Assembly (NCBI RefSeq): GCF_019693215.1
Contig: NZ_CP081183.1
Span: 1,305,226 to 1,369,225 of the forward strand
Source: Salinarchaeum sp. IM2453
Lineage (GTDB): Archaea > Halobacteriota > Halobacteria > Halobacteriales > Salinarchaeaceae
Length of the DNA stretch: 64,000 nt
Reading direction: 5' to 3'
Of the stretch, positions 1 to 64,000 are shown one piece after another. Every line of letters begins with the position of its first letter. Within the stretch, counting starts at the first letter, position 1. Below the pieces are notes generated by a model. It was given only the letters and a program-made list of their open reading frames with translations. It did no database searches and was not told the origin of the DNA. A program made the translations under genes and the position numbers.

Positions 1-774
1 GTCGATGAATCTCGGTTAGCAGAGGTAGAACGCTCTATCGAACGGCTACTTCGAGACGCGGATCGCACTCCGCTGTTAATTAGGCGACATGGCATCCAAG
101 CAGCTATCAATGAAATTGACTCGTCTGTTGTCCCAATTGTCCGAACAAGTGCAGTTACAATGGATGGAATTGATACCCTCGATTCACTCTTCCGCCAACT
201 CCCAAAAACTACCGATGAAACAGGCGAGTTTCGGATGTATATTGATCGTACATATTCTGTCACCGGCGTTGGCGCAGTTGCCTCAGGAACTATCAAACGG
301 GGTGAAGTTGAGGCAGGCGATAAATTACTTGTCGGTCCCTTTTCGGACGGATCGTTTAAAGAGGTCGAAGTTCGATCAATCGAGATGCACTACCACCGCG
401 TTGATCGCGCTAAAGCAGGTCGGATTGTAGGGATTGCTCTCAAAGGAATTAGAGAGGAAGAAATCGAACGTGGCATGGTTCTTCTTCCTCGCGATGCTGA
501 TCCGCAACCTGTTCGTGAATTCGAAGCTGATGTTATGGTACTAAACCATCCGACTAAGATTGACTCTGGATACGAACCCGTCGTACATCTTGAAACGATT
601 AGTGAAGCTAGTGCGATTTATCCCGATGATGGACATCTTCTCCCGGGAGATACTGGTACTGCAACTCTCCGATTTAAATTTAGACCATATGTGGTTGAGG
701 AGGGCCAAAGATTTGTGTTCAGGGAAGGGCAGTCAAAAGGTGTTGGGACAGTTACATCCCTCCACTCTAGCTAG
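1..774 (+). CDS. GTPBP1-like translational GTPase (C-terminal part, 5' end outside window)
   Basis: The frame is open from base 1, so the start and most of the G domain lie outside the window; 257 residues remain. The first ~50 residues look like the end of a G domain. Next comes an EF-Tu domain 2-type beta barrel (around residues 75-150; 'RTYSVTGVGAVASGTI', then 'GDKLLVGP' and 'RAKAGRIVGIALKGI'), then a domain 3-like barrel ending in 'FRFRP'-type strands ('LRFKFRPYVVEEGQRFVFREG'-like region). This order is that of the archaeal/eukaryotic GTPBP1 group of the EF-Tu superfamily, whose exact role in archaea is unclear (translation or RNA surveillance is inferred). It ends with TAG 34 bases before the convergent lipoprotein gene. 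Family placement is fairly sure; the function is not. Confidence 0.8.
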   Translation, partial: VDESRLAEVERSIERLLRDADRTPLLIRRHGIQAAINEIDSSVVPIVRTSAVTMDGIDTLDSLFRQLPKTTDETGEFRMYIDRTYSVTGVGAVASGTIKRGEVEAGDKLLVGPFSDGSFKEVEVRSIEMHYHRVDRAKAGRIVGIALKGIREEEIERGMVLLPRDADPQPVREFEADVMVLNHPTKIDSGYEPVVHLETISEASAIYPDDGHLLPGDTGTATLRFKFRPYVVEEGQRFVFREGQSKGVGTVTSLHSS

Positions 775-807
775 AAATATTCCATCAGTAACAGGTACGT
801 TTTCGCT

Positions 808-1728
808 TTATTCAATTTCAAATGGAATCTCTGTAGACACTTCCTCGTCCGCAATGTTATCTTGCAACTCAACTTGTACTGTATACTCCCCTGCTTCCCC
901 GTCAAATTTACCAAGGTCTACATCTGATAGCACGTCAACTAACTCTCCCGACGGATTACTACTAAACTCTTCAACCGAGGACTCTTCACTGTCTATCTCT
1001 TCGTCTGATAAGACAGTATTTCCATCGTTGTCTTCAATTGTAATCTCAAAGTCTACGTCTTTATCCTCATCTTCGTCTATTTCGAAGAAAGTGTACGCAA
1101 ACTGTACTTCTACTTCGTCCCCAGATCCGAACGTCGGTACGTCATCGTCTCCGTGTTCGCGGAACTCGGGCAAGACTATTTCTTCAGCAACCCTTGTATC
1201 TAGAATCTGTAACTCTTCATCGAAATTATTCTCGACAATATTGAATTGGGCTTCTTCGTTAATGATGTCTGGTTCTCCTTCAAAGTCCACATCGTGATCA
1301 ATCCCTAAAAATGACGTATATTCTCCCTCTGAAAACCCAGGACGTGGTCGGATTGGCTCCCAAAGTTCTAGATCAGGCAGTCCTGTAATACTGTCCAGTG
1401 TGCCCCCATCGTCAGGCGTAGTAAATGGTCGTCTAATCATTTGCCATTCTTCTTCGAATTCCTCTTCATCTTCATTTTCACCTTCTCTCACTGCGTCTAT
1501 TATCATGAATACAGGAACTCCACCAGAGTGTCCGCTAATCTGAACATAAGCATACATCTGGCTCTCTGCGTCAACTGTATAATCAGGTGTTCCGTCTGGC
1601 AATTCCCCATCTTCTTTCACAAATCCAAACTCTTCGATCTCTACATCATCCAAGAAACCACAACCTGCTAGTGATGCACTTCCAGCAACCGCACCGGCAC
1701 CAATGAGCACTGATCTCCGTTTTACCAT
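808..1728 (-). CDS. Twin-arginine secreted lipoprotein of unknown function
   Basis: This is a 306-residue acidic protein. The N-terminus has a Tat signal with paired arginines ('KRRSVLIGAG'), a short hydrophobic stretch and a lipobox ending 'SLAGC', so it should be exported folded and anchored by a lipid on the conserved cysteine (about residue 23). The mature part is rich in Asp and Glu, as expected outside a haloarchaeal cell. The last ~80 residues ('GEYTVQVELQD...') read like an immunoglobulin-type beta sandwich, and an earlier 'EVEVQFAYTFFEID' segment is similar, so it may hold two such domains. No catalytic motif is visible. It is a single gene on the minus strand; a role as a surface or binding protein is only a guess. 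Confidence 0.75.
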   Translation of the reverse strand: MVKRRSVLIGAGAVAGSASLAGCGFLDDVEIEEFGFVKEDGELPDGTPDYTVDAESQMYAYVQISGHSGGVPVFMIIDAVREGENEDEEEFEEEWQMIRRPFTTPDDGGTLDSITGLPDLELWEPIRPRPGFSEGEYTSFLGIDHDVDFEGEPDIINEEAQFNIVENNFDEELQILDTRVAEEIVLPEFREHGDDDVPTFGSGDEVEVQFAYTFFEIDEDEDKDVDFEITIEDNDGNTVLSDEEIDSEESSVEEFSSNPSGELVDVLSDVDLGKFDGEAGEYTVQVELQDNIADEEVSTEIPFEIE

Positions 1729-2048
1729 GTTCTCGGCTAATCTGTGTACCGTTATGGGCCTTTCTAAACCATTCTATAAGTTTAATCTGCTATTTTGACC
1801 CTTATACGGCTGTATTTCGGCTATTTCTAATTCATGTATAATCAGCATAAACCGAGTGATTTAATACCTATTCTGGCGGTGGTCCACACCTGCCTTCAGA
1901 ATATCTGATCTTATCTGATAACTACAGTATTCTTTTTATAGGTTGAAATCTTTGGCTTGGTAGCTGTGTCTCTTAGTATAACCCACGCAAACTATGCTGC
2001 AGTCCCCTGACAAGTACCTATCTACCAACATAAAAACCAAAGAAGTAG
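1729..2048. other. AT-rich intergenic region without a gene
   Basis: No convincing reading frame or RNA gene is visible. Several T-rich and TTTAA/TATA-like tracts between about 1,780 and 1,960 could hold the leftward promoter of the lipoprotein gene. Nothing more can be supported. Confidence 0.5.
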
Positions 2049-2123
2049 TGGGTTCGGGCGGATTTGAACCGCCGGCCTCCTCCATGTCAAGGAGGTGTCA
2101 TAACCGACCTAGACCACGAACCC
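2049..2123 (-). tRNA. tRNA-Val (anticodon GAC)
   Basis: The minus strand folds into a cloverleaf. The acceptor stem is GGGTTCG paired with CGAACCC plus discriminator A. The anticodon stem CCTCC/GGAGG encloses the loop TTGACAT, giving anticodon GAC. The T arm GGCGG-TTCAAAT-CCGCC is complete. It is 75 nt with a long D loop, no intron and no encoded CCA. It reads the valine codons GUC and GUU. Confidence 0.96.
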
Positions 2124-2246
2124 AGCCTCCTGCGTACATGGTAAGATACTCTGTGACTATAATTGAAAGTTTCGAATTCAACTTTTCTGAGCGACCTCTT
2201 GACTGTCCGTTATTATTCTTTTTGAGCACCAGCGTAGTCTGTGTTG

Positions 2247-2462
2247 CTAATCTGTATACCCAAAGTCTTCACGCACCTTCCTAACTTTTGTCTCCTCTGC
2301 ATGCCCATGGACTAGACCCCTAAGATAGAACGCCTTGGCTACCGTCACGAGATCATCTGTGTCGGCGGATTCGATAATCTCCGCTTCCTGTAAGGAGTTA
2401 ATATTCTCTGTAATTTCCTGATCAGTATACTGCTCTTTAATTATCCCTTCAATTCGTGCCAT
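2247..2462 (-). CDS. Small conserved-looking haloarchaeal protein, function unknown
   Basis: This is a 71-residue acidic protein starting 'MARIEGIIKEQYTDQEI'. I chose the internal Met at 2462 over an upstream in-frame Met (2477), because the five extra residues (MYCYL) look unlike a haloarchaeal N-terminus. It appears all-helical with a mixed charged pattern ('LVTVAKAFYLRGLVHGHAEE') and has no cysteines, membrane segment or known motif that I recognise. It lies between tRNA-Val and the rightward FAD-oxidoreductase gene, from which it diverges. Codon use and acidic residues fit a real gene, but homologues would have to be searched. Confidence 0.6.
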   Translation of the reverse strand: MARIEGIIKEQYTDQEITENINSLQEAEIIESADTDDLVTVAKAFYLRGLVHGHAEETKVRKVREDFGYTD

Positions 2463-2536
2463 AAGATAACAATACACTGTAGTCTATTGAAGACTTCCCT
2501 TTCTGTTCGTCACGTTTCAGTTTAGCCTTTTTATTG

Positions 2537-4087
2537 ATGGCTGGCCTGCCTCTATTTGTGCACTGTACTGTTATTGGAGCTGGACTTGGCGGTCTTACTG
2601 CTGGCGCACTCTTATCTAAGGCAGGACATCAAGTACACGTTCTTGAGGCCCACGACCGTCCTGGGGGTTGTGCTTCAACATTTATGCGCCACGGTGTTAC
2701 AATTGAAGCAACTCTTCATGAAATTGACGGGCTAGATCCTCATGATCCAAAAAAGAAAATCTTCCAAGCACTCGATGTCTTTCGAAATATAGATTTTCTT
2801 CAAACGGACTCTTTTTACCGCTTTGTTGACTCTACACGCGATATCGATATTGTCCTTCCTCATGGTAAGGAAAGGTACGTCAAAGCGCTTACCGATACTT
2901 TCCCAGATGAAGCCCATGGCATTCGAAAATTCGTAAATACTGTACTCACTGCTCGACAGCAAATGACACAGTGGCCACTCGTTGTGTCCCCCGCCTTATC
3001 TGACTATATTCTCAGCCCCGTTCGCCTTCGGACAGTTCTTCGATATTATCGGTCAACTGTTGGTGAGGTACTTGACAAATTTATTGATAGTGACGCATGT
3101 AAACTCGCGCTTACTGCGAATCTTGGGTATTATCATGACGATCCATATGAGCTATCGTTTCCGTTCTTTGCGGCGGCACAGGGGAGTTTTATTCAGGGTG
3201 GTAGCTACTACATTCGCGGAGGATCACAATCATTGTCTGACCATCTTGTTGATGTTATTCAGTCGACAGCTGGGTCTATTGAGTACAACCGACGAGCCGT
3301 TGATATCCTTGTAGATGCAGGATCAGTATCTGCTGTTAGGCATATTAATTCAACTCAACACAAAAATCCAATGACTACAGACACTGATGCCGTCATCGCC
3401 AATACTGCCATTCCAAATGTTGCTTCCAACTTACTTTCTGACCCATATGCATCGAAATTGTCAAGCCAAATTGCTGGATTTGACCTTGCCCCTAGTCTTT
3501 CGACGCTATATCTCATATTTGAGCCTGCTCTTGATGTGCTTGGTCATTCACAGTATTCAACAAAAATAACCAGCAATATCTCTTCTTACGGCCAGTTTGC
3601 AGATTTGATGACTGGAAGCTACGCTGATCGTCCACTTAATTTTACAGACTACAGCCAAGTTGATGCTAACCTTGCTCCTGATAACCGCTCTGTTGGATCT
3701 GTTGCCTTTATCGATTCATACCACAACTGGACAGGGCTTTCTGATACTGAATATCAGCGTAAGAAAGATCATGTGACTGATATCCTTATCCGTCGTCTTA
3801 CAGAAGTCATCCCTGAGATTGATGATGCTATTCTATACAGTGAGCTGGCAACTCCATTGACAATCGAAAATTATACTCGCAATCCAAGTGGGACTACGTA
3901 TGGGTTTGCGCAGTATCCAGACCAGTCTACATTTTCCCGAGAATTTGACTCTCCTGTTGATGGGTTAGAATTTGGGTCTGCTTGGACCAATCCAGGAGGT
4001 GGATTCACTGGAGCGATTCTTGGAGGGGCCTCTGCAGCATCTAATCTCTCTTCACGTGTTGATCAATTACTCATTTCACAGACTTAA
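2537..4087 (+). CDS. CrtI/CrtISO-like FAD-dependent oxidoreductase
   Basis: This is about 516 residues. A dinucleotide-binding motif lies at the very N-terminus ('VIGAGLGGLTAGALLSKAG', residues ~12-30), followed by 'HVLEAHDRPGGCASTF', the FAD-contacting pattern of the phytoene desaturase / carotenoid isomerase / retinol saturase family. The C-terminal family signature region is present ('GLEFGSAWTNPGGGFTGAILGGASAA'). It is not part of the bacterioruberin cluster at 24-28 kb and differs from CrtD there. By family it could act on a carotenoid, a retinoid or the isoprenoid side chain of a lipid. ATG at 2537 follows an in-frame TTG; starting there leaves only ten residues before the nucleotide fold, so the start is plausible. 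The family is sure; the substrate is unknown. Confidence 0.85.
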   Translation: MAGLPLFVHCTVIGAGLGGLTAGALLSKAGHQVHVLEAHDRPGGCASTFMRHGVTIEATLHEIDGLDPHDPKKKIFQALDVFRNIDFLQTDSFYRFVDSTRDIDIVLPHGKERYVKALTDTFPDEAHGIRKFVNTVLTARQQMTQWPLVVSPALSDYILSPVRLRTVLRYYRSTVGEVLDKFIDSDACKLALTANLGYYHDDPYELSFPFFAAAQGSFIQGGSYYIRGGSQSLSDHLVDVIQSTAGSIEYNRRAVDILVDAGSVSAVRHINSTQHKNPMTTDTDAVIANTAIPNVASNLLSDPYASKLSSQIAGFDLAPSLSTLYLIFEPALDVLGHSQYSTKITSNISSYGQFADLMTGSYADRPLNFTDYSQVDANLAPDNRSVGSVAFIDSYHNWTGLSDTEYQRKKDHVTDILIRRLTEVIPEIDDAILYSELATPLTIENYTRNPSGTTYGFAQYPDQSTFSREFDSPVDGLEFGSAWTNPGGGFTGAILGGASAASNLSSRVDQLLISQT

Positions 4088-4124
4088 TCCTGCTATTCAA
4101 ATTCTAATCCGCTCAACTGGTCCT

Positions 4125-4706
4125 TTACGGATTATTACACACGGCCGTAGTAAATCCACTATCTGTACGTTCAATTCCAGCGGCACAGACAGCATGCTCA
4201 AATGATAGTTCATAGGCCTCTGTTGCTGCTTCAGAAGCGGAGTTAGCATCAAAATCAAATGACGCTGGCTTATCCCGTTCGTACGTTGCGACAAGCATCG
4301 GCTCTTTGACTGGCTCAACAATTAATGCATCGTCCCGAACGATGCCAATCATTGCTCCAGATCCATGTAACACGCCAGCAATCCGAGGCGTGTTGTACGA
4401 ATCCTTCTCATAATCGAGAGCAAGGAGAGCCTCAGCAAGTGCATCTCGCGCAGGATATCCAAGATCAATCTTCTCAACGATTGGATCAACGTGGGATCCA
4501 TTGCCCAGAACAATTGCTGATGAATCTTCACTATGCCGTACACAGTTGTACTCTATATATGGATTGTCTGTTTCAGATGCGTCTTCGGTTGGCACGACAG
4601 TGAGCGTTTCATCGCGCTTCACGATTTTACGGTTTGGAAATGAACGGGAAGACACTCGGTATGCAGCTGTGTCTGGACCAACGATGATGAAACGACCAAT
4701 GTACAT
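4125..4706 (-). CDS. purO: IMP cyclohydrolase, archaeal type
   Basis: This protein closes the ring of FAICAR to make IMP, the last step of purine biosynthesis; archaea use PurO instead of the bacterial PurH cyclohydrolase domain. The 193 residues match the usual length. The start '[11 protein letters not shown]' and the segments '[11 protein letters not shown]', 'NPYIEYNC' and '[10 protein letters not shown]' are characteristic of the family's Ntn-hydrolase-like fold. It is a single minus-strand gene, convergent with the FAD oxidoreductase (37 bases between stops). ATG at 4706 is the natural start because the conserved N-terminal strand begins there. Confidence in the function is high. Confidence 0.92.
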
Positions 4707-4870
4707 ATATAGACATGTAACAGGCGGCCGGAAATATATGCTGATTACTCTTTCATTGACTCAACTACCATTCCAATGCCTCTGTAACTTGTATGCCATA
4801 GAATTACCGACCGACCAGGTAGTTTAAAAAATCAAAGAATCATATGGTACTGCGTGCGTCGGATTACGAC

Positions 4871-4882
4871 ACGCATATATAT
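4871..4882 (+). promoter_or_regulatory. TATA-like box for tRNA-Gln
   Basis: The AT run ACGCATATATAT lies about 25-36 bases before the mature tRNA-Gln 5' end, the expected spacing for an archaeal TATA box. This is inferred from position and composition only. Confidence 0.5.
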
Positions 4883-4906
4883 TTGTATAGCTTTATGATG
4901 AAATGC

Positions 4907-4979
4907 AGTCCCGTGGGGTAGTGGCCAATCCTGCGAGCTTCTGGGGCTCGCGACGGAAGTTCGAATCTTCCCGGGACTA
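4907..4979 (+). tRNA. tRNA-Gln (anticodon CTG)
   Basis: A full cloverleaf is visible. The acceptor AGTCCCG pairs with CGGGACT, then discriminator A. The anticodon stem CGAGC/GCTCG carries the loop TTCTGGG with anticodon CTG. The T arm is GGAAG-TTCGAAT-CTTCC. It is 73 nt without intron or encoded CCA. In haloarchaea this tRNA is normally charged with Glu and then amidated by GatDE; those enzymes are not in this window. Confidence 0.95.
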
Positions 4980-5088
4980 TCCGCTGTTTTGACAGTGTTC
5001 ACATGAGGAAACTATGAACTGCTAAGATGTCCGTCAAGAGGTATCAGACCATGGTACTTTTCCGGACCCGACGCACAGTGTATATTAG

Positions 5089-5973
5089 ATGGAAGATGGC
5101 TACGGACTTTTAGACCAGTCACAGGCAGAAGAACCTGGTGACGAGTGGGAAGAAATTGATGTTTCGGATACCGAAGCTGATCAGATTGCACGAAAACGGG
5201 ATCGTGAATTTAACGAATTCCGTAAGCGTATCAAGGATGCTGATCAGTTTAAGGTAGCTGAGTCTGTTTTTGATGAAGCAACCTTTGCTGCGCTCTATCG
5301 ACTTGTCCAAGGTGGCATTATCGATGCTTTTGGCGGTCCAGTCTCAACAGGGAAGGAAGCAAATGTTTACACTGCTCGTGCCGGTAAGCACGCACAAGAA
5401 GAACTTGAGACAGATGATACAGAAATCGCTGTGAAGATCTACCGGATTTCAGCATCTGACTTTACTGACATGCGTGATTATCTTGTTGGTGATCCTCGAT
5501 TTGAGGAGCTTGGCGATAAAAAACGTATTGTGCTTGCTTGGACACGCAAAGAATTTGCAAATCTTAAGCGTGCACGCAAAGCAGGTGTCCGAGTTCCGCA
5601 ACCGCTTGCAGTTGAACGGAATGTCCTTGCGATGGAATTTATTGGAAAAGGCACCTCTCGGGCTAAACGACTGGACGAAGTAAATGTTGAGAATCCCCAA
5701 ACAGCATATGAAGTCGTTCGGGAGTATATCCGTCGCCTCTATGATGCTGGCCTTGTCCATGGTGACTTGTCGGAGTATAATCTTCTTTTTCACCGTGGAC
5801 AAATCGTCGTAATTGATGTAGGTCAAGCCGTTACAATTCACCATCCGAATGCTGAAGAATTTCTAAAACGCGATTGTGAGAACATTGCCTCTTTCTTCTC
5901 TCGACAAGGATATTCTGTTACTGGGAATGAGCTTGTTTCATACCTTCGGGAACATGCCGATCCATATCCCTGA
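5089..5973 (+). CDS. rio1: RIO1-family serine protein kinase/ATPase
   Basis: RIO1 acts in late maturation of the small ribosomal subunit. The 294 residues show the RIO kinase core: the flexible ATP loop 'STGKEANVY' (86-94), the lysine in 'IAVKIYR' (~116), catalytic loop 'HGDLSEYN' (224-231, Asp226) and metal-binding 'IDVGQ' (242-246, Asp243). The activation loop and subdomains VIII-XI are missing, as in all RIO proteins. An acidic ~55-residue extension precedes the kinase fold. In many archaea the next gene is the two-KH protein; here that gene is 2 kb downstream, with a transporter pair between. Start ATG 5089 is the first in frame. Confidence 0.93.
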   Translation: MEDGYGLLDQSQAEEPGDEWEEIDVSDTEADQIARKRDREFNEFRKRIKDADQFKVAESVFDEATFAALYRLVQGGIIDAFGGPVSTGKEANVYTARAGKHAQEELETDDTEIAVKIYRISASDFTDMRDYLVGDPRFEELGDKKRIVLAWTRKEFANLKRARKAGVRVPQPLAVERNVLAMEFIGKGTSRAKRLDEVNVENPQTAYEVVREYIRRLYDAGLVHGDLSEYNLLFHRGQIVVIDVGQAVTIHHPNAEEFLKRDCENIASFFSRQGYSVTGNELVSYLREHADPYP

Positions 5974-6094
5974 TCACCGGAATCATCCAATAGCAATGTT
6001 CATATGAATCACTACCATACCAAAATCCACCGACAGAAGCTTAACACTTCTCTATGCCAGCTTATTTATTTCTAGTAAACAAGTTGTGATTTCG

Positions 6095-6424
6095 ATGTCA
6101 GGCGACCCCTCTTCGGACACGGATAACGGGCTCACAGGTTGGGATACTAGTGCCTTTTGGGTACCTTCACTTGATTTTCAGGGAGCTCTGCTCTTGGTTA
6201 CTATTCTGCTTGTCATATTACACATGGACGAAATATTCGGCTTGCACTCATCTGCCTCTCTGATATTTGGATGGCTCCCAGTCAATTTCGGATACCATTT
6301 TATTATAAGCTTACTCCACGTCCTGTTTCTTCTCTTGCTGTATCACCAGTGGCCAGTATTTAACCGTGAATCTGACCAGCAGATATCTGCCGCAAATACG
6401 GTGACAAAAGATGATGAATCTTGA
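6095..6424 (+). CDS. Small two-helix membrane protein (DUF3311-like), symporter partner
   Basis: This 109-residue protein has two hydrophobic segments (about residues 30-46 and 55-83; 'ALLLVTILLVILHMD' and 'LPVNFGYHFIISLLHVLFLLLLY') between hydrophilic ends. The short loop 'FGWLPVNFGYH' is typical of DUF3311 proteins, which are usually encoded directly before a sodium/solute symporter, much as YhdT precedes PanF. Here it overlaps the symporter gene by 14 bases, so translational coupling is likely. I chose ATG 6095 over an in-frame GTG at 6086. A role as an accessory or stabilising subunit is inferred from gene order only. Confidence 0.78.
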   Translation: MSGDPSSDTDNGLTGWDTSAFWVPSLDFQGALLLVTILLVILHMDEIFGLHSSASLIFGWLPVNFGYHFIISLLHVLFLLLLYHQWPVFNRESDQQISAANTVTKDDES

Positions 6425-7901
6425 TCAAACGACGATAATTGTTCTTGTCACGACAGTACTTTATCTCGCATTTGTCATTGGGATTGGCGAGTATGCCAGA
6501 CGCAAAACAACAGGAACACGCGAGGATTTTCTCATGGCATCCCGATCGTTTGGAACAATTGTACTGCTTTTTGCACTACTGGCAACGAATATGACCTCTT
6601 TTGTCCTCCTCGGTGCCCCTGGGTTAGCATATGAGGCTGGTATTGGTGCATATGGATATATTATTGGCCTATCGACGCTGATCTTGCCCCTTTTGCTTGC
6701 TACTGTTGGATATCGATTCTGGCTTGCTGGACAGAAATTTGGCCACCTAACCCCCGGCCAACTATTTGCTCATCGGCTTGACTCACGGCCTCTTGGTGTT
6801 TTTATTATGTCACTGATGACGTTTTGGACAATTCCATATCTATTGTTAGCAGCCATTGGCAGTGGTATTGCGTTTGATGTCCTTACTGACGGAACTGTCC
6901 CATATTGGTTCGGAGCTTTCCTCCCACTTGCTGTTGTATTTGTTTATCTCCTTGTTGGTGGTATGCGCGCTACTGGATGGACAAATGTGTTTCAGGGACT
7001 CATATTTATTGTCTTTCTCTGGGGGTTATTGGTTATTCTTGGAACCCAGCTTGGCGGATTTCGAGCTGCAACAGAAGCAACTGCTTCTGCTGCTCCAGAG
7101 CATCTCACACGTGATGGTCCGCCTCAGTTTTCAGCACGAATGTGGTTCAGCTTTGCTCTGATGATCTCAATTAATGCGATAATGTACCCGCATATGTTCC
7201 GTCGGTTGATGGTTGCACTCAATGAGGCAACGATCCGGCGTCTACTTGTTTTGTATCCAATAGGATTGCTTTTGACATGGACTCCTGCTGTCCTGATTGG
7301 ATTCTGGGGTGCTGGACAAATTGAAGGACTTACCGGCCCAGAAATCGATAACATACTACCCCTTCTCGTGCTTGAGTTTACACCACCTATCTTAATTGGG
7401 CTTGCACTTGCTGGTATTCTGGCAGCAATTATGTCAAGTCTCGACGCTCAGACTCTGTCCATTAGCACGATGCTATCTCAAGACGTATTTCGTGAATATA
7501 CTTCTATTTCTGATCAACGTGAAGTTTGGGCAACCCGTGTTTCAATAGCTCTTATTCTTGGTATTACGTATATCCTTGCTCTCATTCAACCAAATACTAT
7601 CGTAGGTATTGCTGAGTTTGCCTTTTCAGGATACGCACTTCTTTTCTTTCCTCTCGTTGTGAGTCTCTACTGGAGACGAGCAACAAGTATTGCGGCTTGG
7701 GTTGGGCTCACTTGGGGATTTATTGGATTGTTACTGTTTGAGGTTGGCATCCTTCCACAGTGGCTGACGTTCGGGTTCATGCCGTTTATTCCGTTGTTCG
7801 TCTCACAAGCAGTTGTAACTATTCTTGTTTGCTTTATGACTGACCCTCCTTCGCAGAAGCGTATTCAAGAATACTTCCAACTTTATAAACAATCTTGGTA
7901 A
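6411..7901 (+). CDS. Sodium/solute symporter (SSS family)
   Basis: This is a 496-residue polytopic membrane protein with about 13 hydrophobic helices in the LeuT/SSS arrangement. Family hallmarks seen are the long first helix 'VLYLAFVIGIGEYARRKT', the 'DFLMASRSFGTIVLLFALLATNMTSFVLLGAPGLAYEAG' region containing the Na+-site residues, and 'ALAGILAAIMSSLDAQTLSISTMLSQD' in the TM8-equivalent, where Ser residues bind sodium. It should import a small organic solute with sodium. Pantothenate, proline, acetate and similar substrates are all possible, and the pairing with a DUF3311 protein does not settle it. The start overlaps the partner gene; two ATGs (6411, 6414) are adjacent. Confidence 0.87.
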   Translation: MMNLDQTTIIVLVTTVLYLAFVIGIGEYARRKTTGTREDFLMASRSFGTIVLLFALLATNMTSFVLLGAPGLAYEAGIGAYGYIIGLSTLILPLLLATVGYRFWLAGQKFGHLTPGQLFAHRLDSRPLGVFIMSLMTFWTIPYLLLAAIGSGIAFDVLTDGTVPYWFGAFLPLAVVFVYLLVGGMRATGWTNVFQGLIFIVFLWGLLVILGTQLGGFRAATEATASAAPEHLTRDGPPQFSARMWFSFALMISINAIMYPHMFRRLMVALNEATIRRLLVLYPIGLLLTWTPAVLIGFWGAGQIEGLTGPEIDNILPLLVLEFTPPILIGLALAGILAAIMSSLDAQTLSISTMLSQDVFREYTSISDQREVWATRVSIALILGITYILALIQPNTIVGIAEFAFSGYALLFFPLVVSLYWRRATSIAAWVGLTWGFIGLLLFEVGILPQWLTFGFMPFIPLFVSQAVVTILVCFMTDPPSQKRIQEYFQLYKQSW

Positions 7902-7989
7902 TTTCATGCACCGGTCTTGATCTACTGTGGTAATTATTTGCTTTTGTTTTCTGTAAGAGTTATACGATTTGGCCGATTAATACGTATAT

Positions 7990-8550
7990 ATGCAACACGT
8001 GAAGATTCCGCAGGATCGTATCGGTGTGCTGATTGGAGAGGGTGGAGAAACCCTCCGAGAGATTGAAGAGCAAGCTGGAATTCGGCTCAATGTTGATTCT
8101 GAGAATGGGGCAGTCAGTATCGACGAACAAGCTGATGCCGATCCTGTCCGAACACTCAAAGGCCCTGATATTGTTCGCGCCATCGGCCGTGGCTTTGCGC
8201 CAGAAGAAGCGCTCTCACTTCTTGATGACGAGATGATGATGTTTGATCTACTTGATATTGATGCCGTAGCCCGGAACAAAAACGATCTTCGACGGAAGAA
8301 AGGGCGCCTTATCGGTGAAGACGGTCGGACAAGAGAACTCATGGAAGAACTTACTGGCGCAAGTGTAGTCATCTATGGCTCAACGCTCGGTATGATTGGA
8401 CAGCCAGAGCAGGTACAAGCTGTTCGTGATGCTGCTGAGATGCTTCTTGACGGCGCACCTCATGGTGCCGTGTATTCGTTCCTTGAGGAGCGACATAACG
8501 AAATTAAGCGAAACGAACTCGACTATCATCGATTTCCTGGTAGTTCCTGA
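7990..8550 (+). CDS. Two-KH-domain RNA-binding ribosome biogenesis protein (Dim2/Pno1-like)
   Basis: This 186-residue protein has two KH repeats. The first has 'GVLIGEGGE' at residues 12-20, and the second, divergent one has 'GRLIGEDGRT' at 105-114, followed by 'ASVVIYGSTLGMIG'. This matches archaeal homologues of yeast Dim2/Pno1, which binds the 3' end of small-subunit rRNA during maturation and works with Rio1, encoded 2 kb upstream on the same strand. The length is normal for archaea, and the ATG at 7990 leaves the KH fold intact. A TATA-like stretch ('TACGTATATATG') ends at the start codon. High confidence in family and role by homology. Confidence 0.9.
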   Translation: MQHVKIPQDRIGVLIGEGGETLREIEEQAGIRLNVDSENGAVSIDEQADADPVRTLKGPDIVRAIGRGFAPEEALSLLDDEMMMFDLLDIDAVARNKNDLRRKKGRLIGEDGRTRELMEELTGASVVIYGSTLGMIGQPEQVQAVRDAAEMLLDGAPHGAVYSFLEERHNEIKRNELDYHRFPGSS

Positions 8551-8641
8551 TCTTCGCCACTCTCTCCTATTTGATCCCGTCAATGTCGGCGTTCGGTCAT
8601 AAAAGCTAATGCTAATGCCTACTTGATTGTAAATAAGTCCC

Positions 8642-9694
8642 GTGGCGAACGATACAGATCACCCTTCCGGCCAAGACGAAATGAAAATCAACGACATCGT
8701 TGAGCGGCTTGAGGAGGTTCGGTCGGACGCAGAAGACAGAACGGTTGACACAGAGGAGGGTATCCTTGTCGATCAAATCGAGGAGGTTGAGAAGCGTCTC
8801 ATTGAGTTTGGAAATGCTCTTGGTGGTGATGTCTCTGATGTTACTGATCTCCCATTTACTGAAGAAGCAACTAAAGACAAGATGCCAGAGCCGCTGTATG
8901 TTCGCCACGACCAAGAGATGTTAAATCAGATCACAAGTTGGCTTCTACAAGGACAACATATCGGTCTTGTTAGTCCATATGGCACAGGTAAAAGCTCTTT
9001 TCGGGAGATTGTACTACGCGATCTGAGTACACATGATGACTTTATAATCACTGCTGTCCGAAACGCAAGTGAAACTACCCCGCGTCAATTATATCAGACA
9101 ATACTTCGTGCTGCCTTCGACGCCGGATACGAACTTAACACCGATGACTACTGGCAAACCCGAGATGGAATCCCATGGGCAACTGAGGAAGCCCGGCGAG
9201 CTGTCGAAGAAATCGCGGAGAAAGTCCTTGAAGATGATGCACTCCTGTACCTGCTTATTGATGAAATCGAGGTTCTTCCTGAAGAGCTTTTGTCTCCCAT
9301 TCAGGTTGCCGGAGATTCGGGAATCCGACTTTTTTTGATGGGAACGCTCGAAGGAAAAGAGCGAGTTGGCGACCTCCGCAACACGCTTAATTCTCGTCTC
9401 CGCTACTATGAGGGTATTGAGCCATTTTCTCCTACTGATGTCGATGAATATGTCGCCAGATCACTTGCGTATTTCCGTGGCGAGTCATATGAGGGGCAAT
9501 CCCAGCAGCTTTTCACTAAAGCCGCTATCAAAGATATTCACGAAGAGACTGAAGGCGTTCCCCGTGAAGTCCGTATTGAATGTCGAGAATTATTTACCCG
9601 GGCTGCATTTGTGTGGTATCGTACTGGACAGCCAATTGATCGTATCCAAGTTACCCCACAACTTCGCCACAAACGCTTTGGAATGGAATACTAG
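8642..9694 (+). CDS. AAA+ ATPase, Cdc6/ExeA-like, with N-terminal coiled coil
   Basis: This 350-residue protein starts with GTG at 8642. Residues ~14-60 look like a coiled coil. The AAA+ core follows: Walker A 'SPYGTGKSSF' (111-120), Walker B 'LLYLLIDEIE' (201-210), sensor-1-like 'LFLMGT' (~230-235), a candidate arginine-finger stretch 'NSRLRYYEGIEPF' and a lid with 'GVPREVRIECRELF'. The lid and the 'PYGTGKS' loop recall Orc1/Cdc6, ExeA and TniB ATPases, but no winged-helix DNA-binding domain follows and the protein is shorter than Orc1/Cdc6. Replication, remodelling or membrane-linked roles are all possible. It sits between the KH protein and the thermosome as its own unit. The fold is certain; the function is open. 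Confidence 0.82.
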   Translation: MANDTDHPSGQDEMKINDIVERLEEVRSDAEDRTVDTEEGILVDQIEEVEKRLIEFGNALGGDVSDVTDLPFTEEATKDKMPEPLYVRHDQEMLNQITSWLLQGQHIGLVSPYGTGKSSFREIVLRDLSTHDDFIITAVRNASETTPRQLYQTILRAAFDAGYELNTDDYWQTRDGIPWATEEARRAVEEIAEKVLEDDALLYLLIDEIEVLPEELLSPIQVAGDSGIRLFLMGTLEGKERVGDLRNTLNSRLRYYEGIEPFSPTDVDEYVARSLAYFRGESYEGQSQQLFTKAAIKDIHEETEGVPREVRIECRELFTRAAFVWYRTGQPIDRIQVTPQLRHKRFGMEY

Positions 9695-9801
9695 TTTTCA
9701 TTGCTACTCGGTATATTCTGGCTAATAAACCCTAACTGTACACCTGTTATCTTTTTAGCTTTTGAGTGCCTTCTACCGAATCTGCCTCCATGAACAAAAT
9801 C

Positions 9802-9811
9802 CTTTTATAGA
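9802..9811 (+). promoter_or_regulatory. TATA box of the thermosome gene
   Basis: CTTTTATAGA lies ~26-35 bases before the ATG at 9837. That spacing predicts transcription starting within about ten bases of the start codon (nearly leaderless). It argues against the longer reading frame that begins at 9762. Confidence 0.6.
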
Positions 9812-9836
9812 AGGACAAACAATTATCATATCGACT

Positions 9837-11531
9837 ATGTCACAGCAGATGGGTAATCAACCTCTTATTGTTCTTTCTGATGATAGCCAGCGTACCTCCG
9901 GTGATGATGCACACTCAATGAATATTTCGGCTGGAGAAGCCGTAAGTGAGTCAGTACGAACGACACTTGGTCCAAAAGGAATGGACAAAATGCTTGTCGA
10001 TTCGACAGGCAATGTCGTTGTTACCAACGATGGTGTTACAATTCTTCAGGAAATGGAGATTGAGCATCCAGCAGCAAATATGATCGTCGAGGTCGCCGAA
10101 ACACAAGAAACCGAAGTAGGTGATGGGACGACAACCTCTGTTGTTATCGCCGGTGAACTCCTCAAGAAAGCTGAAGATCAACTTGATCAGGACATTCACG
10201 CAACAACGCTTGCGCAAGGTTATCGGCGTGCTGCCGCGCGAGCAAAAGAAGCGCTTGAGGACATTGCAATTGATGTAGATCAAGACGATGATGAACTTCT
10301 TAGTTCAATTGCAGCAACCGCGATGACTGGCAAGGGTGCTGAAAGTGCTCGTGACACCCTTTCCGAACTTGTTGTCCGTGCTGTTCAGAGCGTTGCGGAT
10401 GAAGAAGGCATCGACACTGACAACGTCAAAGTTGAGAACGTTGTTGGCGGTTCTATCCAAGAGTCTGAACTTGTTGAGGGAGTCATCGTAGATAAAGAAC
10501 GTGTCCACGATGACATGCCTTACTTCGCTGAAGATGCTAACGTTGCTGTTCTCGACGACGGTATTGAAGTCCCTGAAACTGAAATCGACGCTGAGGTCAA
10601 CGTTACTGATCCAGATCAACTTCAGGAATTCCTTGACCGAGAAGAAGAGCAACTTCGCGAAATGGTTGATCATCTTGTCGATATCGGTGCTGATGTCGTC
10701 TTTGCTCAAGATGGAATCGATGACATGGCACAGCACTTCCTAGCTCAGGAAGGCATCCTCGCCGCTCGCCGTGTCAAATCAAGCGACGCGGATCGTATTG
10801 CTCGCGCAACCGGCGCCCGTGTTGTGTCTAACGTAGATGACGTCACCGAAGACGACCTTGGATACGCTGGATCTGTTACTCAGAAAGACATTGCTGGCGA
10901 CCAGCGTCTTTTCGTCGAAGATGTTGACAAAGCAAAGTCTGTCACCCTTATCCTTCGTGGAGGAACCGAGCACGTTGTTGATGAGGTCGAACGTGCAATT
11001 GAAGACGCAATGGGCGTTGTTCGTGTCACACTCGAAGATGGCAAAGTTCTGCCCGGTGGCGGTGCTCCAGAAATTGAGGTTGCCCAAGAACTTGCCAACT
11101 TCGCAGACTCTGTTGGCGGTCGTGAACAGATTGCTGTCGAAACCTTCGCTGAGGCACTCGACGTAATCCCACGAACTCTTGCTGAGAATGCAGGTCACGA
11201 CCCAATCGACTCTATTGTTGAGCTCCGAAGCCAGCACGATGCTGGTGAGAGTGCCGCTGGTCTTGATGCGTACTCTGGTGAGGTTATCAATATGGCTGAT
11301 GACGGCGTTGTTGAGCCACTTCGTGTCAAGACACAAGCAATCGAATCAGCTACCGAAGCAGCTGTTATGATCCTCCGCATTGATGATGTGATTGCTGCTG
11401 GTGAGCTCGCTGGTGGCCAAACCGGCGACGACGATGACGATGAGATGCCTGGTGGTCCAGGCGGCCCAGGCGGTGCTGGCATGGGCGGCATGGGCGGAGG
11501 CATGGGAGGCGGTATGGGCGGCATGATGTAA
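9837..11531 (+). CDS. thsA: Thermosome (group II chaperonin) subunit
   Basis: This 564-residue subunit belongs to the double-ring ATP-driven protein-folding chamber of archaea. The ATPase motifs are clear: '[14 protein letters not shown]', '[11 protein letters not shown]', '[17 protein letters not shown]' and '[13 protein letters not shown]', with apical and intermediate domains of normal length. The C-terminus is a run of Gly and Met repeats ('[10 protein letters not shown]') after an Asp-rich stretch, as in other haloarchaeal subunits. I placed the start at ATG 9837 ('[10 protein letters not shown]'): the 25 residues upstream (from 9762) are not family-like and would overlap the TATA box. 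Haloarchaea usually have several paralogues, so the letter of the symbol is provisional. Confidence 0.93.
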
Positions 11532-11684
11532 CGCCCTTTCCGGATCCACAATTACAACTATATATCATCGCACATCAGAAAACTAGCGCATAACAACTAT
11601 TCTGTTGCTTCTCTTTTATTGAATCTGTATCTGTTTTTGAATCCTGAAGCGTTCTACCTATAGTTCAAGTATATCGCACCTGTT

Positions 11685-12056
11685 ATGACAGACATGTCTG
11701 GTGACAATAAACAATCAGATGATTTTGAAAATGTTCCGGTCGTTTCATGTACTCGTTGTGGTCGAGAGTGGGAACTTACGTATGAGTTAGATGAATTACA
11801 GGCTGGAAACCGTGCTGTCGAGCAATTTGCACTTGATCATGAACGACACACTGGACACTTACCCGATGACATCTCGCCGTGGATTGCTGACTGTGAAAAC
11901 TGTCCCGCCGGTGAACAATTTCTATCGAAGCGACCAGCAAAACGGTGGGCAGTCACGCATGCGCGACACACTTATCACTCGATCGACCTCATTAGTCCCG
12001 ACGGTGATGAAAAGACTATCACTTCAGATGACTCAAGATACGAAAATTCTAATTAA
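11685..12056 (+). CDS. Haloarchaeal protein with two CxxC...HxxxH-like putative metal motifs
   Basis: This 123-residue acidic protein has two similar halves. The first has 'CTRCGREW' and, ~30 residues later, 'FALDHERHTGH'. The second has 'CENCPAGEQF' and, ~20 residues later, 'WAVTHARHTYH'. Each half could hold one zinc ion through two Cys and two His, like a large C2H2 finger. I do not recognise a named family. Start ATG 11685 has an alternative ATG nine bases later (MSGDN). The gene stands alone downstream of the thermosome. A nucleic-acid or protein-binding role is only suggested by the motif. Confidence 0.72.
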   Translation: MTDMSGDNKQSDDFENVPVVSCTRCGREWELTYELDELQAGNRAVEQFALDHERHTGHLPDDISPWIADCENCPAGEQFLSKRPAKRWAVTHARHTYHSIDLISPDGDEKTITSDDSRYENSN

Positions 12057-12241
12057 ACAGTATTAACCTTGATTTATTCACAGAACAATCAAATCGGTAA
12101 CGATGGCTTGTCTTTGGAGGTTGCTTGACTTATCAGGTATTGGAAATGCAAGCATGTTATTCACTACCAATATGTAGTTACACATTGAGAGGACTTGTTG
12201 CGCGTTCTGAACTGAATATCAAAATCGTATTACCAAAACAG

Positions 12242-12706
12242 TTATTCAACAGAGAGCACTTCAATTTCAAACATCAGGGTTTCGCCGGCTAACTCGTGAT
12301 TGAAATCAACATGAACAACATCTTCTTCGACAGACGCTATCTGTGCCCGTCCTCCATTCTGTGTTCGGAGGTATGCACCCTCCTCCGGCGTTTTACTTCC
12401 AATCATCTGCTCAAAATCATCACGACCGTATTCCCGCACATTCTCTTCTGACCATTCTCCATATGCTTTCTCTGGTGGAATTGTGACTGTCTCAGTTACA
12501 CCTGGCTCAAGATCGTACAGGGCATTTTCAAATCCTTCGATCAATTGACCTTCTCCGACATTAACAGTCAGCGGCTCATATTCCCTATCTGCTTGAGCGA
12601 TCCCTGCTTCTTCGGCAACCTCTTTCCGCGATGTATCAAATACTTCTCCGTCTTGAAGCTCTCCTACATACTCTATCTCGACCGTGTCTCCATTTTCAAT
12701 TGCCAT
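12242..12706 (-). CDS. FKBP-type peptidyl-prolyl cis-trans isomerase (SlyD-like, short)
   Basis: This protein catalyses proline cis-trans isomerisation in folding proteins. It has 154 residues. The FKBP strands 'VEIEYVGELQDGEVFDTS' and 'LTVNVGEGQLIEGFENALYDLEPG', interrupted by an inserted flap as in archaeal short FKBPs/SlyD, and the C-terminal 'VDFNHELAGETLMFEIEVLSV' are present. 'FNHELAG' is the SlyD/archaeal FKBP hallmark. The reading frame stays open upstream to 13018, but those 104 residues come from a decayed transposon tail, so I place the start at ATG 12706 ('MAIENGDTVEIEY'). The stretch TATATAT abuts that ATG. Confidence 0.92.
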   Translation of the reverse strand: MAIENGDTVEIEYVGELQDGEVFDTSRKEVAEEAGIAQADREYEPLTVNVGEGQLIEGFENALYDLEPGVTETVTIPPEKAYGEWSEENVREYGRDDFEQMIGSKTPEEGAYLRTQNGGRAQIASVEEDVVHVDFNHELAGETLMFEIEVLSVE

Positions 12707-12749
12707 ATATATACAATGGTCGACAGTCAGATAAGACCTCGCAATGAGA

Positions 12750-13142
12750 ACATGCTTCGTGAACTTGCCCCGCCCTACTCCGCTCGGGCTGTGCCCTTCC
12801 TTCGTTGAGGGCGGTGCTTCCTGCCTTTCGGACATGTGCTCTGGTTCCACGACGGCACTTGCAAGCTCTGTCCCGTGCTGGGACAGGCTCACAGCGGTGC
12901 CAGTCCCCGCAGGCGTTGATTCGGATTGTCCCAACCCTACTTGCTGGTGACGGGGCGATGGAGTCTGACCATGGGTATGATCCCACTCGAAGCCAGCCTC
13001 ATGAATAAAGTCCATCACAATTTAGTGTTTGCTAGCAATTGAGTTGACTGTTTTCGCTGTGGCTAAGTGACGGCTGTATCCCGGTCCTACTCGCTCCCGT
13101 TGGTCGCTCCTTGAAGACGGGGACGTAGCCTGCAAAAGTTAA
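12750..13142 (-). mobile_element. Relic of an IS200/IS605-type (TnpB) element, copy 1
   Basis: Read leftward, bases ~13,141-13,070 form a hairpin module (GTCCCCGTC...GACCGGGA with CAAGGAGCG in the loop side). Bases ~12,945-12,750 encode a damaged TnpB C-terminal tail: 'GQSESTPAGTGTAV' in one frame and 'AGSTALNEGRAQPERS' in another, so at least one frameshift separates them. Haloarchaeal TnpB tails typically read ESTPAETA... then GSP.L.E. The same two modules recur at 32,917-33,106 and 52,722-53,092. The body of the transposase is missing. The relic reads straight into the FKBP gene and makes a false N-terminal extension. Confidence 0.65.
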
Positions 13143-13183
13143 ATATATCTCCAGAAATCTCAAACAGACAACCGTCTCTGTCG

Positions 13184-13816
13184 CTACTCTGATGCTTCCT
13201 TTTTCTCTTTGACTTTTTTGAGCGTGAATGTTTCTTCTCGCTCTCTTTCTTCAAGTTTCTGCTCGATGTACTCCTTGTTTTCTCGTAGTTCAGGAAGTAG
13301 CTTAAATTCTAATGCATTTACTCGTCGTTTAGTCTTCTCAATTTCTTCAAGCATCTTTTTCATTGCCGTTTCCACCTCTGCAGCCAAGATAATCGTTTCA
13401 AGTAATTCTTCATATGCTTCGGCTGCTTCATCAATCCGAGCACTTGTCCCCATTACTCCGTATCCTCGCTCATCGAGGTCCTTTTTAACCCTCGTCGACT
13501 CAATCTCTGGAACAACAACCCCCATGATATTCTTTGACTGTGTAGTGATCTCCGGATGATTTTCAAGTGCTGCGGCAGCCCCTCGTACAGCCATGTCGCC
13601 TTCCATTGACCGGGCCATATTGATTTTCCGCTGCGCTTCTTCGTAATTTTGTTGTAGATCAGACCGAATTTCCTTTGACTCGTCAAGAATATCCATAAAC
13701 TCCATGATCAGTCCATCCCGCTTCTTTTCAAGTGTGTCGTGACCCCGCTCTGAGAACTCGATCCGATCTTCGATCTCCATCAAGTTCTTACGGGTTGGTT
13801 TGACGTCTTCAGCCAT
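13184..13816 (-). CDS. atpD: A-type ATP synthase subunit D (central stalk)
   Basis: The last gene of the leftward ATP synthase operon encodes the rotor shaft subunit that links the catalytic head to the membrane ring. The 210 residues are almost all helix, with long N- and C-terminal coiled-coil arms ('[20 protein letters not shown]' and '[20 protein letters not shown]', the latter the conserved V/A-ATPase D signature). Length is normal. It is separated from atpB by a small membrane-protein gene, an order also seen in other haloarchaea. The relic to its left ends the operon. Start ATG 13816. Confidence 0.95.
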
Positions 13817-13923
13817 TGTCGATGTATATCAATCCGAGCGTGTTAATACTGTCGAGAAGGGCCGAATTCTTCTTGTTCTATGTTTTCTCCCGTAGGTTTC
13901 ATGTATTTTATACTAACCCTGAC

Positions 13924-14280
13924 TCATCTTCCTGTGTCTTTTTCAACTCCGATTAAACCATCTTCATTCGTAAAGAAGTTGATGGCAATTCCAATCGCCA
14001 TCGGACCAATGATTGTCCATTCTGCAAATGGGTTCTGCCCTAACACTGTCCATACTGCCCCTGCTATTCCACTTCCCAGCAGTAGTACTCCAGCAAAAAT
14101 CTCTATCGCGGAATTTCGAGCTATTAATTCATCAATTCCGAGAATTCCAGCCCCAAGCATTATCAGAGCAATTGCTCCTTCTCCTGCCCATGAAACACCG
14201 AAAAGTGTTGCAATTGCAAACACAGCTAGTAGCAGAATTAATAGTAATCCTGCCCGCTGTATAACCGTGTTATCACTCAC
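13924..14280 (-). CDS. Small membrane protein inside the ATP synthase operon
   Basis: The 118 residues hold about four hydrophobic helices ('GLLLILLLAVFAIATLFGV', 'GAIALIMLGAGILGIDELI', 'IEIFAGVLLLGSGIAGAVW', 'WTIIGPMAIGIAINFF'). No known motif is recognised. It sits between atpB (stop 38 bases upstream in transcription order) and atpD, on the same strand, a place where haloarchaea commonly carry an uncharacterised membrane ORF. Assembly factor, ion-related or unrelated functions are all possible; co-transcription is the only evidence. Confidence 0.75.
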   Translation of the reverse strand: MSDNTVIQRAGLLLILLLAVFAIATLFGVSWAGEGAIALIMLGAGILGIDELIARNSAIEIFAGVLLLGSGIAGAVWTVLGQNPFAEWTIIGPMAIGIAINFFTNEDGLIGVEKDTGR

Positions 14281-14318
14281 GTCAAAGAATACACAAAGAA
14301 AGAATATACGCTCTCTGG

Positions 14319-15728
14319 TTAGTCTGCGGAAATGTGTGCCGCTCCTTCTTCGCGGTAGTGTTCCTCAATCAGCTCCTCATCAATTCGGATAAGCTCATCC
14401 TTTGGTAGAATTGAAAGTAGATCCCATCCGAGCTCGAGTGTCTCGTCAATATCCCGATCTGTGTTAAATCCTTGCTCGACAAACTCTTCTTCGAACTGGT
14501 CTGCGAAATCGAGATACTTGTTGTCTCGTTCAGATAGTGCTTCTCGACCGACAATATTCACCAGATCACGAAGGTCTTCACCTTCTGCGTATGCCGCGTA
14601 CAGTTGATCAGCTACATCTCCGTGATCCTCACGGGTGAGGCCTTCACCAATTCCGTCATCCATCAGTCGTGAGAGTGACGGAAGGACATAAATTGGGGGT
14701 TCAACTCCCTGAGATTCTAAGTCACGATCAATGTAAATCTGACCTTCTGTAATGTATCCTGTTAGGTCAGGAATAGGGTGGGTATCGTCGTCACCTGGCA
14801 TCGTGAGGATCGGAATCTGTGTGACCGATCCATCCGAGCCGTCAATCCGACCGGCGCGTTCATACAATTCTGCCAGGTCAGTATACATGTATCCTGGATA
14901 ACCACGACGACCCGGAACCTCCTCACGAGCTGCACCAATCTCTCGCAGTGCCTCACAGTAGTTTGTCATGTCTGTGAGGATAACGAGTACGTGATAGTCC
15001 TTCTCGAAAGCAAGATACTCTGCGGTGGTCAACGCCAGTCGAGGTGTAACCGTTCGCTCAACTGCTGGGTCGTCTGCCAGGTTCATGAACACGACAGCGC
15101 GTTCCAGTGCGCCCGTTCGTTCGAAGTCATCCATGAATTCGTTTGCTTCTTCGGCAGTAATACCCATTGCAGCGAATACGACTGCGAACTCGCTGCCCTC
15201 ACCGCCGTCTTCCTCTTCTTCTGGCACTGTTGCTTGCCGCGCAATCTGTAGCGCCAGCTCATTGTGAGGTAGTCCTGAGGCTGAAAACAGCGGTAGCTTC
15301 TGTCCACGAACCAGTGTGTTCATCCCATCAATTGCGGATACACCGGTCTGAATAAATTCCTCAGGGTATTCTCGAGCATAAGGATTGATTGCTTCTCCAA
15401 CGATATCGACTCGGTCGTCTGGAACAATGTCTGGTCCTCCATCAATTGGATTACCAGACCCGTCAAGGACGCGACCAAGCAGGTCCTCTGTAACTGGCAT
15501 CTTCATGGTTTCACCGAGGAACCGCACTGACGCGTCGAGTCCAATTCCTTCGGTTCCTTCGAAAACTTGGATTGCAACCAAATCATCACTCGTTTCGAGA
15601 ATCTGCCCTCGTCGTGTCTCTCCGCGTGGCGTCTCAATCTCAACAATTTCGTCGTATCCGATTGGCTCATCGACCTCGGCGAAAACCAGCGGTCCACTGA
15701 TCTCGTTAATTGTTTGGTATTCTTTCAT
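14319..15728 (-). CDS. atpB: A-type ATP synthase subunit B (non-catalytic)
   Basis: This is the regulatory nucleotide-binding subunit that alternates with AtpA in the hexameric head. It has 469 residues: an N-terminal barrel ('[19 protein letters not shown]'), then a RecA-like core in which the P-loop is degenerate ('[18 protein letters not shown]' in place of GxxxxGKT), as expected for B. '[17 protein letters not shown]' and '[20 protein letters not shown]' are classic family blocks. It follows atpA with two bases between (stop at 15731, start at 15728), so tight coupling is expected. No damage is seen. Confidence 0.96.
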
Positions 15729-15730
15729 TG

Positions 15731-17494
15731 TCAGTAGAGGTCCCGTAGTTGTTCAGTAATCTCTTCTTGGACTTCATTGACGAACGCTTCTGCTTCGTCA
15801 TCTGGCGTTGTCCCGATCCGACCAAGCCGTGCAGTAGCGTCAATCGATGTAATCTCTTCGACTGGCACACCGGCATCAAGTGCCTCGAATGCCTCGTCAT
15901 TCAACGTCTTGATTGCCTGCATGATGAGGTAGGTCTTCTCCGGTGGGCAATATGTATCTACATCATGCAGTGCGTTCTGCTGTAGGAACGATTCCCGAAT
16001 ATGTCGGGCAACTTCAAGCGTTAGCTGCTGATCTTCCGGAAGTGCGTCCTTACCAACCAGCTGAACAATCTCTTGAAGCTCATCCTCTTCGTCCAGCGTA
16101 TCGACAATCCACTGCCGAATTTCTGGCCAGTCTTCGTCTACTTCGTCCTCAAACCACGGGTCAAGCTGCTGTCGATACAGTGAGTACGATTCATTCCAAT
16201 TAATCGCTGGGAAGTGTCGCCGTTCAGCAAGGTCAGCATCCAATGCCCAGAATGTCTTTACAATTCGAAGAGTATTCTGAGTTACTGGCTCTGAGAAGTC
16301 TCCACCTGGCGGTGAAACAGCTCCAATTACTGAAATTGAGCCCTCAGACCCGTTGAGATTCTCGAATTTCCCAGCCCGCTCATAAAACTCGGCGAGACGA
16401 GCGGCCAGATATGCCGGATAACCCTCTTCTCCTGGCATTTCCTCAAGCCGGGACGAAATCTCTCGCATTGCTTCTGCCCACCGTGATGTCGAATCTGCCA
16501 TCAATGCGACATCATAGCCCATGTCACGGTAGTACTCTGCAATAGTAATCCCAGTGTAAATACAGGACTCTCTGGCTGCGACCGGCATGTTTGACGTATT
16601 AGCGATCAAACATGTACGGGCCATCAGTGGATTTCCTGACTTTGGATCTTCGAGCTCTGGGAAATCCTCGATGACCTCCGTCATCTCATTACCTCGCTCA
16701 CCACAGCCAATGTAAACAACAATATCTGCGTCCGCCCACTTAGCCAGCTGCTGCTGTGTCACTGTCTTTCCTGACCCGAATGGTCCAGGAATTGCTGCTG
16801 TTCCTCCTTTAGCAATCGGGAACAGCCCATCAAGGATACGCTGACCACTGACAAGTGGCTCTCGTGGAGTGGACTTATCAACCGTTGGCCGTGGCTGTCG
16901 AACTGGCCACTCTTGATGCATTGTCACTTCTTCACCGTTGTCCAGCTCGACAACAGTTTCAGTGACAGAGTAGGTTCCACTCTTCGCCTCAACGACTTCG
17001 CCTCCTTCGTAATCTGGTGGTACCAGTACTTTGTGCTCGATACTCTCTGTCTCTGGAACAGTCCCAACTACATCGCCCGGTTCAACAGTGTCTCCTTCGC
17101 TGACTGCTGGTTCGAAGTCCCACGTTGAATCGAGGTCAATCCCTGGTGCGTCAACTCCTCGGTCAAGGAATGCGCCCATCTTATGTTCAAGAACATCAAG
17201 TGGGCGCTGAGTACCGTCATAAATTGTGTCCAGTACGCCTGGTCCTAGGTCAACACTCAGTGGTTCACCTGTATTTTTAACCGGTTCACCAGGTCCGACG
17301 CCAGAGGTTTCCTCATACACCTGAATCGTTGTGATGTCGCCTTCAATTTCAATAACCTCTCCCATCAATCCTTCTTCACCAACGTAGACAACATCGTTCA
17401 TCCGGGCATTGAGGCCAGCTGCTGTAACAACTGGACCACTGACGCTTTTGATAACGCCGTCTTCGTCTGTGCTTACGTCTGTTGCTTGACTCAT
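15731..17494 (-). CDS. atpA: A-type ATP synthase subunit A (catalytic)
   Basis: This is the catalytic subunit of the head that makes or splits ATP. It has 587 residues with an intact P-loop 'GPFGSGKT' (237-244), the non-homologous insertion characteristic of A/V-type A subunits (roughly residues 115-200), '[14 protein letters not shown]' with the general-base Glu region, and '[22 protein letters not shown]'. No intein is present, although the A subunit is a common intein site in archaea. atpF lies immediately upstream with three bases between genes. Start ATG 17494 ('[13 protein letters not shown]'). Confidence 0.97.
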
Positions 17495-17497
17495 AGT

Positions 17498-17830
17498 TTA
17501 TTGATCTTCATCCATCAGGTCAATTCCAATTGCCCGCTTGATCTGCTCTCTGAGGCCACCACTACCGGCTCCGCCACCAAGTGTCACCACAACTGGCTCA
17601 ACACTTGTTTCAACCTCTTCTTTGACACCTCGAGAGAGGTGTTTAAGATCGTCATCATGCATAACAACGATTCCAACCTTCTCATCATTTAGTACATTGT
17701 TAATGGCCTCGTCCAACTCAGCCTCTTTTTGATCATCCGATACGTTCTCAAATCGCCGTACACCGGCAAGTCGGAAACCCGTTGTGAATTCCGGACTGCC
17801 AACGACGGCTATTTCCTGGCTTCCACTCAT
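17498..17830 (-). CDS. atpF: A-type ATP synthase subunit F (central stalk)
   Basis: This small stalk protein regulates coupling. The 110 residues form a CheY-like fold with 'EIAVVGSPEFTTGFRLAGV' at the N-terminus and 'VGIVVMHDDDLKHL' in the middle, both family signatures. Normal length. Its ATG overlaps the atpC stop by four bases (17827-17830), and three bases separate its stop from atpA, so it is embedded in the operon with coupled translation. Confidence 0.95.
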   Translation of the reverse strand: MSGSQEIAVVGSPEFTTGFRLAGVRRFENVSDDQKEAELDEAINNVLNDEKVGIVVMHDDDLKHLSRGVKEEVETSVEPVVVTLGGGAGSGGLREQIKRAIGIDLMDEDQ

Positions 17831-18906
17831 AGGATCACCAGTTCTTCTTCTATTTCTTCTTCACTCAGACCGACTTCGCGTCCTCGTGCAATTGCACGAA
17901 TATTCTCCACCTCACGTTCTTTCGCGAGGATGTAACTCATAATTGTCGTGATCGACATTGGGTATACGCTCGCGAGACGGTCAGAGTATTTCAGCAATGC
18001 TGCATCCAACGCATGCTCGAACTGAATCAGGCTTTCCGCCTGCTCTAATTGGTTTAGAGCGTCTGAGAGCTCTTCTCCATACCTACTCTCTCGAATATGA
18101 CCAACCAACTCGTCGGTGTTGTTAACAAGTTGTCGAAGTTGCTCTGGGGTAAACAGACGCCCACCATCAATGAAGTACTCCGCTGGGTCCATGTCTGCAC
18201 CACTTCGAGCAAGACGCAACGCGTTTCGAGTATTCCGGAAGTCAATTTCGGCTTGCAGGAACTCTACGTATTGTCGAGTCGCTCCGTCATCTCCACCAAT
18301 CGCTGACATTCCTTCCATCATCAATGTGTAAAACTCCCGATCAAGTGCATTTTCCAATGGAACCAATGCATTTGTGTCCTGATATTCCGACATTGCTTCG
18401 ACAAGTGGATTATGATATACTGTTCCATCCAACAGATTTACTGCATTGTCAATTGACTCAGACTCTGCCATCTGATCAAGCACTCGATCGCTTAATTCAC
18501 CGGCGCGAATGAAATCCGTCTTAATTTCCTCTGGGTCTGAATCTGTGTATATCCCACGTAGAACTGTTTTGATGTTCCACACATCGTACTTCCGGAGATA
18601 CTTTGCAATTTGATCGTGAACCCGTCCATCGGACCAGCGGAGTAAGTCTCTAAAATGTGAAGCAATATTGCGGTTTAACGCATACTCTATTAGATCAACA
18701 CCGCTGTATCGAGCGCCAAGCGTGTTAATTTCGTCTTCGTACTCGCTTTCTTCTAAAAAGCGAGCGATCCCACTCGTTCCCATCCGGATCAACTTTCGAT
18801 AGTCATCGTCATCGAACAGCTTTTTCCGCCGTGTCCGGACACGTGAATTCACATATTCCGGATTTGCTGACCCGGTTATCTCTCTTGGCAGGCGCCCTGG
18901 TGTCAT
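17827..18906 (-). CDS. atpC: A-type ATP synthase subunit C (d-like, rotor adaptor)
   Basis: This is the funnel-shaped subunit that joins the central stalk to the proteolipid ring (V-type d homologue). It has 359 mostly helical residues with the repeat pattern of this family ('YVNSRVRTRRKKLFDDDDYRKLI', 'YIEYALNRN'-like segments, 'LRWSDGRVHDQIAKYLRKYDVWNIK', and 'VYPMSITTIMSYILAKEREVENIRAIARG' at the end). Intact. Its ATG overlaps the end of atpE by four bases. Despite the letter C it is unrelated to bacterial AtpC. Confidence 0.94.
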   Translation of the reverse strand: MTPGRLPREITGSANPEYVNSRVRTRRKKLFDDDDYRKLIRMGTSGIARFLEESEYEDEINTLGARYSGVDLIEYALNRNIASHFRDLLRWSDGRVHDQIAKYLRKYDVWNIKTVLRGIYTDSDPEEIKTDFIRAGELSDRVLDQMAESESIDNAVNLLDGTVYHNPLVEAMSEYQDTNALVPLENALDREFYTLMMEGMSAIGGDDGATRQYVEFLQAEIDFRNTRNALRLARSGADMDPAEYFIDGGRLFTPEQLRQLVNNTDELVGHIRESRYGEELSDALNQLEQAESLIQFEHALDAALLKYSDRLASVYPMSITTIMSYILAKEREVENIRAIARGREVGLSEEEIEEELVIL

Positions 18907-19479
18907 TGTTCAAATAGTGTGTTGCTGATGTTTTGCAAGTTATCCTCCCATACGTCCTCGAGGATCGAGTCAAACGTATTATTGACCCGAACATTTGAGG
19001 AAGCACTTTCAACGACAACCCCGCCAAGACAACTGTATTCGCCACCATAGGTATATCCATCAGACTCTTCGCAAATATCTTGGAGTAGTTCTTTGTCGTC
19101 TGCTCGTCCATATACTTCGAGTTCGCCGTTGTTAAACTCCTTGCCAGCAGCTTTAAGCAGTGCTTCAGTCAACGATCTCCGACGATCTTCCTCTGCTCAG
19201 CAAGTTCTGTCTCTACGGCTGCGTATGCTTCTTCTAGCAACTCGCGACGGCTCCGATCCGATCCTGCTTTGCTTCGAGTTTTGCACTCGATTTTGCCTGC
19301 TCACGCTCCCGGGTGATTTTCTGCTCGACTTCTTCCTCGGCAGATTCACGAATCTCTTCCGCATCTGATTCGGCTTCTGCGATGATTTCTTCTGCTGCTT
19401 CTTCACCCTCTTGGCGAATCTCTTCAGCGCGTTCTTGTGCTTCCTCTCGTATGTCCTCAACTACTGTATCAAGGCTCAT
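18903..19479 (-). pseudogene. atpE: A-type ATP synthase subunit E (peripheral stalk), two frameshifts
   Basis: Subunit E forms the stator stalk. The coding region of ~192 residues is present but lies in three frames. The N-terminal coiled coil ('MSLDTVVEDIREEAQERAEE' to 'SSAKLEAKQDRIG') runs to ~19,250. The middle ('RRELLEEAYAAVETELAE') is in the next frame to ~19,197. The C-terminal domain ('AEEDRRRSLTEALLKAAG' to 'RVNNTFDSILEDVWEDNL') is in the third. Both breaks fit loss of one base from a short run (GCC-CGT read as GCCGT; GAG-GCA read as GAGCA). A tandem GATCG at the first site allows a 5-base duplication instead. The protein sequence is otherwise well conserved, so a base-calling or assembly error is at least as likely as true inactivation. 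The end overlaps atpC by four bases. Confidence 0.88.
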
Positions 19480-19500
19480 TGTTTGAAAGAAAAGGTGGCG

Positions 19501-19797
19501 TTAAAGCAGCAGAATGAAGACGACAATGGCGAAAATGACCAGCGTCTCCGGCAGGACTGTGAAGATAATACCCGTACCGAACATGTCTCGATCTTCAGCA
19601 ACTGCGCCAACTGCTGCTGATCCAATCCGGGCTTCTGCGATACCTGCTCCGAGTGCTGATAGTCCGACACCAAGCGCACCGGCGGCGAGCGCATATCCGT
19701 ATGGGTCGTCTGCTTCTGCGAGCACTTCTGCTGCTCCTTCGGTTAGTCCACTGTTCAGTAGAACCTGTGTCGTGTCTGTCGTTAGTTCAAGTACCAT
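19501..19797 (-). CDS. atpK: A-type ATP synthase subunit K (proteolipid c ring)
   Basis: This is the ion-translocating ring subunit. It has 98 residues: a short N-terminal part, then two hydrophobic hairpin helices, 'ALAAGALGVGLSALGAGIAEARIGSA' and 'GIIFTVLPETLVIFAIVVFILLL'. The carboxylate that carries the ion is the Glu in 'LPETLVIF' of the second helix. One hairpin per subunit is the ordinary haloarchaeal form. It is the only intact gene among the first four of the operon (atpH, atpI and atpE on either side are frameshifted). Confidence 0.95.
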   Translation of the reverse strand: MVLELTTDTTQVLLNSGLTEGAAEVLAEADDPYGYALAAGALGVGLSALGAGIAEARIGSAAVGAVAEDRDMFGTGIIFTVLPETLVIFAIVVFILLL

Positions 19798-19805
19798 AGA
19801 TTTAC

Positions 19806-21990
19806 TCAGTCCTCAGTAATGTTGCTATTGTTACGTCCGAACGGTTTATACTTCTCACCACCGCCTTCATAAAACTTCTGAAAGAACTCAACGTACTCTA
19901 GACGCAACATCTGGATTCCTGCTGCGGTAATACCGAGTACCAGGACAAGAATATGTCCGATAACGAATATAAGTATTGCTAGGGGTATCAACAGGAGCCC
20001 TTCAAGTCCTAACCCGGTAAACATCCCTGCAAGTTCACCTGGCTCACCAAGGACCGATGATGGGGTGTCACCTGGCTCAGCAGTTAATATGTTTTCCACA
20101 CCAAGAATTTGCTCGGTTAGGATCAGCACAACGAGTGCCATTCCACCCTTTGCAAGAAGAACTGCTGGAATACGGAGGTAGGACAGTGTTTGTCCAAGAA
20201 TCTGGGATGGAATCTCGATAACCCCGATGATTCCTTCACCGTATCCAATTCGATCACCCCAATCACGAACAGGCCGATACCAATCCAGCCAGCGACTTCA
20301 GGCAGTGATCCTTCGAGTACCGGCACAAACGACCAGACTGCCTCTTCTCCAGCAATGAACGCCGGAATTGCTTCGAGTCCGGCTGCTACTTCGCTGAACA
20401 AGAACATGTAGAGCCCAACTGCCGCTGCAATCCAGGTAAATGATCCAAAGACGGCGTGTGACAGGCTATGTTCCCGCTCGTTAATGAAGTTCATCGTCCA
20501 TCCAACTGACATGTGGATGACACCGAACACAATGGCCACTAGAATCCACAATTGTGCCCATTCAACAGCACCTAGGCCGAACACACCGGACTCGATGTCT
20601 GCTGCGTACGGCTCATATCCTTTGTATAAGAGTCCTACGCCTGGTGTTTCAAGTCCAGTCGGCAATCCAAGGAAATCATCATAAAAGTATCCGAAGATGG
20701 CGGTAAACGCACCGCACCAGACGGCAACCCATCCAAGTGCATTCAGCATCTCAGAACGGAACTGCCAAAGTGCGTATCCGATTCCCATGTACAGGAACCC
20801 GTACGCGATATCGGCAATCATAAACCCGAATGCGAATGGGAACGTCAGAAAGACAATAAACGTAGGATCAAGTTCAGAGTATTTTGGATGGTTGACTACT
20901 TGGACCAGCTTTTCGAACGGTTTCGCTGGTCCTGGATTGTTCATTTTTGTTGGAGGCGTTTCATCCATTGTAACAGTTTGGCCTCCATCTGTTACAGCCT
21001 TCTCTGTAGACTGGCTCGCTGCTTGACCACTAGCCTTATTATTGTCATCCTCTTCTTCGTGCTCTCCGTGCTCTACGGCGTTGTAGTTTGCCCGTTCAAT
21101 CTCTTCGACTTCGACGTGGTCACCGACAGCATCTTGTAGTGTCTGTTTTAGCTCTTCAACTTGTCGAGTTGGGACCCACCCTTCTGCGATGAACGTTCGC
21201 TTTGTTGTTGCAAACTGCAGTGGAATGTCCTTTTGATGCACTCGGGCTGATAGGTACTGCTCAGCAGCAAGAACGAATTCTTCAACTTCTTCACGAATCC
21301 CTTCAAGTTCTTCATCAATCTGCTTTATTTCGTTCTCTAAAGATGCCCGCTCATTTTGCAACTCATCCAGTCGCTTCGAAGGTTCTCCTTCTTCATCAGG
21401 GACTTCAATCCGTGCGAACTGCGTTCCAACCAATGCGTCACTGATCAGTTCTTCGGCGTTTTCACCAGCTGCAGCAATCGCGACGATATCCCCACCAGTA
21501 AACACTTCGTATGCGTCAATTTCATCTACATCTGCTATGACTGGCTCAATTGCTTGTTGGCTACCTTCACCGACAACAACATCAATTGAGTCATAGCCGT
21601 GTAGCAAATCCAGATCAATTCCCAGCTCTGCAAATGGCTTTAGTGCTTCAATTCTCTCTGAAATCTCTCGTCGCCGATCCGTAATTCATTTCGTCGATCA
21701 TCTAACTCGTTAACTTCTGCTTTCACCTCTTCAAGCTGAGCATTGATCTCGTCCTGATCCAGCTCGGGTAAATCATCTATTACCGCATCCTCAATCCCGA
21801 GAATACTTTCAAGTGATCTGACAGTCACCAACTTCTCTGAGGTTTCTTCCGATCCTTCAAGCGGCTTACCATTCTCAAATCCTTCCCACGATCCGTCGTA
21901 GTCACTTATATGCACCAGACTAAGGCCATACATTGCCTCGATCACCGGTGGCATTACTGATTTTGCCCCGGTAATCGAGACCTTACTCAT
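19806..21990 (-). pseudogene. atpI: A-type ATP synthase subunit I (a-like stator/ion channel), two frameshifts
   Basis: Subunit I couples ion flow to ring rotation. About 728 residues of sequence are present: a cytoplasmic N-terminal half with coiled coils, then a membrane half with ~7-8 helices ('FAFGFMIADIAYGFLYMGIGY', 'WAQLWILVAIVFGVIHMSVGW', 'GLEGLLLIPLAILIFVIGHILVLVLG'). The frame breaks at ~21,680 ('NELR' / 'DRRREISERIEALKPF') and at ~20,246 ('VIEL' / 'GYGEGIIGVIEIPSQIL'). Both fit loss of one G from a GGG run (CGGGATCGG read as CGGATCGG; TTGGGATAC read as TTGGATAC). Across the joins the protein is continuous with no other loss. I chose ATG 21990 ('MSKVSITG'), just after the atpH stop. 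The arginine-bearing channel helix lies after the second break. Confidence 0.88.
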
Positions 21991-21994
21991 TCGC

Positions 21995-22327
21995 TTAGGT
22001 CTGAGCATGTACCTCCTCCTCGATCAATTCGATTACGTGGTTGACGACATCATCCATTCGCTGTGAGGCAGCAGATTCGATTGCCTCACGTTCTTCAGCA
22101 CCCTCTTCAACGATTTGTTTGCGTTCCTGTTCAATTTTCTCGCGAGCTATCTTCTAACCGCTTTTGCTTATGCCCACGAGCCTCCGCCTCGGCCTCCTGG
22201 CGGATTTTCTTAGCACGATCACGGGCTTCTGTGAGGCGTTCTTTCTTATCTCTTTCGCCTGCGCAATTATTTCATCAGCTTCCTGCTCGGCCTCTTTGAC
22301 CCGCTGCAAAACCTCTGGCCTCGGCAT
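21995..22327 (-). pseudogene. atpH: A-type ATP synthase subunit H (peripheral stalk), two frameshifts
   Basis: Subunit H pairs with E as a coiled-coil stator. About 110 residues are encoded: 'MPRPEVLQRVKEAEQEADEI' in the first frame to ~22,252, 'DKKERLTEARDRAKKIRQEAEAEA' in the second to ~22,148, and 'REKIEQERKQIVEEGAEERE' to the stop in the original frame. The first break fits loss of one base (GAG-GAT or GAA-GAT read as GAGAT). The second fits one extra base near 'GAAGATAGCTCGC', so the net shift is zero and the end of the protein is restored. The start at ATG 22327 lies 31-38 bases from a TATA box, consistent with the operon's first gene. Confidence 0.85.
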
Positions 22328-22357
22328 ACTCGATATCGTGGAAAACTCATCATACCA

Positions 22358-22365
22358 CATATATG
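22358..22365 (-). promoter_or_regulatory. TATA box of the ATP synthase operon
   Basis: CATATATG lies 31-38 bases upstream of the atpH ATG on the minus strand. The spacing predicts a transcript with almost no leader. No second strong box is visible within the operon up to atpD. Confidence 0.5.
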
Positions 22366-22526
22366 GGCGTTGCGGATTTATCCGAGTAACATACCAACTT
22401 ATTTCGAGTAATCCCTGCCATACTAACTCCTCAGTATAGACCAACACTAGAACAATCGGTATTTGTCCGGATACAGGAATTCCGTGATACATATCGTTAT
22501 GAGGATCGGACTCGTATGTGTCTATA

Positions 22527-23159
22527 ATGGGAGTCCTTGAGAACAAACGTCGTGCTCGATTCTTCTATAAATATCTCTCTCAGGTGTATGACGAGATTAA
22601 CCCATACATCTGGAATGAAGAAATGCGCGATACGGCAATGTCGATGATAGATATTCAGCAAGATGATATGGTGCTTGATGTTGGTTGCGGGACTGGATTT
22701 GCAACTGAAGCACTCATTGAGCGCTCGGATAACGTATATGGTCTCGACCAGAGCGCACACCAGCTTGAAAATGCATGGAAGAAATTAGGTAAACACGACC
22801 CAGTAACCTTCACCTTCGGTGATGCAGAACGACTTCCTTTTGCCTCAGATACATTTGATGTTGTCTGGTCATCTGGTTCAATTGAATATTGGCCTAACCC
22901 AGTGCTTGCACTCCGTGAGTTTAACCGCGTTCTCAAACCCGGAGGAGAGGTTCTTGTTGTTGGACCAAATAACCCCGAAACAACAGTAATGGAAAAACTT
23001 GCAGATGCAATTATGCTCTTCTACGGGAAGGCTGAGGCTGATCGAATGTTTACTGAAGCTGGCTTTACCCATATTGATCATACGCTGATGGGTCCAGAGT
23101 ACAAACCAGAAGTCGCAATCGTTACCACTGCTCAGGCCCCGGACTTTGAAACGTCGTAA
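22527..23159 (+). CDS. SAM-dependent methyltransferase (quinone-methyltransferase-like)
   Basis: This class I methyltransferase has about 210 residues. Motif I 'VLDVGCGTGFATEAL', motif II 'DAERLPFASDTFDVVWSSGSIEYW' and 'EFNRVLKPGGEVLVVGP' match the UbiE/MenG and methyl-phytylquinol methyltransferase group. The C-terminal part 'EADRMFTEAGFTHIDHTLMGPEY' resembles plastid-type VTE3/MPBQ methyltransferases. It diverges from the ATP synthase operon and precedes a prenyl synthase, so a role in menaquinone (or methylated quinone) synthesis is likely but inferred. Start ATG 22527 is preferred over an in-frame GTG at 22518. Confidence 0.82.
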   Translation: MGVLENKRRARFFYKYLSQVYDEINPYIWNEEMRDTAMSMIDIQQDDMVLDVGCGTGFATEALIERSDNVYGLDQSAHQLENAWKKLGKHDPVTFTFGDAERLPFASDTFDVVWSSGSIEYWPNPVLALREFNRVLKPGGEVLVVGPNNPETTVMEKLADAIMLFYGKAEADRMFTEAGFTHIDHTLMGPEYKPEVAIVTTAQAPDFETS

Positions 23160-23268
23160 CGCCACTCAGTTTAGACCCTTTGATCTCAGATCACAACCAA
23201 ATATGATCGAATTTCATTCTTGTCAGTTTTCTACTTGCGTCTCGCAGGCAATGTACATTACATAAATT

Positions 23269-24111
23269 ATGGAGTTGCTTGATTACCGCCGGAATCTTGT
23301 TGAATCTCGTCTTGAGGAAGTTATCGACGAGATCGAACACGAAGAGCTCGCGACGGAGATGCGCCATGTTACCCTTTCCGGTGGTAAGCGTGTTCGACCG
23401 ATGCTTACACTCTTTTGTTGTGAGGCTGCTGGTGGTGATCCCGAGAAAGCAATTGACTTTGCAGTAGGTATTGAACTTGTTCATACTGCTTCCCTTGTCA
23501 TCGACGACATTATTGATGAATCTGAAATTCGCCGCGGCGTAGACAGCGCTTGGATAGAATTCGGGTATGGTCCAGCCATCATCGCAAGCGACGGTCTACT
23601 TGGCGAAGCATTTGCTTTGTTCCAATCGGATCCACGAGCTACTCGAATAGTTGCTGAAGCAATGGTTGATTTGGGTGAGGGAGAAGCTATGGAGCTGGCA
23701 GACCGCCCCGTAAACAAATCTGAATACCGTGATCTAGCTCGTCGGAAAACTGGAGCCTTGTTCCGTGCTGCTGCTGAACTTGGCGGTGTCGCAGCGGATG
23801 CTAGCCCCAAGACAATTGATGCGCTCGGGGAATATGCTGAACGTGTTGGAATTGCATTTCAGATCCGCGATGATGTGCTTGACTCAATAGCTGAGACGGA
23901 AAAGCTTGGGAAGCCAACCGGAATTGATGCTGATATGGATCGGCCTTCTATCGTACATGTTACTGAACTCAGTGCCAACGAAGCAGATGCCTATGCTCAG
24001 CAAGAATCGCGCAAAGCTGTTGAAGCACTAACCCGAGCAAATTTACAGAACGAACAAGCAGAACAGTATCTTCGTGACTTGGCGGAGTTTGTGGTCCAGC
24101 GAGAACGCTAA
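23269..24111 (+). CDS. idsA: Polyprenyl (geranylgeranyl-type) diphosphate synthase
   Basis: This enzyme condenses isopentenyl diphosphate onto allylic primers to make C20 (possibly C15) chains for lipids and carotenoids. The 280 residues contain the first Asp-rich motif 'DDIID' (79-83), the substrate-binding 'GGKRVRP' (38-44) and the second Asp-rich motif 'RDDVLD' (near residue 205). It is shorter than the ~340-350-residue haloarchaeal GGPP synthases, so it may be a paralogue with a different chain length. It stands just upstream of the bacterioruberin genes on the same strand. The symbol is provisional. Confidence 0.87.
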   Translation: MELLDYRRNLVESRLEEVIDEIEHEELATEMRHVTLSGGKRVRPMLTLFCCEAAGGDPEKAIDFAVGIELVHTASLVIDDIIDESEIRRGVDSAWIEFGYGPAIIASDGLLGEAFALFQSDPRATRIVAEAMVDLGEGEAMELADRPVNKSEYRDLARRKTGALFRAAAELGGVAADASPKTIDALGEYAERVGIAFQIRDDVLDSIAETEKLGKPTGIDADMDRPSIVHVTELSANEADAYAQQESRKAVEALTRANLQNEQAEQYLRDLAEFVVQRER

Positions 24112-24188
24112 TATTGTTGTTATATTTCTTGGGTTATTGTATAATTTGTGAGTCTTGTATGCTGGATTGAAATTATCCTAAACCTGAG

Positions 24189-24195
24189 TATTTAA
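24189..24195 (+). promoter_or_regulatory. TATA box upstream of crtD
   Basis: TATTTAA lies 26-32 bases before the crtD ATG, the usual haloarchaeal box and spacing for a leaderless message. It would drive crtD and lyeJ together. Confidence 0.55.
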
Positions 24196-24220
24196 CAAGC
24201 ATGGGTGCATATAGTTACAC

Positions 24221-25816
24221 ATGAACAAACTAGATGGAACCTCCATTACGATCGTTGGGAGCGGGATTGGTGGGCTGGCAAATGCTTGTTACTTAGCAAA
24301 AGCTGGTGCTGATGTAACAGTACTTGAGAAAAATGAGCAACCTGGTGGTCGAGTTAGCCGGCTTTATCGCGATGGATTTACGTTTGATATGGGGCCATCT
24401 TGGTATCTGATGCCCGATGCCTTTGACCGATTTTTCGACCATTTTAATCATACGACAGATGACTTCTATGACCTTACTCACTTAGACCCTCACTACAGTA
24501 TTCACTTTACGGATGGTGACTATGTTGAAATTTCAGGTGATATTGACAAACTAGCTGGCCTTTTTGAGTACTACGAAGACGGGGCTGGAGAGCAATTTCA
24601 TGATTATCTGACTGAATCTAAGCACACTTACGAGATTGGAATGGAACATTTCGTTTACACCGATCGATCTCGACTCCGGGATTGGCTTGATCCTTCGATC
24701 CTCTGGAAAGCACGTGGGCTTGATGTTCGAAACAATATGCAACACCACGTCGATCAGTACTTTGATCATCCTAAACTCCAGCAAATTATACAGTATTCTC
24801 TCCTGTTCCTTGGTGGTTCTCCGAAAACCACGCCGGCCCTCTATAGCTTGATGAGCCATCTTGACTTCAATCTCGGGGTCTGGTATCCAGATGGCGGCCT
24901 TGGATCTGTTGTTGATGCACTGGTTGAAATAGGTGATAATCTCGGAGTTGATTATTATGTCAACGCTGAGGTGAAAAATATTCGTGGCCGCCGCGGAGCA
25001 TTCATCGTTGATGTTGAACAGACAAATCAAAATGGAGAATCACCACTTTCTGAGGTTTCTGATAATCCCCCAACTGCAATCGCCGTTCCAAACGATGGCC
25101 CACCGGAATCTACTAGTAATCATGAGAGTGGTTCTGCTGAGGTAATGTCTGACCTTGTTGTTCTCAACACAGACCTTACACACGCTGAACAAGAACTTTT
25201 ACCACCAGAAAAAAGCGCGTATGGTGAAGATTATTGGGATTCACGAACATATTCTCCGGCTGCATTTGTCATGTACCTCGGTGTCGAGGGCGATTTGCCT
25301 GAACTTAGTCATCACTCCCTGATTATGCCAGTTGACTGGTCTGAGCACTTCGAGTCAATCTTTGATGATCCGTCGTGGCCGGACAACCCTTCCTACTACA
25401 TATGTGTTCCATCCAAAACCGATGACTCAGTCGCTCCTGATGGACATCATAATATCGTTGCTCTGGTCCCAATCGCACCCGGAATTGAAGATAATTCAAC
25501 TATTCGTGAAGGGTTCCGTGATCAACTGATCGATGCCTTGGCAGAGCATGCTAATACAGATATCCAGGATCGAATTGTCGTAGAAGAATCATTTTGTATC
25601 TCCGATTTTGTCGGTCGATATAACAGTAATCAAGGGTCTGCGCTAGGTATTGCCCACACAAAAATGCAAACAGCAATGTTCCGACCAAATCATCGATATC
25701 CTGGTGTTAGCGGATTGTATGCAACCGGGGGCAACACTAATCCTGGCGCCGGTGTACCGATGTGTCTTATTAGCGGAGAAATCACTGCTGATAAAATCAT
25801 AAGCGACATAGCGTAA
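24221..25816 (+). CDS. crtD: Carotenoid 3,4-desaturase (CrtI family) of bacterioruberin synthesis
   Basis: In haloarchaea this enzyme introduces the 3,4 double bonds during conversion of lycopene towards C50 bacterioruberin. The 531 residues show the N-terminal FAD motif 'IVGSGIGGLANACYLAKAG' and 'VLEKNEQPGGRVSRLYRDGFTFDMGPSWYLMP', plus the C-terminal 'GLYATGGNTNPGAGVPMCLISGE' bacterial-type phytoene-dehydrogenase signature. A hydrophilic insert (about residues 268-305, rich in Pro, Ser and Asn) interrupts the middle and looks like a surface loop. It is followed by lyeJ after four bases, and cruF comes next. Substrate assignment rests on the conserved crtD-lyeJ-cruF order. Confidence 0.9.
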   Translation: MNKLDGTSITIVGSGIGGLANACYLAKAGADVTVLEKNEQPGGRVSRLYRDGFTFDMGPSWYLMPDAFDRFFDHFNHTTDDFYDLTHLDPHYSIHFTDGDYVEISGDIDKLAGLFEYYEDGAGEQFHDYLTESKHTYEIGMEHFVYTDRSRLRDWLDPSILWKARGLDVRNNMQHHVDQYFDHPKLQQIIQYSLLFLGGSPKTTPALYSLMSHLDFNLGVWYPDGGLGSVVDALVEIGDNLGVDYYVNAEVKNIRGRRGAFIVDVEQTNQNGESPLSEVSDNPPTAIAVPNDGPPESTSNHESGSAEVMSDLVVLNTDLTHAEQELLPPEKSAYGEDYWDSRTYSPAAFVMYLGVEGDLPELSHHSLIMPVDWSEHFESIFDDPSWPDNPSYYICVPSKTDDSVAPDGHHNIVALVPIAPGIEDNSTIREGFRDQLIDALAEHANTDIQDRIVVEESFCISDFVGRYNSNQGSALGIAHTKMQTAMFRPNHRYPGVSGLYATGGNTNPGAGVPMCLISGEITADKIISDIA

Positions 25817-25820
25817 ACCA

Positions 25821-26666
25821 ATGGAACGTGCATCGTATCTTATCAAACTCTCACGTCCACGATTCTGGTTCTATCTTGCTGGTCCGATTATTGTCGCAGT
25901 AGCGTATGCAGCATCTGATCCAAGCGAGTTAATCACGTTCACGACTGTCGGGATGTTCTTGTACTTCCTTGCCCCAGCAAACATCTACCTGTACGGTATT
26001 AACGATTTATTTGATGCTGATATCGATCAAGAGAACCCAAAAAAAGAAGAGAAAGAGGTGAGATATCGAGGTCAAGGCTATGTCCCGTACATTGTTCTGG
26101 GAAGCGGGGCTGCAATGTTTCTCCTGTTCCCATTTATTGACACTGCAGCATGGCCATGGTTGGTACTGTATATAATCTTAGCTACAGAGTACAGTGCCCC
26201 TCCTTTCCGATTCAAAACGTCGCCGTATCTTGATTCTATATCAAACGGATTGTACGTTCTTCCGGGTGTAGCAGCATATGTCGCTGTCTCTGGTACGCAT
26301 CCTCCGGCTGAAGTTGTTGTCGGTGCTTGGCTTTGGGCAATGGCAATGCATACCTTCTCTGCAATCCCCGATATCGAGCCAGATCGACGGGCAGGAATTG
26401 ATACAACTGCCACTGCACTTGGTAAGCAAAATACGTATGTTTATTGTATCGGTGTCTGGCTCATCTCAGCACTTGCATTCAGTTTTTACAGCCTGTACTC
26501 TGGAGTTGTAATTGGAGTTTATGCTGCGCTTGCAGCCGGTATTATGATCTCTTCGGTGCCGATTGATCGAGCATACTGGTGGTACCCGTACATTAATACC
26601 GTTGTTGGAGCCGTTCTCACGCTTTGGGCTCTACTCAATCTTATCCCACCATCGACATTGATCTGA
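25821..26666 (+). CDS. lyeJ: Lycopene elongase (UbiA-family prenyltransferase)
   Basis: This enzyme adds C5 units to both ends of lycopene, turning C40 into C50 carotenoid. It is a 281-residue membrane protein with about eight to nine helices and the two UbiA Asp-rich motifs: 'NDLFDADIDQENPKK' (about residues 61-75) and the second 'IPDIEPDRRAGIDTTATALG'. Haloarchaea have several UbiA proteins (lipid, menaquinone, heme); the assignment rests on position between crtD and cruF. The ATG lies four bases after the crtD stop. Confidence 0.88.
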   Translation: MERASYLIKLSRPRFWFYLAGPIIVAVAYAASDPSELITFTTVGMFLYFLAPANIYLYGINDLFDADIDQENPKKEEKEVRYRGQGYVPYIVLGSGAAMFLLFPFIDTAAWPWLVLYIILATEYSAPPFRFKTSPYLDSISNGLYVLPGVAAYVAVSGTHPPAEVVVGAWLWAMAMHTFSAIPDIEPDRRAGIDTTATALGKQNTYVYCIGVWLISALAFSFYSLYSGVVIGVYAALAAGIMISSVPIDRAYWWYPYINTVVGAVLTLWALLNLIPPSTLI

Positions 26667-26832
26667 TTTCGCTGGCAATCGACCGAAACCTCCTACATTA
26701 CTAAATTGGCTCGGGGTTGAAGTTTTATCGCGCTAATTCGACAATATTCTGCTACAAATATACTCGACCTGTTTAGACTCCACTCATCTGTAATCGGATA
26801 TTTGATGTACCTGTCTGTTTCAGACTATATTG

Positions 26833-27720
26833 ATGGATCGTCGTCAGATCACAGCACGGCTTGAAAAGTTGGTACGAAACAACCGATTTACAATTGCAAT
26901 TTCGTTCCCGCTTATTGGTGTCTTTTTGCTGGTTAGTGGTCGTGAGGGATTGATACCCGAATGGCTTGCATTTAATCCATACTTGCTGGTTTTTGCTGTT
27001 ACGGTCATGGCACTCCCATTGATCGCGGGAATTGCCCCAATTATTGATCGAAAGGCTGCTTTTGGGCTGTTTCTACTGGTACTGTTTACATGGGCAATTG
27101 AATTGACTGGCGTTACATACCACATTCCATATGGAGAGTTCTCCTATCAGCGAGACCTTGGTCCAATGTTACCCGGAGATCTCGCACCTTTCTTCTCAGG
27201 TGAAATCCCATGGGCACTTCCTATATTTTACTTCCCGATTCTGTTGAATGGCTATTTACTGGCAGTTTTAATGCTTGGTGACCGTTCGGACTCACTATAT
27301 ATCCGCTATCCTGTTGTCGTGGCACTTGTCATAATGCTTGATCTTATCCTTGACCCAGGTGCTGTCTCACTTAATTTCTGGGAGTGGAATCATCCAACTG
27401 AATTACTGGGCTGGGATGATCCTGGAATCTACTATGGTGTTCCAGTCATGAACTATCTAGGCTGGGTTGTTTCTGGATCAATTGCCGTTGGATTGATTCA
27501 CTTTTCATTTGATCACGAAAAAATCAAAACAAGACTATCTGAATGTGAGTTCTTCTTAGATGATCTTATTAACTTCGCAATTTTCTGGGGTCTTGTTAAT
27601 CTCTACTTCGGTAACTGGGCGGCATTTGCCCTTACTCTTGTTATTCTAACCGTATTGTACCGAGCTGACTGGTTTGATTTCGCAGGTATTGGGACTTCCA
27701 ATCAATCCGTAAGCCGATAG
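26833..27720 (+). CDS. cruF: C50 carotenoid 2'',3''-hydratase
   Basis: This enzyme hydrates the terminal C5 groups, giving bacterioruberin with four hydroxyls. It is a 295-residue protein with about seven hydrophobic helices ('FTIAISFPLIGVFLLVSG', 'FGLFLLVLFTWAIELTG', 'FALTLVILTVLYRADW'). 'GEFSYQRDLGPMLPGDLAPF...GEIPWALPIFYFPILLNGYLL' and 'LDLILDPGAVSLNFWEW' are conserved CruF/DUF422 patterns with Glu and Asp inside the membrane. I chose ATG 26833 over the adjacent TTG. A 166-base gap after lyeJ may hold a second promoter. Confidence 0.87.
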   Translation: MDRRQITARLEKLVRNNRFTIAISFPLIGVFLLVSGREGLIPEWLAFNPYLLVFAVTVMALPLIAGIAPIIDRKAAFGLFLLVLFTWAIELTGVTYHIPYGEFSYQRDLGPMLPGDLAPFFSGEIPWALPIFYFPILLNGYLLAVLMLGDRSDSLYIRYPVVVALVIMLDLILDPGAVSLNFWEWNHPTELLGWDDPGIYYGVPVMNYLGWVVSGSIAVGLIHFSFDHEKIKTRLSECEFFLDDLINFAIFWGLVNLYFGNWAAFALTLVILTVLYRADWFDFAGIGTSNQSVSR

Positions 27721-27899
27721 TATTGTCTTATTATATATCTATCAAGAAGAACAATAAATACTGTTTGTGTCAATCGCCTCGGGGTCAAACCCCATAGTAT
27801 CCGCCTTGATTCTGCTGGGAAGGAAATAGCTGCAGCCAAGCTAGATCATTGCTGACACTTTTTCCCATCGCGAGCTTTTAGCCAAGAATTCAGAATATA

Positions 27900-28285
27900 G
27901 ATTCTGCTTTACAGTGGTACCACGGGAACGTCCATCTAAGGTGTGGATGAAGCCGACAACTGAGAGTCAATCAACATGAGAGTGTCACCCTGAAGTTGTT
28001 ATCCTTATCGGAGAGGTAGCTATAACTGTCCTGAGGCGGTTCCGTCGCCTGAGCAAACGGATGATATCGGGATGCGGCCCACGCTATGTCTGAAGAATCT
28101 CCGTCAGATGGCTGCTGTGGATTCCGGCAAACACAGTACTGCTGAATTCTTCTGTCTAGATTAGAGATGGCAGCTTGGCCCCGATAGAAGTCTGGTCATG
28201 TCGACCGGACTGTAACCCTGAATCTCCCACAAGCGGTGAGGTACCGTGAGAATCCAACGGCTGAAGCCGTTGGAGAACGTTAATC
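27900..28285 (+). mobile_element. Element-like relic, shares its right end with 47.3-47.9 kb
   Basis: This patch lies in a 590-base gap without a gene. Its right end ('GGACTGTAACCCTGAATCTC', then 'GCGGTGAGGTACCGTGAGAA') ends in a perfect hairpin CCAACGGCTGAAGCCGTTGG followed by AGAACGTTAA. A homologous end with a different but equally paired hairpin lies at ~47,796-47,881. The left part (TACCACG...GGTGTGGAT...GCCG) also recurs there. A conserved fold with changed bases and no transposase gene suggests a non-autonomous element of the hairpin-ended IS200/IS605 type. A second small hairpin (GGGGTCAAACCCC) lies outside at 27,781-27,793. Confidence 0.5.
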
Positions 28286-28311
28286 ATAACCTAGCTAATA
28301 TCTGTAGAGTA

Positions 28312-29277
28312 TCAATCGTTATATGTTAAAACTCTATCAGTGACGTCTTGAGGGTCGGATGGGCTTTCTGGTAAAACAAGTGGGCTTACCTTCCTAAACA
28401 CACGATCTGGATCTTTTGACAGTTGCCATCGCACGCGCGTCCGAGCGAAAAGTGATAGCTTTCTCGGCATCGAGAGGCTTGGCTCGTTATTCAATACATC
28501 ATAGTCATACTCTCGAATCTGGGTGTGATAATCAGAGTACATGACCGATGCAAGTAAAACAGCAAACTGACAGTCTTTGGGTAGTAGTCGAATCCCGGCG
28601 ACACCTTCATGATATAGTTGCTCTGTTCTCAGTAGCTCGTCACGAATTGCCTCACCAAACCCGGGACTATATTCCAGATCCTCGATTTGGTCTTCAGTTA
28701 CTCCATGCCGGTCTAATGTCTCCAGTGGCAGATAGATCCGATTTCGCTGAATAATGTCTTCTCGCACGTCACGGAGAAAATTTGACATTTGGTATGCTTC
28801 CCCAAGTGCTTTCGCGTGAGGTAGTGCTTTATCCCGGTTTTCCGGCTCCATGATTGCAGTCATCATCACTCCAACAGCTGAGGCTGATCCCCTCATATAG
28901 TCTCGAAGTTCCCCAAATGTCTCGTACCGACTTTTATCAATATCTGTCTTCATCGCGTCGATAAAAACATTGATCTCTTCATCGGGGATATCATACTCTT
29001 CTTTTACCTCAAGAAACGCCTTCAGCTCTGGGCGTGTTGGCTCTTTTTCCCCGAGTGCCTGTTCTCGCAACACTTCCAGACGACGACGCTGCTCATCACC
29101 TGGTATTGTCTCTGCTTTTTCACTATCGACTACCTCGTCTGCAATTCTGAAAAATGCGTACAAGACATAGGTTGGTCGTCGTACTCGCTCTGGTAGCAAC
29201 TGTGTCGCAAAATAGAACGTGCGGCCCGTTTCCCGGTGAATCTGCTTACATTGCCGGACGTATTCATCACTTGGCAT
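28312..29277 (-). CDS. crtB: Phytoene synthase
   Basis: This enzyme joins two geranylgeranyl diphosphates head to head to make phytoene, the entry step for bacterioruberin and beta-carotene. The 321 residues carry both Asp-rich active-site motifs, 'DEVVD' (47-51) and 'NFLRDVREDI' (166-175), as well as 'SASAVGVMM' and 'AYQMSNFLRD' of squalene/phytoene synthases. Length is typical. It points left, convergent with cruF across the relic, and is 104 bases downstream of blh in the same direction. ATG 29277 is the natural start ('MPSDEYVRQCKQIH'). Confidence 0.94.
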   Translation of the reverse strand: MPSDEYVRQCKQIHRETGRTFYFATQLLPERVRRPTYVLYAFFRIADEVVDSEKAETIPGDEQRRRLEVLREQALGEKEPTRPELKAFLEVKEEYDIPDEEINVFIDAMKTDIDKSRYETFGELRDYMRGSASAVGVMMTAIMEPENRDKALPHAKALGEAYQMSNFLRDVREDIIQRNRIYLPLETLDRHGVTEDQIEDLEYSPGFGEAIRDELLRTEQLYHEGVAGIRLLPKDCQFAVLLASVMYSDYHTQIREYDYDVLNNEPSLSMPRKLSLFARTRVRWQLSKDPDRVFRKVSPLVLPESPSDPQDVTDRVLTYND

Positions 29278-29381
29278 AGTCCTATTGTGTTTTTATTAGA
29301 CCCTGACGGAACGTCAGTCCCTTCTTGTGGCTAAATAGGATAGCAATAAAACCATTCGGGTTTTCGACCCGTTATTGATCC

Positions 29382-30434
29382 TCAGATTCTAGTGAATATT
29401 TGCTGTCTGTAGTCCATCCAGCTGACAACAACAACATGTGGAAGAGTTAACACAGCAATTAACACTAAGTACAGTGCGATATACTCTGCAACCGTGCTTG
29501 GAGTTCCAGGCGAAATCACGTATAGTATGCCCAGTAGCAAGATTGATACAAATGTTAGTGGTGCAGCATCACGGATAAATCGCCATACTGTTTCTCTCCA
29601 GTTTCCCGTGTCAAGTGCAACACTTGCCCGCTGATCAACTGCAATTAATCGGGCAATATGCCGAAGTGCATGCCAGAAGCAAAAGTATATCCCAATCGCT
29701 AATATTGGAGGAACTGAAAGAAAAAATACAACCAGTAGTCCTGTCTCGCCAGCATCAAGTGCCCACCCTTTCAGGCTGCCCTGTTGTATAGCAGTGAATC
29801 CACCAGCAGCCAGCGTAATCATAATCAATATTCCGACGAATATAGCAACCCCTACCTGAAGTTCAGTCGTAAATACGCTTTCTATCGTTGCAGCCGCTGA
29901 GACACTGTAAAGCCCAACCAGTTCCTCAGCAACTAGCTGGTACTGATCAGGAAATGCTATTAGTGGCACAAGCATCGGTAAAGCCCCTCGAACAAGTGTT
30001 GTTAACCCTCGCATTACTGGTCCAGAAAGATGTTCAACGTGTGCTATCCGGAGCAATGGGTACAATTCACCTTGTCCCCAATGTAACCATGTTATTCCAA
30101 TGAACACTGCAAATGCGACAACCGGCATAACAAACCACAACAGCAGGTATAACCCTCCAAAAAGCGCATACAGTCCAACAACAATAAATATCCATCGTAG
30201 GTTCAGCGTTGAGTTATAAATCCGTGGCAAGGCTAAATGGTCAACCGCTCCATGCGGTAATCCAAGAAGAACAATGCTTGCAGCAAGCGGTATCCACTGA
30301 TACTCAAGAGGTATTTCTGCTCCAAGAATAAACGCTATTGAAATTAGCCCAAACCCAACCCATGCTGGCCTAAAGATCACTGTCGATAGGTATTGTTCAA
30401 CTGTCGAAGTTCGATAGTCTGCAGATTGCGTCAT
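29382..30434 (-). CDS. blh: Beta-carotene 15,15'-dioxygenase (Brp/Blh family)
   Basis: This membrane enzyme splits beta-carotene into two retinals, the chromophore of haloarchaeal rhodopsins. The 350 residues form about eight to ten helices and keep the iron-binding histidines of the family: 'GLPHGAVDH' (58-66), 'HWG' (118-120), 'FCFWHALRH' (251-259) and 'LPHVVVV' near the end. It is upstream of crtB on the same strand, and the pair could be co-transcribed. No rhodopsin or lycopene cyclase gene lies in this window, so the organism must carry them elsewhere if the pathway works. Confidence 0.9.
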   Translation of the reverse strand: MTQSADYRTSTVEQYLSTVIFRPAWVGFGLISIAFILGAEIPLEYQWIPLAASIVLLGLPHGAVDHLALPRIYNSTLNLRWIFIVVGLYALFGGLYLLLWFVMPVVAFAVFIGITWLHWGQGELYPLLRIAHVEHLSGPVMRGLTTLVRGALPMLVPLIAFPDQYQLVAEELVGLYSVSAAATIESVFTTELQVGVAIFVGILIMITLAAGGFTAIQQGSLKGWALDAGETGLLVVFFLSVPPILAIGIYFCFWHALRHIARLIAVDQRASVALDTGNWRETVWRFIRDAAPLTFVSILLLGILYVISPGTPSTVAEYIALYLVLIAVLTLPHVVVVSWMDYRQQIFTRI

Positions 30435-30530
30435 CGGTATACCGTGTTATTTGGGACTTTTATATTACTCCTATTAGTGGTTCCGCTCTTCGGTCAGTAT
30501 ATTTTGTTACTACACATAGAGATTTAATTT

Positions 30531-31616
30531 TCAAGATGCGGAGGCCGGATCTTTTGGAACTCGAGATTCAATAACGGCAATAACCAATGTGCTTGCAACT
30601 CCAAGGATAAATCCGCCTGTCAGTGCCGCAGCGAGGTGTGAAAGTGATACTGCTCCAATAAAGAATCCACTAACAGCATACAAAACGATTGCAATTGCGA
30701 TGACATACACTGGTGCATTTAGATACCGCCATTTGAGGCTCTGATGCAGATATGCGTCCGTTATTTGTCCGAGACTAGTTGTAATTCCTGCCGCTGCGAA
30801 CCAGACTACTGCCCCATGTACTAATGCGGCGATCGTTTCAGCAATCCCCAGCGATCCTTCTGCCGCCTGCATTGCCTCTAACTCTTCGATTCCGCTTACC
30901 CCCCCGATAATCAGCAGTGCAATTGCAACTAAATACGTGATCAGCGTGACGCGGCCGGTGTACAGTGCTGACCGTACTTGATCCACAGATTGATCGACTG
31001 TGTCTTCTAATCCCAATCCTCGTCCAATTAGGTACAGCCCAAGTAGTCCAGAAGTTACTCCAAATACCACTCCTGGGAGATCAAAGTAACTAGCTAATGT
31101 CGCAAGTGGATAAACAAGTAATAGAATTCCAAGGGGAATTAGAATCGTTCCTCGTGTTTCCGGATCGTTTAGAACCTGCTTAATTGTATAATACATCGAT
31201 TCAAGATTTTGCACCTGTCGAACGACAACTCGCCGAACCCCATCAACTTGAACCCGAGATCGGATTACTGGTAACACGCTTTCATCCTGCGCTCCATCTG
31301 TAACAACCAATGCTCGAACCTCTTCTGCCGTATCGAGGCTGGCAAGAATCTTATCAACCTCTTCGCCAACCTGCCGATTTGCTGCCACATCTGATGAGTC
31401 TTCACCGGCGACTGCCGCAACAACCACCGATTCATCCTCTATTGAGTCAGCAACATTAAGTCCTTTAAATAGCACATTCACATCCGAATCTTCTGGATCT
31501 GCTGTAGCAAGCGCTACGGCTGCTGATTCGACAGCTTCTCTCCCAATGACTGGTGTTTCAATCCCGGTTTTTCGCCCGAGATCATCGTCCAGATCGACGC
31601 ACAGGACCAGCAGCAT
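30531..31616 (-). CDS. DUF373-family membrane protein
   Basis: The first ~190 residues are soluble and begin 'MLLVLCVDLDDDLGRKTGI', a strand followed by Asp residues that recalls a nucleotide or metal site. The remainder holds about five to six helices ('GILLLVYPLATLASYFDL', 'LITYLVAIALLIIGGV', 'VYVIAIAIVLYAVSGFFIG'). This arrangement and the starting motif are those of DUF373, widespread in archaea but uncharacterised. It has 361 residues with ATG at 31616. It is followed by blh/crtB on the same strand with ~100-base gaps, so co-transcription cannot be excluded. Confidence 0.85.
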   Translation of the reverse strand: MLLVLCVDLDDDLGRKTGIETPVIGREAVESAAVALATADPEDSDVNVLFKGLNVADSIEDESVVVAAVAGEDSSDVAANRQVGEEVDKILASLDTAEEVRALVVTDGAQDESVLPVIRSRVQVDGVRRVVVRQVQNLESMYYTIKQVLNDPETRGTILIPLGILLLVYPLATLASYFDLPGVVFGVTSGLLGLYLIGRGLGLEDTVDQSVDQVRSALYTGRVTLITYLVAIALLIIGGVSGIEELEAMQAAEGSLGIAETIAALVHGAVVWFAAAGITTSLGQITDAYLHQSLKWRYLNAPVYVIAIAIVLYAVSGFFIGAVSLSHLAAALTGGFILGVASTLVIAVIESRVPKDPASAS

Positions 31617-31658
31617 TATATATACTTATGATTTCCTCATTTACAATCTTTCTGAACT

Positions 31659-32429
31659 TTATCCTTCAATTTCATTCTCAATTTCCTCTTGATTCACAGG
31701 ATGCTCAACTTTTTCAAACATACTCTCTATTTCACTTTCTAAGTTTGCAACGTTCAATTCTTCGTAAATCTCTCTGTGTTCTTCCTCATCAACCGACGGA
31801 TACGCCCCAGCACCCAAGACATGATCTCCTTCGTTGTTCACCGTCTCACTTAGTAGGAGAACTACATCAGGGTCTTCAACACCAAAGACATCTTCTGGAT
31901 CTTCATCAATGACATCGTCCCAATCCGGATCAAGACGAAATCTTCCGACAGTAACCGTTTGGCCCAAGACTTCTTTTTTATCTTCATCCACCTTTTCATA
32001 GTCGTATCCGTACTTGCTTGCATCTTCGTATCGTTCTTCTAGCTCGTTGAGAATTTCCTCCGGAGATGAGTCTGCGATAGGCAATGCATCATCCACTCCA
32101 ATATCCGCTTCTGGTAATGAAAGTGACAGAAACTGAACTAAGTCGCCCTCGAATGATTCTTCTCCAATCTCTACTTCTACTTTTTTTGCGTGTTCTGTCA
32201 TCCATGCATTGATCCTGATATCTCGATCAAGGACATCCTCCTCGATTTCGTATTTCTCAAGATTGACAATCCTGAACTCATTTGGAAGCGAGTTCTTCGG
32301 CACATAGGCAGGATGGGCATCAAATTCTGCTTCGCCATCCATAATGAAGTCACTTAGCTCTGAACATCCGGCGAGTCCACCAGTAATTCCTACACCAGCT
32401 GCGCCAAGGACCGTTCGTCTCTGCACCAT
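31659..32429 (-). CDS. Twin-arginine secreted lipoprotein (possibly DUF6517-like)
   Basis: This 256-residue protein has a Tat-type signal 'VQRRTVLGAAGVG' and lipobox 'GGLAGC' (Cys at about residue 22), so it should be a lipid-anchored extracellular protein. The mature part is very acidic. Segments such as 'ILGQTVTVGRFRL'-like and 'GDHVLGAGAYPS' suggest a beta-rich domain, with a helical, Glu-rich C-terminus ('LESEIESMFEKVEHP'). I think it resembles the haloarchaeal DUF6517 group, but that is from memory and unsure. It lies 42 bases upstream of the DUF373 gene on the same strand. Confidence 0.72.
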   Translation of the reverse strand: MVQRRTVLGAAGVGITGGLAGCSELSDFIMDGEAEFDAHPAYVPKNSLPNEFRIVNLEKYEIEEDVLDRDIRINAWMTEHAKKVEVEIGEESFEGDLVQFLSLSLPEADIGVDDALPIADSSPEEILNELEERYEDASKYGYDYEKVDEDKKEVLGQTVTVGRFRLDPDWDDVIDEDPEDVFGVEDPDVVLLLSETVNNEGDHVLGAGAYPSVDEEEHREIYEELNVANLESEIESMFEKVEHPVNQEEIENEIEG

Positions 32430-32916
32430 ACAAATTCTAATCTCTCTGTATGCCTAAAATTAACCATATAGTCGTAATTTAGCAAGTTACGAGCAAAGTA
32501 ACAGTATACTGAAAAGGACAAGTTGGCTGCGCTGAGAATATATTTGTATAATACTTTTATCCAACAGTCTTTGTAGTTTGTCTACAGAGAAAGCAGGCCG
32601 AGTGCTTGGAGTCGTCTGAAAAAATCGAAGATTTCTCTTCCGACTTGCCGCCGAAGATGAATGTTGACATGATATTACATAGATCTATGTATTTGATCCA
32701 TAATACAAAGACAACAGCCAAGAGAAAATGTCCAAAGTTTGGAATGAAGACCCTATTTCGTTCGCTGGTCGTTAGTTTGGAACCGCGACTCTTCTCAACA
32801 CCGTCCATTAGGCGTGGGGTGGGAGTTATCGTGTCGTGGTGGGGCGTCAGTCTCTCATGGATCCTTCGTTCGGGTGTGAATTCCAGTTAACTCCTCATGG
32901 AGAGTGAAATACCCCA
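32430..32916. other. Gene-free region left of relic copy 2
   Basis: Short open frames exist on both strands (e.g. 32,557-32,808 minus and 32,606-32,890 plus), but they overlap one another, lack haloarchaeal acidity and have no visible motif. An imperfect palindrome (AAATCGAAGATTT, 32,622-32,634) resembles the perfect one at 47,488-47,506, so this may be element-derived. Some of it may be the outer end of the relic at 32,917-33,106. Confidence 0.4.
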
Positions 32917-33106
32917 CTACTCACTCGCGGCTCCCGCCGCTCGTTCCTCGCGGGTGGGGCTTCCTGTGTCAAAGACGGTACTTGCAGGAATCACATCTTT
33001 AGAGACCTAGAGAGTGTCCTCGCAGCGGTGCCAGTCTCAGCAGGCGTTGATTCGGCTATGTCCTACTCGCTCCTTGAGGACGGGTACGTAGCCTGTAGAA
33101 GTTAAG
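32917..33106 (-). mobile_element. Relic of an IS200/IS605-type (TnpB) element, copy 2
   Basis: Read leftward, the hairpin module (CCCGTCCTCAAGGAGCGAGTAGGACA) at ~33,100-33,058 runs directly into a TnpB C-terminal tail. 'AESTPAETGTAARTL' is followed by an in-frame stop, then 'VFDTGSPTREERAAGAASE' and a second stop at 32,917. The catalytic body is absent, so the copy looks internally deleted, like a short non-autonomous element. The hairpin start shows about 35 of 40 bases identical to copy 1 by eye. Confidence 0.7.
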
Positions 33107-33267
33107 TCCACCTGCGGACGCGGTGCAGCCCTAAGACGGTGAAGCCTTGTGGTTGACTCCTGAGTACTTCACAAAGACGAATTGCTCCGAAACTTAATCC
33201 TAGAGTAGTCCGCGGAGAAGACTAAAACCTGTAATTTTTGCTGTGTGAGTTTTTATTGCTTTTGTAG

Positions 33268-34266
33268 ATGATTTCTGAGGGCTGCCGGCAGTGTGCAAAA
33301 GGTGGAAAACTGGTTCTGTTTGTTTCAGGGACCTGTGAGCGACGGGACTGTTTTTACTGTCCGCTTAGTGAAACCCGGAAAGATACTGATACTGTATATG
33401 CAAACGAGCGGCCTGTTTCACACGATGCTGATGTCATCGAAGAGGCAGAAAAAATGGATGCTCTTGGTAGCTCGATTACTGGTGGTGAACCACTTGAGGT
33501 CCTCGACCGTACCTGTCATTATATTGACCTACTAAAAACAGAGTTTGGTGGGGACCATCATATCCATCTATATACTGCGGTTCCAGGCGATAAAGACACT
33601 TTCAAGCGACTTTCTAGTGCAGGTCTCGATGAGATTCGCTTTCATCCACCGTATGCCATGTGGGGGAATCTACATGGAACAGAGTGGGAGCAGCGGCTAT
33701 ATGATGCTCGTGATGCTGGCCTTGATCCCGCATTTGAAATCCCTGGTATCAGACCCGAACAAGAGTTTATTGAGTTTATTGAGGAGGGGGCGGCCGATTT
33801 CTGTAATATCAATGAGTTCGAGATGACTGAAGGAAATCATGAGCGAATGCGCTCAGCTGGATTTGAACGTGATCTTGATCACATTAGTGCTGTCAACAGT
33901 CCAACAGAAAAAATCCTTGAAGAGATGGGATCACACGAGAAGGTTTACTTTTGCACAGCTCAGTTCAAAGACGCCGCACAACATCGTGAGCGCCTCAAGC
34001 GCACAGCTGAAAATGTCCGCCGTCCGTTCGATGAAATTACCGATGATGGAACTCTAGTGTATGGAGTGACCTCCGTTGATCCGGACCAATTTGATGATCT
34101 TGGCGTTCCTGATGAATACTATTCTATTAAATCTGACCACATTGAGCTGGCATGGTGGTTGCTTGAAGAAATGATAGAGAATGGCGATATTGCATCTGGA
34201 GAAGTAATCGAACAATACCCGACCATAGATCAAACAATTGTTGAGCGAACTCCTCTTGCTCAATAG
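33268..34266 (+). CDS. Radical-SAM protein with CX4CX2C cluster motif
   Basis: This is a 332-residue protein. An N-terminal 'CRQC' pair (Cys6, Cys9) is followed by 'GTCERRDCFYCPLS' (Cys23, Cys28, Cys31), spacing CX4CX2C instead of the usual CX3CX2C. 'SSITGGEPLEVL' (~67-78) is the SAM-contacting GGE motif, and 'HIHLYTA' and 'EIRFHPPY' are later barrel strands. It resembles archaeal proteins grouped as relatives of pyruvate formate-lyase activase (COG2108 as I recall), whose reaction is unknown. It is a single gene between relic copy 2 and the trp operon. Start ATG 33268. Radical-SAM membership is likely; the substrate is unknown. Confidence 0.83.
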   Translation: MISEGCRQCAKGGKLVLFVSGTCERRDCFYCPLSETRKDTDTVYANERPVSHDADVIEEAEKMDALGSSITGGEPLEVLDRTCHYIDLLKTEFGGDHHIHLYTAVPGDKDTFKRLSSAGLDEIRFHPPYAMWGNLHGTEWEQRLYDARDAGLDPAFEIPGIRPEQEFIEFIEEGAADFCNINEFEMTEGNHERMRSAGFERDLDHISAVNSPTEKILEEMGSHEKVYFCTAQFKDAAQHRERLKRTAENVRRPFDEITDDGTLVYGVTSVDPDQFDDLGVPDEYYSIKSDHIELAWWLLEEMIENGDIASGEVIEQYPTIDQTIVERTPLAQ

Positions 34267-34465
34267 TATTCCTGTAGCCTTGTATCATAAGCCCCGTAGT
34301 GCTGCGTATGTGTTCCTGTGAGTTCCCTTTGTCAGAAGCAGAATCTTAGTGCCTCTTCTGCAGAAATCTTCTTGTCTGGTTCACTTCACTGTGTTTCTCC
34401 GATATGTTTATTACTATGTGCAGATTTGTACATTATAACACGAGATAGTACACTGGTGTCCTAAC

Positions 34466-35464
34466 ATGCAGGATTATATTAAACACGTAACTGAAGGTAA
34501 CGACTTATCACAGGAACAAGCCAGGCAAGTGGTTGCAAATATTTTTGAAGAGGCCACTGATGCACAGATTGGTGCTCTGCTGTCTGCTCTCCGCGCTAAA
34601 GGTGAAACTGAAGCTGAAATTGCAGGATTTGCAGAGGGTATGCGCGAAGCGGCCCGCACAATCGCTCCTAATCAAAATATCCTCGTTGATACATGCGGAA
34701 CAGGTGGGGACGATTATGATACAATTAACGTATCAACAACAAGTGCGATTGTTGCATCGGCGGCTGGTGTGCCAGTTGCTAAACACGGAAATTACTCTGT
34801 TTCCTCCTCCTCTGGGAGCGCAGACGTACTTGAGGAGGTAGGAGTTACCGTTGATGCTGAACCACCAGCGGTTCAAAAATCAATTGAGTCTAATGGAATC
34901 GGATTCATGCTTGCCCCGGTATTTCATCCGGCAATGAAAGCTGTCATTGGTCCCCGCAAAGAGCTTGGAATGCGTACTATATTTAATATCCTAGGTCCTC
35001 TTACCAATCCTGCTGGGGCTGATGCACAAATTGTTGGGGTATACGATGCAGAACTGGTCCCATTGATCGCCCGAGCACTCGCCCGAATGGATGTTGAACG
35101 GGCATTAGTTGTCCATGGATCTGGCCTTGATGAAATTGCTGTTCATGATCATACAACTGTCGCTGAAGTCTCTGGTGAAGATATTTCAGAGTATACAATT
35201 ACACCGGCTGACTTAGGTCTTGCACAGCACTCCATTGAGGATATTGCTGGCGGGTCTCCAGAAGAAAATGCGGCAGATTTAGAAGGAATTGTTACCGGCG
35301 ATATCCGCGGTGCAAAGCGTGATATTATCTTAGCGAACGCCGGAGCTGCTCTCTATGTTGCTGATGCCGTTGAAAGCCTTGAAGATGGTGTTAAAGAAGC
35401 GGCAACCGCAATCGACTCAGGAGCAGCTGAAATGAAACTCAATGCACTCCGGGAGGCAGTATGA
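34466..35464 (+). CDS. trpD: Anthranilate phosphoribosyltransferase
   Basis: This enzyme attaches phosphoribosyl to anthranilate, the second step of tryptophan synthesis. The 332 residues have the PRPP-binding glycine-rich motif 'DTCGTGGDDYDTINVSTTSA' (~74-93), 'KHGNYSVSSSSGSADVLE' (the usual KHGNRSVSS site, here with Tyr) and 'GPLTNPAGA'. First gene of trpD-F-E-G; its stop overlaps the trpF start by four bases (ATGA), so translation is coupled. A typical TATA is not obvious, but the 200-base upstream region has several AT tracts. Confidence 0.95.
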   Translation: MQDYIKHVTEGNDLSQEQARQVVANIFEEATDAQIGALLSALRAKGETEAEIAGFAEGMREAARTIAPNQNILVDTCGTGGDDYDTINVSTTSAIVASAAGVPVAKHGNYSVSSSSGSADVLEEVGVTVDAEPPAVQKSIESNGIGFMLAPVFHPAMKAVIGPRKELGMRTIFNILGPLTNPAGADAQIVGVYDAELVPLIARALARMDVERALVVHGSGLDEIAVHDHTTVAEVSGEDISEYTITPADLGLAQHSIEDIAGGSPEENAADLEGIVTGDIRGAKRDIILANAGAALYVADAVESLEDGVKEAATAIDSGAAEMKLNALREAV

Positions 35465-36120
35465 CCGACTCACAAGTCCCTCGTGTGAAAATATGTGGCC
35501 ACACCCGTTCTCAGGATATCTATACCAGCGCCCATGCCGGTGCTGATGCAATCGGTATCATTACTGATGTTCCTGTCGACACTCCTCGCGAAGTCTCAAT
35601 AGATCAAGCGACACAGTTGATTGAGTGTGTCCCACCAATGGTAACGAGCGTTTGTGTTACAATGCCTGAGTCAGTCGAACAAGCACAAAACATCGCAGAT
35701 CAAACTGATCCAGATATCCTCCAGATCCATACGAGCCTGTCCCCTTCCGATATTGCTAAACTGTCTGACAGTGTTGATTCATCGATTATGGTTGCTGTTG
35801 ATGCTGAGGATGTGGATATGATCAAGTCTGTCGCTCCTGTTTCTGATCTGGTACTGGTTGATTCGACTAGTGACTCTGGTGGTGGTGGCACCGGACGAAC
35901 CCATGACTGGTCTCAAACCCGGGAGATCATCCAGGATATTTTGACCCCTGTTATCCTTGCTGGGGGATTAACTCCAGAAAATGTAGCAGACGCTATTCAA
36001 ACAGCGCAGCCATACGGTGTTGATGTTGCAAGTGGTGTCGAGTCTCGTGGAGGTATTAAAGACAAGCAGAACGTTACAGATTTCATCTCAGCTGCCTATC
36101 AACGGAGGGTTCCCGTATGA
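35461..36120 (+). CDS. trpF: Phosphoribosylanthranilate isomerase
   Basis: This enzyme isomerises phosphoribosylanthranilate to CdRP. The 219 residues form a TIM barrel: 'VKICGHTRSQDI' (catalytic Cys in KICG; usually KICGxT), 'GADAIGIITDVP', 'ILQIHT', 'LVLVDSTSDSGGGGTGRTHDW' (Asp and phosphate loop) and 'VILAGGLTPENVADAI', ending 'GVDVASGVESRGGIKD'. Overlaps trpD and trpE by four bases each. Confidence 0.94.
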   Translation: MTDSQVPRVKICGHTRSQDIYTSAHAGADAIGIITDVPVDTPREVSIDQATQLIECVPPMVTSVCVTMPESVEQAQNIADQTDPDILQIHTSLSPSDIAKLSDSVDSSIMVAVDAEDVDMIKSVAPVSDLVLVDSTSDSGGGGTGRTHDWSQTREIIQDILTPVILAGGLTPENVADAIQTAQPYGVDVASGVESRGGIKDKQNVTDFISAAYQRRVPV

Positions 36121-37709
36121 CTATCCTGTCAATGAATCGATCAGAATTTTGTGAGCGTGTTGCTGATGACTCAGCCACGGTCATTCGTGTTACTACTCAG
36201 ATCGATCCTGACGTTACGCCGATTGCCGCATACGCGGCTTTGACCGGCCGGACTGTTGATGCGGATCAATGCGATCACGCATATATCCTTGAAAGTGCTG
36301 AGAAAACTGCATCCAGTGATCCTGATGGAGCATTTCGTCCCTCATCCGAAGCTACGGATCGACACGCTAGATATTCCTTTGTGGGATATGATCCGGTGGC
36401 TACCATCTCTGTTACTGAGGATGCGGCCGATGTCCAAATCACGGGCGATGATCGGTACCAATCGCTTGTATCAACCAATGGAGGAGATGTGGTTGATACA
36501 CTTCGCTCAGCGTTGCCGGATGCTGAATTGGTCGGATTTAACGGTGCTGATCGACAGCGACTCGACGGTGGACTCGTCGGGTTTCTGGCATACGACGCTG
36601 TGTATAATCTTCATTTAGATGAAGTCGGTATCGATCGGCCTGAATCACCAGTTCCTGATGCCCAATATCTTCTGATGACAAAGACATTGGCTTTCGACGA
36701 GCTCAACGATACCGTTGAACTGGTCTTTACCCCCGTACTTCGACCTGAAGACGACCCGGCCGAGATTTATGACCAACTCCTTAACGAGGCCCAACGAGTT
36801 AATCAGCTATTGTCTGACGCAGCTTCTCCTGATCCTAACGGATTTTATCGCACGGGGGAGTCAGCAGGATCAAAAGACCAGTACGAACAGGCGGTTGAAG
36901 AAACAAAGGAACACATTCTTAGTGGTGATATATATCAGGGCGTTATTTCCAGAACCAGAGAATTATATGGCGAGATAGATCCACTTGGTCTGTATCTCGC
37001 ACTCCGCGATATTAACCCTTCTCCGTATATGTACCTTCTAAATTACGAGGATCGCCAAATCGTTGGAGCAAGCCCTGAAACCTTGGTCTCGGTCCGAAAT
37101 GAGGAGGTGATGGTGAACCCAATTGCCGGCACATGTCCACGAGGATCGAGTCCAGTTGAAGATCGCCGCCTTGCCGGTGAAATGCTCGCAGATGGGAAGG
37201 AACGAGCAGAACACACAATGCTCGTTGACCTAGCACGAAACGATGTTCGACGAGTTGCCGAACCTGGGTCTGTTCGTGTAGAGGAGTTCATGAGTGTGTT
37301 AAAATATAGCCACGTGCAGCATATTGAGTCAACAGTTACAGGCACCCTCCGCTCTGACTGCGATGCTTTTGATGCAATGCGTGCTACGTTCCCAGCTGGG
37401 ACTCTTTCTGGTGCCCCAAAAATCCGCGCAATGGAGATAATCAGTGACTTAGAAGAGACTCCACGTGGCGTATATGGCGGTGGAGTCGGGTACTTCTCTT
37501 GGACTGGTGACGCTGACTCTGCTATTGTCATTCGGACGGCAGCAATTGATGATCTCGGTGATAAACAGCGAGTCGCTGTCCGTGCTGGGGCCGGTATAGT
37601 TGCCGATAGTGATCCAGAAGCTGAATACGATGAGACAGAAAAGAAAATGGATGGTGTCCTTGCTGCTATTGAAAAGATTGAACATTCTACTGAAGAGGTG
37701 ATTCAATGA
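36117..37709 (+). CDS. trpE: Anthranilate synthase component I
   Basis: This subunit uses ammonia from TrpG to turn chorismate into anthranilate. The 530 residues contain the chorismate-binding blocks 'NPSPYMYLLNYED', 'VGASPETLV', 'VNPIAGTCPRG', 'LVDLARNDVRRVAEPGSVRVEEFM', 'TFPAGTLSGAPKIRAMEII' and 'RAGAGIVADSDPEAEYDET'. The N-terminal third, where Trp feedback binding usually sits, is divergent and hydrophilic. Coupled by four-base overlaps to trpF and trpG. Confidence 0.95.
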   Translation: MTILSMNRSEFCERVADDSATVIRVTTQIDPDVTPIAAYAALTGRTVDADQCDHAYILESAEKTASSDPDGAFRPSSEATDRHARYSFVGYDPVATISVTEDAADVQITGDDRYQSLVSTNGGDVVDTLRSALPDAELVGFNGADRQRLDGGLVGFLAYDAVYNLHLDEVGIDRPESPVPDAQYLLMTKTLAFDELNDTVELVFTPVLRPEDDPAEIYDQLLNEAQRVNQLLSDAASPDPNGFYRTGESAGSKDQYEQAVEETKEHILSGDIYQGVISRTRELYGEIDPLGLYLALRDINPSPYMYLLNYEDRQIVGASPETLVSVRNEEVMVNPIAGTCPRGSSPVEDRRLAGEMLADGKERAEHTMLVDLARNDVRRVAEPGSVRVEEFMSVLKYSHVQHIESTVTGTLRSDCDAFDAMRATFPAGTLSGAPKIRAMEIISDLEETPRGVYGGGVGYFSWTGDADSAIVIRTAAIDDLGDKQRVAVRAGAGIVADSDPEAEYDETEKKMDGVLAAIEKIEHSTEEVIQ

Positions 37710-38329
37710 CATCAGCGCATACTGTCGATTCTGCAAACCCAGAGAAACCTGAGCCTACAGTTCTATTTATCGATAACTTTGACTCATTTACGTACAATCT
37801 TGTTGAATACGTCAGCCAGCATGTTAATACAGCAGTACTACGAAACACTGCGTCAATTGCTGAGGTTCAGGCAGTTGATCCGGATGCGATCATCATTTCT
37901 CCTGGTCCAGGACACCCAAAAAACAAACGGGATGTCGGCGTAACTCTGGATGTTCTTACTAATATCAGCCACACGGTTCCCACATTAGGCGTCTGTCTTG
38001 GGTTAGAAGCGGCTGTGTATGCATATGGGGGTAACGTTGGTCGAGCCCCTGAGCCGGTCCATGGAAAAGCTTACACAGTCAACCACGACGGTAAAGGAAT
38101 TTATCGTGACATCGAACAAGGGTTTCAGGCTGGCCGGTACCATTCGTTAATCGCAACTGATATTCCAGACTGCTTTGAGATAACGGCAACAACCGAACAT
38201 GACGGAACTGAGTTAGTAATGGGCATCCGACATTGTGATTACCCAATCGAGTGCGTTCAGTTTCACCCCGAGAGTGTGCTTACTGGTGTTGGGCATGACC
38301 TCATTGAGAACTTTATTGAACTAATTTGA
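37706..38329 (+). CDS. trpG: Anthranilate synthase component II (glutamine amidotransferase)
   Basis: This subunit supplies ammonia from glutamine to TrpE. The 207 residues have 'FIDNFDSFTYNLVEYV', 'IIISPGPGHPKNKRDVG', the nucleophile in 'LGVCLGLEAAVYAYGG' (the usual CLGHQ is CLGLE here) and the catalytic His/Glu in 'VQFHPESVLT'. The Leu at the usual His/Gln position is worth noting but follows a pattern I associate with haloarchaeal TrpG. Last gene of the operon; trpC, trpB and trpA are not in the window. Confidence 0.93.
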   Translation: MTSAHTVDSANPEKPEPTVLFIDNFDSFTYNLVEYVSQHVNTAVLRNTASIAEVQAVDPDAIIISPGPGHPKNKRDVGVTLDVLTNISHTVPTLGVCLGLEAAVYAYGGNVGRAPEPVHGKAYTVNHDGKGIYRDIEQGFQAGRYHSLIATDIPDCFEITATTEHDGTELVMGIRHCDYPIECVQFHPESVLTGVGHDLIENFIELI

Positions 38330-38576
38330 GAACATTCCACTTTCACTCTGGTTTAGTTGGTTTAATGTCTCCCACATCCATACTCAAGAAGTGGACACAC
38401 CATCCCGATGGTCTCCGCTAACCTCTGGGGGGGTTGCGTTGTACCACGGGAATGGTCCCCAACTAAAACCCGTAACGCATCGTTTATGAGTATCCGAACT
38501 GTATCGGACATTCACTAAACTACCTATAATCATGACAGGATTAGTACAATATTTCGATGGAACGTATCAATCGTCT
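38330..38576. other. Intergenic leader before nrdJ with possible structure
   Basis: There is no gene here. Several short inverted repeats occur (e.g. CTAACC...GGGTTG around 38,420-38,435, and TTGCGTT...TAACGCA spanning ~38,433-38,483). ATACTCAAGAAGTG (38,380-38,393) recurs exactly at 60,662-60,675 and GTACCACGGGAA at ~27,917. I could not match it to a known riboswitch. It may be an element remnant or a regulatory leader. Confidence 0.35.
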
Positions 38577-38585
38577 AAGGAGGGG
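38577..38585 (+). promoter_or_regulatory. Strong Shine-Dalgarno site of nrdJ
   Basis: AAGGAGGGG ends seven bases before the ATG at 38,593. Such a strong site is uncommon in haloarchaea, where many messages are leaderless. It decides the start against the in-frame ATG at 38,557 and implies a transcript with a real leader. Confidence 0.75.
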
Positions 38586-38592
38586 ATTCGTT

Positions 38593-41500
38593 ATGAGTAA
38601 GAGCGATCTCTCTGCAGACGAACTAACACTGCCAATCAAGCGCACTGAAGGTGACACAATCGAAGAACGCTTGACTGCAAACGCTTATCATAATATCCTT
38701 CCGGCCCGTTACCTTCGAAAGGACGCCGATGGCAATCTCATTGAAGAGCAAGAAGACCTTTTTGAGCGTGTTGGAAAGAATATTGCTCTTGCAGAAGTTG
38801 TCTTCGAGTCCGAAAAGCAGGACACCGAGGTTACAGCAACGCCTGATCAATTAAAACCAGGTCATCCCCGACGTGGAGAACTTGCTGCTGAGGTCTTCGG
38901 ATACGACAACCGAAAAGCTGACAGTATCGATCAGGTTCCAGATGATCTTGATGCAGCTCAAGAATATCTCCTTGATGATGAGGTTGTTCTCACTGAATCA
39001 AATATTAATAAGTTTGCCTATGATACCGTTGTCCCTGATCTTCCTGATGACCTCCGCACACATGTCGAGGAGACAGCCGAGGAGTTTCAGGAACTCATGG
39101 AGAACCTCTCTTTCATGCCTAACTCGCCGACGCTAATGAACGCCGGCGACGAGCTTCAACAACTCTCCGCTTGTTTCGTGAACTCTCCTGGCGACGACAT
39201 TACTAACATCCACGAAACAGCAACTGAGGCCGCGAAAGTGTTCCAATCTGGCGGTGGAATGGGCTACTCTTTCTCGGATCTACGCCCATATGGTGATCCC
39301 GTCGGAAGTACAGGTGGAATTGCTTCTGGTCCAATCACTTTCATGCGCACATATGATCAGATGTGTGAAACAATCGCGCAGGGTGGTGCACGCCGTGGAG
39401 CTCAAATGGCTGTAATGAGCATTGCTCATCCTGATGTTATCCAGTTCATTCATGCCAAGAACAAGGATGTCTCGCTTGCTCGTACGCTTCGTCTCAATGA
39501 TCCAGATGACTTTACACATAATAGCTTTGCTGATGCCCTTGAGGAAGCCCGTGAGCTAATTGACGAGGAGGGGCGTGTTCCAGAACATCTTCGGAATGCT
39601 GTTGAAGGACATCTCTCGAATTTCAATATCTCCGTTGGTGTCACCAGTGAGTTTATGGAGGCACTCCAGAATGATGCGGAATTCACCTTTGTAAACCCCC
39701 GAACTGACGAGCCACACATTGTAACTCCAGAAACAAAGGAAGTTTACGAAATGTTTGGCCTTGATGAGTACGTTGAAGTCGGTGAAGAGCTTTCTATCCC
39801 AGCCGAAGAAATTTGGGAGCACATCATCGAAGGTGCACATGAAAACGGCGAACCTGGCATTGTTTACCTTGACCGAGTCAACGAGCGACACTCGTTTGAT
39901 GTTGAAGAACATCCAGAGCATGAAATATTAGCGACAAATCCATGCGGTGAACAACCGCTTGAGGAATATGAGGCCTGTAATCTTGGCCATATTAATTTCT
40001 CTACTCTTGCAGCAAAAGATGCGCCTGATTGGCGTGTTTGGGCAGATCAGAACGCTGCCGACTATGCAACTCAAGAGGATGCTCTCAGTGCATTCCTCAA
40101 AGAATCAATTGACTGGGATGAATTTAACCGCCGAATCGAGATGGGAACCCGATTCCTCGAAAATGTTGTGACTATGTCCGACTTCCCAATCGACAAAATC
40201 GAGGACACAGTCGGTCGCATGCGAAAAATTGGTCTTGGAATCATGGGTCTCGCTCAACTCTATGTGCAGTTGGGCATGAAATACGGCAGTGAGGCTTCAA
40301 ATGAAGTTGCTCGCCAGTTAATGGCACATATCAATCACCAATCAAAGTGGGTCTCCCATGAGTTAGCTAAAGAACGTGGTGTCTTTGCCGAGTGGGATGA
40401 TTCAAAGTATGCAAACCCAACTGAATACGCAGAGTGGTTTGAACACTTTACTGGTCTTGACGCAGATAACTGGGAAGACGGCTTCCCAATCAGAAACCAC
40501 AATACGACGACAATTGCCCCGACCGGAACAACCAGTATGGTTGGTAACACGACCGGTGGATGTGAGCCGATTTTCAACGTTGCATACTATAAGAACGTCT
40601 CTGACGATGTCCAAGGCGACGAAATGCTAGTTGAATTCGATGACTACTTCCTGCGAACGCTTGAGGCAAACAACATCGATGTTGAGGCCGTCAAGGAAGA
40701 AGCCCAACAGCAGATGGCCAATAATGAATTTGATGGTGTTGAGGGCCTCTCAACGGTTCCAGATGCAATCGGTGAACTCTTCGTTACAACTAACGATCTC
40801 TCTCCAAAAGAACATGCTGCAATCCAGTGTGCCCTGCAGGATGGTGTTGATGCGGCAATCTCAAAAACGGTCAATGCACCAAACGATTCCACGGTCGAAG
40901 ATGCCAAAGAAGTGTTTGAGTTCATCTACGAGCACGGTGGTAAAGGCGTCACATACTACCGTGATGGAACCCGATCAAAGCAGGTTCTGACAACTCGAGC
41001 CCAGAACACCGAATTTGCCGACGATGCAGAAGCCGCTGAGGCTATCGTTGAGCAAATTCAAGATATCTTCGGAGATATCGATACCTTCCTTGAACATGAC
41101 GATGTCAAAGCTGAGATTGACCGCCAAGTTGAGAACTTACTTGCTGTTGCCGATGGTGAACAGCCTGACAGTGATGCTGATGTCTACGCAGAGAAACGTC
41201 CACGACCGGACGTCCTCCACGGTATTACACAGCGAATTGATACCGGGTACGGCAAGCTGTATGTGAACATCAACGAAGATGAAGACGGTCGTCCATTTGA
41301 ACTATTCGCAAACATTGGTAACTCTGGTGGGTTTACTGCGTCTTTCACTGAGTCACTTGCAAAGACCATCTCAACCGCACTCCGATCCGGTGTAGATCCA
41401 CAGGAAATTGCTGACGAACTTCAGGGTATTCGCTCACCAAAGGTTGCTTGGGATAAGGGTGAACAGATTCAGTCGATCCCAGATGCAATTGGTACTGCGA

Positions 41501-41760
41501 TGCGCCGTTATCTTGACGGTGAAATCGACAAAGGATACCCACAGCAAAAAAATTTGACTGAAATCGAAGATAATGACAACCGGGACAGAAACAAAGAACT
41601 GTCGCAGGAAACAGATGGCGGCGCAGTTACTCAGGAAAACGCCTCTCAAGATCTAATTGATTCTGGCGAAAGCCCAGAATGTCCAGAATGTGGCTCTATG
41701 TCCCTGTACTACTCAGAGGGCTGTAAGACGTGTGAGAGTTGCGGATGGTCTGAGTGCTAA
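38593..41760 (+). CDS. nrdJ: Adenosylcobalamin-dependent (class II) ribonucleotide reductase
   Basis: This enzyme makes deoxyribonucleotides with a cobalamin-generated thiyl radical. It has 1,055 residues. Conserved parts are 'MPNSPTLMNAGDELQQLSACFV' (Cys194, one of the reducible pair), 'GGGMGYSFSDLRP', 'RRGAQMAVMSIAHPDV', 'ATNPCGEQPLEEYEACNLGHIN' (thiyl Cys451 in NPCGE) and 'APTGTTSMVGNTTGGCEPIFNV'. The C-terminus has 'CPECGSMSLYYSEGCKTCESCGWSEC', a Cys-rich tail that recycles the active-site disulfide and probably binds zinc. No intein is present. No nrdR-like gene lies beside it; the start is fixed by the strong ribosome-binding site. Confidence 0.95.
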   Translation: MSKSDLSADELTLPIKRTEGDTIEERLTANAYHNILPARYLRKDADGNLIEEQEDLFERVGKNIALAEVVFESEKQDTEVTATPDQLKPGHPRRGELAAEVFGYDNRKADSIDQVPDDLDAAQEYLLDDEVVLTESNINKFAYDTVVPDLPDDLRTHVEETAEEFQELMENLSFMPNSPTLMNAGDELQQLSACFVNSPGDDITNIHETATEAAKVFQSGGGMGYSFSDLRPYGDPVGSTGGIASGPITFMRTYDQMCETIAQGGARRGAQMAVMSIAHPDVIQFIHAKNKDVSLARTLRLNDPDDFTHNSFADALEEARELIDEEGRVPEHLRNAVEGHLSNFNISVGVTSEFMEALQNDAEFTFVNPRTDEPHIVTPETKEVYEMFGLDEYVEVGEELSIPAEEIWEHIIEGAHENGEPGIVYLDRVNERHSFDVEEHPEHEILATNPCGEQPLEEYEACNLGHINFSTLAAKDAPDWRVWADQNAADYATQEDALSAFLKESIDWDEFNRRIEMGTRFLENVVTMSDFPIDKIEDTVGRMRKIGLGIMGLAQLYVQLGMKYGSEASNEVARQLMAHINHQSKWVSHELAKERGVFAEWDDSKYANPTEYAEWFEHFTGLDADNWEDGFPIRNHNTTTIAPTGTTSMVGNTTGGCEPIFNVAYYKNVSDDVQGDEMLVEFDDYFLRTLEANNIDVEAVKEEAQQQMANNEFDGVEGLSTVPDAIGELFVTTNDLSPKEHAAIQCALQDGVDAAISKTVNAPNDSTVEDAKEVFEFIYEHGGKGVTYYRDGTRSKQVLTTRAQNTEFADDAEAAEAIVEQIQDIFGDIDTFLEHDDVKAEIDRQVENLLAVADGEQPDSDADVYAEKRPRPDVLHGITQRIDTGYGKLYVNINEDEDGRPFELFANIGNSGGFTASFTESLAKTISTALRSGVDPQEIADELQGIRSPKVAWDKGEQIQSIPDAIGTAMRRYLDGEIDKGYPQQKNLTEIEDNDNRDRNKELSQETDGGAVTQENASQDLIDSGESPECPECGSMSLYYSEGCKTCESCGWSEC

Positions 41761-41958
41761 ATACTGCTGGACGTAAATAAGATTCTGTATTCATACGTTT
41801 ATATTCTGAACTAGTAGAAGAAAATATCGCAGCGGTCGTTTCGACTTCCCACGATTTACATTTTCAGTAATACGAACTTAACTACTACCTACCAGTTGTA
41901 TTATATTTTATCTATGTTGCTATGTCAGATAACCTGCCTCTACGCTGTTTGAAAGCGA

Positions 41959-42660
41959 TTAATTGATCCGCTCAATAATTGATCTAGGTAGCATTGATGT
42001 CGGCATATTCTCTCGAATATGCCTAACAACATCTTTCGGGCTTTTTGTTTCAAGTGGAGGTAAACATGCGACTTTATGCCCGGTCATCCGCTCTAGTTCA
42101 TCAGGATTTGTTTGTTCGGCCGCAGTCTGCCCCTCGAATTCATTGAGAATAATCCCTTCAACAGACAAGTTCCGGTCTTCTAATGCTTCGACAGTTAGGC
42201 TAGTATGATTTAACGTTCCTAATCCTGACCGGGCAACGACTATTACTGGCAGTTTAAGATCCGCTATAAGATCAATGACTTCGTAATCCTCGGTAATTGG
42301 AACCCGAAGACCCCCGATTCCTTCGATAATAGCAAATTCATGTTCTGCTGCTATTGATCTGGTATCTTCTAACACTGCTTCATAGCAAATATCCCTGCCT
42401 TCTTTTGTAGCCGCAACACGGGGAGCAAGTGCTGGTTCGAATTGATGAAGGCAACTGGATGCTTTTATGCTCTCACAAACTTCAGCTACCCTCCCAGCAT
42501 CATCATCTTGTGGGGCCCCTGTCTGGGCGGGCTTGATAGCGTGAGCATCAATATAGACTTCACGCAGCCAGCCCGTTAATCCTGCAGTAACAAACGTTTT
42601 ACCGACGCTGGTACCCGTACCAGCGACAAATACACCACTAATTGTATCGGATTTTCTCAT
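41959..42660 (-). CDS. bioD: Dethiobiotin synthetase
   Basis: This enzyme closes the ureido ring of 7,8-diaminononanoate using CO2 and ATP. It has 233 residues. The P-loop 'GTGTSVGKTFVTAGL' is close to the N-terminus, followed by the substrate lysine region 'AHAIKPAQTGAPQDDDAG' and 'FAIIEGIGGLRVPI' (the usual E-G-(A/V)-G-G). I placed the start at ATG 42660 ('MRKSDTISGVFVAG'), overlapping the bioF stop by four bases; an upstream in-frame Met at 42711 would lie deep in bioF. Third gene of bioU-bioF-bioD. The ~200 bases downstream hold no gene. Confidence 0.92.
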   Translation of the reverse strand: MRKSDTISGVFVAGTGTSVGKTFVTAGLTGWLREVYIDAHAIKPAQTGAPQDDDAGRVAEVCESIKASSCLHQFEPALAPRVAATKEGRDICYEAVLEDTRSIAAEHEFAIIEGIGGLRVPITEDYEVIDLIADLKLPVIVVARSGLGTLNHTSLTVEALEDRNLSVEGIILNEFEGQTAAEQTNPDELERMTGHKVACLPPLETKSPKDVVRHIRENMPTSMLPRSIIERIN

Positions 42661-43865
42661 GCAGAAATAACCTCCGTATCTTCTCCCGCCTTTCGAAATG
42701 CTTTGATGCATGTTTCAATATCCGACTTATCATGTGTTGCCATTGGTGTAATACGAATCCTACTAGTCCCTTCAGGTACGGTTGGGGGACGAATTGGAGG
42801 AGCAACGATTCCTTGTTTTCTGACCTTCCTTCCTATCTCTAAGGCCTTCTTTCGATCACCGATCATTACTGGAAGTATATGTGAGTTCCCTAGCACTTCG
42901 TATCCTGCTGATGTAAGTCCACTTCGAAGGTGCTCAACATTCTCCCAAAGTTGCTCTGTACGATTACCGTTACGCGCAATTTTCAACGCCTTATACGCAG
43001 CACCCACAGCAGGTGGGGCAAGTCCAGTAGAGAACATAAATGATCTCGCGTTATTTATTAGATATTTGATCAAGGTTTTATTGCCAGCGACATATCCTCC
43101 CTGGCTCGCTAGTGCTTTTGAAAGAGTACCCACTTGAACGTCGATACGGTCTTCAAGCCCTTCGCGTTGGATGATCCCACCTCCATTGCCGAACAGTCCG
43201 GTAGCATGCGCCTCATCTGCCATAATCCACGCATTATATCTCTCCGCAACATCGCAGAGTTGTTTCAATGGGGCTATATCTCCATCCATGCTAAACACTG
43301 TATCCGTTATGACAAGCCAACGCTCATTTGGTTCTCGATTCGTGGTGGCGTCAGACATTTTTGTAGCTAAATCGCCGGTGTTACAGTGATCATAGACAAC
43401 TGTTTCTGCGTCAGCGAGACGACATCCGTCGATGATACTGGCATGATTCAATTCATCTGAAAAAACTAAATCGGGTTCAAGTGCAGCAATAGTACCTACA
43501 TTAGCGGCATACCCCGAGGAGAAAACCAATACTTTTTCAGTTTCTTTGCACTCAGCAATCTCCTGCTCTAAGGTGTGGTGAAGATCAGTGTCGCCCGTCA
43601 GCAACCTACTTGCCCCAGTTCCTGATCCTACATTACGGATTGCTTCCTCAGCAGCTTGCCGAACTCGCTTGTCACTGATCAATCCGAGATAGTTATTTGA
43701 TGCAAATATTTTCTCTTCAGATCCAAACTTAGCACCTTCATCGGTACGTCTTGTTAGAAACCGAGACCTTGCCCCAATCGACTCTGCTGGCTCAAGATTT
43801 CGCATGAGGTTTGCTGATCTATGTTCGTTAAGCCTATGCTCTAAATCGAAGTTTCCTGTAGTCAT
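42657..43865 (-). CDS. bioF: 8-amino-7-oxononanoate synthase
   Basis: This PLP enzyme joins pimeloyl thioester and alanine to make KAPA. The 402 residues have 'NYLGLISDKRV', 'GSGTGASRLLTGDTDLHHTLEQEIA', 'DELNHASIIDGCRL', 'MADEAHATGLFGNGG' and the PLP lysine in 'VGTLSKALASQGGYVAG'. It could be mistaken for 2-amino-3-ketobutyrate ligase or serine palmitoyltransferase relatives, but the flanking bioD and BioU-like gene support BioF. Coupled to bioD by a four-base overlap; 51 bases follow the bioU stop. Confidence 0.92.
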   Translation of the reverse strand: MTTGNFDLEHRLNEHRSANLMRNLEPAESIGARSRFLTRRTDEGAKFGSEEKIFASNNYLGLISDKRVRQAAEEAIRNVGSGTGASRLLTGDTDLHHTLEQEIAECKETEKVLVFSSGYAANVGTIAALEPDLVFSDELNHASIIDGCRLADAETVVYDHCNTGDLATKMSDATTNREPNERWLVITDTVFSMDGDIAPLKQLCDVAERYNAWIMADEAHATGLFGNGGGIIQREGLEDRIDVQVGTLSKALASQGGYVAGNKTLIKYLINNARSFMFSTGLAPPAVGAAYKALKIARNGNRTEQLWENVEHLRSGLTSAGYEVLGNSHILPVMIGDRKKALEIGRKVRKQGIVAPPIRPPTVPEGTSRIRITPMATHDKSDIETCIKAFRKAGEDTEVISA

Positions 43866-43916
43866 ATTCTTGACCTGATTAAAATCGCCTATTGTCCGAA
43901 TCGTTGAATAACCGAA

Positions 43917-45002
43917 CTAGAACCTAGGCATTAGATCTGCTGGTCCATAGACACCATAATCCCCGACACGATTGCGCATAACACCAGCTTTCATATATCC
44001 CAGTGCAGGCCCGTTTACGTTGGCTGCCATAGATGTATTATCATCGAGCTGGAACATGTTTGTAGCCTTCTTCCCATCGAAGGTAGTTCCTGTTACTCTG
44101 ACTGTCGTCGTTGTTGGTTTTTCATCAGAGCGCACATCAAGTACTCCCCCAACGGAAACATTATCAGCATCGCAGATGCCTGACCGTTCTAACAAAATAT
44201 CGTCGGCGTGTTCCATGTCATGAAACTCCAGAACACCATCGTGTTCATCAATAATCTCTTCAATCTCTTCCGTGGAAAGTCCACGGGCAGTCTTGATATC
44301 GTATCCATCGAGATGAGCAATATCCTCGCGAACAGTTCCTCGATTGTCTGTATAACCGGACTTGAGACCGACACCCCACCAAATCTCGACTTCTTCTACT
44401 TTGACAAATGATTGTGCAGCTATGGCAGCTGCTCCAGTCAGAAATCCAGGCGTTGCTCCAGCCCCACAAATAAACGTAATACCAGCTTTTTTGAAAGCAT
44501 TTTCACGCTCATCGAGCATCTCAATAACACGAGAACGTTTGAGCACATCTACAAGGACTCCTGAATACTCCGCTTCAGCAAACCGATCAGAAATCCGCGG
44601 AATAAAATCATGTTCAAGATTAGGTAGAGCAATAAGAACAGCATCAAACATGTCTGAATTTACAATAATATCGTCGATCGGCGTTTCAGTTGACTTGCCC
44701 TGAGCTGATGCGACTATGCCAGCACTTTCACCCGTTTGTTTGACTCCAGTTTTCATCCCAATCTTGCTTCCACCATTATTTGCTGCTTTGCCCAATTCCT
44801 CGCTCTCTCCACTCCCGTCACCTGCTATGTTCCCCTCGGTTGCGTCAAGTAACTCCTTGACATCAAGTCCCTCGTAGTCAACAGCAATTCCGTTACGGTC
44901 ACAGGCTGCAACGGGCGTAACTCCATCCTTATACTGACTGATCTCAAGAGCTCGACGTCCGATTCCTCCAGTTCCAAGCACAGCAAAGTTGATATCAGTC
45001 AT
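43917..45002 (-). CDS. bioU: BioU-like lysine-dependent KAPA-to-DAN enzyme
   Basis: BioU, known from cyanobacteria and haloarchaea, makes 7,8-diaminononanoate by giving up the amino group of its own lysine, so each molecule works once. This 361-residue protein has an N-terminal Rossmann motif 'VLGTGGIGRRALE' (GxGxxG, 10-15), a fold resembling Asp-semialdehyde or saccharopine dehydrogenases, and 'GVLVDVLKRSRVIEML' with Lys155 as the candidate donor (Synechocystis Lys124 plus an insert). Residues ~60-105 form a Gly/Ser/Lys-rich insert. It opens the biotin operon, in place of bioA, which is absent here. Generic annotation would call it a saccharopine dehydrogenase-like oxidoreductase. Identity is inferred from context and motif memory. 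Confidence 0.78.
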   Translation of the reverse strand: MTDINFAVLGTGGIGRRALEISQYKDGVTPVAACDRNGIAVDYEGLDVKELLDATEGNIAGDGSGESEELGKAANNGGSKIGMKTGVKQTGESAGIVASAQGKSTETPIDDIIVNSDMFDAVLIALPNLEHDFIPRISDRFAEAEYSGVLVDVLKRSRVIEMLDERENAFKKAGITFICGAGATPGFLTGAAAIAAQSFVKVEEVEIWWGVGLKSGYTDNRGTVREDIAHLDGYDIKTARGLSTEEIEEIIDEHDGVLEFHDMEHADDILLERSGICDADNVSVGGVLDVRSDEKPTTTTVRVTGTTFDGKKATNMFQLDDNTSMAANVNGPALGYMKAGVMRNRVGDYGVYGPADLMPRF

Positions 45003-45240
45003 TGTGCTAAGTTGTCAACGTTTGTATGTTGTTCGTATCTAACTCTGTGGTCTTTGCACCTCTTGACGTGTCGTTGCTGTACCGTTTCATTTCCTGGCTC
45101 AGCAATTATCCCGTCAACCATAGTAATAGAATTGGTTAACGAGGTCTTAGTATTTATGATTTATTGCAGATTTGATGATTAATACATACCTCCATTTTTC
45201 AGTGTGGAATATTCAAATTCTTGAGGATACTAGTGACTGT

Positions 45241-45672
45241 ATGACCCGTATATCGTCCGACCACGATACGATTGATTCTGTTCGAGCGACTGTTGTCTCA
45301 CATGGAACTCGACGGAAGATAGCTATTGAACTTCCGTCTGATGTATCGATTCCCGCTGGAGAAGTCTTCCAGATCTCAATGTCTGGCAATTTGTATCACG
45401 GACGATTCGATTCCTTTGCAGATGGTCTTCGTCTTCTTGGTGTATATCAGACTCCAGACGTCGCTCGTGACCCAGCGGAAGGAGATGATCATCTTTCATC
45501 GTGGCTTACCGATGAAGGACTAACCGCTGGACGATCAGTACACGTTGATATTATCGAACCTGAATACAAGTATGGCCTCAGACCACCTGGAGAACAAGTC
45601 GTCTACACCGATCCTGATCCTCCGGACAGTAGTCTCCAGTCTATTGCAGAACAATTTTCAGACAACATCTGA
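45241..45672 (+). CDS. Conserved haloarchaeal protein (possibly DUF7112)
   Basis: This 143-residue acidic protein looks beta-rich ('DSVRATVVSHGTRRKIAIELP', 'VFQISMSGNLYHGRFDSF', 'SVHVDIIEPEYKYGLRPPGEQVVY'). I placed the start at ATG 45241; the reading frame continues upstream to 45172, but those 23 residues ('MMINTYLHFSVWNIQ') are hydrophobic and unlike a haloarchaeal N-terminus. I associate the pattern with DUF7112, a haloarchaea-only family, from memory. It diverges from bioU and is followed by another orphan gene on the same strand. Confidence 0.7.
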   Translation: MTRISSDHDTIDSVRATVVSHGTRRKIAIELPSDVSIPAGEVFQISMSGNLYHGRFDSFADGLRLLGVYQTPDVARDPAEGDDHLSSWLTDEGLTAGRSVHVDIIEPEYKYGLRPPGEQVVYTDPDPPDSSLQSIAEQFSDNI

Positions 45673-45735
45673 TCACTTGAGCTTCATTGTCCCCGTATCC
45701 ACGATGCTTTTTCCTTTGCTCGTATAATGCCACTT

Positions 45736-46152
45736 ATGAGCACTAATAAACGCGAAGCATTTCTCACAGGCGATCGTCCTGGTGACATTGCAGTGTATAT
45801 TGCAGACCAGTTAGTTGATGATCCTGATGCTCTATCTGACCACGGGCACGTTACCGATCAAGGAACTGTCCTTGTCCTCGACGGCGAAACTGGACGGAAG
45901 ATATTCAAATCTGCAACAGGAATGGACGCCCTCGGGTTTGCGAAATCTGCTATGGATACTGAAGGCGAAATTGCCAATGATCTAACCGGCGGGGTGTGTC
46001 CCGAATGCGGGAAAAATACTATTCAACTCCTCCTTGCCTTTGCCGAAGAGCAAAACGAAGCTGTTGGCGGAATATACGCCGAAGGTGATGTCATCCATGC
46101 GTACGCCCAATGTGACTGCGGGGCTCGCTATTCCGACAAATGGACCCTGTAA
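45736..46152 (+). CDS. Conserved haloarchaeal protein with CxxC pairs (possibly DUF5807)
   Basis: This 138-residue protein begins 'MSTNKREAFLTGDRPGDIAVY'. The C-terminal half has 'GVCPECGKNTIQLL' and 'AYAQCDCGARYSDKW', four cysteines in two pairs that could hold one zinc ion (zinc-ribbon-like). I recall the family as DUF5807 but cannot confirm it. ATG 45736 is preferred over ATG 45727 because the extra 'MPL' is unlikely to be conserved. It is convergent with the DHH phosphoesterase gene, 11 bases between ends. Confidence 0.72.
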   Translation: MSTNKREAFLTGDRPGDIAVYIADQLVDDPDALSDHGHVTDQGTVLVLDGETGRKIFKSATGMDALGFAKSAMDTEGEIANDLTGGVCPECGKNTIQLLLAFAEEQNEAVGGIYAEGDVIHAYAQCDCGARYSDKWTL

Positions 46153-46163
46153 TCGGTCAAATA

Positions 46164-47243
46164 CTACTCTGATCTTTCTTGTGCAGCAATCTCCCTAAAT
46201 GCGGAAATTACTTGATGTTTTGCTGCTGCCCCCTGTGTAGTCCAGTGTTGAGCGTAATCAAGCATATCATCATAAATATCTGGCTTGCACCCGGCTGCCT
46301 TCGGGTGACCTCCTCCATTCAGTAGCCCAGCAACCTCGTGACAACGCTCAAACTCGTCTGTGCCACGCAGTGAGATTGCTCCTGATGGCTTGATAATTGT
46401 TGATGCGTCAGCACCCTCTGATCGCATCGCCTCAGCAACCTCATTCTGTGAGCATCGACCGTACGTAAATCCAACTGTCCAAGGCCCAATGTCATGGTAC
46501 TCAGCCCGTCGGACTGCTCGTTCGATTAAATCCTCTTTTTCGACCCGCCGTTCGTTAAGCAGCACCTGTACCTCTTCTGGCAGGTCTGCCCCGTGCTCTT
46601 GAACTGTTTTAATGTACTCTTGCTCATCACCAACCCACCTTGCATAGTCAGCTAAATCGTCACTCCGCGGGTCCTCTTTTATCCACAAATCATGATCGCG
46701 CGTCACTTCTGCAAGTTCGACGAGATGGTCTGGAAATTCATATTCAAGCGATCGTAGCGCTACATCTGCTGTACACTCCCGATCTGATTCACCAACTACA
46801 AGTTCAACACCATACTCGCGTACTCCAGTTTCAACTTCTGATTCCCACTGATGATGGTCAAACCACATTACATTATCAATACTCCTGCCAATTTCTTCCA
46901 GCGGTGTTACATATGCAAGCTTATCCGGACATAGATCACAAATGAATAGTTCTTCTGCCTCTGATCCGTACTCGGCTACATATTCAAGGCCATCAGATAT
47001 CTCATGTGGTCCTACCGGCACAAGTGCTGCCCCATCGGCTGCTGCACGGATTAGTGCGACTGATGCAAGCCCATCAGCATCCGGATCAGCAATAACAATT
47101 GTTTTCGCATCAGATATTGCTCTTTCAATTTCGGCCTCCTGTTGCTGCTGCCGAACTTCGTCCAAAATAAAAAATCCTTCACCCGGCAGCAATGACTTTC
47201 GCTCCGAAGATAACGATTGTGTGTCAATTAGATTCTTGTCCAT
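46164..47243 (-). CDS. DHH-family phosphoesterase (RecJ/NrnA-like)
   Basis: This 359-residue two-domain protein has the DHH domain motifs 'IADPDADGLAS' (~51-61) and 'WFDHHQ' (Asp129-His130-His131), which bind catalytic manganese, followed by the DHHA1 domain with 'LLNGGGHPKAAG' (~307-318). Haloarchaea have several such paralogues: single-strand exonucleases, nanoRNases and replisome GAN/Cdc45 relatives. Without an OB fold or CBS domains, an oligonucleotide-degrading or RecJ-like exonuclease role is most likely. A leucine-free hydrophilic N-terminus of ~40 residues precedes the fold. Single gene. Confidence 0.87.
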   Translation of the reverse strand: MDKNLIDTQSLSSERKSLLPGEGFFILDEVRQQQQEAEIERAISDAKTIVIADPDADGLASVALIRAAADGAALVPVGPHEISDGLEYVAEYGSEAEELFICDLCPDKLAYVTPLEEIGRSIDNVMWFDHHQWESEVETGVREYGVELVVGESDRECTADVALRSLEYEFPDHLVELAEVTRDHDLWIKEDPRSDDLADYARWVGDEQEYIKTVQEHGADLPEEVQVLLNERRVEKEDLIERAVRRAEYHDIGPWTVGFTYGRCSQNEVAEAMRSEGADASTIIKPSGAISLRGTDEFERCHEVAGLLNGGGHPKAAGCKPDIYDDMLDYAQHWTTQGAAAKHQVISAFREIAAQERSE

Positions 47244-47319
47244 ACTAATATCTCCGGGTCATCAGCCAAGAACCCGCCGGTTTAGTGACTTAATGCATAT
47301 TATAGGTGGAACAGGCGCA

Positions 47320-47881
47320 ATACCACGTCGTTTACGGTGTGGATACGCGCCGTCACTCCATGAAACAGTCCACCGACTACACCATTACTGATTTCCCCAA
47401 TGTAACGTTTAAATGACAGGTCAATCTGTCACCAGATAGGAATCAGTCAGAACGGAGCGGACTCCGTCCCGTCCTACAGGGGTCGTTCGAAAATCGGAGA
47501 TTTTCGTGATCACGAGAGACTCGTCTATCAGACGACATCCTGTCCGCCCACAGCAATCAGACAATATCTGGAACGCGGTCATTAACACTGGATGCTTGAA
47601 CCATCCACGCCGTGGTGACTGCGCTTGCAGTACTTCCGCTAACATGGACTCTGCTGACGCCTGCTGGCGTCTCTCCGGCGAAAACAACGCTCCAAACATG
47701 GCCGAGGATACACGTAACGGCAGCTTAGAACTGCCCGCAGTCCAATCCGCGTCAGAACATGAGCATCTCGCCGGATTCCTACCGGGGTGATGCTCGGTTG
47801 GACTGTAAATCTGAAACTCCCAACCTAGCGGTGCGGTGCCGTGGGATTCCTCCCGCCTTCAGGCGGAGGAGGATGTCAAAG
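47320..47881 (+). mobile_element. Element-like region sharing its ends with 27.9-28.3 kb
   Basis: The 667-base gap between the DHH and PspA genes holds no supported gene. Its left part (TACCACG...GGTGTGGAT..GCGCCGTC) and its right end (GGACTGTAAATCTGAAACTCCC...GCGGTGCGGTGCCGTGGGA, then the hairpin CCTCCCGCCTTCAGGCGGAGG and AGGATGTCAAA) match the patch at 27,900-28,285. Inside are two perfect palindromes, ACGGAGCGGACTCCGT (~47,453-47,468) and CGAAAATCGGAGATTTTCG (47,488-47,506). An open frame of 94 codons (47,506-47,790) is probably accidental. A hairpin-ended IS200/IS605-type relic is the best guess. Confidence 0.5.
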
Positions 47882-47910
47882 GTAATACACAACCAGTTAC
47901 TCTGGTTCAA

Positions 47911-48699
47911 TTAATTAGAATCTTCGTTGTCAATTTCTGCTAACTCCTGTTCAATTTCATCGTCCATCTCAATGTCTGACTGTGGTTCCTCGGATGTCCC
48001 TCCTTCTTCTACATCTGACTTCAGTGTTTCAAGCTCTGAGTCGATACTATCTTCCGTAGCAACCTCCTCTAGTTCGCGTTCTAAATCACTTTTGTCCGAG
48101 ATCTGATCTTCAAGTACACCTTCGTCCTGTAACTCATCAAGTGCCGCAGATCGGGCTTCCATCTCCTCAGTATTTTCTTCTGCTCGCTCAATCGCTCGGT
48201 TCACATCCTCAAACTCTTCGCCAGCTCCTGTTACTGCTTCTGAAACCTTTGTGCTCGCCTCTGCAGCTTCGTGACGTGCTTTGATTGTCTCTTTTTTGGT
48301 TCGAAACTCTTCGATTCGCTGCTGTAATGTTTCTTTTTGCTCAACCAATTGGTCCTGTGTGTTCTCAAGGTCAGCAATTTGAGTTTCAAGTTCTTCTATT
48401 TGATTCATCTTCGCCTTCTTCTTCTCTAAGGCCTTTCTTGCGAGGTCTTCACGATCCTGCTCAACCGCCCGTCGAGCCTGCTCGTTATGCTTTTCGACGT
48501 TTTCTTCGAGTCGCTGCTTTTGCATCTCTAATCGCTTTTTTTGCGTCGTTAGATCGGCGATTCCCTGCTTGACATCTTGTAGCTCGTCTCGCATTTGCTC
48601 GTATGAGTAGTCGAGTGTTTCCGTTGGATCTTCAGCTCTATCAAGCAATGAGCTGACTTTGGACCGTATGATATAGGAGGCCCGTGACAAAATTCCCAT
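47911..48699 (-). CDS. pspA: PspA/Vipp1 (IM30) membrane-stress protein
   Basis: ESCRT-III-like proteins of this family polymerise on membranes and protect them under stress. The 262 residues start 'MGILSRASYIIRSKVSSLLDRAEDP', the amphipathic helix and conserved 'AEDP' of PspA. A long coiled coil follows (about residues 30-200), then an acidic tail ('DIEMDDEIEQELAEIDNED'). I chose ATG 48699; 24 further in-frame codons upstream are not family-like. The gene diverges from an alpha/beta hydrolase, with 53 bases between starts. Confidence 0.9.
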   Translation of the reverse strand: MGILSRASYIIRSKVSSLLDRAEDPTETLDYSYEQMRDELQDVKQGIADLTTQKKRLEMQKQRLEENVEKHNEQARRAVEQDREDLARKALEKKKAKMNQIEELETQIADLENTQDQLVEQKETLQQRIEEFRTKKETIKARHEAAEASTKVSEAVTGAGEEFEDVNRAIERAEENTEEMEARSAALDELQDEGVLEDQISDKSDLERELEEVATEDSIDSELETLKSDVEEGGTSEEPQSDIEMDDEIEQELAEIDNEDSN

Positions 48700-48752
48700 A
48701 TTGTTATAATACGGTCCCAGCGTAAAAAGCATCACCAACGAATACGCAAAAT

Positions 48753-49340
48753 ATGACAGCTCCCGTCTCAATTCCTGGTGTCCGATCGGTTCGTGCAGCT
48801 CTGGATGGATCCGGTGGGCCTGCTGTCGTTATTGCTTGCCCTCCGCATCCACAACAAGGAGGAACGCGCTCTGATCCTCGACTACAATCTGTCGCAGATG
48901 CACTGAACAATCGTGGAATTGATTGTCTCCGAATCGATTACGGCTCTTGGGATCAAGGGATCGGCGAACAGACAGACACGAAAAACGCAGTAAAGTGGGC
49001 TAATAATAACTATCAGACAGTAGGATTATTTGGATACAGTTTTGGTGCGGCGCTTACTTTGCTTGTTGCTGCACAGAACAATTTGAACGGAGCAGCAGCA
49101 CTTGCTCCTCCAACTTCGCTTGCTAGCGGTGATAATATCAATGCCGCACTACAGTCAATCACATGTCCGGTATTAATCTGCTATGGAGAATATGATACCA
49201 CCGTTGACTGGCAACCGTTGGTAAATCAACAACTTAACTCTAATGTCCAGACTACTGGGTTCCCTGCGGATCATCTTTTCACCGGACATCATCACTCCGC
49301 TGCTGCCACAATCGCTGATTTCTTTCTCCGGGTTTTCTGA
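48753..49340 (+). CDS. Alpha/beta hydrolase
   Basis: This 195-residue single-domain hydrolase has the nucleophile elbow 'GLFGYSFGAALTLL' (Ser in GYSFG), the acid in 'CYGEYDTTVDW' and the final His in 'FPADHLFTGH'. The 'CPPHPQQGGTRSDPRL' segment near residue 30 resembles the oxyanion region of YqkD/dienelactone hydrolase-like proteins. A related haloarchaeal group is annotated as 'alpha/beta hydrolase, KANL3/Tex30-like'. Substrate unknown. It diverges from pspA and converges on the MATE gene with 14 bases between stops. Confidence 0.83.
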   Translation: MTAPVSIPGVRSVRAALDGSGGPAVVIACPPHPQQGGTRSDPRLQSVADALNNRGIDCLRIDYGSWDQGIGEQTDTKNAVKWANNNYQTVGLFGYSFGAALTLLVAAQNNLNGAAALAPPTSLASGDNINAALQSITCPVLICYGEYDTTVDWQPLVNQQLNSNVQTTGFPADHLFTGHHHSAAATIADFFLRVF

Positions 49341-49354
49341 TTTAGTTGTTTCTT

Positions 49355-50788
49355 TTAGTCATTTGGTGATGTTTCTGGTCTATAATCTCGGCTGACGCAA
49401 ACCCATCGTTCTGTTTGCACGCGATAGTAGTTTACTGCCGCTGGTACAACCGTTTCTGCCAGTAGCGCTAAATATAGTCCAATTAATCCGAGTGGTGTCA
49501 CAGCACCAAGTAATGCCAGAGGAATTGCAACGCCGTATCGCCCAAGCAACTGAGCATACAATGGCCATCGAGTATCTCCGCTGGCTTGCAGAGGACCAAT
49601 CGATGCCCCACTGATACCCCAGAAAATCACGCTCACTGCAGCTACCTGCACAAACGGCACAGCGAGTGGAAGTGTAGCTGGGTCATCAACGAACATTCGA
49701 GCAATAGGTTCTGCAAATATAAACGCAAACGTTGCACCGATCATGTAAACCGACCCGGCGAATCGAATGATTTCCCGACTGTATGCTCTTGCTTGTTGCT
49801 CTGCTCCTGTCCCTAGCTCTTGTCCTACGAGACTACTTGATGCCAGACTAAATCCCCAGCCCGGCGTATTAAGAAGGTCTCGAACGCGGAGTGCTATCAC
49901 AAATGCTGCGACAATTTCAGTTCCAAAGAGACCGACAATATATAACATCGGAAACTGTGCTCCGGTCCCAGCCATGTTCGAAAATGCAAGTGGAGTACTG
50001 ATCTCAACAAGATCTCGTGCTAACTCTTTGTCAAGCAGTGGTCGGAATTGATCGATTGTGACCGGAAACTCACCAACAAATGGCAATCCTCCCCGAAGAA
50101 ACCCAACTGTAAATCCAACCGTAATCAACACGTTACCAATAATAGTTCCCAGTGCTGCTCCAGTGACTCCGAGTCCAATGATAAATATCAGTACTACATT
50201 TAGCACAAGGTTTGTTATTGCGCCGCCAACTCGAAGTACCATCGGAATATAAGAATCATCTGCCCCGATCAGTACACGACTCCCAACGAGATTCAGTGCA
50301 GCAAATGGCACCCCTAATGCAATGACCTGTAGATATTCTGCTCCAAGTGCGTGCGCTTCCGGCTCTGCACTGAGTAGCCCAATTAGCTCTGGTGCGTAAA
50401 AGTGGTATATTACACTGAGAGGTATGGTTACTATCAGCACAATATACACACTCACTAGTACAACCCGTCGTAGCTCTTCTGACTGCCCCGCTCCATAACG
50501 TTGGGATACCATCCCAATTGTACCTCCAGCAACCCCTGCACCAATTGAAAAGACTAACGCCCAGAATGGTGTTGCAAACCCAACTCCTGCAATTGCTGCC
50601 GACCCGACTGCAACCCCTACCATGGCAACATCAGCTGCAGACTTCGACATTCTGGCAATACCAGTCACTATCCGTGGCCACGACAGCGTTACTGTCCGCT
50701 CCATGCGATTGCGGTCAGCAAGGCCACCAGCAGCCAGTAAATTCCCAATCCATAACAATAAAAGTCGCAACGGATTCGGGACCGACAC
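49355..50788 (-). CDS. MATE-family multidrug/cation exporter
   Basis: This 477-residue protein has twelve hydrophobic helices in two pseudo-symmetric halves. MATE hallmarks include 'LSWPRIVTGIARMSKSAADVAMVG' at the start, 'GFATPFWALVFSIGAGVAGGTIGMVSQRYGAG' (helix 2) and the matching 'NTPGWGFSLASSSLVGQELGTGAEQQA' in the second half. It probably exports a drug or metabolite in exchange for Na+ or H+. Single gene; the 254-base gap upstream, shared with pyrG, is AT-rich and probably holds divergent promoters. Start ATG 50788. Confidence 0.9.
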   Translation of the reverse strand: MSVPNPLRLLLLWIGNLLAAGGLADRNRMERTVTLSWPRIVTGIARMSKSAADVAMVGVAVGSAAIAGVGFATPFWALVFSIGAGVAGGTIGMVSQRYGAGQSEELRRVVLVSVYIVLIVTIPLSVIYHFYAPELIGLLSAEPEAHALGAEYLQVIALGVPFAALNLVGSRVLIGADDSYIPMVLRVGGAITNLVLNVVLIFIIGLGVTGAALGTIIGNVLITVGFTVGFLRGGLPFVGEFPVTIDQFRPLLDKELARDLVEISTPLAFSNMAGTGAQFPMLYIVGLFGTEIVAAFVIALRVRDLLNTPGWGFSLASSSLVGQELGTGAEQQARAYSREIIRFAGSVYMIGATFAFIFAEPIARMFVDDPATLPLAVPFVQVAAVSVIFWGISGASIGPLQASGDTRWPLYAQLLGRYGVAIPLALLGAVTPLGLIGLYLALLAETVVPAAVNYYRVQTERWVCVSRDYRPETSPND

Positions 50789-51042
50789 TACGATTTATAG
50801 GTACTGACGCTTAAAATCCATTGCGAAATATTGGTGTATTAGACATTTACTCACAATCCGAAAAGTCAGGTCTGAACCTCTGCATAGTCTATATTTAGAT
50901 ATTAATTATGTTGTATTTTACTTTATTATATAATCTATTATGTTTTGGGCAGATATGAGAACAGGCATCACATGCTGTGATATCCAGTAACGAATGTGGT
51001 ACGCTCCGAAATTGTTTTCATCTCTGCTATCGCATTGTCACT

Positions 51043-52689
51043 ATGCCGACCGACCCCGATTACGATCCCACTCTGGGGAACAAGTTTATCTTCGTTACTG
51101 GTGGTGTAATGTCTGGCCTCGGTAAAGGTATTACTGCAGCGAGTGTCGGCCGACTATTAAAAAACGCTGGATTTGACGTCACCGCGGTCAAGATTGATCC
51201 TTATCTTAATGTTGATGCTGGAACGATGAACCCATTCCAGCATGGAGAGGTCTTTGTCCTCAAAGATGGTGGAGAAGTTGATCTTGACCTTGGTAACTAC
51301 GAGCGGTTCTTGGACGAGGATATGACCTCAGACCACAACATCACTACAGGAAAAGTATACAAACAAGTTATTGAGGCAGAGCGAGCAGGTGATTATCTCG
51401 GTAAAACCGTTCAGATTATTCCGCACATAACCGACGACATCAAACGCCGAATCCGTGAAGCTGCTCACGGTACTGATGTTTGTATCGTCGAAGTCGGTGG
51501 AACGGTAGGTGATATTGAAGGCATGCAATATCTTGAGGCACTTCGCCAATTTGCTCATGAACAGGACGATGATGATATTCTATTTACCCATGTAACACTT
51601 GTCCCGTACTCGAAAAACGGCGAACAAAAAACCAAACCAACACAGCATAGTGTCAAAGAACTGCGATCAATTGGATTACAGCCCGACGTTATTGTTGGAA
51701 GGTGTGAAGACCGTCTTGATGCCAAAACGCGAGAAAAAATTGCACTTTTCTGTGATGTTCCAATAGATGCTGTATTCTCGAACCCAGATGTTGATGATAT
51801 CTACCACGTGCCGCTGATGGTTGAAGAAGAAGGCCTTGACGAGTATGTGATGGAGTCGCTCAACATTGCCGACCGAGCACTTGATCCTGATGAGCGCCAA
51901 AATGAATGGCGACAGACTGTCACTCAAGAGCGAGCCAAAGAATGCGAAATAGCCCTCGTTGGAAAATATGAACTAGAGGATGCATATCTATCAATTTATG
52001 AAGCACTCAAACATGCTGGGCTTGAAACAGGAACTAGAGTCAATACAAAATGGATTCACAGTGAGACACTTGCTGATGGCCATGATGGTCAATTAGCCGA
52101 TGTTGATGGTATTGTTGTCCCTGGCGGGTTCGGAACTCGTGGGACTGAGGGCAAAATTGAGGCCGTCCGATACGCTCGTGAAAATGGTGTGCCGTATCTC
52201 GGTCTCTGCCTTGGCTTCCAGATGGCTGTCATTGAATATGCTCGTAATGTACTTGGACTTCCTGAGGCCCATTCTACCGAAATTGAAGAAGAAACGCCTG
52301 ACCCTGTGATTGATATTCTCCCAGAACAGTACGATGTGGAAGATCTCGGTGGTACTATGCGCCTCGGTGATCATTCCACAGAAATTAAGCCAGACACCTT
52401 GGCTCATGAACTGTACGAATCAGACGAGTGTATTGAACGCCATCGCCATCGGTATGAGGTGAACCCAGAATACATCGACCGACTTGAAGAAGCTGGTCTT
52501 GTATTTTCTGGTGTCTCAAATAATCGCATGGAAGTCGTTGAGCTCCCCGAACATCCATTCTTTATTGGAACACAGTTCCATCCTGAATTCCGCTCTCGAC
52601 CTGGAAGTGCATCCCCACCTTTCGTTGGCCTTATTGAAGCGGTTCACACCACTTCATCAGATCCTGAGCCAGTTCACACTCCAGAGTAG
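51043..52689 (+). CDS. pyrG: CTP synthase
   Basis: This enzyme aminates UTP to CTP with glutamine. The 548 residues comprise an N-terminal amidoligase domain, '[20 protein letters not shown]' (P-loop) and '[21 protein letters not shown]', and a C-terminal glutamine amidotransferase domain with '[11 protein letters not shown]', nucleophile Cys in '[13 protein letters not shown]' and '[13 protein letters not shown]'. I placed the start at ATG 51043 ('[15 protein letters not shown]'); 22 further in-frame codons upstream are not family-like. The order pyrG-guaAb is usual in haloarchaea; here a relic lies between. Confidence 0.95.
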
Positions 52690-52721
52690 GTACCAATTTT
52701 GCGGTTACACTCTTAGCTGAT

Positions 52722-53092
52722 TGCAGGCGCTAAGCCCCTTCCTCAACGAGCACCGCAGTCCGCGCCAGCGGACAAGGAGCGCAGTAGGAAGGATACAGCG
52801 CCGTCTTCGGTTCAGTTTCATTCTGTGCCGGGGATTTACAACACTGCTAGGCGAAGGCTGGAAGTGTGATGGCAGTTACTCATCGTCTCGGCTTAGAGCC
52901 CGACAAGAAAGGCGGTCGAGATGAATCATGCCACCACCGCTGAGTAGGAGTGGGTCACTCCGAATCCACGCCTGCGGAGACTGCGCTTCCTGCGCGGATG
53001 GGCGGCCTCAGCCGAGCATCCGTGAAAAAGCGCGTCGCGGAACCAGGAAGCCCCATCCTCAGCGAGCGCGTCAGCGCGAGCAGGGTGGAGTA
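52722..53092 (+). mobile_element. Relic of an IS200/IS605-type (TnpB) element, copy 3
   Basis: The left side (~52,722-52,795) is a hairpin module, GCAGGCGCTAAGCCCCTTCCTCAACGAGC with its partner GCAGTAGGAAGG, related to those of copies 1 and 2. The right side (~52,950-53,092) is an open TnpB C-terminal tail: 'GVGHSESTPAETALPA', later 'VAEPGSPILSERVSASRVE', then TAG. The intervening ~150 bases are not recognisable, and the zinc-finger and RuvC parts are missing. It is the best preserved tail of the three and is GC-richer than its surroundings, a sign of transfer. Confidence 0.72.
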
Positions 53093-53213
53093 GTTCACAG
53101 CAACATCTCGGAGATAAATTCAATTATAGATTCATCTATTCATACCCAATCCAACTACTTTGTAGAAGGTGAAACCATCATGAATTTGGGTATCGTCCAC
53201 TCAATTATACGTA

Positions 53214-54131
53214 ATGGTAGATCCTGATTCGTTCATTGACGAAAAAATCGAAGAAATTTCTACGAAAATTGGCGACGACAATGCTATCATCGCCCTTTCT
53301 GGTGGTGTTGACTCCTCAACTGCTGCCGCCCTTGCATACGAAGCGGTCGGTGACCAGCTGACGCCGGTCTATGTTGACACTGGTTTAATGCGAAAGGGCG
53401 AAACAGAGCAGATTGAAGAGACGTTCTCGTATATGGACTCGTTACGGATTGTAGATGCCCGAGGCCGATTTTTATCCGAACTCGAAGGCGTCGTTGATCC
53501 AGAGAAAAAGCGTCATGTCATTGGTGAACAGTTTATCCGTGAGTTTGAGGCTGTAGCTGAGGAGGTTGATGCTTCACATCTGGTACAGGGGACGATCTAT
53601 CCGGATCGTATTGAGTCTGAGGGCACCATTAAGTCACATCATAATGTAGGAGGACTTCCGGATGTCATCGACTTTGACGGAATCGTTGAACCAATGCGGG
53701 ATTTATACAAAGATGAAGTCCGAGAAGTTGCCCGGAAACTTGAGCTTGAGGAGATTATATCTGAACGCATGCCCTTCCCGGGACCTGGTCTTGCAGTTCG
53801 AATCCTCGGTGAGGTAACTGAAGAAAAACTCGCCGTTGCTCGAGAGGCAAATTACGTTGTTGAAGAGGAGCTTGAAGAATACGACCCATGGCAGGCGCTG
53901 GCTGCTGTCATCGGCAAAGCAACCGGTGTAAAGGGAGATAACCGCGTTCATGGATGGGTCGTTGCCGTGCGGTCAGTTGAAAGCCGAGACGGTATGACAG
54001 CACGTGCACAGCAAATTGACTGGGAAACCCTTCAGCGTATTCAATCCCGTATTACTGGCGAGATGGAGTCTGTCTCTCGCGTCGTGTATGATGTCACTCA
54101 TAAACCTCCCGCTACTATTGAATACGAGTAA
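53214..54131 (+). CDS. guaAb: GMP synthase, ATP-pyrophosphatase subunit B
   Basis: This subunit activates XMP with ATP and accepts ammonia from the separate GuaAa glutaminase, the archaeal two-subunit form. The 305 residues have the PP-loop '[19 protein letters not shown]' (~25-43), '[14 protein letters not shown]', '[22 protein letters not shown]' and '[17 protein letters not shown]', ending with the dimerisation part '[26 protein letters not shown]'. The glutaminase gene is not in the window. Stop and next start overlap in TAATG. Confidence 0.95.
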
Positions 54132-54460
54132 TGACTTCATCGAAGGTAATCATTGTTGGCCCCGATTCAGATAATCTGATGAGTGCTTTACAAGCTAAAG
54201 GAGCAGATGTAACCACCGTGAGTGACATGGCAACACGTCCAGACCTTGAAGAAGCTGGTATTGTCGATGCCGATATATACATCCTAACTGATCTCGAACA
54301 AGCAACCACTATTCCAATCGTTAAGGACCTCAATCCTGATATCCAGGTAGTCGCGTATGATCGCACATCACTACCTGAATTTGCAACCGCACAAACTGAC
54401 CTTGCAATTGATCCTGATCTCCTTGCCCCCTCCGTGGTCGCAGATGAGCTTATAGCTTAA
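54131..54460 (+). CDS. Small Rossmann-like haloarchaeal protein (possibly DUF7126)
   Basis: The 109 residues begin 'KVIIVGPDSDNLMSALQAKGADVTTVSDM', a beta-alpha-beta start with GPDSDN in place of GxGxxG, and alternate strands and helices ('ADIYILTDLEQATTIPIVKDLNPDIQVVAY'), like a small TrkA-N domain. It shares one base with the guaAb stop, so it is translated in the same operon and may influence nucleotide synthesis. I recall the family as DUF7126. No catalytic residue is evident. Confidence 0.78.
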   Translation: MTSSKVIIVGPDSDNLMSALQAKGADVTTVSDMATRPDLEEAGIVDADIYILTDLEQATTIPIVKDLNPDIQVVAYDRTSLPEFATAQTDLAIDPDLLAPSVVADELIA

Positions 54461-54526
54461 TTTTTTCAGACAAAGCCTACTGAAACTGCACGAAATCTGT
54501 TGTCAGCTACCGAACCTCCAACCTGA

Positions 54527-55996
54527 TTAGTCGTCTGCTTGTGCTCGGGATTGCGGTTCGGGGACAGTCGCAATTTGCGACCCTTGCTTGTCTGTTATCA
54601 CTGCTACAACTACAATCACAAGGATACTTATCGGCCAAACCAAGATTGGGAAATATTCAGGTAGTAGGTATAAATTCCCAATTGAGGACATAAGTCCCGT
54701 AAAAACCCCGGCAAGGACTGCTTCGCCTGTCATTCGATTCCAAAAGAGCATGAATATCAACGGAAGACCAAATGTCGCTCCAAGCCCGACAAACGCGAAC
54801 TCAATGATCTCAAAGATTGTCCCTGGACGCAAATAGGCGAGAACAATCCCAGTCGCAGCAAGTACAGCAACAATTCCTCGCCCGACAAGAACTAGTGTTT
54901 GCTGGCTCGCATTAGGATTTATAACTTCTTCATAGAGCCGTGTTAGATCAGATGATGCGACAATCAGCATCGAATCCGATGTTGAGAGAATCGCAGAGAT
55001 GACTGCTGCAAGGAGAAGCCCGGCGATGATAGGTGGGAAAAAATCAGCGATTGCCATCATCGCAACGCTTTCTGGATCTGCAACTGATTCGTACAGGACC
55101 TTCCCAGCAGCCCCGATGAAGAGTGGAATCGTTAATCGTAACGCCTGCAGTGTAACAGCAATCACACCAGCACCACTGATTAACTGTTCTGAACGAATTG
55201 CCTGAAATCGCATCAGCGAGTGGGGTTGTCCGGCTGCCCCGAATGCAAAAGTCACCCATGCAAGAACCCCAATCAGTAGTGCCTGCCCGGCTAGTCCACC
55301 GTCTACGTCAAGCAATGCGGCATCTTCAACTGCCGCAGCCTCGCTGACAAACACTGACCATCCACCAATCTCCATAATCATCAACACCGGAAGAATCAGC
55401 AGCGCGGCAAAAATCAATGTCCCCTGCACAACATCTGTCCAGACAGACGCGTTAAATCCACCGAGAACAGTGTATGACCCAACGATCACGCCGCCAAGTA
55501 AGACTGCAACTACATATTCAATGCCAACTCCTGTGTCCATTGCTTCTCCTACAGCGATAATCTGTGCTCCAATGTATGCACCCATGAATACGAGAATTGC
55601 AACTGTTGTTGTTATCCGAATCCAGAAGCTAATCCGGTCATCACGCACGGCTAAGGATAGATGGTCGGCAATTGTGATACTGCCAAGTGATTCAGATTGC
55701 CGGCGAAACCTTGAGCCAACATAGCGATACATGAAAATTACTACAAACAGCATTGTGATCGAGAACCACAGTCCGTTTAGCCCTGTTGTGAATCCGACTC
55801 CGACCCACGCAAAGAACGTCCAACCACTTGCAACGGATGCTACATCCGAGATTGCCATCGGCCAAGTTCCAATATCTCTGTCCGCAAGCAGGTATTCTGA
55901 TAACTGCTTCGTCTCACTCGTGAAAAAGAAGTACATACCGATGACAAGGAGAACGAGAAGATATGCCCCAAACGTAAGTTCGAGTCCTGAGACCAT
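54527..55996 (-). CDS. Sodium/solute symporter (SSS family, PutP-like)
   Basis: This 489-residue protein has about 13 helices. Family segments seen are 'LTFGAYLLVLLVIGMYFFFTSE', 'DYLLADRDIGTWPMAISDVASVASGWTF'-type region ('YLLADRDIG' and 'SDVASVASGWTFF'), 'YTVLGGFNASVWTDVVQGTLI' and 'GLLLAAVISAILSTSDSMLIVASSDLTR' with the Ser/Thr sodium ligands. The last two are the classic PutP-type signatures, so proline or a related amino acid is the most likely cargo. A 43-residue membrane protein gene lies two bases upstream in the same direction. It is only distantly similar to the symporter at 6.4 kb. Confidence 0.88.
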   Translation of the reverse strand: MVSGLELTFGAYLLVLLVIGMYFFFTSETKQLSEYLLADRDIGTWPMAISDVASVASGWTFFAWVGVGFTTGLNGLWFSITMLFVVIFMYRYVGSRFRRQSESLGSITIADHLSLAVRDDRISFWIRITTTVAILVFMGAYIGAQIIAVGEAMDTGVGIEYVVAVLLGGVIVGSYTVLGGFNASVWTDVVQGTLIFAALLILPVLMIMEIGGWSVFVSEAAAVEDAALLDVDGGLAGQALLIGVLAWVTFAFGAAGQPHSLMRFQAIRSEQLISGAGVIAVTLQALRLTIPLFIGAAGKVLYESVADPESVAMMAIADFFPPIIAGLLLAAVISAILSTSDSMLIVASSDLTRLYEEVINPNASQQTLVLVGRGIVAVLAATGIVLAYLRPGTIFEIIEFAFVGLGATFGLPLIFMLFWNRMTGEAVLAGVFTGLMSSIGNLYLLPEYFPILVWPISILVIVVVAVITDKQGSQIATVPEPQSRAQADD

Positions 55997-55998
55997 TC

Positions 55999-56130
55999 TT
56001 ATCGAGCCCCAAATACTGAAATATATCCGTCGTTCGTCTGTTTGTCAATCCAGTACAGGAGGAACATTAACACTGGACCAACTACCATTAGTAATAGCCC
56101 GAGTATTGTCCCTATTGGTAGCTCAAACAT
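55999..56130 (-). CDS. 43-residue single-helix protein preceding the symporter
   Basis: This is a very short reading frame: ATG at 56130, TAA at 55999, two bases before the symporter ATG. The protein is 'MFELPIGTILGLLLMVVGPV' followed by 'LMFLLYWIDKQTNDGYISVF' and 'GAR': one hydrophobic helix, then a short polar tail. Tight spacing, a sensible membrane segment and a start at the right place for the operon's 5' end support it. Bacteria and archaea often encode tiny subunits before SSS transporters; the same layout appears at 6.1-7.9 kb with a longer partner. A stabilising role is inferred. Confidence 0.68.
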   Translation of the reverse strand: MFELPIGTILGLLLMVVGPVLMFLLYWIDKQTNDGYISVFGAR

Positions 56131-56409
56131 GTTTATTACGTAACCACACCATAATTAAATAAATTTATCGCCTTTATATCGATTTTCGGGCTAAAAATGA
56201 ACTTTCCTCTATCAAATAACTCTTATTTGAACTGACTTTGAGTAGTGTACTATTAGATGTGTAGTATCTTTCTAGCGACAAAGAGATAGATTTACCCCTT
56301 AATCGCAGAAAGACAGGCCATTGTCCATCCATGGAGTACTTCGGGAGCAGGCCCCGAGACTCTTGGCCTGTTTTCTCTGTAAAATTGTTCTAAGAACTGG
56401 CAGGAAGCG

Positions 56410-56805
56410 TTATTCTTCGCCTTCTTCGTCGCCGAAGAATGCATCCAGATCAGCGTTCTCTGCGTCAGTGACCTTGACGTTTATTTGTGCAACAGCATCG
56501 CTAATCTCTCGTCCTCGAACTGTTACACGTTTTCGCTCACCATCTCGTGTCGGATTATACCCTACGCCGCCTGTCAACAGAACTTCTTCGAGATTTGGAC
56601 CAGCAACATCCTCACGAAGTGGCCGGCCAGCATCGTCTGATCCACCTGTCAGCTCGAGGGTAGCCCCGTCTAAACCGACAGCGCGTCCCTCGACTTCGTC
56701 GCCAAGTTCACGGCCAACGAATCGATTGGCATCTTGTCCATCAACTTCAAGCTGTGCTGTGCGTCCTGAGTTAGGGTCTGATACTACGACCTGAAAGGTT
56801 GCCAT
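56410..56805 (-). CDS. rps6e: 30S ribosomal protein S6e
   Basis: This small-subunit ribosomal protein is shared with eukaryotes. The 131 residues start '[21 protein letters not shown]' and contain '[15 protein letters not shown]' and 'RGMATF'-type family strands; the archaeal form lacks the long phosphorylated tail of eukaryotic S6. I chose ATG 56805; nine extra in-frame codons upstream ('MRRHRVVFG') are basic and not conserved. The acidic end '[15 protein letters not shown]' is haloarchaeal. Single gene with 91 bases to the divergent neighbour. Confidence 0.93.
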
Positions 56806-56895
56806 ACCGAAAACCACTCGGTGACGCCTCAAAAGGACATCGAACCAGAATTTGAATCCGACACCCTGAGAAGGCTTCCTCTCTAACTGTCTAGC

Positions 56896-57186
56896 GTGAA
56901 CCGCCGCCAGCTAGAATCTGTCTTACAGGATGAATTTGATGCTCCTATCTCAAAATCACGGCCTGTCGCTCGCGCGGCTGGTGATCTCGCTGATTCTGGG
57001 ATGTATCGGGATGATGCTGAAACGGCATTGACCATCGACCATCTCATTGATGAACTTGCTGATGCTCCAGATGAATATGGTCTTGTTGAACGATGGAATT
57101 GGTGGATACAGTCACTTGACCTTGCTTACGGTACGTACCATCAGTTTTCAGTCGTTAATTGGGATGATGAGGGAGCCAAACAATGA
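56896..57186 (+). CDS. Small haloarchaeal protein coupled to the beta-CASP nuclease
   Basis: The 96 residues begin with GTG at 56896 ('[20 protein letters not shown]'). Helical and acidic, with a Trp-rich centre '[17 protein letters not shown]'. Its stop overlaps the nuclease ATG by four bases, so the two are translated together. I do not recognise a domain. The coupling suggests a partner or regulator of the RNA-processing enzyme. Confidence 0.75.
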
Positions 57187-58418
57187 AAATCACATTCCTT
57201 GGTGGGGCTCGAGAGGTCGGTAGAAGTGCAATCCTTGTTAATAACCGGTTATTACTTGACTATGGAATTAAAAACGATACTCCTCTTTCATATCCTGTTG
57301 ATCAAGTTTCACCAGACGCTGTTGTCGTCTCACACGGCCACCTTGATCATGCAGGCGCTGTCCCAGCTCTCTGCTCAGGAGACAACCGTCCTTCGATACA
57401 CCTTACACCACCTACAGGGAGGCTAACAACTGAACTAGCTCAGGATACATTGAAACTTCACGGTGGAACGTATAACTGTCCGTTTACTGAGGTTGATGTG
57501 AAGCGAGTAACACAGCTTCTAACCCGACATTCTTACGGTGAGACCTTCACTGCAGCGGACCATCAGATCACATTTTACGACGCTGGGCATATCCCTGGTA
57601 GTGCCCACATTCTTGTCGATGATGGAGATACACGCCTGTTCTATACCGGTGATTTTGCTGTTGAATCCCAGTGTTTAGTTGACGGATCCACAGCTCGTCC
57701 CGACGCTGATGTCGTTATCTCTGAGTCAACATACGCTGATACAACACGAAAATCACGCACAACAATTGAATCTGAATTTATTGAGTTTGTACAACAACGA
57801 CTCTGGGCTGGTGGCACGGTTGTTGTTCCTGCTTTTGCTATCGGTCGAACTCAAGAAGTCATCTCATTGCTTGCTGATGCTAATATCGGTTGTTATCTTG
57901 ATGGCATGGGACAGCGAATTTCGCGCCTTTTCTGCGATTATCCAGACTTTCTTGATACCTCGTCACTACGAGCAGCAACTCGTCATGCACGTTTTGTTAA
58001 TGGACAAGATGGACAGCGAGCTCGAATTGCAAATCAGAACACGGTTATTGTCACAACTGCCGGAATGCTACAGGGCGGACCGGCAATGACGTATATCCCC
58101 GAGATCGCCTCTAACCCAGCTAATGCTATCGCGCTTACTGGTTATCAGGTTGAAGGCTCTCCCGGTCGAGAGTTGCTTGAATCCGGACGCCTTCCAATGG
58201 AAAGACAGACCATTCCTGTGTCTGCTCGTGTCCGTCAGTTTGACTTATCTGCTCATGCAGACCGCAATGATTTGCTTTCGTTTTTACAGCCTTACTCTGA
58301 GAAGAAAATCTTGCTCAACCACGGGGACAGGGCAACAGATTTTGCAAGTGGCTTGCAGTCTGATGGGTTTGATGCTGTTGCGCCAGAAACTGGTGAGACG
58401 GTATTTATTGAGCCTTGA
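57183..58418 (+). CDS. Beta-CASP metallo-beta-lactamase ribonuclease (aCPSF2-like)
   Basis: This is a predicted exo- or endoribonuclease in RNA processing and decay. The 411 residues have the metal motif 'SHGHLDHAG' (His51, His53, Asp55, His56), 'GHIPGSAHIL', 'YTGDF', then the beta-CASP insert and motifs A-C ('VISESTYAD', 'VVVPAFAIGRTQEVISLL', 'VIVTTAGMLQGGP', 'ARVRQFDLSAHADRNDLL'). It lacks N-terminal KH domains, which separates it from aCPSF1 and places it with the shorter aCPSF2 group. It is coupled to the small gene before it. Confidence 0.9.
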   Translation: MKITFLGGAREVGRSAILVNNRLLLDYGIKNDTPLSYPVDQVSPDAVVVSHGHLDHAGAVPALCSGDNRPSIHLTPPTGRLTTELAQDTLKLHGGTYNCPFTEVDVKRVTQLLTRHSYGETFTAADHQITFYDAGHIPGSAHILVDDGDTRLFYTGDFAVESQCLVDGSTARPDADVVISESTYADTTRKSRTTIESEFIEFVQQRLWAGGTVVVPAFAIGRTQEVISLLADANIGCYLDGMGQRISRLFCDYPDFLDTSSLRAATRHARFVNGQDGQRARIANQNTVIVTTAGMLQGGPAMTYIPEIASNPANAIALTGYQVEGSPGRELLESGRLPMERQTIPVSARVRQFDLSAHADRNDLLSFLQPYSEKKILLNHGDRATDFASGLQSDGFDAVAPETGETVFIEP

Positions 58419-58421
58419 CCT

Positions 58422-59525
58422 TCATGCTATGTTTCTTGATTGGATACGCTGTACATCTTTTTTGAGTTTCTTGGCATACTTTTTTCTTATTTGCTCAGCT
58501 TGTGTCGAAGATATCCCCTGCTGGATCGATATGTCATGTGCAATTGGGTCGTACCTTCTTGGTTCGAATCCCATCTGATACAGATATGCTTGGAGCGGGT
58601 CTGATTCTAATCCCTGTTGTATCGCATCCCGCGTGTATTCCTGTACGACATCGAACGTCGGTAGCGAGATTGTCCCGTCTGATACTCCGCCACTATCCCC
58701 TCCAATCTCTACGTCTACAAGCGGAAGGCGCTCCATCAGATCACTGATTGTACTCGCTATCTGTAAGACATCACTCGGTAAAGCAGTATCTGGTGACCGC
58801 CATTCCACTGTTGGAAATTCTGACCGTAATTTTACAGGCACCCACACAGCAGTGTCTGGATTAAAGTGTTCTGATACTACTCCTCTTTCGACTCCGGCTT
58901 GCAGTGCTGCTGACCGAAAGTGTTCATACCCCTCTTCTAAACGCTGGTCCCACTCGGTGGTACTACTTATATATGGCCAGAGGCGCCCTTGCTGCTTGAT
59001 CTCATCATACGCTAACCAGCGATACAGTTTAGATCTAGTACCAGGGACGCCCAGATCATGTCGGTATCCCGGTGATGAGTTGAGTAATGCAAGTGCTGGA
59101 TCAAGTGCTGTCAGTAGGTTAATCTGATCTGCCTCGTGACCTGGAATTTGCTCTACATGGATATGCGTCCCAGCACAATGGCAAACATAATCAAATTTGT
59201 TTCCAACTGCCTGTTTTTGGATCTTTGTTCGTTCACTATCAAGTGCCTTGATTTCGGTATCAGTCAGCGGCGTGCCTAGTGGCACTAGGTGTTTGCCTTC
59301 CCTCTCTGCCTGTGTCAATACTGCTTCCAAACGAGTGAGCAATGCATCACGAAGTTCTCCCATTGTATCGCATGGCGGCGTTTTGATCTCAAGCAGGGGC
59401 TTTACAAACTCTCGCTCAACTGTATCTGCCGCATCAACAAGACTGCCTGGAGTGGTCAAATGTCCCGAATCGTCTATGACCCAATATTCGACTTCAATGC
59501 TTCGTGGAAGCGTTTCAATACTCAT
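58422..59525 (-). CDS. Glutamate-cysteine ligase 2 (GCS2)-family carboxylate-amine ligase
   Basis: This 367-residue protein starts with 'SIEVEYWVIDDSGHLTTPGSLV', the acidic strand of the GCS2 family that holds metal-ATP. 'CAGTHIHVEQIPGHEADQIN' (the family's G-x-H-(I/V)-H-V block), 'LALLNSSPGY', 'SRLYRW'-like 'RSKLYRWLAY' and 'FPTVEWRSPDT' (the usual ...T(V/I)E.R motif) are also seen. Haloarchaea make gamma-glutamylcysteine as their main thiol with such an enzyme (GshA), so this is either that gene or a paralogue of unknown substrate. Convergent with the nuclease gene, three bases between stops. Confidence 0.8.
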   Translation of the reverse strand: MSIETLPRSIEVEYWVIDDSGHLTTPGSLVDAADTVEREFVKPLLEIKTPPCDTMGELRDALLTRLEAVLTQAEREGKHLVPLGTPLTDTEIKALDSERTKIQKQAVGNKFDYVCHCAGTHIHVEQIPGHEADQINLLTALDPALALLNSSPGYRHDLGVPGTRSKLYRWLAYDEIKQQGRLWPYISSTTEWDQRLEEGYEHFRSAALQAGVERGVVSEHFNPDTAVWVPVKLRSEFPTVEWRSPDTALPSDVLQIASTISDLMERLPLVDVEIGGDSGGVSDGTISLPTFDVVQEYTRDAIQQGLESDPLQAYLYQMGFEPRRYDPIAHDISIQQGISSTQAEQIRKKYAKKLKKDVQRIQSRNIA

Positions 59526-59812
59526 TGGCTTCTATCTGACACGTTCCCTGATTGCTTGCAATGCCCGATCCGACTGTTGTGGATTTGTTCTGATGTCATG
59601 GTGTATGGTACCAATTATACTCTAGAAGCGTGTTAGTTATTAATAATTTTTTGTATGCATGATTCTTATTTTTCTTATATTCTATTCATATGAATGAGGA
59701 TGCAGAATATGGGTGTAAAATATACATAAATATCTATTTTAGGTTTATTTTATTAACTAAATTTTTAACTCAATTAACTACGTTTAACTGTATCAGTGAT
59801 AATGGTGTTTGT

Positions 59813-60616
59813 GTGCAGGAGTTTTCGGCTTCCTACTTACAGGAGACACGCCGGGGTATGTGGGATGACTCCCGAGAAGCACTCGGGCCGCTAGGCCTCT
59901 CTTCGCGCTCGTGCATACTTGACGTCGGTTGTGGAACCGGTGAATTAACACAGGTTCTCGCTGAAGAATCAAAAGCGAAGATTGTCGGACTTGACGCTGA
60001 CACAGAACTCCTTCAACACGCTCGAGCGTTCACAACAACTCTAATTGCTGGAGATGGTACCCAACTGCCATTTCCCGATAATACGTTTGATTTAGTCGTC
60101 TGTCAAGCGTTACTGATCAATTTACCCAATCCAAAAAAAGCTATTACTGAGTTTGCACGTGTGTCAAATGATACTGTCGCAGTTATCGAACCGAACAATC
60201 GCGCCGTCATGATTGACTCCACCGTAGACGAGGAGGTCAAACTTGCAAATCGAACCAGAACTGCATTTCTTTCTGGCCTTTCGGTCGATGGGACCGTTAC
60301 CGTGAGTTCTCTTCAAAATCTTTTGGGTTCTGGTGGCCTTACTGATATTCAGGTCTCGCAGTATAAACATACTCGTAGCGTTTCGCCCCCATATTCAGAA
60401 CATGATCTGACGACTGCCAAAACACAGGCAACCGGTCGTATCCTTACAGCAGATGAACAAACGTTACTTACTGGAAATCTGTCTCGTAATGAATATGATC
60501 TGTTGCGCGATGAATGGCGTCGCGTTGGTCGTAAAATTGTCAAGCAAATGCAGACAGGTAACTACAGACGGACGGAAACAGTCCCGTTTTACGTTGCTGT
60601 TGGCAACGTCGAGTAA
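59813..60616 (+). CDS. SAM-dependent methyltransferase
   Basis: This class I methyltransferase has 267 residues. Motif I is 'CILDVGCGTGELTQVLAEES', then 'IVGLDADTELLQHA', 'DGTQLPFPDNTFDLVVCQALLINL' and 'VSNDTVAVIEPNNRAV'. The start is a GTG at 59813 ('QEFSASYLQETRRGMWDDS'); the open frame continues to an ATG at 59690, but those 41 codons encode a Phe/Ile/Asn-rich peptide from AT-rich DNA and are not haloarchaeal in character. Homologues I recall also begin near this point. Substrate unknown; it stands alone between the GCS2 gene and the archaellum genes. Confidence 0.83.
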   Translation: MQEFSASYLQETRRGMWDDSREALGPLGLSSRSCILDVGCGTGELTQVLAEESKAKIVGLDADTELLQHARAFTTTLIAGDGTQLPFPDNTFDLVVCQALLINLPNPKKAITEFARVSNDTVAVIEPNNRAVMIDSTVDEEVKLANRTRTAFLSGLSVDGTVTVSSLQNLLGSGGLTDIQVSQYKHTRSVSPPYSEHDLTTAKTQATGRILTADEQTLLTGNLSRNEYDLLRDEWRRVGRKIVKQMQTGNYRRTETVPFYVAVGNVE

Positions 60617-60732
60617 CTCTCTTTTGTCAAATCTGAGCCTCTACTCCTACAGACTATGTCTATACTCAAGAAGTGTCTATCGGGAGTGATTGGATGAAGG
60701 AGCTTAATTGGTACAAAACATCCGGATACGGA

Positions 60733-62475
60733 CTATCCGACTGACAGGAATATCTCAACCATCTCGCTAGTAAACCATCCAACTGTCGCCCCAATCCAAA
60801 GGAGCAGCACAAAGTGCAGAAATGTATTTACTTTGTGTCCATCATCCACTGTCCGGATCATCAAAGATGAGAGTGTTGCATTGATCACAATGATTACCAG
60901 AATGATATACCGAATAAGCGGAATATCGTACACCCCAGGGTAGATGAATTGCCCCACTTCAAGATCTTGTAGCTCAAGATTTGCTGAGAATGTTGCAAGC
61001 ACCTCAACAACTTCAACGCCAATGAAAAACGCAAATGCTGCTGCCGCACTTACCCCATATAATAACCCAATAAACGTGACCGTTGACTGTTTTCGTTCCT
61101 CTCGAAGTTGTAGCACCTCGCCCATATTCTGACTAATCAGCTCACCAAGCACCTTTGGATCACCACCTTTCTCTCGTCCTACGGCATACATCTCGCTGAA
61201 TTTTTGTATTAGATATGAGCGTGACTCCAGAATGAAGTGCTTCCACGCTTTGCCGCTATCAATTCGCATCTTTAACCGTCGATACAGTGAATCAATGTTC
61301 TCATTAAGTGCTCCAAAGTCTCGCGTACGTAGTGTTTCAAGCACATTGTCTGTTGTTGACTGCTTGACACTCTCGGTTGATCCAAGCGCTCGAATAAATG
61401 TCGAGAACTCGTCATCTCGCTCTCGGATCCGTTTCTCTTCCCGGCGAACGATTAATGCTGGAATCAGCAGCGGCGTCGCTGGAATAGCAATGTAGAATGG
61501 AACCGGAATCTCGGTGTGTATCTGTGGAACTGCTTCGCCAATTGGCGTAACCTCAAGTGCAGATACAATTCCAAACGCAATCGTGAGTATGCTTCCGAGC
61601 ACCCCAGCAATTACTGCGGCAACCAGTTTTCGCTCAAATGGTTTTTTACTGTCATTTGTGTACCAGAGCGGATCGTTTGGTGTTATTACTCGCACCGTAT
61701 ACAGAAACCCAACCTGTACTAGCAAGAAGAGAATCAAGACACTAAGAATGACAAAAACTGGGTCCGTGCCAGTCAAAATCGGCAAAACCGTCGCAAACAC
61801 CAGTGCAAACGTCATCGAAAGAATCATCGACAGGTAGAGGTCTTTCATCACCTCCAGGTTTTCAAGACTGCTCTTGTAGTGAGTTACATAGTTACGGATT
61901 AGGGCATCCTGTTCAGACATTAAGAAGTCATTTAGCTCCTGTCCAGCATTTAACGAGTAAGCCATTCGCTCAAGAAATGCTGCCAGATCCTCATCTGGCA
62001 CCTCTTTGGCACGGCGGCGGCAGGCGTCATCTAAACTCTGATTCCAGGCGTCGACCAACTGGACGATCTTCTTCATTTCGTCTGCAAGTGCCTTGTATTC
62101 TTTTTCTTGGCTCAATGCTCGAAAAACAGATACACGATCGATATTTGTCGTTGATAATATCGTCAGGTGAGTCACAAACAAATGCATTCGATCTCCCATC
62201 TCTGCTTTCCGCTTGTTCTCAAGCAATTTCGGATAGACTAAGACACTGAATACTGCCAGTAGTCCAAGTGCTGGAATTGGGATACGAGCTAGCAGTGGAA
62301 GTGGGGCAACAATGGCCGCACCAATCGTTCCGATAAAGAATACCAGTGATGGCAATACATACAAGAGGAAATACCGTCGAACTGGTATCTCCATGGTCCG
62401 ATACGCATCAGCAACTGAAGCTACGCTTAGTGCGAGTGTTCCTTTTGAATCGTCTTGTGATGTCGTTGTTGCCAT
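60733..62475 (-). CDS. arlJ: Archaellum membrane platform protein
   Basis: This multi-pass platform anchors the archaellum motor (TadC/PilC/GspF superfamily). The 580 residues show clusters of helices at ~35-80, ~215-270 and ~285-345 and at the C-terminus ('AAAAFAFFIGVEVVEVLATF', 'YIILVIIVINATLSSLMIRTVDDGHK'), with two cytoplasmic helical domains between. 'EMGDRMHLFVTHLTILSTTN' and 'GGDPKVLGELISQNMGEVLQLREERKQSTVTFIGLLYG' fit ArlJ. Its start shares one base with the arlI stop. A type IV pilus PilC paralogue is the alternative. Confidence 0.83.
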   Translation of the reverse strand: MATTTSQDDSKGTLALSVASVADAYRTMEIPVRRYFLLYVLPSLVFFIGTIGAAIVAPLPLLARIPIPALGLLAVFSVLVYPKLLENKRKAEMGDRMHLFVTHLTILSTTNIDRVSVFRALSQEKEYKALADEMKKIVQLVDAWNQSLDDACRRRAKEVPDEDLAAFLERMAYSLNAGQELNDFLMSEQDALIRNYVTHYKSSLENLEVMKDLYLSMILSMTFALVFATVLPILTGTDPVFVILSVLILFLLVQVGFLYTVRVITPNDPLWYTNDSKKPFERKLVAAVIAGVLGSILTIAFGIVSALEVTPIGEAVPQIHTEIPVPFYIAIPATPLLIPALIVRREEKRIRERDDEFSTFIRALGSTESVKQSTTDNVLETLRTRDFGALNENIDSLYRRLKMRIDSGKAWKHFILESRSYLIQKFSEMYAVGREKGGDPKVLGELISQNMGEVLQLREERKQSTVTFIGLLYGVSAAAAFAFFIGVEVVEVLATFSANLELQDLEVGQFIYPGVYDIPLIRYIILVIIVINATLSSLMIRTVDDGHKVNTFLHFVLLLWIGATVGWFTSEMVEIFLSVG

Positions 62476-64000
62476 TAGTATTCACGAGCAATTCCGAATG
62501 GTAGCCCCTCGATTCCATCTCGCTGGAAGGTTTCAATTGCTTCGTTCACCTCATGGTATCCAAGAATATTCTCTTCGACCATCCGTTCGATGACTTCTGC
62601 TCTGAAGTCTAATTCATCGTATATTTCGCGCGTGTCTTCGTAACCTAATAACGTTGCAATCTGTTCTTCAAGAACATATGAATTGTTTCGTCCTTGGAAG
62701 ATGATCTCATCACGAGCTGGGTCCCAGTAGAATGACTGACGAGTTACGACACCATCCATCTCTTCGGAATATCCTTCGATTTCCTGTACAGACGTGACCC
62801 GTCGTAGAACGTCGTCTCCCTGCTTCACTCGGTTCTGGAAGAGCGCGATATCCGCGTTATCCATGAATGTCTCTGGTACATTAATTGGATCACCAGTAAA
62901 CCGCTGAATCATCGATACAATATCACTGGCGTGGAATGTCAACATTACTGGGTGTCCGGTTTGTGCAGCCTGGAACGCCATACGTCCTTCTTCTCCTCGC
63001 ACTTCCCCAACAATAATGTATTCTGGCCGCGATCTAAGTGCTGCTTCAACCAGATCGAACATATCTACGTCAGCACTGTCATCGCCGCTTCCCTCACGAG
63101 TTTTGAGCTGCTGCCAATTATCATGAGGCGGTAACACTTCGAGTGTATCCTCAGCTGTGTATATCTTTGAGTCGCGAGGAATAAACGACATAATCGCATT
63201 CAGCGTTGTTGTCTTTCCTGACGCTGTTTCTCCCACAACGAAGATTGTCTGTTCGTTCTCTAATGCCAGCCACAGGTATGCTGCTAACTCTGGGGAGAGA
63301 GTTCCCCACTTTGTAATCTGCAAGACAGAAAGTGGAACTTCATCACCTTGTCGGATTGTCAGACTTGATCCCTGTACGGAGACATCATCACTGTAGATAA
63401 TGTTGATACGTGAACCATCCGGCAATGTTGAGTCAACAATTGGATCTGAATCGCTCAATGGATCTCCAATCCGTTCACCCATATTTCGTAGCCAGTTATC
63501 ATATCTCTCTTCGCTTTCCCACTCAACGGTCGTCTCAAGCAGCCCAAATGTATCATGGTCAACGTAGCACTGCTGTGGTCCAACAACATGAATATCTTCA
63601 TTTGATGGGTCTCGCATAACGGGCTCAAGCGGACCATATCCAGCAATATCACGTGTTAACTGATACCGAAGATTCTCATACGTCTGCTCTTCAACGGTGG
63701 TTCGACCGATCCCAAGTGCATCTAACAGCCTATTCAGACTCCGCCCATCACCGTTGCTCTTGACCTGGACTGTTTCCTCTAATAGCTCTTTGATTCGCTC
63801 ATCATACTCATCATTCGTCGATGGTGCTGGCTTATTCGCCGATAAATCAAGCAATCGATCTCTGATTTTATCATACAGCGTTTTACCTTCACTATTTAAC
63901 GTTGGCTCAATCGCATAGTACTGTGTATCACGTCCAACGTCTCCGTGAATATGAGAGAATATCGGACCATCAACGGAATATAAGATATTTGGATGGTCTA
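62475..64000 (-). CDS. arlI: Archaellum assembly/rotation ATPase (5' end outside window)
   Basis: ArlI powers both assembly and rotation of the archaellum. The frame stays open to the window edge, so the N-terminus is cut off; 508 residues are visible. Seen are 'DGPIFSHIHGDVGRDTQYYAIEP' near the cut, 'IAGYGPLEPVMRDPSNEDI', Walker A 'VVGETASGKTTTLNAIMSF', 'IYTAEDTLEVLPPHDNWQQ', Walker B 'RPEYIIVGEVRGEEGRMAFQA' and His-box 'GHPVMLTFHASD', as in TadA/VirB11-type secretion ATPases. The long 'NVPETFMDNADIALFQNRVKQGDDVLRRVTSVQEIEGYSE' section is what I associate with ArlI rather than PilB. A TTG at 63,854 is internal, not the start. Confidence 0.85.
   Translation of the reverse strand, partial: DHPNILYSVDGPIFSHIHGDVGRDTQYYAIEPTLNSEGKTLYDKIRDRLLDLSANKPAPSTNDEYDERIKELLEETVQVKSNGDGRSLNRLLDALGIGRTTVEEQTYENLRYQLTRDIAGYGPLEPVMRDPSNEDIHVVGPQQCYVDHDTFGLLETTVEWESEERYDNWLRNMGERIGDPLSDSDPIVDSTLPDGSRINIIYSDDVSVQGSSLTIRQGDEVPLSVLQITKWGTLSPELAAYLWLALENEQTIFVVGETASGKTTTLNAIMSFIPRDSKIYTAEDTLEVLPPHDNWQQLKTREGSGDDSADVDMFDLVEAALRSRPEYIIVGEVRGEEGRMAFQAAQTGHPVMLTFHASDIVSMIQRFTGDPINVPETFMDNADIALFQNRVKQGDDVLRRVTSVQEIEGYSEEMDGVVTRQSFYWDPARDEIIFQGRNNSYVLEEQIATLLGYEDTREIYDELDFRAEVIERMVEENILGYHEVNEAIETFQRDGIEGLPFGIAREY

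Follow-up and report, generated by a model that had tools for sequence, protein, structure and literature searches.

The biotin cluster and its surroundings

Positions 41959-45002 of the window, the 64,000-nucleotide stretch of Salinarchaeum sp. IM2453 that was analysed, hold three intact open reading frames on the minus strand, in the transcription order bioU, bioF, bioD (Table 1). The window has a GC content of 46.8% and lies within one 2.66 Mb contig; the genome is 98.6% complete and its relatives are haloarchaea. Family scans agree with the biotin cluster that an earlier note had read from the letters. TIGR00858 was the top match of BioF among all families (E = 1.4e-123, 412 bits, slightly below the 426-bit cut-off), and BioD scored 133 bits against TIGR00347, for which the cut-off is 83. 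The bioU and bioF genes are separated by 51 nt, an operon-like spacing. At 42660 the bioF stop codon overlaps the likely start of bioD in the tetranucleotide ATGA, indicating that the listed bioD start at 42711, which gives a product of 250 aa, is probably 51 nt too early.

Table 1. Features of the biotin cluster and its flank, in window positions
Feature	Position	Strand	Description
bioD	41959..42660	minus	Dethiobiotin synthase; TIGR00347; 233 aa when started at the probable ATG, 42660
bioF	42657..43865	minus	8-amino-7-oxononanoate synthase, 402 aa; TIGR00858
bioU	43917..45002	minus	361 aa; from its sequence, predicted AON to DAN(-carbamate) enzyme in place of BioA
His265 codon of bioU	44208..44210	minus	Corresponds to His233 of Slr0355
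Lys155 codon of bioU	44538..44540	minus	Predicted amino donor; corresponds to Lys124 of Slr0355
BioU residues 56-95	44718..44837	minus	Gly-rich, hypervariable 40-residue insertion (alignment, composition)
Palindrome	45111..45142		CCGTCAACC-N14-GGTTAACGA; BirA-operator-like; 108 nt upstream of bioU
DUF7112 protein gene	45172-45672	plus	Divergent neighbour of bioU
DUF5807 protein gene	45727-46152	plus	Divergent neighbour of bioU

With its place between bioU and the divergent DUF7112 gene, the palindrome could in principle serve either of the two.

Relationship of the first protein to BioU

BioU was first described in cyanobacteria. The first protein of the cluster matches the NCBIfam BioU family (NF047886) over residues 87-361 with an expect score of 2.4e-96, and Slr0355, the BioU of Synechocystis (6IR4), with a score of 4e-78. 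The identity with Slr0355 spans the last 265 residues, of which 120 (45%) are the same; the N-terminal Rossmann part aligns weakly (15 bits), and a Pfam scan of the protein returned nothing above the Pfam cut-offs. The score of 322.6 bits falls below the NCBIfam cut-off of 600 bits, which is an annotation threshold and not a biological feature. No genome in a sample of 146 from the haloarchaeal order passed that cut-off, which probably fits cyanobacterial members of the family only.

The earlier note expected automated annotation to produce a "saccharopine dehydrogenase-like" label, and in this it was mistaken: in public records the bioU genes of relatives are called "transcriptional regulator" or hypothetical. 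In the Haloferax larsenii and Haladaptatus records a "transcriptional regulator" stands between a correctly named bioB and bioF. This label, which marks a gap in annotation, may have arisen because BioU scores below the NCBIfam cut-off.

An AlphaFold model of the protein (mean pLDDT 80.5) placed five BioU entries at the top of a Foldseek search, with expect scores from 4.3e-40 (6ITD) to 2.8e-38 and TM scores of 0.83/0.91. The first fold outside BioU was diaminopimelate dehydrogenase, at 1.4e-9. Within the model, pLDDT is below 50 at residues 59-91, so that most of the Gly-rich insertion is predicted to be disordered. The insertion belongs to the haloarchaeal BioU branch; it measures 20-50 residues in most members and is much smaller in the deepest relatives.

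Lys155, which the earlier note singled out as the candidate amino donor, lies within VLVDVLKRSRVI and aligns with the lysine that is replaced by alanine in 6ITD and 6K37 (titled K124A). His265 aligns with the histidine that is alanine in 6K38 (titled H233A). Both residues are invariant, in 26 of 26 aligned haloarchaeal BioUs and in all 80 named haloarchaeal loci. In both the profile search and the structural model, Synechocystis BioU is the only close match, and we regard the identification of this archaeal protein as a real BioU, which was also the view of the earlier note, as well supported by sequence and predicted fold. It shares with Slr0355 (6IR4, 6ITD, 6K36, 6K37, 6K38) the fold, the donor lysine, the second mutated histidine and the place in the pathway. 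It differs in being archaeal, in its operon with bioF and bioD, and in the disordered insertion in the Rossmann part that most haloarchaeal members carry. With BioA, the SAM:AON transaminase, it shares the pathway step but neither sequence nor fold; BioA is a PLP enzyme that performs many turnovers.

In a published summary (PMC12915131), Slr0355 uses NAD(P)H to couple AON to its lysine; after carboxylation of the adduct, diaminononanoate (DAN)-carbamate is released with NAD(P)+. The lysine is spent and the enzyme is single-turnover. The haloarchaeal homologue might instead make diaminononanoate without suicide, regenerating its lysine (for example by re-amination of allysine) and turning over many times. 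The insertion peculiar to the haloarchaeal branch, together with its divergent N-terminal part, leaves some room for such a change. We nonetheless consider it quite improbable, given the single turnover of the Synechocystis enzyme, the invariance of Lys155 and His265, and the lack of any conserved extra gene beside the cluster other than the replication gene rfcL, recognised from its sequence. A lysine-sacrificing BioU is the reading that we carry forward.

Biotin genes elsewhere in the genome and a BirA-operator-like site

The earlier note recorded neither bioA nor bioB in the window. A search of the whole genome likewise found no bioA, the best matches being the class III transaminases ArgD/LysJ, HemL and a HemL-like protein. 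It did find bioB, at C1:1182615-1183544 (358 bits, cut-off 225), 166 kb away from the cluster and with no adjoining bio genes. BioU therefore stands in the place of BioA in a genome that has BioF, BioD and BioB.

The transaminase search and the fold comparison bear together on a second alternative, that the first gene of the cluster encodes some other NAD(P)-dependent dehydrogenase, of the diaminopimelate or lysine type, or the "transcriptional regulator" of the public records, and that ArgD/LysJ performs the BioA step on the side. BioU does share a fold superfamily with the diaminopimelate and lysine dehydrogenases, the regulator label does exist, and ArgD-type BioA-like matches are present in the genome. 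But 30 orders of magnitude separate the BioU match from the next fold, the gene is tightly linked to, and co-occurs with, bioB, bioF and bioD, and the ArgD match reaches 406 and 402 bits as ArgD/LysJ, well above its 236 bits as BioA. The ArgD/LysJ gene also sits inside an arginine/lysine cluster. We judge this alternative very improbable and retain the assignment to BioU.

Two routes to the pimeloyl group were sought. BioW is absent from this genome and was found in 1 of the 146 genomes, and the BioC search returned 13 weak methyltransferase matches, none near the cut-off. A gene of about 510 aa beside bioD in 7 relatives was considered as a pimeloyl-CoA ligase and rejected, its sequence resembling the large subunit of replication factor C. 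This gene, conserved next to bioD, was recognised by eye and we take it to be rfcL. Genes of 672-710 aa beside bioB in BioU-less genomes were also set aside; they are mutually unrelated (a response regulator, a glycosidase, an acyl-CoA ligase and one of unknown kind). The one genome with bioW is a divergent member of the haloarchaeal order, in which this gene for pimeloyl-CoA ligase lies between bioB and bioU (L037:2892-3662; G011:C76:2946-3629); this suggests that pimelate feeds the pathway at least there.

The genome also encodes a BirA (C1:1682479-1683162) with an HTH_11 domain (PF08279), a ligase domain (PF03099) and a C-terminal domain (PF02237), and a BioY (C1:1248570-1249004) whose adjoining gene reads as an ABC ATPase. 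BioY is present in 131 of the 146 genomes, with or without BioU.

In bacteria the BirA operator has an AACC-N14/15-GGTT core, and its half-site reads TTGTnAACC. With one mismatch allowed, the motif TCGTnAACC-N14-GGTTnACGA occurs once in the window, at the palindrome upstream of bioU, and in 0 of 100 shuffles; nowhere else in the 2.66 Mb genome is the motif matched as well. At three or fewer mismatches the genome holds 12 sites, compared with 19 for a reversed control pattern. Two others of the 12 lie at the start of bioB and 15 nt before the start of bioY. The distance of the palindrome from bioU (108 nt) exceeds the distances at bioB and bioY. All 94 loci examined carry the motif at the start of bioB, its non-coding left half conserved nearly as well as the right. 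Because the motif was refined on these loci, they do not count as independent evidence; the bioY site does, and the bioU site had been noticed before the others.

The BirA of this genome resembles bacterial group II BirA in joining a ligase to an N-terminal HTH and in the AACC-N14/15-GGTT palindrome before biotin genes; its putative sites differ in reading TCGTnAACC, and in haloarchaea the site overlaps the bioB start. The operator-like site and the neighbourhood would place bioU in the biotin regulon, a predicted regulatory link that the earlier note had missed. By analogy with bacteria, biotin would repress the cluster through a bifunctional BirA acting at the palindrome.

The same observations bear on the idea that the cluster is a decaying remnant in an organism that has given up biotin synthesis and relies on import through BioY. 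BioY is present, bioB lies outside the operon on a long branch, the BioU branch is also long (0.47), and neither BioW nor a BioC above the cut-off was found. Nevertheless all genes are intact, the active-site residues are kept, operator-like sites persist at bioU, bioB and bioY, and the wide occurrence of BioY is irrespective of BioU. Decay is in our estimation unlikely, and a working pathway is preferred.

BioU among haloarchaea and the proposed pathway

Strong BioU matches were found in 47, and BioB in 51, of the 146 genomes of the order. Both proteins are encoded in 46 genomes, only BioU in 1 (a fragmented assembly), only BioB in 5 and neither in 94 (Fisher p = 5e-31, the genomes being counted without correction for relatedness). 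The genes are arranged bioB-bioU-bioF-bioD, in that order and on one strand, in 71 of the 80 named haloarchaeal loci. In a sample of 197 genomes spanning the phylum, BioU was seen only in the haloarchaeal order.

Several genomes depart from this pattern. Four that carry BioB without BioU (G023, G066, G125 and G128; loci L039, L040, L041 and L042) have a bioB with an operator-like site, and G023 has bioB-bioF beside rfcL, lacking bioU and bioD. In such genomes the pathway may be decaying, dethiobiotin may be salvaged, or a different enzyme may stand in for the missing one. Halorientalis salina NEN8 has two bioU loci (L099 and L106) on two scaffolds. Large plasmids carry bioU in Haloferax, Haladaptatus, Natronococcus and Natrinema (NC_019976, NZ_CP111041, NZ_CP078064, NZ_CP119793, NZ_CP119784, NZ_CP120471 and CP031304). 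The biotin pathway may therefore move between haloarchaea, which fits its patchy distribution.

The cluster in the window has the genes and order of the U-F-D part of the haloarchaeal operon, as found in Haloferax larsenii and Haladaptatus, and differs from it in having no operonic bioB. In the BioU tree the window protein groups with Halobiforma nitratireducens and a Salinarchaeum group of its own family (support 99/93), in both of which bioB lies directly ahead of bioU. The BioB of the genome itself forms a long branch apart from the Salinarchaeum BioBs. Most simply, the operon would have lost its bioB while that gene's operator stayed before bioU, and the divergent bioB would serve from elsewhere; the length of the BioB branch makes this reading tentative. 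An alignment test for leftover bioB coding sequence between the palindrome and bioU did not convince: 17 of 500 shuffles scored as well, the match consists essentially of the operator half-site, and the operator alone has support.

We consider it very likely that the cluster converts a pimeloyl thioester to dethiobiotin through BioF, a lysine-sacrificing BioU and BioD, with the unlinked BioB completing the pathway and BirA repressing it. Homology, fold, conservation of the lysine and His265, the operon, the lack of bioA, the presence of bioB, birA and bioY, and the operator-like site were all seen here; the steps of catalysis and the limit of one turnover are carried over from Synechocystis BioU. 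BioF would form AON (KAPA) from a pimeloyl group and alanine. Using NAD(P)H, BioU would couple the 7-keto group of AON to the side-chain amine of Lys155. The bound product would be carboxylated, and oxidation by NAD(P)+ would then release diaminononanoate-carbamate and leave Lys155 as an aldehyde (allysine), so that one BioU would be spent for each molecule made. BioD would close the ring and BioB would add sulfur.

A survey of 31 Halobacteria in 2018 found bioF in 18, bioD in 14 and bioB in 19, and bioA and bioW in none (PMC6138646). In an Lsm mutant of Haloferax mediterranei, HFX_5076 (bioD), HFX_5077 (bioF) and HFX_5079 (bioB) fall together (PMC10779274), and we infer that HFX_5078 is bioU. 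The literature that we found ties BioU to cyanobacteria and none of it to haloarchaea, the founding paper (Nat Chem Biol 2020) lying outside the search; it contained no biochemical work on a haloarchaeal BioU.

BioU plausibly accounts for the lack of bioA in the surveyed Halobacteria, as a concrete candidate for the step recorded as absent from haloarchaeal biotin synthesis. The kind of enzyme is already known; here it would fill a published gap in a way that can be tested. By analogy with Synechocystis, it would extend a rare single-turnover, self-consuming enzyme to the archaea. We lean towards the broader view that biotin synthesis in about one third of the sampled haloarchaea follows a BirA-controlled BioB-BioU-BioF-BioD route, undescribed in the literature found, which draws on some pimeloyl source and in which a lysine-sacrificing enzyme would fill the bioA hole.
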